Shown here in pieces: positions 1-32,400 of a stretch of 32,400 bases of DNA. Below the pieces are notes generated by a model, which saw only the letters and a program-made list of their open reading frames with translations, was not told the DNA's origin and did no database searches. Position numbers and translations under genes: made by a program. Source of the stretch: an uncultured bacterium (lineage in GTDB: Bacteria > Verrucomicrobiota > Kiritimatiellia > CAIKKV01 > CAIJXV01); assembly GCA_903824675.1 (NCBI GenBank), contig CAIJXV010000109.1, positions 1 to 32,400 of the forward strand. Direction: 5' to 3'. The stretch's first letter is position 1. Every line of letters begins with the position of its first letter.

Positions 1-72
1 AATATGGATCCCTACAAACTCAGGCAACTAATCGATGCAAAACGTACCCGTATCCTTCAAAACCTTCGGTAA
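1..72 (+). CDS. C-terminal tail of a gene entering from the left (possible transposase)
   Basis: Frame 1 is open from the first base to a TAA at 70-72 and encodes 23 residues rich in Lys, Arg and Leu, beginning NMDPYKLRQLID. The rest of the gene lies outside the window, so the product cannot be identified. The short basic tail, followed at once by two imperfect repeats (64-139), resembles the end of an integrase-type transposase gene at the right end of an insertion sequence. That is an inference. A chance open frame of this length is also possible. Confidence 0.3.
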   Translation, partial: NMDPYKLRQLIDAKRTRILQNLR

Positions 73-139
73 CATTAATTATGGCGCAACGATGTGGCTA
101 TTCAGTCCTGCTTCGGTAACGTTTTATTCTGGCGCAACG
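64..139. repeat. Two imperfect direct repeats, possible IS right-end binding sites
   Basis: Copy 1 is 64-91 and copy 2 is 111-139. Both start CTTCGGTAAC and end TGGCGCAACG, with an AT-rich middle that differs. They are offset by 47 bp, and the first contains the stop codon of the open frame 1-72. Paired sites of this kind are usual at the ends of Mu-like or IS21/IS481-like elements, where transposase binds. No target-site duplication can be judged because the left end is outside the window. Confidence 0.45.
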
Positions 140-200
140 CGAAGTTAAGAGCGGAAGAGATGGGGGCAACGGCCTTCTCCGGCGGTTCCCAGGGTAGGGG

Positions 201-1592
201 TCATCTTTTGGATGGCACGTTCAGAAAGGCGCTTTCGATCCGGTGCAATTCGCGGATTTGATCTTCGCTGAGGCCGGAGTCGATCGGGTCAGCCATCAGG
301 GCGCGTGCCTTTTCTTCGGCGATTTCGGCCAACGAGAGGGATCCTTTTTCCTTCCAAAGCGGGCGACGTTGCCGGCACAGGATGTGAGGTTCGAAAAGTT
401 CGGAGCGAAAATGCTGGAGGGTGTGTTCATGCTCCAGGAAATTTCCTGCGATGCCGACTTCACGGATGACCGACAGGGCCAGTGATTCCTCTGAAACCTC
501 GATCCCGCGCAAGAAACGGCGGGCATAACCGATGATTTCATCGTCGATGACGGCTTGGGCCGGGGATAGGGTCAATTCGGATTCAAGTTGGCCGACGCCC
601 CAAATCAGGCTGACTCCCTGTTGGAGATGGGTCATGAACCCGGCCATTTTTTCCAAACCGGACTGGGCATCTGGCCGAAGGGATTCGGTTGAAACCCAGG
701 AACAGGAGGGCAGGTTATAGAAGCGGCCCAGAGCGGCGCCGATTCCGGCGAAAAGGTGGTTTTCCGGGCCGCCCGTCACGACACCGGCTGATCGCATGTC
801 GAACACATGGGCTAATCCCAGGTTATGGATGCAGGGGCGACCGGGCTCGAGAACCTGATTGACGATCAGCCCGGCGAGAATTTCGGCGTTACCGACAGCG
901 GCGGCTCCGGCCAGGGTGACGGGGGCGGAGGTGCCGGCCATGGGCTCGCCATTGAGAGAGACGGGAATGCCGTGGCCTGCCGTACGTTTGAAGATTTCGA
1001 GGGCAAGATGGGTCCATCGCAGGGGGCCATGCGCGGTGAACCCGACACTAAAACGCGGTGAATCGGCAAAAACGCGGTTCATTTCGCAAAGGACATCGGC
1101 GCCGTGAGGGGTGAAACAGAGGACGCGGATGTGTTTGCGGGTATTTTCCGCGAGAATGCGCAAGCCGACGACATCCCCGGTTCCCGGCGGGAAATCATGG
1201 AGCGCGACTCCGAAGACTCCGTTGACCGAAGGCAGGCGGTCCAGGAGCCTTGCCATTGCGGCCAGGTCACGGGAGGTAAACGGACGGATCTGGTCGCGAT
1301 CGAGAATTTGCATGCCCGGGGTCGACCAGATTTGACTGTCTTCGCCTTGGGGGGATAACGGGAACCGGGTGGCGTGTCCGGCCAAGTAGACGGTAGAGGG
1401 CGCGGAGGCCAGACAGTCCTTGAGCAACCCTTCAGAAAAACGAATAACCCCAGGGGCGAGTCCGGGTTGGGCCCCTGCGGCCAGCAGGCGCTGGGCTACC
1501 TCTTCATTTTCGATGCGGATTCCCGGGTCGGCGAGTAAGGAGAGCGAGGCCCGGTGGATTTGCTCGGCTGAGGTGTTTGAAATGAGGGACAT
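201..1592 (-). CDS. MttB-like (trimethylamine methyltransferase family) protein
   Basis: 463 residues resembling the MttB/MtgB superfamily, whose members move a methyl group from a methylated amine to a corrinoid protein. Recognition rests on the overall sequence: an N-terminal helical part (ASLSLLADPGIRIENEEVAQ), STPGMQILD near residue 90, and a glycine-rich barrel with CIHNLGLAHVFDMRSAGVVTGG. The true trimethylamine enzyme reads through a UAG as pyrrolysine. This frame is open without one, so it belongs to the non-pyrrolysine branch that includes glycine-betaine demethylases. It is somewhat short against the usual roughly 490. No corrinoid protein or activase lies nearby, so the methyl acceptor is unknown. 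It starts 131 bases beyond the stop of the amidohydrolase gene, on the same strand. Substrate not predicted. Confidence 0.8.
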   Translation of the reverse strand: MSLISNTSAEQIHRASLSLLADPGIRIENEEVAQRLLAAGAQPGLAPGVIRFSEGLLKDCLASAPSTVYLAGHATRFPLSPQGEDSQIWSTPGMQILDRDQIRPFTSRDLAAMARLLDRLPSVNGVFGVALHDFPPGTGDVVGLRILAENTRKHIRVLCFTPHGADVLCEMNRVFADSPRFSVGFTAHGPLRWTHLALEIFKRTAGHGIPVSLNGEPMAGTSAPVTLAGAAAVGNAEILAGLIVNQVLEPGRPCIHNLGLAHVFDMRSAGVVTGGPENHLFAGIGAALGRFYNLPSCSWVSTESLRPDAQSGLEKMAGFMTHLQQGVSLIWGVGQLESELTLSPAQAVIDDEIIGYARRFLRGIEVSEESLALSVIREVGIAGNFLEHEHTLQHFRSELFEPHILCRQRRPLWKEKGSLSLAEIAEEKARALMADPIDSGLSEDQIRELHRIESAFLNVPSKR

Positions 1593-1660
1593 GAGAGGCG
1601 TTGTAACGCAAAGGAATCAAAGAGGGAAGCGCAAAGTTTTCCCGCATGGCTTGTCCCGGG

Positions 1661-1689
1661 AGAGAGGTCGTCGGACGACGACCCTCTCT
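1661..1689 (-). other. Strong hairpin between amidohydrolase and MttB-like genes
   Basis: A TCGTC/GACGA stem with a GGAC loop (1668-1681) is extended by AGAGAGG (1661-1667) pairing with CCTCTCT (1683-1689), leaving one bulged C. That gives 12 pairs in total. It lies in the 131-base spacer between two minus-strand genes. No U-run follows in the direction of transcription, so it is not a classic intrinsic terminator. An mRNA-stability or processing hairpin is possible. Confidence 0.6.
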
Positions 1690-1723
1690 GCTGTTGGGCC
1701 GTTCATTAGCATTCCGGCCCAGG

Positions 1724-3313
1724 CTATCCCGGGTTGACTGCAGAGCGATTAGGTGAAACGAAGCGGCCAGCGCGTTGGCCGGTCATTTGGTGTTCGTGCC
1801 AGGTGAGCGTGCCATTGACGATGACCGAGCGGATGCCCTGGGAGAGCGCCTGCGGTTCGGCGAAGGTGGCGCAATCACGGACGGTGAGGGGATCCAAGAT
1901 GACGATGTCGGCGGCGAGATCCGGCGCCAGGCGGCCCCGATCGGCGAGCCCAAAATGGGTTGCCGGCAGCGAAGTCATTTTACGGATGGCTTCGGGCAGA
2001 GGAACGGAATGTCCATCGAGGACCATACGCAGGAAGCGGGGGAAGGAGCCATAGGCGCGGGGATGAGGATAGTCGTGACTGAGCGGGCCATCCGGGGCGC
2101 GAAGGGAAGCATCGGAGCCGATCATGACATAGGGTTCAGCCAGAATAGTTTTGAGATTATTTTCACACATGCCATGGAAGAAAGCGCTGGTGCGCAGTTC
2201 GTCGCGATCCAAAATGGTCAGGATGGCATCGACCGGGGCCAATTTGAGTGCTTCGGCGACCAGAGGGAGGGGTTGGCCGCGAAATTGTTGAAGATCGGGA
2301 TGCGTAAGGGAGCCGAGCGTGATGGCGCCCCATGAGTCTTCGGTGCGGGACGTGAGGAGTTCGTCGCGAATTTTTTTGCGAAGAACCGGATGGCGAATGC
2401 GTTGGAGGATGGCCTCCCGTCCACCTTCCTCGGCCCAGTCGGGGAAGATGACGTCGAGATCGGTGCAGGAAGCGGTGTAGGGATAGCGGTCGGCGGCCAC
2501 CGGCAAGCCCTCCCGCCGGGTGGCGCGGAGGAGGTCCAGTGCGGGCTGGATGAGTGGCCAATTCGGGCGGCCGGAGGTTTTTAGATGAGAAATCTGGGTG
2601 TGGATTCCGGTGGCGCGGCAGACCGCGAGGGTTTCGGTGAGGGATTCGAGCAACCGGATGCCTTCACTGCGCATGTGTGAGGTGTAAACGCCGCCGTGAC
2701 GCGCGGCGACAGAGGCCAGAAATTGGATTTCATCGGCGGGTGCGAAGAGACCCGGGGGATAAATCAAGCCGGTGCTGAATCCGCCGGCACCTTCGGCGAG
2801 AGCCACATCAAGGTGCCTTTCGAGAATTCGGAGTTCATCCGGAGTCGCGGGCCGATTTTCATAGCCGATGAGACCGGCCCGGAGCGTATTATGGCCGGCG
2901 AGCAGGAGGATATTAACGGCGGGTTGGACTTGATCGAGAAGTCGGCGATATTCGGCGACCGACTGCCATGTTCCGGGAAATGTTTGGCTTTCCCAGTCCG
3001 AAGGCAGCCGATTTTGAGGCGTGCGCGGGGCGGCAGAGGACCCGCAATTGCCACAGATTTCTGTGGTGATTCCCTGCGAGATTTTACTGACCGCACGGGG
3101 ATCAACGAGGATAAAGGCATCCGAATGGGAATGTGCGTCGATAAAGCCGGGACAGACGAGTGCGCCCGTGGCATCGATTCGGCGTTGGGCGGAGAGGCCG
3201 GAGAGTTGCCCGATCGCGACGATGCGGTTGCCGACGATGGCGATATCCGCAAGGCGGGGGGGGGCTCCGGTTCCGTCCAGCAGCGTTCCATTCAGGATGA
3301 GAAGATCACACAT
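1724..3313 (-). CDS. N-acyl-D-amino-acid deacylase-type amidohydrolase
   Basis: 529 residues of the D-aminoacylase branch of the amidohydrolase superfamily, which hydrolyses N-acyl-D-amino acids or related amides using a zinc centre. Visible signatures are the first-strand metal motif HSHSD at 61-65, the family EICGNCG motif with its metal-ligand Cys (85-91), HMRSEG (213-218), ISHLKTSG (241-248), DRYPYTAS and the late GSDAS aspartate. The N-terminal composite sheet (DLLILNGTLLDGTG) and a matching C-terminal return segment (DIVILDP..VRDC, then IRSVIVNGTLTW) are both present, so the protein is complete. There is no signal peptide, so it should be cytosolic. It lies upstream of the MttB-like gene on the same strand and may share its transcript. 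Exact substrate unknown. Confidence 0.88.
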   Translation of the reverse strand: MCDLLILNGTLLDGTGAPPRLADIAIVGNRIVAIGQLSGLSAQRRIDATGALVCPGFIDAHSHSDAFILVDPRAVSKISQGITTEICGNCGSSAAPRTPQNRLPSDWESQTFPGTWQSVAEYRRLLDQVQPAVNILLLAGHNTLRAGLIGYENRPATPDELRILERHLDVALAEGAGGFSTGLIYPPGLFAPADEIQFLASVAARHGGVYTSHMRSEGIRLLESLTETLAVCRATGIHTQISHLKTSGRPNWPLIQPALDLLRATRREGLPVAADRYPYTASCTDLDVIFPDWAEEGGREAILQRIRHPVLRKKIRDELLTSRTEDSWGAITLGSLTHPDLQQFRGQPLPLVAEALKLAPVDAILTILDRDELRTSAFFHGMCENNLKTILAEPYVMIGSDASLRAPDGPLSHDYPHPRAYGSFPRFLRMVLDGHSVPLPEAIRKMTSLPATHFGLADRGRLAPDLAADIVILDPLTVRDCATFAEPQALSQGIRSVIVNGTLTWHEHQMTGQRAGRFVSPNRSAVNPG

Positions 3314-3339
3314 GGGGCCGGGGCTGATGGGAAAATCCG

Positions 3340-3900
3340 TTATACCAAGGCCGATGAGGGTGCGGATTCAACGGGTTGACCTTCGGTTTCGGAAGATTCC
3401 GCGGGCGCGCCGGTGAGAAGGGCGAGAACCTCCTGCTGAACCTGATCCAGATCCGTCAGTTTCAATTGAGGGTCGGCGATGACGAAACTTTCGCCGGTCT
3501 TCCGGTGCTCGTAGACGACCAGACGTTCACCATTGGGTTCGCTTCGGACTTCCCGTTCAACCAGGAGGCGCTGACGTTCGAGCATGACGCAGAGAATGTA
3601 GATGACCTGCCGTCGGGCCGGATTGTTTTCCGCGATCAACTGCCGCAAAAGGGTTTCGGCGGTTTCGCGCTTGATGGTGCGGTCGGGTTCGATCGGAGGG
3701 AGCCGATAGATGCCCTTCCACATGCTGTAATTCGTTTGGGCCTGTGCTTCCTGAGCCCAACAGGCTTCGCAAAAATCAGCGCGCTCGTAGCCTTCCTTGC
3801 CGAATTGAAGGTGGGCGTAATAGGCTTGGCGATCGGCAAAAATCAGATGACAGGCCGCACATTCCTTCCCACGCGGTTTAATATCCCAGTCTTGGCTCAT
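3340..3900 (-). CDS. Zinc-ribbon protein of unknown function
   Basis: 186 residues when started at the ATG at 3898-3900, which has a GGAG about nine bases upstream. A longer frame reaches 3990, but its extra 30 residues are hydrophobic and serine-rich and have no ribosome site. The N-terminus carries CAAC and, about 35 residues on, CEAC, a plausible four-Cys zinc site. The middle is helical and charged (ETAETLLRQLIAENNPARRQ), followed by a short beta-rich segment ending in a Pro/Ser/Glu tail. No enzyme motif is visible. The gene ends 26 bases before the start of the amidohydrolase gene and is probably co-transcribed with it. I do not recognise a named family. Confidence 0.7.
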   Translation of the reverse strand: MSQDWDIKPRGKECAACHLIFADRQAYYAHLQFGKEGYERADFCEACWAQEAQAQTNYSMWKGIYRLPPIEPDRTIKRETAETLLRQLIAENNPARRQVIYILCVMLERQRLLVEREVRSEPNGERLVVYEHRKTGESFVIADPQLKLTDLDQVQQEVLALLTGAPAESSETEGQPVESAPSSALV

Positions 3901-4096
3901 GATATTTCGACTCCATCTGCCATTAAATGGCTGGGAAATAGTTTCTCCCAAGGCGGCAGATTTGTAAAGCGAACAACTAAAAAAACCCAAAAGATTTTAA
4001 TGGACCTGAGCCTTGAGATCAGAACCATCGTAACCTATTCCAATACCGGCAATTAAAAGGGACCATATCGTCAATGGTGACTTTATGGAGCTCTGT

Positions 4097-5074
4097 TTAA
4101 GCCGGGAGATACGCTAAAAATGGGCCTGACTTTTGGAATGAAACGGTGAAAGAACCGTCACGGACAGGAATTCGGGTGGGTTGCGAAGGGAATAAATCAA
4201 CTCCTGTGCGGCGACTTGTTTGGAGGGCCGCTCCAGCGTATTTCAATGTGGCTTTAAGGCGTGAATTTTCATCTTGAAAGCTGGCGTTTGACAGGCCGTG
4301 GTCGCCGTTTTCGATCGGGTAGAAAGCGGTGGGATGTCCCACCCCAAGAAGGCGGGCCTGTAAAAAAACCGAGTGCTTGATGTCGACCGTGTCATCCATT
4401 GTCCCATGGATGATGATGACCGGGGTTTGGGGGGGCATGAGAGCGGCATTTTTCCACGGGTTGCGAATATCTTCCTCGGCCGGGGTGAACGAGTTCCCTT
4501 CGCCCAGGGCGCATTCGATGAACCCTAATCCATTGCCATTGGCTTGCAGTTCCAACCCGAAGCCCATTTCCCGGGACTGGCGGCCGGAGAGAGGGAGATA
4601 GACGCCACAATTTAAAACGGCCAGCGCCCAGAGGTGGGGCGCGAAAACGAGGCATTGGGCGCCGATATGGCCGCCTTGTGAACCGCCCCAAATCATCAGA
4701 CGCGATCGGTCGATTTGGGGATATTGCGCGAGGGTGGCATAGGCGGCGCGGAGGCAATCGATGGTCTGCAACTTGGAAAAATCGTAGGGCTGATCGTAGG
4801 TTTTCCCGGGAGAGGGATGATGGGCTTCCCGGCCGCACTGACGGAATTCAACGCGGGTGACGACGAGATTGAAGCGATCGGCATAGACGATACTTTCTTC
4901 GGCGTAGGCTTCCTGTCCGTTATTGCCCCAGCCATGGATGAGGAGCAGGAATCCGGTTTGAGCGTTCACGCCCGCCGCGGGTTCGGTGACATAGCGGTCA
5001 ATGCGGGCATCGCCATATTGGAGGGATTGATAGTCCTGAGTTTCGAAAGGGCACACCTGGATTCGGGCGGTCAT
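4097..5074 (-). CDS. Alpha/beta-hydrolase, prolyl-oligopeptidase or esterase type
   Basis: 325 residues with a complete serine-hydrolase triad. The nucleophile is Ser132 in the elbow GGSQGG, the acid is Asp227 or Asp228 in HGTMDDTV, and the base is His259 in ENGDHG. The oxyanion-side motif LLLIHGWGNNG is at 43-53. No signal peptide is seen. The layout resembles the S9/carboxylesterase group, and possibly DUF2920-like hydrolases; the substrate cannot be told. The start has a good AAGGA site. The gene follows the DUF4838 gene by 20 bases on the same strand, suggesting that both act on the same plant- or polymer-derived compound (inference). Confidence 0.8.
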   Translation of the reverse strand: MTARIQVCPFETQDYQSLQYGDARIDRYVTEPAAGVNAQTGFLLLIHGWGNNGQEAYAEESIVYADRFNLVVTRVEFRQCGREAHHPSPGKTYDQPYDFSKLQTIDCLRAAYATLAQYPQIDRSRLMIWGGSQGGHIGAQCLVFAPHLWALAVLNCGVYLPLSGRQSREMGFGLELQANGNGLGFIECALGEGNSFTPAEEDIRNPWKNAALMPPQTPVIIIHGTMDDTVDIKHSVFLQARLLGVGHPTAFYPIENGDHGLSNASFQDENSRLKATLKYAGAALQTSRRTGVDLFPSQPTRIPVRDGSFTVSFQKSGPFLAYLPA

Positions 5075-5094
5075 GTTGATTTCCTTGCGCTATC

Positions 5095-6918
5095 TTAGAA
5101 GGGTTGGGTTTGATGATGGCAGACGCGCCGGAGCCAGGAGAGGTTCCGCCGGCTCCAGGCTTCACCGAGATGGGTGATGCCGTTGTCGCGATAAACCCGT
5201 GCGAATTGGCGGAATGCCTCCATCCGGTTTGCGGGACCGGGCCAATCGAGCGAGTGTTGGGCGGCAAACCGGCGCAATTCCTCCCACCGGAGCAAGAGGA
5301 CATAACGGAGAGAGAGGGCAGACCGTTGAACCCGCGGGAAAATATCCGGGTGGTCGACGGAGACCGATTCGGCCGCCTGCAGGGCGGCGAGGCCGGCAAA
5401 GATTAACGCAGGAGTTAAAAAAGGAGCATCGGGTTGCGCGTTAAGATCGAGATAACAGCCGATTTGTCCTTCCGGGTAGCCGCGTTTGTGGAGGCAGTCA
5501 CGGATAGCGGCGGAACCGGGGTAGTGAGGGACGGCCTGGGCGGTTTGAACCAAAAGCTTCAGGTAGGCGGCGATCCAGGGCGCCGCCGGGCCGTAATAGC
5601 CAGTGATGAATTCCCGGATCAGTTCGTCGGGATCGAGATCGGGATTCCAGAGAAGACGGGTCAGAACCCAGCCGCGTAATTCGGCAAATTCTCCCCCGAG
5701 TGAGGAGTTATTGGCCTGTTCGAAGATTCCGCAAACATGATGTTGGCGAAAGAGGCGGATATTGGCGGCGAGTACGGGCCAATCGGGGTGCGGGAGGAGG
5801 AAATGGGCGTAATTGGTAACATAGTCCCAGATGTATAATCGTTTACAAATTTTAGACCACCCCACCAAATCCTTAAAAAACGGGGCGTTATTAGGGTGGT
5901 CCAAGGGATGCAGGAAGTCGCATTCAAAGGAGCACAACCGGATGATCACCCGGGGGTGGGGGCGGATATGACGGGGGGGACGGCGGCTGAAAAGGTAGGC
6001 CAGAGTATCGAAAGAGACCGTGGGGAATTCATCCGCCAGCGCTTCTGCGACGGCATTGACGAGTCGGAGGAGGGGGCCTGCGGGGCTGTCTTCACTTCGG
6101 TTGATGGGTTCACACCGGGCGCATCGGCAATAGGTATGGTTGTCGTTTTGCGAGATGGAAATGAGGCTCGCCTGGGGATCGGCCTTGAGAAGCGCACGGG
6201 TTTTGCGAATGACGGTTTCAATCACTTCCGGGTGAGTGCAACACGGCTGATCGGGGTGCCGCTGGCCCTCCATCTCTGCAAACCATTCGGGGTGGGTCTC
6301 GAAGGCTTCGGGGGGAATCAATGTGCCGACCAGCGTATGGACAAAGGCGGCATATTTGACATGGCCACCCCACTCGGGGGGGATGCCCGGGGCGACATCT
6401 TCCCAGAGGCCATTGGTGCGATTGCGAACGGACCACCGGAGATTCCAGTTTTGCCGGTAGAGCACTTCGCGGTATTCGAAGGGCGGGTGAACGGTGCGAT
6501 TCAAAAGGGGGAGGGTAAGGTTCGGTTGATGCGGGATCTGGGCGGCCGTGGGGGTCCACCACCGACAACCGAGGATTTCATCCAAAAAAGTCATGACGGC
6601 ATACAGGGTGCCGCGGGGCGCGTCGGGGGCGCCGGAGAGGGCCAAGCCGTGTTTGAGAGTACGCCAGACAAAGCCCTCAAGACCGAGGTTCTGGAGGGCC
6701 TTTGGGGGGAGGCCGAGTGCCCGGGAGGCGCCAGGACCGACGGCCAGTTGGAAACGGGTTTCGCGGGAATGGGGGGGGCAGATCGCGAACGGGGTGCCGG
6801 TAATCTGGTGTAAATGGTCGGCCAACTCGCGGGCGGCGTGGCGTTCCGGGGGGGGCGCGTGGGGGTCAAGCGTGATAATGGCCGCCGGTTGACCGGCCGA
6901 AGTGAGGCGCTGTTTCAT
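5095..6918 (-). CDS. DUF4838 domain protein, alpha-glucuronidase-like fold
   Basis: 607 residues from the ATG at 6916-6918. A longer frame to 7008 would overlap the upstream HTH gene by 74 bases, and its first 30 residues look unrelated. The N-terminal ERHAARELADHLHQITG followed by VGPGASRALG is the small domain seen in alpha-glucuronidases and many environmental glycosidase-like proteins. The centre (FETHPEWFAEMEGQR, SISQNDNHTYCRCARC) is the DUF4838 signature. No catalytic residues are established for the family. No secretion signal is visible, which is unusual for a polysaccharide enzyme and suggests an intracellular substrate. It lies just downstream of the HTH gene (stop at 6935) and upstream of the hydrolase. 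The start lacks a clear ribosome site and is the least certain point. Confidence 0.78.
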   Translation of the reverse strand: MKQRLTSAGQPAAIITLDPHAPPPERHAARELADHLHQITGTPFAICPPHSRETRFQLAVGPGASRALGLPPKALQNLGLEGFVWRTLKHGLALSGAPDAPRGTLYAVMTFLDEILGCRWWTPTAAQIPHQPNLTLPLLNRTVHPPFEYREVLYRQNWNLRWSVRNRTNGLWEDVAPGIPPEWGGHVKYAAFVHTLVGTLIPPEAFETHPEWFAEMEGQRHPDQPCCTHPEVIETVIRKTRALLKADPQASLISISQNDNHTYCRCARCEPINRSEDSPAGPLLRLVNAVAEALADEFPTVSFDTLAYLFSRRPPRHIRPHPRVIIRLCSFECDFLHPLDHPNNAPFFKDLVGWSKICKRLYIWDYVTNYAHFLLPHPDWPVLAANIRLFRQHHVCGIFEQANNSSLGGEFAELRGWVLTRLLWNPDLDPDELIREFITGYYGPAAPWIAAYLKLLVQTAQAVPHYPGSAAIRDCLHKRGYPEGQIGCYLDLNAQPDAPFLTPALIFAGLAALQAAESVSVDHPDIFPRVQRSALSLRYVLLLRWEELRRFAAQHSLDWPGPANRMEAFRQFARVYRDNGITHLGEAWSRRNLSWLRRVCHHQTQPF

Positions 6919-6934
6919 GCGGCGTTTCAATCGG

Positions 6935-7369
6935 TCAGCCGTTGAACATTTTTCGGACATCCCGGACGCGCATCTGGCGGACTTCGGCGAACCGGCGTTT
7001 GACGGCATCGCGCATCTTAATGCGGCCTTTCTTGTGTTCCCACAGATAGACGGCCTGATCCGAAACGCCCATTAATTTGCCGAACTCACTTTGGGCGAGT
7101 TTGAACTTGGCGCGAAGGCGTTTGACCATTTCGGTGGTGGGGCGCATGGTGGCGATATCGTCGTCGGATATGGCGGCGGGATGCGTGCGACCGGAGGCGG
7201 AGGCTGCGGTCTTGGGCGTTTTTTCGAGAAGTTTGATTCGGCGGGCGAGATCCTGAATAACCTGTTTCAAGAGGCGGGTATCGCGGCGGAGATTCCGGAC
7301 GGATTGATTAGAGTTGCGCTTGGAGATGCGTTGGATTTCTTCGCGGAACGATTTCGCCAAATTAGCCAT
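6935..7369 (-). CDS. Helix-turn-helix DNA-binding protein
   Basis: 144 residues in two parts. Residues 1-50 form a basic helix or coiled coil (RNLRRDTRLLKQVIQDLARRIKLLE). A linker rich in Ser, Ala and Thr leads to an XRE-like HTH at about 85-115 (LRAKFKLAQSEFGKLMGVSDQAVYLWE). A basic C-terminus follows. The ATG at 7369 has an AAAGG site. The coiled coil would suit dimerisation. It sits 16 bases upstream of the DUF4838 gene on the same strand and is a candidate local regulator, although the target is unknown. Confidence 0.75.
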   Translation of the reverse strand: MANLAKSFREEIQRISKRNSNQSVRNLRRDTRLLKQVIQDLARRIKLLEKTPKTAASASGRTHPAAISDDDIATMRPTTEMVKRLRAKFKLAQSEFGKLMGVSDQAVYLWEHKKGRIKMRDAVKRRFAEVRQMRVRDVRKMFNG

Positions 7370-7434
7370 TTTAAAAGCCTTTCGCTGATGCGAATGAATC
7401 TTTAATGGTTTTGAACAATAACGATTTTTCGTTT

Positions 7435-8343
7435 TTAAGCAATAGGAATGTTGGCGTTGAGATGATCCAGAGCCAGCATCAGTGCCTGGGTTCCTTTCCG
7501 TCCGTAGCCCAGTGCTTGAACGGTGTTGTAGAGTTGCACGGCCAGGCTCAAACCCGGCAAATTCAGATTCATGCGGCGGGCTTCGGCGAGGGCGATGCCC
7601 AGGTCTTTGATAAAGTGATCGACCCGGAAGCCGGGTTCGAAATTTCCGGCAAGAATACGGGGGCCCAGATTATTAATCGACCAGGAGCCCGCAGCTCCCG
7701 CGCCAACCATGCGGATGACCGCGTCGGGATCCAGTCCCGCGCGGCGGGCGTAAAGGAGGCCTTCGACGACGCCGACCATATTGCCGGCGATGAGGATTTG
7801 GTTGACCATTTTGCAATGCTGTCCCGATCCGGCCGGACCGAGTAGCGCAATGGTTTTGCCCATCAACCGAAACAAAGGTTCCACTCGTGCGAAAGGTGCG
7901 GGATCTCCGCCGACCATGATAGACAAGCGGGCTTCGCGGGCGCCGATGTCGCCCCCGGATACGGGGGCATCAAGCGTGTCGACTTGGTTTCGGCGGGCTT
8001 CACGGTTGATTTCGCGGGCGAGTTCGGGGTTGCTGGTCGTCATGTCGACGACGATACCGCCGGGCGGGAGGGTCGTCAGCACCCCGTGTTTTCCCAGGAT
8101 GACTTCGCGCACATCAGCCGGGAAACCGACGATGGTGAAAACGATATCGGAGTCTGCGGCGATCGATGCCGGCGAGGTTTTAGGGTGGGCCCCGGCGTCG
8201 ACCAGCGGTTGGATTTTGTCCGGCGTCCGGTTGTAGACGGATACGTCATATCCGGCGTCCAAAAGATGGCGGGCCATGGCCCCGCCCATGACGCCGGTTC
8301 CGATCCAGCCGATCCGTGGTTTAGCCGCGTGTTCAATTTGCAT
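7435..8343 (-). CDS. NAD(P)-dependent 3-hydroxyisobutyrate dehydrogenase-family protein
   Basis: 302 residues from the ATG at 8341-8343, which has a GGGGA site. The longer frame to 8412 adds 23 residues ahead of the Rossmann fold and is unlikely. IGWIGTGVMGGAMARHLLDAG is the GxGxxG dinucleotide site, and YNRTPDK just after it suggests NADP preference. The substrate-binding signature DAPVSGGDIGAREARLSIMVGG and the GPAGSGQHCKMVNQILIAGN helix, with the catalytic Lys, are intact. The family reduces or oxidises beta-hydroxyacids such as 3-hydroxyisobutyrate or tartronate semialdehyde. Substrate here is not known. The gene is divergent from the secreted-protein gene at 8491. Confidence 0.88.
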   Translation of the reverse strand: MQIEHAAKPRIGWIGTGVMGGAMARHLLDAGYDVSVYNRTPDKIQPLVDAGAHPKTSPASIAADSDIVFTIVGFPADVREVILGKHGVLTTLPPGGIVVDMTTSNPELAREINREARRNQVDTLDAPVSGGDIGAREARLSIMVGGDPAPFARVEPLFRLMGKTIALLGPAGSGQHCKMVNQILIAGNMVGVVEGLLYARRAGLDPDAVIRMVGAGAAGSWSINNLGPRILAGNFEPGFRVDHFIKDLGIALAEARRMNLNLPGLSLAVQLYNTVQALGYGRKGTQALMLALDHLNANIPIA

Positions 8344-8423
8344 GAAAATTCCCCAGTAGAGGGGCTTTAGTACCTTTATTTGGGGATTGCGGCAATACGA
8401 AAATAAAACCATCGGTTTGGGAC

Positions 8424-8452
8424 TTGCGTTTAAGGTTCGCTGGCGTTAATTT
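8424..8452 (+). promoter_or_regulatory. Candidate sigma-70 promoter for the 8491 gene
   Basis: TTGCGT at 8424-8429 and TAATTT at 8447-8452 are separated by 17 bases, 38 bases ahead of an ATG that has its own AAGGAGG site. The match is moderate and untested. Confidence 0.4.
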
Positions 8453-8490
8453 ATTACGGTTTATTGAGGTTCACCGAAGGAGGAATAGCG

Positions 8491-9081
8491 ATGAAAGCAA
8501 TCAGCGGTTGGGCATGGGTTCTGGCTTTGGGATTGGGGTTGGCAACCGTTTCAGCGGAAACTGAAAGCTTTAAGTTTGTTAAAATCAGCGATTATAGCGG
8601 GGAACCGGAGTATAAGGTTGTTTCCACGGCAGAATTCAAAGATTTGAATGATACCATCCGGGTGGAAACCCGATGCTTGGACAAAGCGTTGATCCAAGCC
8701 AAGGACGAATGGCAAAAGCGCGAAAAAAAGGCCATGCCGCTGGGGACGCCCAAGCCTCGCAAAGTGGATGTCCTTTTTTCCTCCTCGAATCAGGAAACGG
8801 CACAGAAGGAGCTTGATAAGTTTTTGGAGAAGAAAGAAAAACGTGAAGATTCCAAGAGCTCGCGGGAAGCCGAAAAATCCAAGAACGCCAAGATGACCGA
8901 AAAGCAGAAGGACGATCAGGAAAAGCGTGCGGATCGCAAGGCTAACCAGGATGCGGCGATGGACCTTTTTAAAACCAAGCTCGAATCCGTGGTGGCGGCT
9001 GAGAAAGAGAAATTGGCCGCGAAGGCGGCGGGCGCTCCTGCTGCGGCGGGCGGCGAAAAACCCGCTGCCGGGGGACAGTAA
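8491..9081 (+). CDS. Secreted, highly charged hypothetical protein
   Basis: 196 residues from the ATG at 8491, chosen because AAGGAGG lies at 8477-8483. A GTG- or ATG-like start nine codons earlier has none. The first roughly 22 residues form a signal peptide (MKAISGWAWVLALGLGL, cleavage after VSA). Residues 100-170 are a Lys/Glu-rich helix, probably a coiled coil (EKKEKREDSKSSREAEKSKN). The C-terminus is an Ala/Gly/Pro tail. There are no catalytic motifs. It probably resides in the periplasm. The dGTPase gene follows after five bases, so the two are co-transcribed, but no functional link is evident. Confidence 0.72.
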   Translation: MKAISGWAWVLALGLGLATVSAETESFKFVKISDYSGEPEYKVVSTAEFKDLNDTIRVETRCLDKALIQAKDEWQKREKKAMPLGTPKPRKVDVLFSSSNQETAQKELDKFLEKKEKREDSKSSREAEKSKNAKMTEKQKDDQEKRADRKANQDAAMDLFKTKLESVVAAEKEKLAAKAAGAPAAAGGEKPAAGGQ

Positions 9082-9086
9082 AGGTT

Positions 9087-10256
9087 ATGGCGAAAAGCCT
9101 GTGTGAATTGGCCCAGGAACGGGAACTCAAGACGGTTGATCATCCTTTCGCTCTCCATAGCGTTGAAAGTGTGGGGCGCCTGAGGGATGAGCCGGAAGAT
9201 CCGATCCGACTTTGTTTTCAGCGGGATGCCCACCGGATTCTGCATTGCACCGCTTTTCGCCGGTTACGCTACAAGACTCAGGTCTTTTTTTCTCCGGAAA
9301 ACGATCATGTTTCCACCCGGGTCGATCATTCGCTGTATGCCGCATCCATTGCCCAGACGATTGCCCGTGCACTGGGACTGAATGCCGATCTGGCGTATGC
9401 CATCGCCTTGGGGCACGATTTGGGGCATGGTCCTTTCGGGCATGCGGGCGAGACGGTACTCGACAAACTCTGCCGGGAAAACGATTCCGGGCATTCGTTT
9501 CATCATGAAATTCACAGTTTGCGGGTGGTGGATCGCCTCGCTTTCAGGCCGTCGACCAGCGACCAGGGATTGAATTTGACCTACGAAGTGCGGGATGGAA
9601 TTGCCTGTCATTGCGGGGAACGGAAAGAACAGTTCATCACCCCGAGGCGCAAGCCGGGACGACCCTTGGAAAAGGTTACCACTCGCGGACAGTTACCCTA
9701 TACCCTGGAAGGGTGTGTTGTTCGCCTGGTGGACCGGATAGCCTATGTCGGACGGGATTACGAGGATGCGCTATCGGTCTGGGGCCGACTGCCCCCGATC
9801 CCGTCGCCGATTGTCGCCGTGTTGGGCCGGGATAATCGGACCATCATTAACACCTTGGTGACCGACATCATTCAGACCAATCTGACGACACCGGACCGAG
9901 TTGGTTTTTCGGACCGGGTTTTCGAAGCGCTCAGTCTCCTGTACGACTATAATTGCAAACACATCTATTTTCATCCCCGCCTGACGGATTATGCCCGGTT
10001 AACGGAGCGGATGTTGCGTGAAATCTTCGATTTCGGACGGCGTGAGCTCTCTTCCAAAAAACAGAAGGATTGGGGCGTTGTACGGGACACGGATCCGGCG
10101 CCCGTCCGGGAATTGCACCACTTTATCAGCAAGAATTATCCCCGGGGCGATTTGCCCTCATTGACCCAGATATTAATTGATCTGATTTCGTTGATGACCG
10201 ACCGTTATGCGCGCAATTTCTTTGAAGAACTGGTGTTGCCCAAAGCCGTGGGCTGA
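9087..10256 (+). CDS. dgt: dGTPase-like HD-domain triphosphohydrolase
   Basis: 389 residues of the Dgt family, which converts dNTPs (best known dGTP) to nucleoside and triphosphate. The substrate loop FQRDAHRILHCTAFRRLRYKTQVF is at 45-67. The HD metal ligands are His81 (RVDHSLYAA), His110-Asp111 in LGHDLGHGPFGHAGE, and a later Asp in VVRLVDRIAYVGRDYEDA. Length is normal for the family. Spacing from the AAAGG site to the ATG is short (two bases), so expression may rely on coupling to the upstream gene. Its last 52 bases overlap the 3' end of the opposing queF gene. Confidence 0.9.
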   Translation: MAKSLCELAQERELKTVDHPFALHSVESVGRLRDEPEDPIRLCFQRDAHRILHCTAFRRLRYKTQVFFSPENDHVSTRVDHSLYAASIAQTIARALGLNADLAYAIALGHDLGHGPFGHAGETVLDKLCRENDSGHSFHHEIHSLRVVDRLAFRPSTSDQGLNLTYEVRDGIACHCGERKEQFITPRRKPGRPLEKVTTRGQLPYTLEGCVVRLVDRIAYVGRDYEDALSVWGRLPPIPSPIVAVLGRDNRTIINTLVTDIIQTNLTTPDRVGFSDRVFEALSLLYDYNCKHIYFHPRLTDYARLTERMLREIFDFGRRELSSKKQKDWGVVRDTDPAPVRELHHFISKNYPRGDLPSLTQILIDLISLMTDRYARNFFEELVLPKAVG

Positions 10257-10669
10257 TCCGGATATTCGGCGGTCACATTCAAGGCGATTCCTCCCCGCGG
10301 ATTGAAATGCCCTATCACTTTTAAGTAACGCGGGGTGAGCAATTTAACCAGGTCCTCGAGGATCCGATTGACCACTTCCTCATGGAAGGCGGGATGGTTG
10401 CGGAAAGAAAACAGATAGAGCTTCAAGGCCTTGCTTTCCAGGCAGAGTTTCGCTGGAATATATTCAATGGTCAGGGTGCCGAAATCGGGTTGGCCGGTGA
10501 TGGGGCAGAGGGAGGTGAATTCGGGGCAATCGAACCGGATCTGGTAAGGTCGCTTGGGGAATGCATTATGGAAGGCTTCGAGGCAGGCGCGGTCGGGAGA
10601 ATCGGGATAGACCGTGGGGCTCCGGTGAAGCAGGGTTAATTCGGGGTGGGGATTTGATTGTTTGGCCAT
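10205..10669 (-). CDS. queF: NADPH-dependent 7-cyano-7-deazaguanine reductase
   Basis: 154 residues, the short (type I) form of QueF that reduces preQ0 to preQ1 in queuosine tRNA modification. The nucleophile is Cys55 in SLCPITGQPDF and the general acid is Asp62. ESKALKLYLFSFRNH (78-92) is the QueF NADPH signature, followed by the FHEE motif. The ATG has an AGGAG site. No other queuosine genes are present. The C-terminal 17 codons are antisense to dgt. No preQ1 riboswitch could be recognised in the leader. Confidence 0.93.
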   Translation of the reverse strand: MAKQSNPHPELTLLHRSPTVYPDSPDRACLEAFHNAFPKRPYQIRFDCPEFTSLCPITGQPDFGTLTIEYIPAKLCLESKALKLYLFSFRNHPAFHEEVVNRILEDLVKLLTPRYLKVIGHFNPRGGIALNVTAEYPDQPTALGNTSSSKKLRA

Positions 10670-10771
10670 GACGAACTCCTAAAGGTGTCGAACGAGGGCA
10701 TCATATTTCAAAGGCAGAGGCGACCCAAGCAAAAATTTATGATTTCCGAGGCGCTGGGCCCGGATTTAATG

Positions 10772-10800
10772 TTGACAATATGCACATACTTGCATATAGT
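10772..10800 (+). promoter_or_regulatory. arsR promoter with embedded operator
   Basis: TTGACA (10772-10777) and TATAGT (10795-10800) are spaced by 17 bases, nearly ideal for sigma-70. A perfect inverted repeat, ATATGCA (10778-10784) and TGCATAT (10791-10797) with a six-base centre, fills the spacer and enters the -10. A bound ArsR dimer there would block RNA polymerase. Transcription should begin about 10807. Confidence 0.82.
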
Positions 10801-10806
10801 GCGGGC

Positions 10807-11124
10807 ATGAATTATCAACAAGCCAAGGTTCGGGCGGATATTCTCAAGGCACTCGCGCATCCGGTGCGAATTCTGATTGTCAATGCCCTGTCGGGTGGCG
10901 ACCGGTGTGTTTGTGAACTTGCGCCGTTGGTTGATATCGATCAATCCGGCCTTTCACGACATCTCGCCATTTTGAAACGGGTGGGGGTAGTGACCGAACG
11001 GCGCGACGGCAATAAAGTCATTCACCATCTGCAAACCCCCTGTATTCTGCGCGCTTTCGAATGTGCGGTGGAAGTGCTTCGCTCCGATATCGAACGTAAA
11101 AATTTGCATCTTAAAGCTATTTGA
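10807..11124 (+). CDS. ArsR/SmtB-family metalloregulator
   Basis: 105 residues of winged-helix repressor that leaves DNA on binding metal(loid). The CVCEL motif with Cys34 and Cys36 is the alpha-3 As(III)/metal site of ArsR proteins. The recognition helix is QSGLSRHLAILKRVGVVTERRDGNKV. A longer reading from 10780 would run through the promoter and operator, so the ATG at 10807 was chosen. It falls where transcription should start and has no ribosome site, implying leaderless translation. It heads a long operon of thiol-redox and transport genes. Whether it senses As(III), Sb, Cd or Zn cannot be told. Confidence 0.85.
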   Translation: MNYQQAKVRADILKALAHPVRILIVNALSGGDRCVCELAPLVDIDQSGLSRHLAILKRVGVVTERRDGNKVIHHLQTPCILRAFECAVEVLRSDIERKNLHLKAI

Positions 11125-11150
11125 GATGAACGAATCGAAGGGATTGAAGG

Positions 11151-12182
11151 TTGAACTTGAATTCACTTGATTGGCGTAAATATCTTTTGGGGGTAGGGGC
11201 GGGGCTCGTTATTTGGTGGCTGATCTATCGCAGTCTAGCGCCGGTTGCGGTGTGGTTTACGTATTCCCTTCTCGGGTTGAAGTCTGGCTCGCATCTGGCT
11301 GCTGCTGTTGAGTTCCTCGTCTTTGAATCACCCAAGGTGCTGATGCTTCTCACCTTGGTGGTATTTGTCGTGGGCATCATTCGGTCGTTTTTTACGCCGG
11401 ACCGAACGCGCCGCTTTTTGGCCGGCAAGCGTGAATCGGGGGGGGCTGTCCTGGCGGCGCTGCTGGGTATCGTTACGCCCTTTTGTTCCTGCTCGGCGGT
11501 GCCATTGTTCATTGGCTTTGTCACGGCGGGTGTGCCTCTCGGCGTGACGTTTTCGTTCTTGGTTTCATCTCCGATGGTTAATGAAGTGGCGCTGGTGCTG
11601 TTGTTCGGGTTGTTCGGATGGAAGGTTGCGGCGATTTATCTGGGAGCGGGATTAACCACCGCCATCGTGACCGGTTGGGTCATCGGCCGACTACGACTGG
11701 AAAAATACGTCGAAGACTGGGTTTACGAAACGAAAGCCGGAGACACCGTGTCGGAAGCAGAACCAGACGGGCCCGCGCGTATCCATCTGGGCCTAGACGC
11801 TGTACAGGACATTGTGGGACGGGTGTGGATCTACGTATTGATCGGCATTGGAGTCGGTGCGGGAATCCACGGTTACGTGCCGGAGAATTTTATGGCCTCC
11901 ATTATGGGAAAGGGCGTTTGGTGGTCGGTCCCGGTGGCGGTTCTTCTTGGCGTTCCGATGTATTCCAATGCGGCCGGCATCATTCCCGTCGTGCAGGCAC
12001 TACTCGGCAAAGGGGCGGCTTTAGGGACGGTGCTGGCGTTCATGATGGCCGTGATTGCACTTTCGCTGCCCGAGGCCATCATTCTGCGGAAAGTTCTTAA
12101 GCCCCGGTTGCTCGCTGTGTTTTTCGGCGTGGTTTCCCTTGGAATTATGGCGGTGGGATTTTTGTTTAACGCGATCATGTGA
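11151..12182 (+). CDS. ArsP/DUF318-family permease
   Basis: 343 residues, eight or so membrane segments. The family signature TPFCSCSAVPLFIGFVTAGVP is in the first half, with the paired repeat VPMYSNAAGIIPVVQALLGKG in the second, typical of the ArsP-type permease group. Members export trivalent organoarsenicals or copper/zinc. The CSC pair could bind thiophilic metal. A hydrophilic loop of about 35 residues (KYVEDWVYETKAGDTVSEAEPDG) links the halves. The start is a TTG at 11151 preceded by GAAGGGA. Controlled by the ArsR gene 26 bases upstream. The role is metal(loid) efflux, with the substrate uncertain. Confidence 0.82.
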   Translation: MNLNSLDWRKYLLGVGAGLVIWWLIYRSLAPVAVWFTYSLLGLKSGSHLAAAVEFLVFESPKVLMLLTLVVFVVGIIRSFFTPDRTRRFLAGKRESGGAVLAALLGIVTPFCSCSAVPLFIGFVTAGVPLGVTFSFLVSSPMVNEVALVLLFGLFGWKVAAIYLGAGLTTAIVTGWVIGRLRLEKYVEDWVYETKAGDTVSEAEPDGPARIHLGLDAVQDIVGRVWIYVLIGIGVGAGIHGYVPENFMASIMGKGVWWSVPVAVLLGVPMYSNAAGIIPVVQALLGKGAALGTVLAFMMAVIALSLPEAIILRKVLKPRLLAVFFGVVSLGIMAVGFLFNAIM

Positions 12183-12198
12183 GTCAGAGGAGCGAACG

Positions 12199-12435
12199 AT
12201 GAAAAAGATTCAAATCCTGGGAATCGGCTGTTCCAAATGCAAGACGCTGATGGCGAATGCTGAAGCAGCGGTCAAGTCTTTGGGCATCGCGGCGACGGTC
12301 GAGAAGGTGGAAACGATCCAGGATATCATGAAGTTCGGCGTAATGACGACCCCCGCGCTGGTGGTGGATGGGCAGGTGAAGAGCGCCGGGAAGGTGCTCA
12401 GCGCGGAGGAGATTGGGAGGCTGTTGGGAAATTGA
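12199..12435 (+). CDS. Small thioredoxin-fold redox disulfide protein
   Basis: 78 residues of the redox-active disulfide protein 2 group, a glutaredoxin-size thioredoxin fold. The active pair is Cys11-Ser-Lys-Cys14, and TTPAL (about 51-55) carries the cis-proline. The ATG has an AGAGGAG site. It is cytosolic and, by location, probably keeps the permease or regulator partners reduced, or carries the metal. The last codon and the TGA stop lie in the left arm of the inverted repeat bounding the next gene. Confidence 0.85.
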   Translation: MKKIQILGIGCSKCKTLMANAEAAVKSLGIAATVEKVETIQDIMKFGVMTTPALVVDGQVKSAGKVLSAEEIGRLLGN

Positions 12436-12449
12436 AACTGGAAACTTGA
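12431..12449 (+). repeat. Left inverted-repeat arm
   Basis: 19 bp, perfect complement of 12837-12855. It contains the stop codon of the small redox protein gene. Confidence 0.9.
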
Positions 12450-12471
12450 AACAAGGGAATAGGGGGAGTTC

Positions 12472-12876
12472 ATGAAGGAAGTTTTCGAGTTAGAGGTTTA
12501 TCGATTGGCGGAGGATCTCTCGGATATGATCTGGTATGCGTATGATCAGTGGACACCCAAAGCGCAGCATACCATGGGATATCAGATTCTGCGGTCTGCG
12601 GACAGCATTTCAGCCAATTTGGCTGAAGAATATGGTCGTTATTCGCCCGCTGATCGGAGAAAATTTTACTTATATGCAAGGGGTTCATTTGAGGAGACGA
12701 AGACGTGGCTTCGAAAAGCGATCCGTCGTTGTGTAATAACTCACGGCGATGTGCCGAAATACAAGGCGCTCGTCAATGAGTTAGGCCCAAAACTTAATGC
12801 TTACATCCGCTCAACCCGAGTCGATAGTGTCAAGGGTCAAGTTTCCAGTTTCAATAATCAAGCAGGAGGTAGGTGA
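12472..12876 (+). CDS. Four-helix-bundle protein (23S rRNA IVS / S23 family)
   Basis: 134 residues with the family pattern: FELEVYRLAEDLSDMIW, LRSADSISANLAEEYGRYS, a third helix at RRKFYLYARGSFEETKTWLRKA, and a C-terminal helix LVNELGPKLNAYI. The proteins form pentameric bundles that may bind nucleic acid; the function of free copies is not established. The ATG has a GGGGGAG site. The right inverted-repeat arm encodes part of its C-terminus (around SSFNN). Its TGA overlaps the next gene's ATG, so translation is coupled even though the gene looks like an insertion. Confidence 0.85.
   Translation: MKEVFELEVYRLAEDLSDMIWYAYDQWTPKAQHTMGYQILRSADSISANLAEEYGRYSPADRRKFYLYARGSFEETKTWLRKAIRRCVITHGDVPKYKALVNELGPKLNAYIRSTRVDSVKGQVSSFNNQAGGR
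12837..12855 (-). repeat. Right inverted-repeat arm
   Basis: 19 bp, perfect complement of 12431-12449, lying inside the 3' coding end of the four-helix-bundle gene. Confidence 0.9.
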
Positions 12877-13253
12877 TGAGCGAAAAATGTTCCTGTGGGT
12901 GTGAGGCGGGACCAAAATTGATTTTTGCTTGCTCGGGAGCGGCGGATGTGGGGGTGATTGCCGATCAGGCGGCGCGAAAGTTGACGAAAGACGGTGCGGG
13001 GAAGATGTTTTGCCTGGCGGGAATCGGCGGGCGGGTGGCGGGGATCATGGCAATGACCGAATCGGCTGCGAAAATTCTGGCGATAGACGGGTGTTCGTTG
13101 AACTGTGCGAAAAACAGCCTGGAACAGGCGGGATTTAAGCATTATGAGCACCTGCAGTTGGCCGATTTGGGCTTGGAGAAAGGTAAAACGCCGCTCACGC
13201 CCGAGGCGGTTGCGAAAGTGACGGTTGCGGGAGCGAAGAAATTGGTGGGGTAA
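12876..13253 (+). CDS. DGC-domain putative zinc-binding protein
   Basis: 125 residues from the ATG at 12876, with AGGAGG at 12864-12869. The frame can also start at a GTG one codon earlier. The DGC family is named for the motif in LAIDGCSLNCAKNSLEQAG, present here near the middle. Other cysteines lie at the N-terminus (KCSCGCE), in LIFACSGAADVG and in MFCLAGIGG. This conserved Cys set is believed to bind zinc. The function is unknown, but the family often sits with redox and metal-resistance genes, as here. Confidence 0.85.
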   Translation: MSEKCSCGCEAGPKLIFACSGAADVGVIADQAARKLTKDGAGKMFCLAGIGGRVAGIMAMTESAAKILAIDGCSLNCAKNSLEQAGFKHYEHLQLADLGLEKGKTPLTPEAVAKVTVAGAKKLVG

Positions 13254-13427
13254 GGGGAACCCCGGAGGATTGAACAAAACGGAACGGGGGAAGAGTTGAA
13301 TGAGGGGCTGAAAGCAGGCGTGAATAGAGATTGCTGGAAGCTGTGAATAGGTGGCGAGGAAGTTCGGAAACTTCCATTATTCCACGATTCCATCCTTCCA
13401 TGTTCGTCATAAAAGGATGAGGTCAAT
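13254..13427. other. Repeat-bearing spacer inside the redox operon
   Basis: 174 bases without a gene. It holds a perfect hairpin, GGAAGTT (13358-13364) and AACTTCC (13369-13375), and an ATTCC-rich stretch around 13371-13400. The style recalls the GGAAACTTGA repeats bounding 12431-12855 and may be a decayed relative. Confidence 0.5.
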
Positions 13428-13970
13428 ATGCCAGAGAATAGCGATCAGAAGAGTGAAGATTCCGCTTGCGGGTGCGGCGGCGGAACTTGTTGTGGCGGGT
13501 GGGGCAAGTGGATTTGGGTCGTTCTAATCATTGCGATTACGGGGGTACTGATTGCGAAGAACGCCGGAAAGAAGAAAGTCTCGGCGAATTCGCCAACGGG
13601 AGCCGGAACTTCTGCGGTTGTTGCGGCGACCGGGGCCCCTGTTGCCGCGCCGGAAGGTGCCATAAAGGGCCAGCCAATACCGCGAATGGTGGACCTGGGA
13701 GCAGGAAAGTGTATCCCGTGCAAGATGATGGCTCCGATTCTGGAGGATCTGAAGAAGACCTATGCCGGAAAGATGGATGTCCAGTTCCTCGACGTTTGGG
13801 AAAACCCGGATGCGGGGAAGAAGTTCGGAATTAACGTGATTCCGACTCAGATTTTCTATGACGCAGCCGGGAATGAACTGTTTCGGCACGAGGGCTTCTT
13901 AGGCAAGGAGGACATTCTGGCGAAGTGGAAGGAGTTGGGGGTTGAACTGACTGTCGGAAAGAAGGAGTAA
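13428..13970 (+). CDS. Membrane-anchored thioredoxin-like protein with Cys-rich N-terminus
   Basis: 180 residues. Residues 14-22 (CGCGGGTCC) form a cysteine cluster. One membrane helix spans about 28-44 (WIWVVLIIAITGVLIAK), then comes an Ala/Pro linker, then a thioredoxin domain with Cys95-Ile-Pro-Cys98, cis-Pro139 (VIPTQ) and normal length. The signal-anchor topology would place the thioredoxin outside the cytosol and the Cys cluster inside. With the CcdA-like gene next door it should receive electrons across the membrane. AAGGATGAGG precedes the ATG. The cluster resembles that in the small protein at 18511, hinting at common metal capture. Confidence 0.83.
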   Translation: MPENSDQKSEDSACGCGGGTCCGGWGKWIWVVLIIAITGVLIAKNAGKKKVSANSPTGAGTSAVVAATGAPVAAPEGAIKGQPIPRMVDLGAGKCIPCKMMAPILEDLKKTYAGKMDVQFLDVWENPDAGKKFGINVIPTQIFYDAAGNELFRHEGFLGKEDILAKWKELGVELTVGKKE

Positions 13971-14071
13971 GGAATGCTGGAATAGTGAAAGGCCGGAAGG
14001 CCAGTCGGGGAGTACTCAAACGATCTCCGGCTTCTCCCAACATTCCAGTATTTCACCCATTTCAAATCTCC
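13971..14071. other. Structured repeat spacer before the CcdA-like gene
   Basis: CTGGAAT (13977-13983) pairs with ATTCCAG (14042-14048) across the spacer. Inside is a compact hairpin GGCC-GGAA-GGCC (13991-14002) with a GNRA-type loop. No ribosome site precedes the downstream ATG, so this spacer may control its translation, or it may have displaced the original leader. Confidence 0.5.
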
Positions 14072-14770
14072 ATGGAACAGATATTCACAGCATTATCGCA
14101 CGCCATTGAGGGTTCGGCCGGCCTCGCGCTGACGGCCGCCTTTGCCTGGGGAGTGCTTAGCATACTCCTGAGCCCCTGCCACTTGGCGAGTATTCCGCTG
14201 ATTGTGGGGTTCATTGACCAGCAGGGCCGGATCCCGACGCGGCGGGCGTTCGCCATTTCCCTGCTCTTTGCCGTTGGCATTCTCATCACGATTGGAGTGA
14301 TTGGGGCGATCACGGCAGCGGCGGGACGAATGATGGGTGATGTGGGGCGCTGGGGGAACTATGCGGTTGCAGTCATCTTCTTCGTGGTCGGGCTCTATTT
14401 GCTGGATGTGATCCGCCTGCCGATGCCTGACGCGGCTCAGCCTGGCATGAAGCGCAAGGGGATGTTGGCGGCATTGATCCTGGGTTTGGTGTTCGGGATC
14501 GCACTCGGCCCCTGCACCTTTGCCTACATGGCGCCCATCTTAGCGGTTACATTCAAGCTGGCGGCAACGAATCTGCCGTATGGGATTCTCCTGCTCTTGT
14601 TTTACGGTTTTGGACACTGCGCGGTGATCGTGCTGGCAGGTACGTTCACGGAGGTGGTGCAGCATTATTTGGACTGGAATGAAAAGTCAAAAGGTGCCGT
14701 GATCCTTAAGAAAATCTGCGGGGGGCTGGTCCTCCTGGGCGGATTGTATTTGATTTACACGGCTCGGTAA
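14072..14770 (+). CDS. CcdA-like transmembrane electron carrier
   Basis: 232 residues, six membrane segments in two repeats. The two half-site cysteines are in LSPCHLASIPLIVG and LGPCTFAYMAPIL, the CcdA/DsbD-beta pattern that passes electrons from cytosolic thioredoxin to outer thiols. The ATG at 14072 was chosen because the protein aligns from there. A GTG at 13985 would add 29 unlikely residues and only a distant AAGGA supports it. An ArsG-type aryl-arsenical exporter, which belongs to the same fold family, is an alternative. The neighbouring thioredoxin favours the redox role. Confidence 0.85.
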   Translation: MEQIFTALSHAIEGSAGLALTAAFAWGVLSILLSPCHLASIPLIVGFIDQQGRIPTRRAFAISLLFAVGILITIGVIGAITAAAGRMMGDVGRWGNYAVAVIFFVVGLYLLDVIRLPMPDAAQPGMKRKGMLAALILGLVFGIALGPCTFAYMAPILAVTFKLAATNLPYGILLLLFYGFGHCAVIVLAGTFTEVVQHYLDWNEKSKGAVILKKICGGLVLLGGLYLIYTAR

Positions 14771-14783
14771 TGGGGGTGAAACA

Positions 14784-15119
14784 ATGAACGCACTGGTTGT
14801 GGTGGATGGTGGAATTTGCGGGTTTCAGACGCGGATTCATGCCGATAGCGACGATTTGCAGAATGTGACCTTCCGAATTGCCAGCGGGTGCGAAAAGGCG
14901 CGTGCGTTCGGCGAAGCGCTGGTAGCCCAGGGACCGGTGGATGGATATGCCGAGATTGGCGCGGGCTCTGACGGAGTCGTGCTGACGACGGCACGTGAAA
15001 ACTTGAAGGGCTGCTGCGCAGCGTGCGCCGTCTCGATTGGCACGTTCAAGGCCCTGCAGGTCGCGGCTGGCGTGGCTTTGCCGAAAGATGTCCACCTCGA
15101 AATCAGGCAAGAGGAATAG
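14784..15119 (+). CDS. Small cysteine-containing conserved protein
   Basis: 111 residues, no membrane segment. Cysteines recur at GICGF near the N-terminus, SGCEKARAFG, and GCCAACAVS, followed by a conserved-looking tail GTFKALQVAAGVALPKDVHL. From memory this resembles the DUF6951 type found in anaerobes, but that is not checked. The cluster of cysteines suits metal or Fe-S binding. GGGGGTG precedes the ATG. It lies 13 bases after the CcdA-like gene and seven before the methyltransferase, clearly in the same operon. Confidence 0.72.
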   Translation: MNALVVVDGGICGFQTRIHADSDDLQNVTFRIASGCEKARAFGEALVAQGPVDGYAEIGAGSDGVVLTTARENLKGCCAACAVSIGTFKALQVAAGVALPKDVHLEIRQEE

Positions 15120-15126
15120 GATATCA

Positions 15127-15765
15127 ATGACAACAGAACCGAATCGGATACGATTTGACTGCCTTGCGGCGGACTGGGATGCCAATCCGGGGCGGATTGC
15201 CTTGACGCAGGCGGTGGTCGCGACCCTTCGTAAGTCCGTTCCTCTTCGTCCGGATATGAAGGCCTTGGATTTTGGGGCGGGCACCGGACTGGTGACGCTG
15301 GGGCTATTGCCGTATGTGGCAGGTATTACGGCGGTGGACACATCGGGTGAGATGTTGCGTGTCCTGGGTGGAAAATTAGCAGCGGCTCAGATTACAAATG
15401 TTAATTCTCTTCTGTGTGAAAGCAATCACACCCCATTGCCGCCGGGCGAATTCGATCTGGTTGTGAGTTCGATGGTCATGCACCACCTTCCCGATGTGTC
15501 CCAAATGATTCATCGGTTGCGGCCCTGCCTGCGACCCGGCGGGTGGATTGCCCTCGCCGATCTGGAGTCGGAGGATGGGACGTTCCACGCCGATTCAACC
15601 GGGGTGTATCACCACGGGTTTGCCCCTGAAATAATTTGCGGGTGGTTGCGTGAAGCTGGATTTGTGGATATCGCGGTTTGTGAAGCTCACCGGATTTTGC
15701 GGCCTTCAGCCGATGGGCGCACCCGTGAATATCCCGTTTTTTTGGTGACCGGTCGCGTCGATTGA
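15127..15765 (+). CDS. Class I SAM-dependent methyltransferase
   Basis: 212 residues. DFGAGTGLVTLGLLP is the SAM-binding motif I, TAVDTSGEMLR carries the acidic loop (Asp) of motif II, FDLVVSSMVMHHLPD is motif IV, and LRPGGWIALADLES is motif V. The target is unknown. Given the ars setting, methylation of a metalloid is conceivable, but the Cys arrangement expected of ArsM is not evident. A start at 15037 in the same frame would run far into the preceding gene, so the ATG at 15127 was used. Its last 79 bases overlap the opposing recQ gene. Confidence 0.82.
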   Translation: MTTEPNRIRFDCLAADWDANPGRIALTQAVVATLRKSVPLRPDMKALDFGAGTGLVTLGLLPYVAGITAVDTSGEMLRVLGGKLAAAQITNVNSLLCESNHTPLPPGEFDLVVSSMVMHHLPDVSQMIHRLRPCLRPGGWIALADLESEDGTFHADSTGVYHHGFAPEIICGWLREAGFVDIAVCEAHRILRPSADGRTREYPVFLVTGRVD

Positions 15766-17900
15766 TGGATGATGTCCAAGGTGGCCTTCCCATATTCCTG
15801 GGCTTTGGCGGACCCGATGCCCCGAATCATAAGAAGGTCTGCCTGCGTCCGAGGTTGGGCCAACGCCAGCGCCTTGAGGGTTTTGTCGGAATAAATGACA
15901 AATGCGGGTACGCCCCCCATGGCTGCCGCTTTTCGTCGACGCCATTCCTTCAATCGATCGAACACGGTGGCGATCTGGCCGGTTTTGGGGAAATCATCGG
16001 GCACAGACGGCGGGGCCTTCTTTCCGGACTTGTCGCTACGGATGCTTGGGTTTGATGCCGGGCGCCGGGCCGGAATGGCCAGGGGAACTGTTTCCTGCCC
16101 CCGAGCCACAGCGTAACCCAGCGGCGTCAAGGACACGGTCGGATACTTATCGGCGCTGACCGCGATACACTGGGCGGTAATCAAGGCATCAATCAGGCTC
16201 CACACGAAATCCGCGCCTTCTTCGGCCAGGAGACCATAGGTGGATTGTTGGTCCAACCCGGTATCCAGAACCTCTTTGTCGCGTGAGCCGATGAGCGTCT
16301 GGGTAATGCGCCCGCGTCCGAATCGGCCTCGCAGGCGGCCCACACACGAAAGCGCTTTTTGAATGATAATGGTTTCCTCGGCCGTGGGGAGCCGGACACC
16401 TTTATGCCCGACGAGTCGTGCAAGGCAATGATCACAGCGGCCACAGAAACGATGGTCCTGCGCTTCGGTGTCGCCAAAATAGTTCAAGATGTAAAACTGC
16501 CGGCACTCGGAACAACCGGCATAGTCGATTATCCGCTGCAGCTTTTGTTCGCTTTGCGCGCGTTTGGCATCCAATCGTTCATAGTCGATATCCAGGCTGT
16601 CCAGCGGTTTGAGGGGTTGGATCAGTTCAGTGGTATAGGTGCGTCCCCCGGGCGTATAGTTTCGACGGATGAAACCGGCACGTTCCAAGAGGTGCAGGGC
16701 GGAGGCGACCGCCATCTCGTTGGGGGAGCCGATGACGGATTTTGCGATGGTCGAGATCGACTGTTGAAGCGGGCCGAGGGCGCAGATATCGGCCAGGGTT
16801 TTATGCGTATCGGCAATGATGGTACGGGTTGGATTTGCGCCTTCGACAAAGAACTCCTGGGTTCGGATATCCGCATAGTTGAAAAGCAGCTCGCAATAGG
16901 CGGGTTCCCCATCCCGACCGGCGCGCCCGGCCTCCTGGTAATAGGCTTCTACACTGCCCGGAATATCGAAGTGCAGAATGAAGCGCACATCGGCCCGGTC
17001 GATACCCATGCCAAAGGCGTTGGTGGCCACGGCGACGGGAACGGTGCCGGTCATAAATTGAGTTTGGGCATCGGTGCGTTGTTCTTCCGTCATCCCCCCG
17101 TGGTAGGCCATGCAATGGACGCCCCGGGCGCGGAGTTCTTCGGTCTGACGTTCGACTTTTTTGCGCGTGGAGCAATACACAATGCCGGTTTTTCCGGATT
17201 GAATCACCGCCAGCATCCGTTCCAGTTTTTCGCGGTTATTCCGGACCGGGGTAACGGCGAAGGACAGGTTGTGGCGGGCGAATCCGGACACGAACGTCAA
17301 CGGTGGGCGGCGACCCGCCTGACCGAGCGCCAATTGCGTTATAATATCGGTGCGGACTTCGGGTGTTGCCGTGGCTGTCAGGGCGATTACAGGCGGCTGC
17401 CCGATTTCCTGCAAGGCGTGTTTCAGACGGAGATAATCGGGGCGAAAATCATGGCCCCACTGGGAGATGCAATGGGCCTCGTCAATCGCCAGCAGTGCGA
17501 TGGACAACGGGGCCAGTGCCGAGACGAAACGCGAGCTTTTGAATCGTTCGGGAGCGATATAGACCAGCCGGAATTCACCCCGCCGCATGCGCGCAATGCG
17601 ATCCTCCAACTCGGAATCGGTTAGGGATGAATTAATGAAGGTGGCCGGGATTCCCTTGGCGGCCAGGCTGTCCACCTGGTCCTTCATCAGGGCGATCAGG
17701 GGCGAGACAACCACCGTGATCCCCTCAAGGAGTTGCGCTGGAAGCTGATAACAGAGGGATTTTCCGCCACCGGTCGGCAGAACCACCAAAACGTCGTCCC
17801 CGTCCAGAACCGATTGGATGATGCGTTCCTGACCGCCAAGGAATTCCCGGAATCCAAAATGACGTTCCAGCACCATTTGAGGCGAAAGGACGGAGACCAT
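15687..17900 (-). CDS. recQ: ATP-dependent DNA helicase RecQ
   Basis: 737 residues from the ATG at 17898-17900 (GGGAA upstream); a GTG nine codons earlier is possible. It unwinds DNA 3' to 5' in recombination and repair. GGGKS at 44-48 is Walker A, DEAH at 140-143 is Walker B, and AFGMGIDRADVRFI and QEAGRAGRDG are motifs V and VI. The zinc-binding cysteines (CSECRQF, FCGRCDHC), an RQC winged helix and a C-terminal HRDC domain (ALAQPRTQADLLMIRGIGSAK) follow, so the protein is full length. The 3' end is antisense to the methyltransferase gene for 79 bases. Confidence 0.95.
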   Translation of the reverse strand: MVSVLSPQMVLERHFGFREFLGGQERIIQSVLDGDDVLVVLPTGGGKSLCYQLPAQLLEGITVVVSPLIALMKDQVDSLAAKGIPATFINSSLTDSELEDRIARMRRGEFRLVYIAPERFKSSRFVSALAPLSIALLAIDEAHCISQWGHDFRPDYLRLKHALQEIGQPPVIALTATATPEVRTDIITQLALGQAGRRPPLTFVSGFARHNLSFAVTPVRNNREKLERMLAVIQSGKTGIVYCSTRKKVERQTEELRARGVHCMAYHGGMTEEQRTDAQTQFMTGTVPVAVATNAFGMGIDRADVRFILHFDIPGSVEAYYQEAGRAGRDGEPAYCELLFNYADIRTQEFFVEGANPTRTIIADTHKTLADICALGPLQQSISTIAKSVIGSPNEMAVASALHLLERAGFIRRNYTPGGRTYTTELIQPLKPLDSLDIDYERLDAKRAQSEQKLQRIIDYAGCSECRQFYILNYFGDTEAQDHRFCGRCDHCLARLVGHKGVRLPTAEETIIIQKALSCVGRLRGRFGRGRITQTLIGSRDKEVLDTGLDQQSTYGLLAEEGADFVWSLIDALITAQCIAVSADKYPTVSLTPLGYAVARGQETVPLAIPARRPASNPSIRSDKSGKKAPPSVPDDFPKTGQIATVFDRLKEWRRRKAAAMGGVPAFVIYSDKTLKALALAQPRTQADLLMIRGIGSAKAQEYGKATLDIIHQSTRPVTKKTGYSRVRPSAEGRKIR

Positions 17901-18115
17901 GGTTTGAAGTTCCCGGTTTGGGTTCACGAGGGTTATGCGACTACCGTAATTCTGCCAATCCGCCGGCTTGCGGAACCCTTGGACGGAGCGCCTTTCGAAT
18001 GGAATCCAAACACCGGCAACAGGCTAGCTGTTTTAGACGAAAAAAACATTGTTTATTTCTAACAGTCAATGCTATGATTCGCCACATAACGAATTAATAA
18101 AAATGAAAGGTAAGC
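17901..18115. other. Divergent spacer between recQ and the second arsR
   Basis: 215 bases with promoters expected in both directions. Only the rightward one could be recognised. Confidence 0.5.
18049..18078 (+). promoter_or_regulatory. Candidate promoter/operator of the second arsR
   Basis: TTGTTT (18049-18054) and TATGAT (18073-18078), 18 bases apart. CATTG (18047-18051) and CAATG (18067-18071) form an interrupted inverted repeat at the promoter, a plausible ArsR site. The mRNA would have a leader of about 30 bases with an AAAGG site. Confidence 0.5.
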
Positions 18116-18499
18116 ATGAATAGCGAAGCCATGCGATTAACTTTGCGGATGACCAAGGCATTGGCGGATATTCAGCGGGTGCGTATCCTGATGATGATGG
18201 GGGCGGGTGAGTTGTGCGTCTGCCAGGTTATTGAGGTACTGACCCTTGCGCCCTCCACGGTTTCGAAGCACCTGTCCATCCTCACCGCCGCCGGTCTTTT
18301 GGATTCCCGGAAGGCGGGGCGCTGGATGTACTACCGGTTGCCTGAGGGATCAGCGGGGGAGTGGGTTCGCCCCGTTTTAAAGTGGTTGGGGGAGATGCTG
18401 AAGAACGAGCCGGTGGTCGTGCAAGATGCAAAAAAAATGAAAATGGTTGTCGCTTGCGATCCCCAAAGTCTGTGTCGGCGACAACGGAGAGGCGAATAA
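18116..18499 (+). CDS. ArsR-family arsenical-resistance repressor
   Basis: 127 residues of winged helix. ELCVCQVIEVL holds Cys34 and Cys36, the classical As(III)/Sb(III) sensor pair, and the recognition helix is APSTVSKHLSILTAAGLL. The C-terminal tail adds further cysteines (VVACDPQSLC). Heading a cluster with ArsC and Acr3, it is probably the arsenite sensor. An AAAGG precedes the ATG. The next gene's ribosome site overlaps its stop codon, so the two are coupled. Confidence 0.88.
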   Translation: MNSEAMRLTLRMTKALADIQRVRILMMMGAGELCVCQVIEVLTLAPSTVSKHLSILTAAGLLDSRKAGRWMYYRLPEGSAGEWVRPVLKWLGEMLKNEPVVVQDAKKMKMVVACDPQSLCRRQRRGE

Positions 18500-18510
18500 G
18501 GAGGCGTTGG

Positions 18511-18684
18511 ATGAAAGATACGGTAAAGGAAATTGAGAAGAAAAAGGGTTTTTGGGCGGCGATCTGGGAGTCGATGACAAAAACCGGCGGTTGTTGTGGT
18601 TCCGGCGGAAATTGTTGCGGATCATCCCCTTCGCCTAATGACAAGAAAAAGGCGGAGCCAAAGTCGACCGGCCGGACGTGCTGA
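18511..18684 (+). CDS. Small Cys-rich peptide (CCGSGGNCCGS)
   Basis: 57 residues, missed if a long start is taken in the same frame. AAGGAGG lies at 18498-18504. An amphipathic N-terminal helix (KEIEKKKGFWAAIWESMTK) precedes TGGCCGSGGNCCGS, then a Lys/Ser tail ending in Cys. Similar CC-G-CC patches occur in small proteins and permease tails of arsenic and mercury clusters. Metal capture or delivery is an inference. Confidence 0.75.
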   Translation: MKDTVKEIEKKKGFWAAIWESMTKTGGCCGSGGNCCGSSPSPNDKKKAEPKSTGRTC

Positions 18685-18741
18685 TGATGCCTGCTCGAGA
18701 TGGTTTTGGTAAGGCGACGTCTCCGGTGGAAAGGAATCGAA

Positions 18742-20652
18742 GTGAATAAGAGTGACGGTCCGGAGCGGACAGACAAAGTCGCGAGCTACCGGGAAATTGG
18801 GGTGCTCCTGATTGTTCCGGTCGTTGTAGCGGTATTGACGGCGGCGAGTTGGGTAATGGCCCAGTGGAAGATCGGCCCCGTATTCGTTAATGCCGCACTC
18901 GCTCTGGTCGCCACCCTATTCGGTGGATTCCAACGTTTCCTGGGCGGATTCAGCGATATTTTTAAGCGCAAGATTACGGTTAACGTCTTCGTGGTTGTGG
19001 CGCTGACCGCCACCTTGGGTATCGGCGAGTTCCGCCCGGCGGCGATCATCGTCTTTATCATGGCGGTGGCCGGTGCGCTCGAGACCTACACGTTGGACAA
19101 AACGCGTCGGAGTATTCGAGATTTGCTCGACTTTGCGCCGCAGACCGCGACGGTACGGCGCAACGGCGGTGAAGTCACCGTGCCGGTTGCGGAACTTCAG
19201 ATGGGTGACCGGGTTGTGGTCCGTCCTGGTGAGCGGATTCCGGTGGACGGAGTGGTGGTCGCCGGGGCCAGCAGTGTCAACCAGGCGCCCATCACTGGCG
19301 AATCCATGCCGGTGGAAAAATGTGAGGGGAGTGCGGTTTTCAGCGGGACGCTCAATGAATCGGGCCGGCTGGAAATCAGGACGGAAAAGGTTGGAGAGGA
19401 AACGACGCTGGCGCGGATTGTTCACCTCGTGCAGGATGCCCAGGGAACCCGCGCGCCCATCCAAAACCTAGCTGACCGTTTTACGACGTGGTTTCTACCC
19501 ACCGTAGTGTTGTTGGCCGTTCTGGCCTTCTTTGCCACCGGTGACATCAAGGCGGCGGTTTCGGTTCTACTGGTGGCTTGTCCCTGCGCTTTTGCCATTG
19601 CCACTCCGACGGCCGTGACGGCTGGGGTCTCGAATCTGGCGCGGCGAGCGATCCTGGTTAAGGGAGGGGTATTTTTGGAGTTGGGCCACAAGCTGGACCA
19701 CCTGTTAGTGGACAAAACGGGAACCTTCACCTTTGGCAGACCCAAGGTGATGGATATTGTCACCTTCAACAACCAAACCCCAAACGACATTCTGCTTCTG
19801 GCTTGCGTGGCCGAGAAGTATTCCGAGCATCCCTTGGGTCGGGCCATCCTGGCGGCCGGCAAGGGAAAGGGGCTGTCAATCCCTGAACCGGACCACTTTA
19901 GTAGCTCATCTGGCATGGGCGTGACGGCGGGGTGGCAAGGCGTTATGATTCGGGTAGGTAACCCATCGTTTCTTCAGGACACGGGTCTCGTTGTCACTCC
20001 TCAGGTTTACGAGATGATCGGGCGGCAATCAGAGCAGGGCCGTACAGCGGTTCTGGTCTCACGGGATTCCGAGTTGCTGGGCCTGCTGGCGATAGCCGAC
20101 GAAATTCGCCCGGGAATGCCGGTTGCCATTCGCGCTCTCAAGGCGATGGGCGTTAAACGGATCACTATGCTGACGGGCGATAATCCCAAAGTGGCCGCAG
20201 CTGTGGCCCGCGAAATCGGCGTTGATGACTTTCAGGCAGAACTGCTGCCCGAGCAAAAACAGGCATTTGTCAGAAAGTGTCAGGCGGACGGCGAGGTGGT
20301 CGGGATGATCGGCGACGGTGTCAATGACGCGCCTGCTCTGGCCTTGGCGGATGTGGGTATCGCCATGGGCGCCGCCGGCACGGATGTGGCCATTGAGACG
20401 GCCGATGTCACGCTGATGAATGACGATTTGGCCGGTGTCGCTGACTTCATGTGGATGTCCGCGAAAATAATTCAACGCATCAAACTGAACATTTTATTTT
20501 CGATGATCTATAACGTCATCGGTCTCTCCCTGAGCATAGTGGGGCTAATGACGCCCATTATTGCTGTGATCTTTCAGGAAGCGGGTTGCGTGACCGTCGT
20601 TATCAGCTCGACTTTGTTGCTTTGGACGAAGGGGCGGCCGGCACAGGCGTAA
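18742..20652 (+). CDS. Heavy-metal P1B-type ATPase
   Basis: 636 residues from a GTG at 18742, preferred over the ATG at 18700 because AAAGGA lies just ahead of it. It pumps metal ions out of the cytosol. CPC (VACPCAFAIATP) is the membrane metal site, DKTGT the phosphorylated Asp, SEHPLG the HP motif, and GDGVNDAPAL the hinge. TGES is the actuator loop. The N-terminus lacks an HMA metal-binding domain, so the separate Cys peptide upstream may serve instead. The last helix pair carries QEAGC rather than the D/K or HEGG pattern common in Zn/Cd or Co pumps, so the cargo is uncertain. Confidence 0.9.
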   Translation: MNKSDGPERTDKVASYREIGVLLIVPVVVAVLTAASWVMAQWKIGPVFVNAALALVATLFGGFQRFLGGFSDIFKRKITVNVFVVVALTATLGIGEFRPAAIIVFIMAVAGALETYTLDKTRRSIRDLLDFAPQTATVRRNGGEVTVPVAELQMGDRVVVRPGERIPVDGVVVAGASSVNQAPITGESMPVEKCEGSAVFSGTLNESGRLEIRTEKVGEETTLARIVHLVQDAQGTRAPIQNLADRFTTWFLPTVVLLAVLAFFATGDIKAAVSVLLVACPCAFAIATPTAVTAGVSNLARRAILVKGGVFLELGHKLDHLLVDKTGTFTFGRPKVMDIVTFNNQTPNDILLLACVAEKYSEHPLGRAILAAGKGKGLSIPEPDHFSSSSGMGVTAGWQGVMIRVGNPSFLQDTGLVVTPQVYEMIGRQSEQGRTAVLVSRDSELLGLLAIADEIRPGMPVAIRALKAMGVKRITMLTGDNPKVAAAVAREIGVDDFQAELLPEQKQAFVRKCQADGEVVGMIGDGVNDAPALALADVGIAMGAAGTDVAIETADVTLMNDDLAGVADFMWMSAKIIQRIKLNILFSMIYNVIGLSLSIVGLMTPIIAVIFQEAGCVTVVISSTLLLWTKGRPAQA

Positions 20653-20676
20653 AATGAATGTAAAGGTTGTTTGGCT

Positions 20677-21117
20677 ATGACAAAGAAGTTAAAGGTTCTT
20701 TTTCTCTGCACCGGTAACTCGTGCCGGAGTCAGATGGCGGAAGGGTGGGCCCGGCAACTCAAAGGAGATGTAATCGAGGCCTATTCGGCTGGAATCGAAA
20801 CGCACGGGCTGAATCCCAACGCGGTGAAGGTCATGGTGGAGGTCGGGGTGGATATTTCGGGCCAGCGATCCAAGCGGGTGGAGGAGTTAAAGGGAATCGA
20901 ATTCGATTATGTGGTGACGGTTTGCGACCATGCCCACGAATCCTGCCCTTTGTTTCCGGGCAAGACGAAGGTGCTACACGTGGGCTTTGATGATCCGCCC
21001 CGGTTGGCGCGAACGGCCAAAACCGAAGAAGAGGCGTTGGCGTTTTACCGGCGCGTGCGGGACGAGATCCGGCGCTTTGTGGAGAAGTTGCCGGGGGCGC
21101 TTGAAGCTGGAAATTAG
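20677..21117 (+). CDS. arsC: Thioredoxin-coupled arsenate reductase
   Basis: 146 residues of the low-molecular-weight phosphatase type. Cys11 and Arg17 in CTGNSCRS form the P-loop nucleophile site. Cys83 and Cys90 in [10 protein letters not shown] are the redox relay, matching Cys10/82/89 of the well-studied Gram-positive enzyme. It reduces As(V) to As(III) for export. A TTG two codons earlier (20671) is possible. The last codons, GALEAGN, are encoded by a GAAGCTGGAAATT stretch akin to the repeats at 12431. Confidence 0.9.
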
Positions 21118-21291
21118 GAATTGCGGAGAGCGGAGAAAAGATCGGGCTCGGTAAGATCAGCCACGCGATACGCATGGCTGTACGTGGGGAATGGTTGAAG
21201 TAAGGCCAGACCTCCGGGATGGCCCTGCCGCCGTTAAGTGGTGTGGACGAATCCCCACCTGGGATAGGAAAAATAGGATTGGAGAATAAGT
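21118..21291 (+). other. Structured spacer between arsC and acr3
   Basis: 174 bases with nested pairing: GTGGGGA (21184-21190) with TCCCCAC (21252-21258) enclosing GGCCA (21204-21208) with TGGCC (21220-21224). A third pair, CCACG and CGTGG, lies just ahead. It may be a transcript-stability element or small RNA. No known class recognised. Confidence 0.45.
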
Positions 21292-22485
21292 ATGAGCGCG
21301 GTTGCCGAACGGAAATTGACCAATGTTTTCGAGCGTTATCTGACCGTGTGGGTGGCCTTGTGTATTGTGGGCGGAATTCTCTTGGGCAAGGTCGCGCCGG
21401 GGATGGCGAAGTATCTCGATGGAATGTCCGTATTCGTGAATGGAGCCCCGGTGGTATCGATTCCGATTGCGATCTGCCTTTTTTTTATGATGTATCCCAT
21501 TATGGTGAAGATTGACTTTGCGTCGGTGGTGAAGGCCGGCAAAAGCGGGAAACCCGTCTGGTTGACCTTGTTTGTCAATTGGGCGATCAAGCCGTTCACG
21601 ATGTATGGCATCGCCTTACTATTTTTGGGGGTTCTGTTTCGGAACTTAATTGGGGTGGAGGCAACAGACCTGGTCAAAATGCCGTTTGGACTCGACTTGG
21701 CCGTGGGGGCCACGCATGGGGCGGGAACGGTGGTGCTGCAGGACGGCGTCAAAATGCTGCAAGTTCCATTGTGGCGAAGTTACTTTGCCGGCTGCATTTT
21801 GCTCGGCATCGCGCCCTGTACGGCGATGGTATTGGTATGGGGCTATCTGGCGCGGGGCAATGACGGGTTGACGCTCATCATGGTAGCGATCAATTCGCTC
21901 TCCATGTTATTGCTTTATGGTGTGTTGGGTGGATTCCTTTTAGGGGTGGGGCGGCTTCCGGTTCCGTGGCAGGCCTTACTGTTGTCCATCGTGATTTATG
22001 TGGCACTGCCGCTGGGTGCAGGTTATTTGTCGCGAAAATGGATTATCGCAGCCAAAGGGGAAACATGGTTCACGGAGAAATTCCTGCATATCTTGACGCC
22101 GATTACGATTCTGGCCTTGTTGACAACATTGGTGCTCTTGTTCAGTTTTAAGGGCGAGACCATTTTGGGGAATCCTTTGACCATCCTCTGGATCGCCATC
22201 CCGCTGTTTCTACAGACGATGCTGATTTTCTGGTTGGGCTATGGGTGGGCGAAGCTGCTGAAGTTGCCCTATCGCGATGCGGCTCCGGCGGCCATGATTG
22301 GCGCCTCGAATCATTTCGAGGTGGCGATTGCGACCGCGACGATGCTCTTTGGCTTGTCCTCGGGTGCGGCCTTGGCGACCGTGGTGGGGGTACTGATAGA
22401 GGTGCCGGTGATGTTGTGGCTGGTCAAGATCTGCCTGCGGACAGAGCATTGGTTCCCCAATACCCAGGCGGGGATTCGGGAATAG
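21292..22485 (+). CDS. acr3: Arsenite efflux transporter Acr3
   Basis: 397 residues, about ten membrane helices. Signatures are [21 protein letters not shown] near residue 60, [18 protein letters not shown] with the essential Cys, and [18 protein letters not shown] with its paired Asn/Glu. It expels As(OH)3 by proton motive force. It is longer than the roughly 350 residues usual because of a loop near 118-155 ([21 protein letters not shown]), a variant also known in Acr3 proteins. The ATG has a GGAG site. It completes the ArsR-ArsC-Acr3 set. Confidence 0.93.
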
Positions 22486-22495
22486 CACGATATTG

Positions 22496-22531
22496 ATTGA
22501 TGCCTCCCGGAGAGTGACATCAATGATTTTT
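22496..22531 (+). terminator. Probable terminator after acr3
   Basis: ATTGATG (22496-22502) pairs with CATCAAT (22518-22524), with a CTCC/GGAG inner pair and a TTTTT run at 22527-22531, 10 bases beyond the acr3 stop. Confidence 0.6.
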
Positions 22532-23013
22532 GCGCCCACCCTGACGGTCTCAGTTGAATGGGGTAACGATCACCCCTAGGTTGGCCGATGGACAAACTGA
22601 ACACTAACTGCTCATTGCTCATGAGGGTCGTCGTGGCGGTCGTGAGCGCGATGGGTAAGTTGGCATCCGCAGCCGTTGACGCCCCTGGTGAAATCCGCAT
22701 GGATTTCCGATCCAGTGTTGAGGTGTGAAATACTCGGATCGCTGCAGATCAGGACATTGTAATTCAACATCACTCCGCAGTCCGAGCCGAAGACGGCTCC
22801 CTGATGGCCTACAACCAGGGCACCACTACTCGATATCTTTCTATGTGGTGCAATGATTTCTGCGGCGAGGGTGAGGGAGTCCTCCTTTCAATGTGGGTGA
22901 GACTGGAGAATCATCGGGACACAAAAGCCAGGTTCGCTTTGAGTTTGAAATGCGCGCCCAAAGGCCGTTAAGACGCATCTGTTTCCAAACGGGCATTTCC
23001 CGGGATATTTGGA
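22532..23013. other. Long non-coding spacer
   Basis: 482 bases between acr3 and rpoN. A GGGGT/ACCCC hairpin lies at 22560-22576. On the minus strand, a frame without start codon is open for about 75 codons, roughly 22625-22880. It contains GALVVGHQGAVFGSDCGVML, which reads like protein but cannot be assigned. No intact gene is supported. Confidence 0.5.
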
Positions 23014-24456
23014 CTAGCCGGTTTTTCGCAGATGGGAGGGAGGGATTCGCAGGGCGATGCGATATTTGGCGACCGTACGGCGTGCAATATGGATGCCCTT
23101 GGCGGTCAATGACTCATAAATATCCTGATCGGCGAGAGGATGGGCCGGGTTTTCAGCCTTGATCAGGGACGAGATGAGATCTTTGACGCTCAGGTTGGAA
23201 AGCACCGAGCCATCCGTTGTTTTAAGACCCGGGGTGAAGAAAAACTTGATTTCAAAAACCCCCCGCGGCGTTTGCATATGTTTGCCCGAAGCGGCGCGGC
23301 TGACCGTGGTTTCGTGCAAACCGACGGCCTGGGCGACTTCGGACATGACCAACGGTTTAAGGTGCGCGATCCCGTGTTCGAAAAAGGCGCGTTGGACCCG
23401 GACGATTTCGCTGGCGATCCGAAAGATCGTCTGCTGGCGTTGGCCGATGCTTTTCATGAGGAACACGCCTGCCCGGATTTTTTCGACGATGTATTTTTTG
23501 ACTTCGTCCGAGGTCGACTCGTCGCCCATCAGGCTTCGATATTGTTTGCTGATGCGCAGGTGGGGGAGTTGGTCGTCATTCAGAATAACCACATATTCGC
23601 CCTCGACCTTGCGCACGATGACTTCGGGGGTGATGTAGGGGGAGGATTCACTGCTGTACGCCTGGCCCGGGCGGGGATTCAAGGTGCCGATCAGGTTGGC
23701 CGCCTGGCGGACTTCCTCGGGGGAGATTTTGAGGAGGCGGGCGATGTCGGCGAATTTTTTTGCGGCCAGCCGTTCCAGGTGCCCGGCAACCACCCGGGTG
23801 GCAATCGAATCCGCCAATCCCAGCCGTTGGAGTTGGAGGGTGAGGCACTCCTTGAGGTCGCGGGCGCCCACGCCGGGCGGATCGAAATCCTGAATCACCT
23901 GCAGGATGGTCGCAATGTGGTCGGGATCGGCGTCCGCCGTAGGGGCGAGCTCCTCCAGCGGGCCGGTTAGAAAGCCGTCATCGTTGATGTTGCCGATCAG
24001 CAGTTCGCCCATTTTACGGTCGTGGGTATCGAGTTCAGACAGGGATAACTGATGTAGCAGGTGTTCCTGGAGCGAGGCGTTTTGGGCGATCGAATCGAAA
24101 AAGTACTGGCGTCGTTCGGCATCATCGGACGTATACGGCCGGGCATCATTTTGCTGAAAAAAATAATCTTTCCATTCGTCGTCCAGACGGGCGAGGATGT
24201 CGAACTCCTTGCGGAAATCCATGCGTTCATGCTCGTCTTTTTCGGGTTCAGGAAGGATTTCGGACGCCGACTCAGGGGTGGAGGTGATATCGGTGGGAAT
24301 TTCTTCCAGCACGGGGTTACGGTCCAACTCCGCGCGGAGCATGGTTTTAAGTTCCAGAATCGGCGCCTGAAGCATTTCGAGGGACTGGCGTAACTGGGGT
24401 GCCAGTACCAGGCTGAGGCGCTGATCCTGAGTCAAAGTTATGGATTGGTTTGGCAT
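23014..24456 (-). CDS. rpoN: RNA polymerase sigma-54 factor
   Basis: 480 residues. The N-terminal activator-interaction region is QDQRLSLVLAPQLRQSLEMLQAPILEL. An acidic linker (about 55-95) follows, then the core-binding domain (GNINDDGFLTGPLEEL, DPPGVGARDLKECLTLQLQ), an HTH region and the RpoN box ARRTVAKYR near the C-terminus that contacts the -24 promoter element. Sigma-54 needs ATPase enhancer-binding proteins, none of which is in the window. The gene is divergent from the hydrolase gene at 24522. Confidence 0.96.
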   Translation of the reverse strand: MPNQSITLTQDQRLSLVLAPQLRQSLEMLQAPILELKTMLRAELDRNPVLEEIPTDITSTPESASEILPEPEKDEHERMDFRKEFDILARLDDEWKDYFFQQNDARPYTSDDAERRQYFFDSIAQNASLQEHLLHQLSLSELDTHDRKMGELLIGNINDDGFLTGPLEELAPTADADPDHIATILQVIQDFDPPGVGARDLKECLTLQLQRLGLADSIATRVVAGHLERLAAKKFADIARLLKISPEEVRQAANLIGTLNPRPGQAYSSESSPYITPEVIVRKVEGEYVVILNDDQLPHLRISKQYRSLMGDESTSDEVKKYIVEKIRAGVFLMKSIGQRQQTIFRIASEIVRVQRAFFEHGIAHLKPLVMSEVAQAVGLHETTVSRAASGKHMQTPRGVFEIKFFFTPGLKTTDGSVLSNLSVKDLISSLIKAENPAHPLADQDIYESLTAKGIHIARRTVAKYRIALRIPPSHLRKTG

Positions 24457-24521
24457 ATCCGCTCGGCTTGTGTTACGTTTGCATTGTTATGAATCGGTGG
24501 GGGGGAGATCAAGGATAATCC

Positions 24522-25304
24522 ATGAGTATGACGGTTTGTGTTTTGGCCAGCGGGAGTTCCGGAAACAGCACCTATGTGTCGGCGGGCGGTACGGCGATTT
24601 TGATCGATGCCGGATTAAGTGCCCGGGAATTGACCCGTCGACTCGAAGGGATTGGCGTTCTACCCCAGTCGATTAGCGCGGTCTGCCTGACCCATGAGCA
24701 TTCGGATCATACCGGGGGGTTGAAGGTTCTGCATCGCAAGTATGGGTGGGCATTGTATGCCAATTCCGGGACGGTGGACGGGGTGGCCCGCAATCCCGAC
24801 CATGTCGGGTTGAAGTGGACGGTATTTGCCACCGGTTCCGCTTTTCAGATCGGGGCCCTGCGCTTGGAACCTTTTACCGTTTCCCATGATGCCACCGATC
24901 CGGTGGGATTTGTGGTCAATCATGGCGAAATGCGCCTCGGCCTCGTGACCGACATGGGGATGGCGACCGAAGTTATCCGCCAGCGTTTGACGCGGTGCCG
25001 GGTGTTGGTGTTGGAGGCAAATCACGATGAAAATCTGCTGAAGAACTCCAAACGACCCTGGCCGCTGATCCAACGGATCCAGGGGCGGCAAGGTCATTTA
25101 TCCAACCAGCACGCGGCGGAGTTGATCGCCCATGTGGCCGGCGATACGCTGGAGGTGGTTTATCTGGCCCATTTGAGTTCGGAATGCAATCAGCCCGCCC
25201 TGGCCTTGTCGACGGTGGCGGCCCATTTGAAGTCCCGGGGACTGGACCGAATTCGCCTGGAGGTGTGTTGCCAGGAGCGGGCGAGTTCGATTTGGTCTCC
25301 TTAA
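24522..25304 (+). CDS. MBL-fold metallo-hydrolase (WalJ/YycJ-like)
   Basis: 260 residues. LASGSSGNSTYV opens the family pattern. HEHSDH is the HxHxDH dinuclear metal motif, SHDATDPVGF supplies the next His, VTDMG the bridging Asp, and LEANHD and YLAHLSSECN the last ligands. WalJ-like enzymes are nucleases linked to cell-wall regulation and DNA repair. AAGGA lies at 24511-24515. No signal peptide. It opens a rightward run with the MFS and mutarotase genes. Confidence 0.85.
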   Translation: MSMTVCVLASGSSGNSTYVSAGGTAILIDAGLSARELTRRLEGIGVLPQSISAVCLTHEHSDHTGGLKVLHRKYGWALYANSGTVDGVARNPDHVGLKWTVFATGSAFQIGALRLEPFTVSHDATDPVGFVVNHGEMRLGLVTDMGMATEVIRQRLTRCRVLVLEANHDENLLKNSKRPWPLIQRIQGRQGHLSNQHAAELIAHVAGDTLEVVYLAHLSSECNQPALALSTVAAHLKSRGLDRIRLEVCCQERASSIWSP

Positions 25305-25330
25305 GGTTTTGTCAGGAGTAGGGTGCGCGG

Positions 25331-26629
25331 ATGGATCGAACAGAATCGGTATCACGTAACTTTCGCCGGAATGCAGCAGCGGTGGTGGGCTTTGATGCCG
25401 TTTGGAGTCTGGGTTCTCCGGCCTGCAATATTTACACCGTGGTTCCCGCTTACCTGCTCTTCCTGGGCGTGTCCAAAACCGTTCTGCAGTTCATCACCGT
25501 CAGTCTGACCTTTCTGGTGGTTTTGCAATTATGGAGCGGGCCCCTGCTCGGCGGACTGAATCGGCGGCGGCTCCTGATGGTTTCCTGGTTCATCTATCCA
25601 TTGACCCTGTTTCTATTCGGTCTCCTGGGTCTGGCGGGATGGACCCTGGTGCCGAAAGGCGTGTGGGTTGTCCTGATGGCGCTGGCCTTTATCTGTGTGG
25701 CGATCACGATCCAGCTTTCGGTGCCGGCCTATGCCGAGATGGTCTTGGAAAATACCCCGATGGGTTGGCGGGGTCGGCTGGCTTCGCTCCGCAGTCTGGG
25801 CGCGGGATTGTTCGGTATCGCCGGTCTTTTCCTGGCCCAACATCTGATGGCCGGTTGGGACGCCCCGCATAATTTCCACTGGTGTTTCATTGTCGGCCCC
25901 TTGCTCATGGGATTATCCTGTCAGAGCTTGTGGGGATTTCGTGATTCCGGGCCGGTCTCCGTTGAGCCGCCTCTCGTCCCAAGCACCGCATCGGCCTTCA
26001 ATGCGGCGATCGGGCCCGTCCGGGGTTTGTTGAGCCATTTCACCTTCCGAGTGTTCATCGTGTTCCTGGCGTTGCTGACGATGGGCCATAGCCTCGCCCC
26101 GCTTCTGCTGGGCTATGGTCGCGACGTGTTGGGCATGACGGTGGTCGACACCAATAAATTCACAGCGGCTTATTACGCAGGTGCTTTTTTTCTGGGAATG
26201 GCGATTACCCTTCTGGCCGATCGGTTCGGATTCCGGCTGATCGCCGTGATTGCCGCCCTCAACCTGGGCATCGCCTTTCTGGCCCCGATCCTGTTTCCCC
26301 ATTCGGTTTGGGCTTTATTAATCGCGTATGCCCTGATTATCAGCAGTATGAATCTGACCAGCCTGGTTCTGGCCAACTTGGGTAACGAATTGATGCCGGG
26401 CAATAAAACCACCACCATTATCGCGGCTTCGTCCCTGTTGGTGATGCCGTTAAATCTTATCACGGCCCCATTGGGGGGACGCCTGGTGGATGTCTATGGC
26501 GCGGCGGGTTACACTGCCGTTTTTACCGGGGGGGTGGTTTTGAGTTTGTGTGCCGCACTGGGATTTCTCGTAGTCATTCGCGAGCCGCGGACAGGTGAGG
26601 AAATTGTGATCCGGCAACGGGCGATTTGA
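25331..26629 (+). CDS. Major-facilitator-type membrane transporter
   Basis: 432 residues with about 12 hydrophobic segments. The order (GFDAVWSLGSPACNIYTVVPAY, then LGGLNRRRLLMVSWFIYP, with an inner loop around GFRDSGPVSVEPP, and a second half from GYGRDVLGMTVVDTNKF) is that of MFS proteins. No substrate motif is recognised. The first part avoids the usual charged N-terminus and starts at ATG 25331, near a GGAG. It runs 26 bases after the hydrolase and 50 before the mutarotase. A sugar substrate is guessed only from that neighbour. Confidence 0.78.
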   Translation: MDRTESVSRNFRRNAAAVVGFDAVWSLGSPACNIYTVVPAYLLFLGVSKTVLQFITVSLTFLVVLQLWSGPLLGGLNRRRLLMVSWFIYPLTLFLFGLLGLAGWTLVPKGVWVVLMALAFICVAITIQLSVPAYAEMVLENTPMGWRGRLASLRSLGAGLFGIAGLFLAQHLMAGWDAPHNFHWCFIVGPLLMGLSCQSLWGFRDSGPVSVEPPLVPSTASAFNAAIGPVRGLLSHFTFRVFIVFLALLTMGHSLAPLLLGYGRDVLGMTVVDTNKFTAAYYAGAFFLGMAITLLADRFGFRLIAVIAALNLGIAFLAPILFPHSVWALLIAYALIISSMNLTSLVLANLGNELMPGNKTTTIIAASSLLVMPLNLITAPLGGRLVDVYGAAGYTAVFTGGVVLSLCAALGFLVVIREPRTGEEIVIRQRAI

Positions 26630-26679
26630 GGCCACAGTGCGTTCGGTGCCGCAGACGAATGAATAAAAGAAAGGATTCC

Positions 26680-27579
26680 ATGATGGATGCTAAGATTCCC
26701 CAAAAACTCTCGATTCCGGGGCGGGTCGCGGAAGAACCCGGTAACAACGGTTTGATGAAACTGATTTTGACTCATCCCTCGGGAGCCCGGGTTGAGATCT
26801 ATCGGCACGGGGCACATATCACCTCCTGGCGGACAGCCGCAGGTGTTGAGCAATTTTTTCTCAGCCCCCAATCCCATTTTCGTGCAGACCGGCCGATTCG
26901 CGGGGGAATCCCGGTGGTCTTTCCCCAATTTGGTGACGGACCCCTGCCCAAACATGGGTTCGCACGAGTTCTCTCCTGGACGCCGGTAGCTTCAACCGAA
27001 ACCGCCACGGGTGCGGTAACGCTCACCTTTCAACTGGAAGATTCGGCTGGCACCCGGGCCACAGGGGCGCCGGCCTTTCGGGCACGACTGCTCCTGGAAC
27101 TCGAACCCACGACGCTGACCCTGACCTGGGGTGTCCTTAACCGGGGGAATGACCGATGGTCATTCACCTGCGCCTTGCATACCTATTTCCGGGTGGCCGA
27201 CATTGGCCGTGCGGCCGTGGAGGGGCTCCAGGGGGTTACGCTGGTGGATTCACTCCGGGCGGATCGGCGGGAAGTTGAATCACGGGCCCAGATTCGTTTT
27301 GCGGAGGAGGTGGATCGGGTTTACGTTGCCGCGCCGAATCGGTTGGCGGTGATTGACGAGGCGGAGCGGCGCCGGGTAGGGATCGAAAAGACCGGGATGG
27401 TTGATGCCGTCGTCTGGAACCCCTGGATCGACAAATCGAAGCGGCTGGAAGATTTCGGGGATGAAGACTACCGAAAGATGGTCTGTGTCGAGACGGGGAA
27501 TATCGATAAACCCGTTAGCTTGGCGCCCGGTGCAGACTGGAGTGGGTCCACGCGTTTCGTTGCGGACAAAGAGCATTAA
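26680..27579 (+). CDS. D-hexose-6-phosphate mutarotase (aldose 1-epimerase family)
   Basis: 299 residues from the ATG at 26680 with AAAGGA ahead; longer starts at 26626 and 26659 are less likely. The beta-sandwich family interconverts alpha and beta anomers. RGGIPVVFPQFGDGPLPKHGFAR holds the substrate Arg and the first His, CALHTYFRVADI the second His, and VCVETGNI the catalytic Glu. Residues 244-255 (VDAVVWNPWIDK) match the YeaD-like form that acts on glucose 6-phosphate. Cytosolic. Confidence 0.87.
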   Translation: MMDAKIPQKLSIPGRVAEEPGNNGLMKLILTHPSGARVEIYRHGAHITSWRTAAGVEQFFLSPQSHFRADRPIRGGIPVVFPQFGDGPLPKHGFARVLSWTPVASTETATGAVTLTFQLEDSAGTRATGAPAFRARLLLELEPTTLTLTWGVLNRGNDRWSFTCALHTYFRVADIGRAAVEGLQGVTLVDSLRADRREVESRAQIRFAEEVDRVYVAAPNRLAVIDEAERRRVGIEKTGMVDAVVWNPWIDKSKRLEDFGDEDYRKMVCVETGNIDKPVSLAPGADWSGSTRFVADKEH

Positions 27580-27882
27580 TCCAGCATTTCACTCATGCTG
27601 TAGCTGCGGCCGACCTGCCCTGAGTTTGCCGAAGGATGGCCGCGGGGGTTGCGGTGAACGCCGATCTTGACGGCACAGTCTCAATCCTCAAGGAACGACC
27701 GGACAAGGAGAAACGCCCGGTGGTCCTGTTCTCAAGCCGATCTCCATGAGGAGGGCCAACTGTCCGCTTTTGAACGCTCCACGACAAATTTGTTTTTTGG
27801 GGCTATTTTTTGGGCTTGAAACAAAGAGTGATTTGCGGGATAAATTTAGGTTGTCTTTAACACGGAAAGCGAGCGATTCAGC
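27580..27882. other. Spacer with REP-like repeat
   Basis: 303 bases without a gene. The REP-like element (27606-27643) is listed separately. A weak promoter candidate is TTGAAA (27816-27821) and GATAAA (27839-27844), 17 apart, 38 bases before the aminotransferase ATG. Confidence 0.5.
27606..27643. repeat. REP-like palindromic element
   Basis: GCGGCC (27606-27611) and GGCCGC (27638-27643) bracket a core CCTGCCCTGAGTTTGCCGAA. The CCCTGAG...CGAAGG pattern is seen as a dispersed intergenic repeat in many bacterial genomes. Confidence 0.5.
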
Positions 27883-29253
27883 ATGGCACACAAGTATAAC
27901 CTGACCCCGGTGAGCGTGAAACCTGTCGAAACGAAGTACCGGAAAATTGTAACGAAAATTCCCGTTCCCGAGTCCCTGGCGATTTTTGACCGGTTGAACA
28001 AGTATGAGCCCGTGAGCATGTCCGGTCAGCCGCCGATCATCTGGCATAAGGCGGAGGGGATTAATGTTTACGACAAGTGGGGCAATAAGTGGCTGGATTG
28101 GTCCAGCGGGGTATTGATTACGAATTCCGGTCATGCCCATCCCCGGATTTGCGCCGCCGTTCAGGCTATGCTGGATCAGAAACTCCTGGCCACCTATGTT
28201 TTTCCCCATGAAGGTCGCGCCGAATTGTGCGAACGTCTGGCCAAGAAATCCCCCGACGGGACGTATAAGGTTTTTCTGCTGACCACCGGCAGTGAAGCGT
28301 GCGAAAACGCCATCAAGCTGGCCCGGACCTATGGAACCCGTAAACACGGCAAGCGGAAATACGTCTTTGTGTCGTTCGAGACCGGTTTCCATGGGCGGAC
28401 GATGGGCGTGCAGATGGCGGGGGGGAATCCGGCGCTCAAGGAATGGATCACCGAGCAGGCGCCCGGTTTTGTCCAGGTTCCCTTTCCCGACGGGTTCCGC
28501 ACGGAAGACAACCGGTTTGAAGTGTTCGAGAAGACCTTGGCGAAGCAGGGAGTGACTCCCGACCAGGTTTGCGGGGTCATGTTTGAATCCTACCAAGGCG
28601 CGGGGCCGAATTTCATGCCCGTCGAGTATGCCCAGGCATTGGAAGCCTGGTGCCGCAAACATGATGTGGTTTTGATCACCGACGAGGTCCAGTCCGGTTT
28701 CGGCCGAACCGGGAAATTCTTCTGCTTCCAGCATTACGGGATCAAGCCGGATCTGATCACCTGTGGTAAAGGGTTATCCTCCAGTCTGCCGATCGCGGCG
28801 GTGATCGGGCGCAGTGACATCATGGATCTGTATCCTCCGGGATCGATGACCAGCACCCATTCGGCGAGCCCGTTGCCGGTGGCGTCGGCGATTGCAAATC
28901 TTCAGGTCTTGGATGATGAGAAATTGACCGAGAAGGCCGCCGCCCTGGAGCCCCTTTTGAAGAAAGCGTTGGAAGGCTTGAAGGCCAAGTATCCGAAGAA
29001 CATCGGATTTGTTCCCTGCAAAGGCTTGGTGGCGGGGATGTTGATGGTCAAGCCGGGGACGAAGGATCCGGATGCCGACACGGCGACGATGATCAACGAG
29101 AAATGTTTCCAGAAAGGTTTATTGATGTTTGCGCCGGTGGGAGTTGGAGGCGCTTGCGTCAAAATTGCACCGCCGCTGACCATCCCCCGTGAGGCCTTGG
29201 AAGAGGGCATCGCGGTTTTGGAAGAAGCCTGCGCCGAGGTTTTGGGGAAATAA
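27883..29253 (+). CDS. Class III aminotransferase (4-aminobutyrate/acetylornithine type)
   Basis: 456 residues, PLP-dependent. WLDWSSGVLITNSGHAHP (residues 67-84), TTGSEACENAIKLAR, FETGFHGRTMG, ITDEVQSGFGRTG and the Schiff-base Lys in TCGKGLSSSLP are the class III set in order. THSASPLPVASAIANL follows. Compared with 4-aminobutyrate transaminases the N-terminus is about 20 residues longer. Donor substrate (GABA, ornithine or other omega-amine) not decided. Its stop lies four bases before that of the opposing lipoprotein gene. Confidence 0.9.
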   Translation: MAHKYNLTPVSVKPVETKYRKIVTKIPVPESLAIFDRLNKYEPVSMSGQPPIIWHKAEGINVYDKWGNKWLDWSSGVLITNSGHAHPRICAAVQAMLDQKLLATYVFPHEGRAELCERLAKKSPDGTYKVFLLTTGSEACENAIKLARTYGTRKHGKRKYVFVSFETGFHGRTMGVQMAGGNPALKEWITEQAPGFVQVPFPDGFRTEDNRFEVFEKTLAKQGVTPDQVCGVMFESYQGAGPNFMPVEYAQALEAWCRKHDVVLITDEVQSGFGRTGKFFCFQHYGIKPDLITCGKGLSSSLPIAAVIGRSDIMDLYPPGSMTSTHSASPLPVASAIANLQVLDDEKLTEKAAALEPLLKKALEGLKAKYPKNIGFVPCKGLVAGMLMVKPGTKDPDADTATMINEKCFQKGLLMFAPVGVGGACVKIAPPLTIPREALEEGIAVLEEACAEVLGK

Positions 29254-29257
29254 GGGT

Positions 29258-29719
29258 TTAATGTTTTCCTGATCCGGAAGGAAGCGGTTGGGTCTGTTCC
29301 CGGATGATATAAATCCGGTCATAGGGCCGACCATAAGGCCCTCCGCCGTACCCGTCATTATCAAAACGGTTCCGATGGCTCCATTCATGGAAGGCCGCGT
29401 CGCGCGCGGCGGCATCCAGATAGGTCTGTTGCATATAATTGATCACCGCATCGGGCACTCCGTCCGCCTTCAGTTCGGCCAACTGGCTCGCCTGGAGCCG
29501 GTAGACCGTGCCCGACGTCTTCATCTTCTGAATGATGTCATCCGCAGGGATGCCGGCTTTACACATTTCGACGATCTGAGGAACCGTGATGGGTTCAGGC
29601 CGGGGTTTTCCCAGATGGGCACACCCGCAGCACAATAGAGCGGCAATCACAGCACCCAGGCCGGCCGACTTCACTAGATTACCAGCCGTCGGATTCACGA
29701 TCCTATGCATGAAGTTCAT
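29258..29719 (-). CDS. Lipoprotein with two short repeated helical motifs
   Basis: 153 residues. A signal peptide with a lipobox (AALLCCGC, lipid Cys at about 33) predicts membrane anchoring. The mature region holds VPQIVEMCKAGIPADDIIQKMK and LAELKADGVPDAVINYMQQ, two helical repeats of a type common in PVC and proteobacterial lipoproteins. The C-terminus is Gly/Tyr/Arg-rich. GAGAGGA lies ahead of the ATG. Function unknown. Convergent with the aminotransferase gene, leaving no room for a terminator between. Confidence 0.78.
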   Translation of the reverse strand: MNFMHRIVNPTAGNLVKSAGLGAVIAALLCCGCAHLGKPRPEPITVPQIVEMCKAGIPADDIIQKMKTSGTVYRLQASQLAELKADGVPDAVINYMQQTYLDAAARDAAFHEWSHRNRFDNDGYGGGPYGRPYDRIYIIREQTQPLPSGSGKH

Positions 29720-29800
29720 TGTTGCGCCGTCCTCTCCGTGTGAATTTCAAATGAGCATTACGATATTCATAATCATACAAAATGAAGGGCTCTCCAGCTA

Positions 29801-30055
29801 TTGAAAAAAAGATTCAGATTGATTGAAGGGTATGCGATCTATTGGAACGATGCTGACCCCGCGTCGTCGAGGCAGGCGATGCTCTTCTATACCAGGGATG
29901 GATCCGTTGTTGCCGGACTAGCTGTGGAGCAGGATGTAGCCGATGACACATTGAGAGATATGGCGGCCTTTGTGGGGTCGCATCACGCGTTGCTCGGCTC
30001 AGAACAACGTCCTCCAGACACGGCAGAGGCATTCATTGCCCTCTGCAATACCTGA
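29801..30055 (+). CDS. Small hypothetical protein
   Basis: 84 residues from a TTG at 29801 with only a distant GAAGG. It reads plausibly as a folded protein (RLIEGYAIYWNDADP, MLFYTRDGSVVAGLAVEQ, then a helix and a tail) but no family is recognised. It may start further in. Confidence 0.45.
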   Translation: MKKRFRLIEGYAIYWNDADPASSRQAMLFYTRDGSVVAGLAVEQDVADDTLRDMAAFVGSHHALLGSEQRPPDTAEAFIALCNT

Positions 30056-30094
30056 GACGCCACTCCCCCTCGCTACGCCGGTGACACGGCGTCT
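30055..30094. repeat. Nested inverted repeat downstream of 29801 gene
   Basis: AGACGCC (30055-30061) pairs with GGCGTCT (30088-30094), and an inner CGCCG/CGGCG pair lies within. It overlaps the stop codon of the preceding frame. It could be a terminator without a U-run, or a recombination site. Confidence 0.4.
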
Positions 30095-30570
30095 GCTTAC
30101 GCACAGGCCGCGCATTTATTGATGTTTGCTGGTATGTCCGAAGCGTTGCAGGCAATTCGATCGCTTGGAAGGTTCAGCGGGGATGGTCTGGCGCGATAGT
30201 GTCCGCGTTGGGGAATTGAGGGAGCCCTGCCCGCAGGGGACGCCGGCAACTTTCCAGTCTGAACGGAAACTTCGGGGGTCGGCCCGCCAAAGTACTCACA
30301 ACCCTCCTGTGGCCATTCACGGCTGCCGTCGGCTGGCTTGAAGGCATAATCGGCTGAGCCTGCCGGCTGGTTCGCTGTGGCCGATCGTGTGGGTTTGACA
30401 CCTGAACGCTGAGCGGCCATTAGCCGGCTTGATGGAGTTTTGCCAGGCAAGCCCGATGGTCAGGGTTGAGACGATAGTTGGGCGATAGACTTAATAATTA
30501 CAGATGAACCCTGAGGATCTTCCGGAAATAATGGCTTGAATAATAATGATATTAGCAATACGATAGCATT
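30056..30570. other. Gene-poor stretch
   Basis: About 500 bases with no supportable gene. Minus-strand frames at 30097-30450 are low in family-like content. A CCCTG/CAGGG hairpin and GC-rich fragments suggest decayed accessory DNA. Confidence 0.45.
30536..30564 (+). promoter_or_regulatory. Candidate brnT promoter
   Basis: TTGAAT (30536-30541) and TACGAT (30559-30564), 17 apart. The brnT ATG at 30571 begins seven bases after the -10, so a leaderless transcript is expected. TAATG (30544-30548) and CATTA (30567-30571) could form part of an autoregulatory operator. Confidence 0.5.
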
Positions 30571-30873
30571 ATGAATGGAATGAGATTCACATGGGATGCA
30601 GATAAGGCAAAGGCCAATCTGCGTAAACATGGCGTTTCTTTTGAGGAGGCGACATCCGTCTTTGCCGATGAAAAGGCTCGATTGAAGCACGATCCCGAAC
30701 ATTCGAAGGAAGAAGACCGGTTTATCCTCCTCGGATTCAGTTCTGTGCTTCGTATTCTGGTTGTCTGTCATGTTTATCGGCAAGGGGATCAAGTGATCAG
30801 GCTTATTTCGGCTCGTAAAGCAACCCGTAACGAACATCAGCAGTATGGGAGGGACTATGAAAAAGGAATATGA
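30571..30873 (+). CDS. brnT: BrnT-type toxin (RelE-like ribonuclease)
   Basis: 100 residues. FTWDADKAKANLRKHGVSFEEATSVFADEKA is the family N-terminus, and LISARKATRNEHQQY at the end contains the conserved Arg-Lys-Arg/Glu cluster. BrnT toxins cut mRNA and stop growth. Most relatives begin at the MRFTWD Met (30580), but the promoter geometry favours 30571. It overlaps the antitoxin start by 17 bases. Confidence 0.87.
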   Translation: MNGMRFTWDADKAKANLRKHGVSFEEATSVFADEKARLKHDPEHSKEEDRFILLGFSSVLRILVVCHVYRQGDQVIRLISARKATRNEHQQYGRDYEKGI

Positions 30874-31069
30874 TTTCTCGGATTCGGTTCGAAATCCTTA
30901 TGCCAAGTATTTTCGAAAACAGGTCACCATGCGTCTGGGGACGGATGTTATCGATTATTTTAAAGCCCTGGCAAAGGAGACTGGCGTGCCATACCAGAAT
31001 CTGATCAACCTGTATCTTCGGGAGTGTGCCCATTCAGGCAAGAAACTCGCTCTGAAATGGGCATCCTAA
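30857..31069 (+). CDS. brnA: BrnA-type antitoxin
   Basis: 70 residues of ribbon-helix-helix type, with QVTMRLGTDVIDYFKALAKETGVPYQNLINLYLRE carrying the DNA-binding strand and two helices. GGGAGGG precedes the ATG. It should neutralise BrnT and repress the operon. A DNA-binding CopG-like relative is the alternative. Confidence 0.82.
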   Translation: MKKEYDFSDSVRNPYAKYFRKQVTMRLGTDVIDYFKALAKETGVPYQNLINLYLRECAHSGKKLALKWAS

Positions 31070-31148
31070 ATTTGGGGCTGGATATTGCAATTATCGTCCT
31101 CGTTTCTGAAATCTGTCTGGTTTTCCCATTGTCTGAAAACTCATCCGG

Positions 31149-31181
31149 CGGAGGCGCATCGAAATAGCCAAAACGCCTCCG
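31149..31181. repeat. Hairpin next to direct repeat
   Basis: CGGAGGCG (31149-31156) and CGCCTCCG (31174-31181) are a perfect 8-bp inverted repeat that ends one base before the first 22-bp direct repeat. Confidence 0.7.
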
Positions 31182-31203
31182 AGGTGAAATAAAGGTGAAA
31201 TTT
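31182..31203 (+). repeat. 22-bp direct repeat, copy 1
   Basis: Begins AGGTGAAATAAAGGTGAAAT and is identical to 31488-31509. Each copy itself holds two GGTGAAAT half repeats. Confidence 0.9.
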
Positions 31204-31385
31204 GTCGGGAAAAGGCGGGAAATCAAAAAAACGCATCGTTGCCACTACGAGGATTTAGAGACAAACCAAAGCATGAATGGAAAGCCCATCGACGCAGTCG
31301 CTCTGCTCTTTTGCTCAGGGCATTCGCCGCGCCCACTCTGCGGGTGGCCTGCCATGAGCAAGCCCACTACAATGGGCGCGTCGAA

Positions 31386-31405
31386 TGGCGGAGAGGGGGG
31401 GACTC
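31386..31405 (-). other. tRNA-Ser 3'-end-like fragment
   Basis: TGGCGGAGAGGGGGGGACTC on the plus strand is the complement of a tRNA-Ser 3' end: CCA, discriminator G, acceptor CCTCTCC and a C-rich T-stem. The rest of the tRNA is absent. It resembles the scrap left by integration into a tRNA gene. Confidence 0.45.
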
Positions 31406-31487
31406 CCTATTCTGCTGATTTTATTTATACACATCATAATTATTATCAATATGTTACGCATATCGAAGAATTGATTAAAAGGCATTT

Positions 31488-31509
31488 AGGTGAAATAAAG
31501 GTGAAATTT
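31488..31509 (+). repeat. 22-bp direct repeat, copy 2
   Basis: Identical to 31182-31203, 306 bases downstream. Confidence 0.9.
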
Positions 31510-31598
31510 TGGGCGCTCTGGGTCGGTTTCACTGCCATTTTATCTGATAAGGCCAAAATAAGATAGACAGACAGAAGCACGATCCATATTATTAGGAC

Positions 31599-31844
31599 AT
31601 GCCTGTTGTGTTCAGATTCGAGGGATATCGGTTTTTCTTTTACTCGAATGAAGGTGCGCCACGAGAACCCTTGCATATTCATGTGCGCCGGGGCGATGTG
31701 GTTGCCAAGTTTTGGCTTGAGCCCATTCCGGAAGTCGCAGAATCCTACGGCTTGTCCGCGCATGAATTGGGGGAGCTACTGGACGTAGCCGTCAGACACA
31801 CAGATGAGATTCGGAGGTTTTGGAATGAACACTTTGCTAGCTGA
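31599..31844 (+). CDS. DUF4160-domain protein
   Basis: 81 residues, opening with VVFRFEGYRFFFYSNEG and REPLHIHVRRGDVVAKFWLEP, the DUF4160 pattern with its conserved HxHV. These small proteins usually sit with DUF2442, as here. A toxin-antitoxin role is suspected but not proved. AGGA precedes the ATG closely. Confidence 0.82.
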   Translation: MPVVFRFEGYRFFFYSNEGAPREPLHIHVRRGDVVAKFWLEPIPEVAESYGLSAHELGELLDVAVRHTDEIRRFWNEHFAS

Positions 31845-32085
31845 ACCCGTGGCCATTCGGCTTCACTTCGATCGGGACACGTTATGGGTAGACCTGGCGG
31901 ATGGTCGACAACTGGGTGTTCCTTTGGCGTATTTCCCGCGCCTTCTTAAGGCGACTCCTTCCCAGCGCGATCAGTACACGATAAGTGGCGGCGGAACCGG
32001 ATTACACTGGGATGATTTGGACGAAGATATTGCTGTTTCCGGACTTCTCATGGGTCTGGGCGACCGGATGCGCAAAGCATCCTGA
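31825..32085 (+). CDS. DUF2442-domain protein
   Basis: 86 residues from the ATG at 31825, with GGAGG at 31813-31817. LWVDLADGRQLGVPLAYFPRLLKA and GLHWDDLDEDIAVSGLLMG are the DUF2442 signature, an acidic small fold. It overlaps the DUF4160 gene by 20 bases, so the two are translated together. Confidence 0.86.
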   Translation: MNTLLAEPVAIRLHFDRDTLWVDLADGRQLGVPLAYFPRLLKATPSQRDQYTISGGGTGLHWDDLDEDIAVSGLLMGLGDRMRKAS

Positions 32086-32133
32086 TATCCAGTCTGTGAT
32101 TGTCAAAAATCCCGCCCAAAAATCCTATCTCTA

Positions 32134-32400
32134 ATGAGTTCACTATACCGCCGGCGATGGGGGCGGTCTATTCGATTTTTTTCGAGACGCTGGCGACCAT
32201 TGAACGGAAAAGCTTTCATATTGCACTATGCCAAAACCACCGGGGCAGATTCGCCCGGCAATGGGAAGTTATCCTTCCGGTGTGACGCCGCTGTCGCGGC
32301 TTTCCGTTATGCGGTAGTGGAGTTTGACAACCTTCCCAGGCCGGAGCAATTTGCATTCTGGCACTCGATTATCAGCAAGGACCTGCTGGATGTTGCCGTC
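32134..32400 (+). CDS. Primase/replication-type protein, partial, likely frameshifted
   Basis: The frame is open from 32086 through the right edge, with an ATG at 32134, giving at least 89 residues. GNGKLSFRCDAAVAAFRYAV, EFDNLPRPEQFAFWHS and KDLLDVAV match the part of phage/plasmid primase-like proteins just before the SGGKS(I/V)H motif, which would lie outside. The first 25 residues (SSLYRRRWGRSIRFF) look out of frame. The neighbouring frame from 32100 (VYSIFFETLATIERKSF) fits better as the N-terminal part, so a single-base shift near 32220 is likely. This may be a decayed element. Confidence 0.55.
   Translation, partial: MSSLYRRRWGRSIRFFSRRWRPLNGKAFILHYAKTTGADSPGNGKLSFRCDAAVAAFRYAVVEFDNLPRPEQFAFWHSIISKDLLDVAV

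Follow-up and report, generated by a model that had tools for sequence, protein, structure and literature searches.

The tyrT repeats of E. coli (rtT RNA) are tandem units that follow a tRNA gene and each carry about 19 nt of the tRNA 3' end; we know of no GIY-YIG gene at that locus. In phages, free-standing GIY-YIG homing endonucleases of the SegB type adjoin tRNA genes, as stated in the available part of PMC13096335. In REP/RAYT systems and REPINs, short palindromes flank the gene for a small DNA-processing enzyme and gene-less copies exist as well, and the CGTC class of REPs has no transposase (available sections of PMC3733652). Finally, integrative elements are described in the accessible text of PMC9897764 as leaving partial tRNA 3' ends in genomes.

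The window, that is the whole stretch of 32,400 bp analysed here, is contig C109 in full, from an assembly of 4.24 Mb in 124 contigs. In one of its spacers, a first-pass annotation had noticed 22-bp direct repeats, a hairpin and a tRNA-Ser 3'-end-like fragment between the repeats, and had taken the set for the trace of an integrative or cassette-type element. The fragment is real, and a mobile-element trace using a tRNA-Ser end is retained here; the integrative or cassette-type unit bounded by the repeats is not. With a probability of about 0.7, positions 31233-31405 of the minus strand are the decayed and displaced copy of a small mobile element, which consists of a palindromic leader anchored to a tRNA 3' end and a domain-only GIY-YIG gene. 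Its parts and the neighbouring genes are listed below.

30571 to 31069, plus strand: BrnT/BrnA toxin-antitoxin genes (Pfam), neighbours outside the element.
31233 to 31274, minus strand: putative decayed start of a GIY-YIG gene with a broken frame (alignment to nuclease starts, profile).
31284 to 31405, minus strand: conserved element in full, the tRNA-Ser 3' scrap with its palindromic leader (covariance model, relatives at tRNA ends).
31284 to 31322, minus strand: second palindromic block, TGCCCTGAGC...CGTCGATGGGC (alignment A1).
31323 to 31335, minus strand: 3' arm of the main stem, TGGGCGCGGCGAA (named stem, letters).
31373 to 31385, minus strand: 5' arm of the main stem, TTCGACGCGCCCA (named stem, letters).
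31386 to 31405, minus strand: 20-nt tRNA-Ser 3' scrap ending in CCA, GAGTCCCCCCCTCTCCGCCA (comparison with tRNA-Ser genes).
31599 to 32085, plus strand: DUF4160/DUF2442 gene pair (Pfam), neighbours outside the element.

The spacer thus lies between two gene pairs, as had been noted, with BrnT/BrnA on one side and DUF4160/DUF2442 on the other. On the minus strand, the last 20 nt of a tRNA are followed by TTCGACGCG... and its matching arm ...CGCGNCGAA, then by GCCCTGAGC...GTCGAAGGGC. This conserved unit of 122 bp, which takes in the scrap and the middle of the spacer, had escaped the first-pass annotation; it scores 129.8 bits over positions 1-128 of the covariance model presented below, the copy itself being part of the training set. 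No integrase was found among the nine frames of 29258-32400 put to Pfam, no Rfam family reached its gathering score in the window, where sub-threshold matches were chance-like only, and plasmid and phage sequences gave no match. Outside the element, 44 bp at 32257-32300 are 98% identical to G013:C20 and G010:C374 with unmatched flanks, and 32127-32179 gave short, repeat-like matches (79-95%) to two places on contig C13 of the same genome.

The scrap differs from the tRNA-Ser(GCT) of a relative, G047, at 1 of 20 positions, and from the four tRNA-Ser genes of its own genome at 3, 3, 3 and 4 of 20, which suggests that the scrap may derive from another genome or from an older allele. The own genome holds tRNA-Ser genes for all four anticodons elsewhere. 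The tRNA-Ser(GCT) has no leader, the tRNA-Ser(GGA) is followed by TTCGACGAGCC, possibly a stub, and the genes for TGA and CGA are each accompanied by a palindrome and by a GIY-YIG gene that belongs to another subtype. At the CGA gene (L119, G000:C18), palindrome and GIY-YIG gene are followed by what appears to be the tail of a gene of the window subtype, as if two elements were present at one tRNA.

Behind the window leader stand about 42 bp, ATGCTTTGGTTTGTCTCTAAATCCTCGTAGTGGCAACGATGC (31274-31233, minus strand), that align with the beginnings of the nuclease genes L049 (score 39) and L046 (score 35), neither score being reached in 500 letter shuffles; for the other 11 of the 13 stretches tested, at least 7 of 500 shuffles did so. 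In the same way, a profile built from 15 nuclease gene starts found its best place in the window at this remnant, from profile position 1 onwards, at an E-value of 0.56 for the whole window, a value that goes with a short remnant and counts against our reading. There is thus moderate sequence evidence that the window keeps the decayed start of a GIY-YIG gene.

Comparison of 30500-32300 with 58 genomes, the own one included, gave dispersed matches on about 31282-31405, besides matches to both gene pairs and a few short ones; the relatives obtained in this search included none from the genus or family of the window organism. In most of the loci read, the element stands directly behind an intact tRNA gene, mostly a tRNA-Ser. 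Fifteen copies were aligned (A1) and served as the basis of a covariance model. In A1, 87.8% of cells pair in the named stem, and changes on both sides of the stem were found in 8 cells, against 2.3 in shuffled alignments (0 of 500), and each of the six slid versions gave less; the stem used for this count was picked by eye, and one copy, L044, is misaligned there. Further pair types, one of five stem measures, did not exceed the shuffles (427 of 500), and RNAalifold chose on A1 a different fold, which has no compensatory pairs and is counted against our reading. The both-sided changes and the decayed gene start are counted in favour of our reading.

Searching the class with the model gave 69 hits (E <= 1e-4) in 44 of 240 genomes, all of which were read. 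A tRNA or tmRNA gene ends directly before the leader in 47 of them, at model position 20 in 42 cases and at position 17 in five tmRNAs; the genes abutted are those for Ser (four anticodons), Asn, Tyr, Val, Thr, Ala and Gly as well as tmRNA, and an extra copy found by BLAST lies behind a tRNA-Asp. This share is biased towards tRNA genes because the training copies came mostly from tRNA-Ser ends and the last 20 nt of the tRNA are part of the model itself, a bias from which the nuclease-first count given below is free. The other 22 hits comprise, by reading, five apparent tRNA or tmRNA genes missed by ARAGORN or cut by a contig edge (G010:C267, G009:C4, G121:C161, G198:C7 and G127:C78), six further copies standing behind a first copy, nine scraps, that of the window among them, and two degraded ends. 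In the wider phylum, hits at E <= 1e-7 were obtained in 27 of 387 genomes; of ten new ones read, five abut a tRNA, four carry a scrap and one has a degraded end, two more (G306:C1:2892109 and G346:C170) having been left out of the reading. At five tmRNA ends (G104, G157, G084, G036, G058), the leader follows directly after ...CCTCCA and starts three bases earlier than at tmRNAs ending in ...CCTCCACCA, with CCA kept in both. At L043 (G028:C8, 1400-2170), a tRNA-Ser(GCT) is followed by four leader units about 107 bp apart, a GIY-YIG gene and one more unit.

Behind several copies, at a distance of at most a few hundred bases, lies a small open frame that encodes a GIY-YIG domain. All ten members of the protein set A2 match PF01541 (E <= 0.001), one of them at 56.4 bits against a cut-off of 22.6, and GIY-YIG is their only Pfam family. 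PF01541 has hits in 57 of the 58 genomes, UvrC-sized frames included; 74 places with small frames were taken, further small ones remaining outside the set; 69 were located and five were not. The proteins measure 73-133 aa, one broken frame excepted. A tRNA or tmRNA gene on the same strand within 500 bp was found upstream of 42 of the 69, downstream of 3 and on the other strand in none; once nine loci fetched through the element are set aside, 34 of 60 still have one upstream. The remaining 27 of the 69 do not stand at a tRNA and are counted against our reading, as are two of five nuclease clades that never do. In a tree of 68 of these nucleases, in which 19 of 65 forks are open and many are weak, linkage to a tRNA requires 15 changes against 21.0 after shuffling (0 of 500), and among the 42 linked genes the identity of the tRNA requires 20 against 28.8 on average in shuffles (0 of 500), with a Ser group, an Asn pair, a Met group and Pro pairs visible.

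In parallel, 80 of 573 relatives of the window-type protein were kept in a scan of named genomes. Twenty-one of them lie within 500 bp behind a tRNA or tmRNA gene on the same strand (tmRNA 7, Ser 9, Gln 3, Ala 1, Asn 1), compared with none on the opposite strand and one downstream, in records from Verrucomicrobia, Kiritimatiellae, Opitutales, Planctomycetota, Lentisphaerae, Omnitrophota, Nitrospira(ceae), Desulfobacterales and a delta proteobacterium. ARAGORN found no tRNA there for the other 59, many of them from sphingomonads, and these too count against our reading. A motif of the TGAG...GTCGAA type occurs within 200 bp upstream at 55 of 79 and downstream at 30 of 77 named loci, against 11 of 521 background windows; it is present on both sides at 24 of 76, only two of which are at tRNAs. 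Inverted repeats of any kind near the nuclease genes differ little (median 6 vs 5), while those reaching 11 were found upstream at 15% and downstream at 6%, against 0% of shuffles. One own locus, L058 (G000:C50), has a GIY-YIG gene of a subtype not seen at tRNAs, with TGTCATCTCGA-type palindromes about 300 bp upstream and others downstream.

One genus represented by 14 genomes allowed a comparison of sites, the tRNA-Tyr locus with its conserved following gene being readable in ten species. Four sites are empty and six are filled, both states thus occurring at the same site, between species rather than strains. In G091, G142, G183 and G156, the tRNA is followed by a short spacer only and then an ordinary, separate terminator. 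The filled sites hold different palindromes (G055, G150, G208), short hairpins (G198, G065) or palindromes with a GIY-YIG gene (G172), the latter complete, with an open frame and a PF01541 score of 62 bits. All six inserts begin directly after CCA, and at one tRNA-Tyr the whole insert is about 0.4 kb. Different leaders are seen at the same tRNA-Tyr in G055, G172 and G198, and the tRNA-Thr is also leader-bearing in two. In a second genus (g5, of the own order), no clean empty site was found, a result that is counted against our reading. The abutting hits and upstream tRNAs counted above, the tRNA choice that follows the tree, these empty and filled sites and the flanking motif together argue for a tRNA-anchored GIY-YIG element that is probably mobile; that the sites were compared between species, no movement having been seen, counts against this reading.

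How it might do so can be sketched. The nuclease, which probably drives the movement, would cut an unoccupied site just behind a tRNA gene, and repair would use an occupied tRNA locus as the template to copy in leader and gene. Since the element begins only behind the CCA, the essential tRNA would remain intact. At off-target sites, the copied tract would carry along about 20 nt of the donor tRNA 3' end, and repair copying of this kind would leave a scrap such as that of the window. The hairpins may be a recognition or processing signal for the nuclease. For the clades away from tRNAs, a REP-like mechanism of hairpin processing is equally open.

Scrap copies away from intact tRNAs bear on this sketch. 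Among 13 of them, the match to intact ends stops at 17 nt in the window, 21 in L035, 21 in L252, 11 in L039, 19 in L258, 20 in L262, 4 in L236, 23 in L244, 26 in L271, 17 in L314, 19 in L316, 18 in L322 and 11 in L321, which is shorter than in 44 of the 47 intact ends, where it reaches at least 30 nt. By reading, nine of the 13 break at 17-23 nt, where the T loop lies. Some scraps are close to a tRNA, which counts against our reading: L316 and L322 stand about 100-130 bp behind a tRNA-Ser, and L252 runs out at the contig edge in a copy of the 3' flank of a tRNA-Ser(GCT). A tRNA-Ser thus lies, or by sequence match probably lies, 100-160 bp ahead of these three, which could be additional copies at a locus already occupied. 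Such neighbours, and a junction of scrap and leader that is exactly as at intact tRNA genes, would also be expected had a tRNA-Ser gene with its element once stood at the window site and lost the tRNA body up to the T loop by a later deletion, nothing having been copied in. Random deletions, however, would not place most of the 13 breaks in or near the T loop, and tRNA-Ser genes for all four anticodons are present elsewhere in the genome, so this history is judged unlikely. There is only a slim chance that the leader is instead a feature of the host, for instance a conserved tRNA trailer, a terminator or a small RNA, beside which the GIY-YIG gene would be incidental. It is indeed structured and always lies directly 3' of the tRNA and on its strand, and two leaders, L042 and L044, have no nuclease start in the stretch read behind them. 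On the contrary, the four species with empty tRNA-Tyr sites do without it, it is scattered over various tRNAs in less than a fifth of the genomes of the class, it occurs in tandem and away from tRNAs, and in seven element loci only tRNA, and no family for the leader, reached an Rfam gathering score.

The 22-bp repeats enter into the remaining alternative, close to the view of the first-pass annotation. They and the hairpin are as follows.

31149 to 31181, plus strand: 8-bp hairpin with a 17-nt loop, arms CGGAGGCG (31149-31156) and CGCCTCCG (31174-31181).
31182 to 31203, plus strand: 22-bp direct repeat, copy 1, AGGTGAAATAAAGGTGAAATTT (exact match to copy 2).
31488 to 31509, plus strand: 22-bp direct repeat, copy 2, AGGTGAAATAAAGGTGAAATTT (exact match to copy 1).

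Both were correctly described: the repeats are identical, 306 bp from start to start, and the hairpin abuts the first of them. The longest exact direct repeat in the 1901 bases of 30500-32400 is 22, against a maximum of 14 in 1000 letter shuffles, and the hairpin region (31140-31190) has a fold z of -2.8, with no T run behind it. A search of the own genome at up to 3 mismatches, with two inner positions free, gave no further copy of the 22-mer. Repeats unique to this spot, with no tRNA-Ser of matching 3' end in the genome, had been named as the outcome that would tell against the earlier view; the repeats are unique, and the tRNA half holds only in part, as there is a match of 28 bp at 93% to the own tRNA-Ser(GGA) that reaches bases beyond the tRNA (23 of 24 bp in a second comparison). 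Their role as element ends was rejected: the conserved unit is 31284-31405 plus the GIY-YIG remnant, its relatives are anchored to tRNAs, and neither repeats nor hairpin were found with other copies. Among 11 copies tested that have no adjacent tRNA, a long direct repeat at about +-80 bp was found in the window and L252 only, the other nine having none above shuffles. The exact repeat of L252 measures 17 bp at a distance similar to that in the window; it is no target duplication, because the native tRNA-Ser flank (154 bp, 98.7%) begins at the contig end, spans the right repeat and stops only 6 bp short of the element, and the like spacing is taken to be a coincidence. In addition, the AGGTGAAAT motif was found at none of the 17 brnTA or DUF-pair loci read. 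On present evidence, repeats and hairpin lie outside the element, and the repeats, which fit no part of the proposed explanation, are left unexplained. An attR-like trace of a tyrosine-recombinase island in a tRNA-Ser, with the repeats as attachment sites, would agree with the habit of integrases to target tRNA 3' ends and leave such scraps (available text of PMC9897764). It is nevertheless highly improbable, given that the 22-mers and the tRNA end have no sequence in common, that several loci show a GIY-YIG gene at most a few hundred bases behind a leader at a tRNA end, and that the tRNA-Tyr insert leaves no room for an integrase.

The window copy of the tRNA-anchored GIY-YIG element is a remnant, yet it points to a recurrent type of element that is undescribed as far as searched. 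A broader proposal, held at somewhat less than even odds, is that minimal elements of this kind are widespread in bacteria, a domain-only GIY-YIG nuclease spreading palindromes that in some clades home to tRNA or tmRNA 3' ends and in others, such as those of sphingomonads and Chloroflexi, lie away from them, and that part of the scraps in genomes are their footprints. If true, this would give a job to many bacterial GIY-YIG proteins of about 90 aa, explain tRNA 3'-end scraps that come without an integrase, suggest which enzyme may serve one class of palindromic repeats and account for harmlessness by a beginning exactly at the tRNA end. With the tRNA-Tyr loci compared in one genus, the idea can be put to the test.

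Among the literature matches listed (titles and abstract beginnings, in an open-access collection without preprints and most subscription journals), none concerned chromosomal GIY-YIG genes with palindromes at tRNA ends, and the tyrT repeats were not brought up. The latter resemble the present element by tandem units carrying a tRNA 3' end. A link to CGTC-tagged REPs was rejected, a CGTC/TGTC/CCTC tag with an AT-starting stem of 8-9 bp being present within 300 bp at 0 of 69 loci; one CGTC-type tag with a stem lies farther off, in L058. Identity with a REPtron was likewise discarded, as this calls for an HUH transposase and the A2 proteins are GIY-YIG only. The SegB type shares a GIY-YIG nuclease gene beside a tRNA, but is found in phages at tRNA clusters, whereas here the gene follows one tRNA on a bacterial chromosome, and its description in the available part of PMC13096335 includes no palindromic leader joined to the CCA of a tRNA. 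Unlike the tRNA fragments made by integrases, as far as the accessible text of PMC9897764 presents them, the scrap here adjoins a conserved leader and either a GIY-YIG gene or what is left of one. Finally, REP/RAYT systems have in common with the element palindromes beside the gene for a small enzyme and copies without this gene; according to the available sections of PMC3733652, however, their enzyme is a tyrosine (HUH) transposase, whereas here it is a GIY-YIG nuclease and part of the family is anchored to tRNAs.
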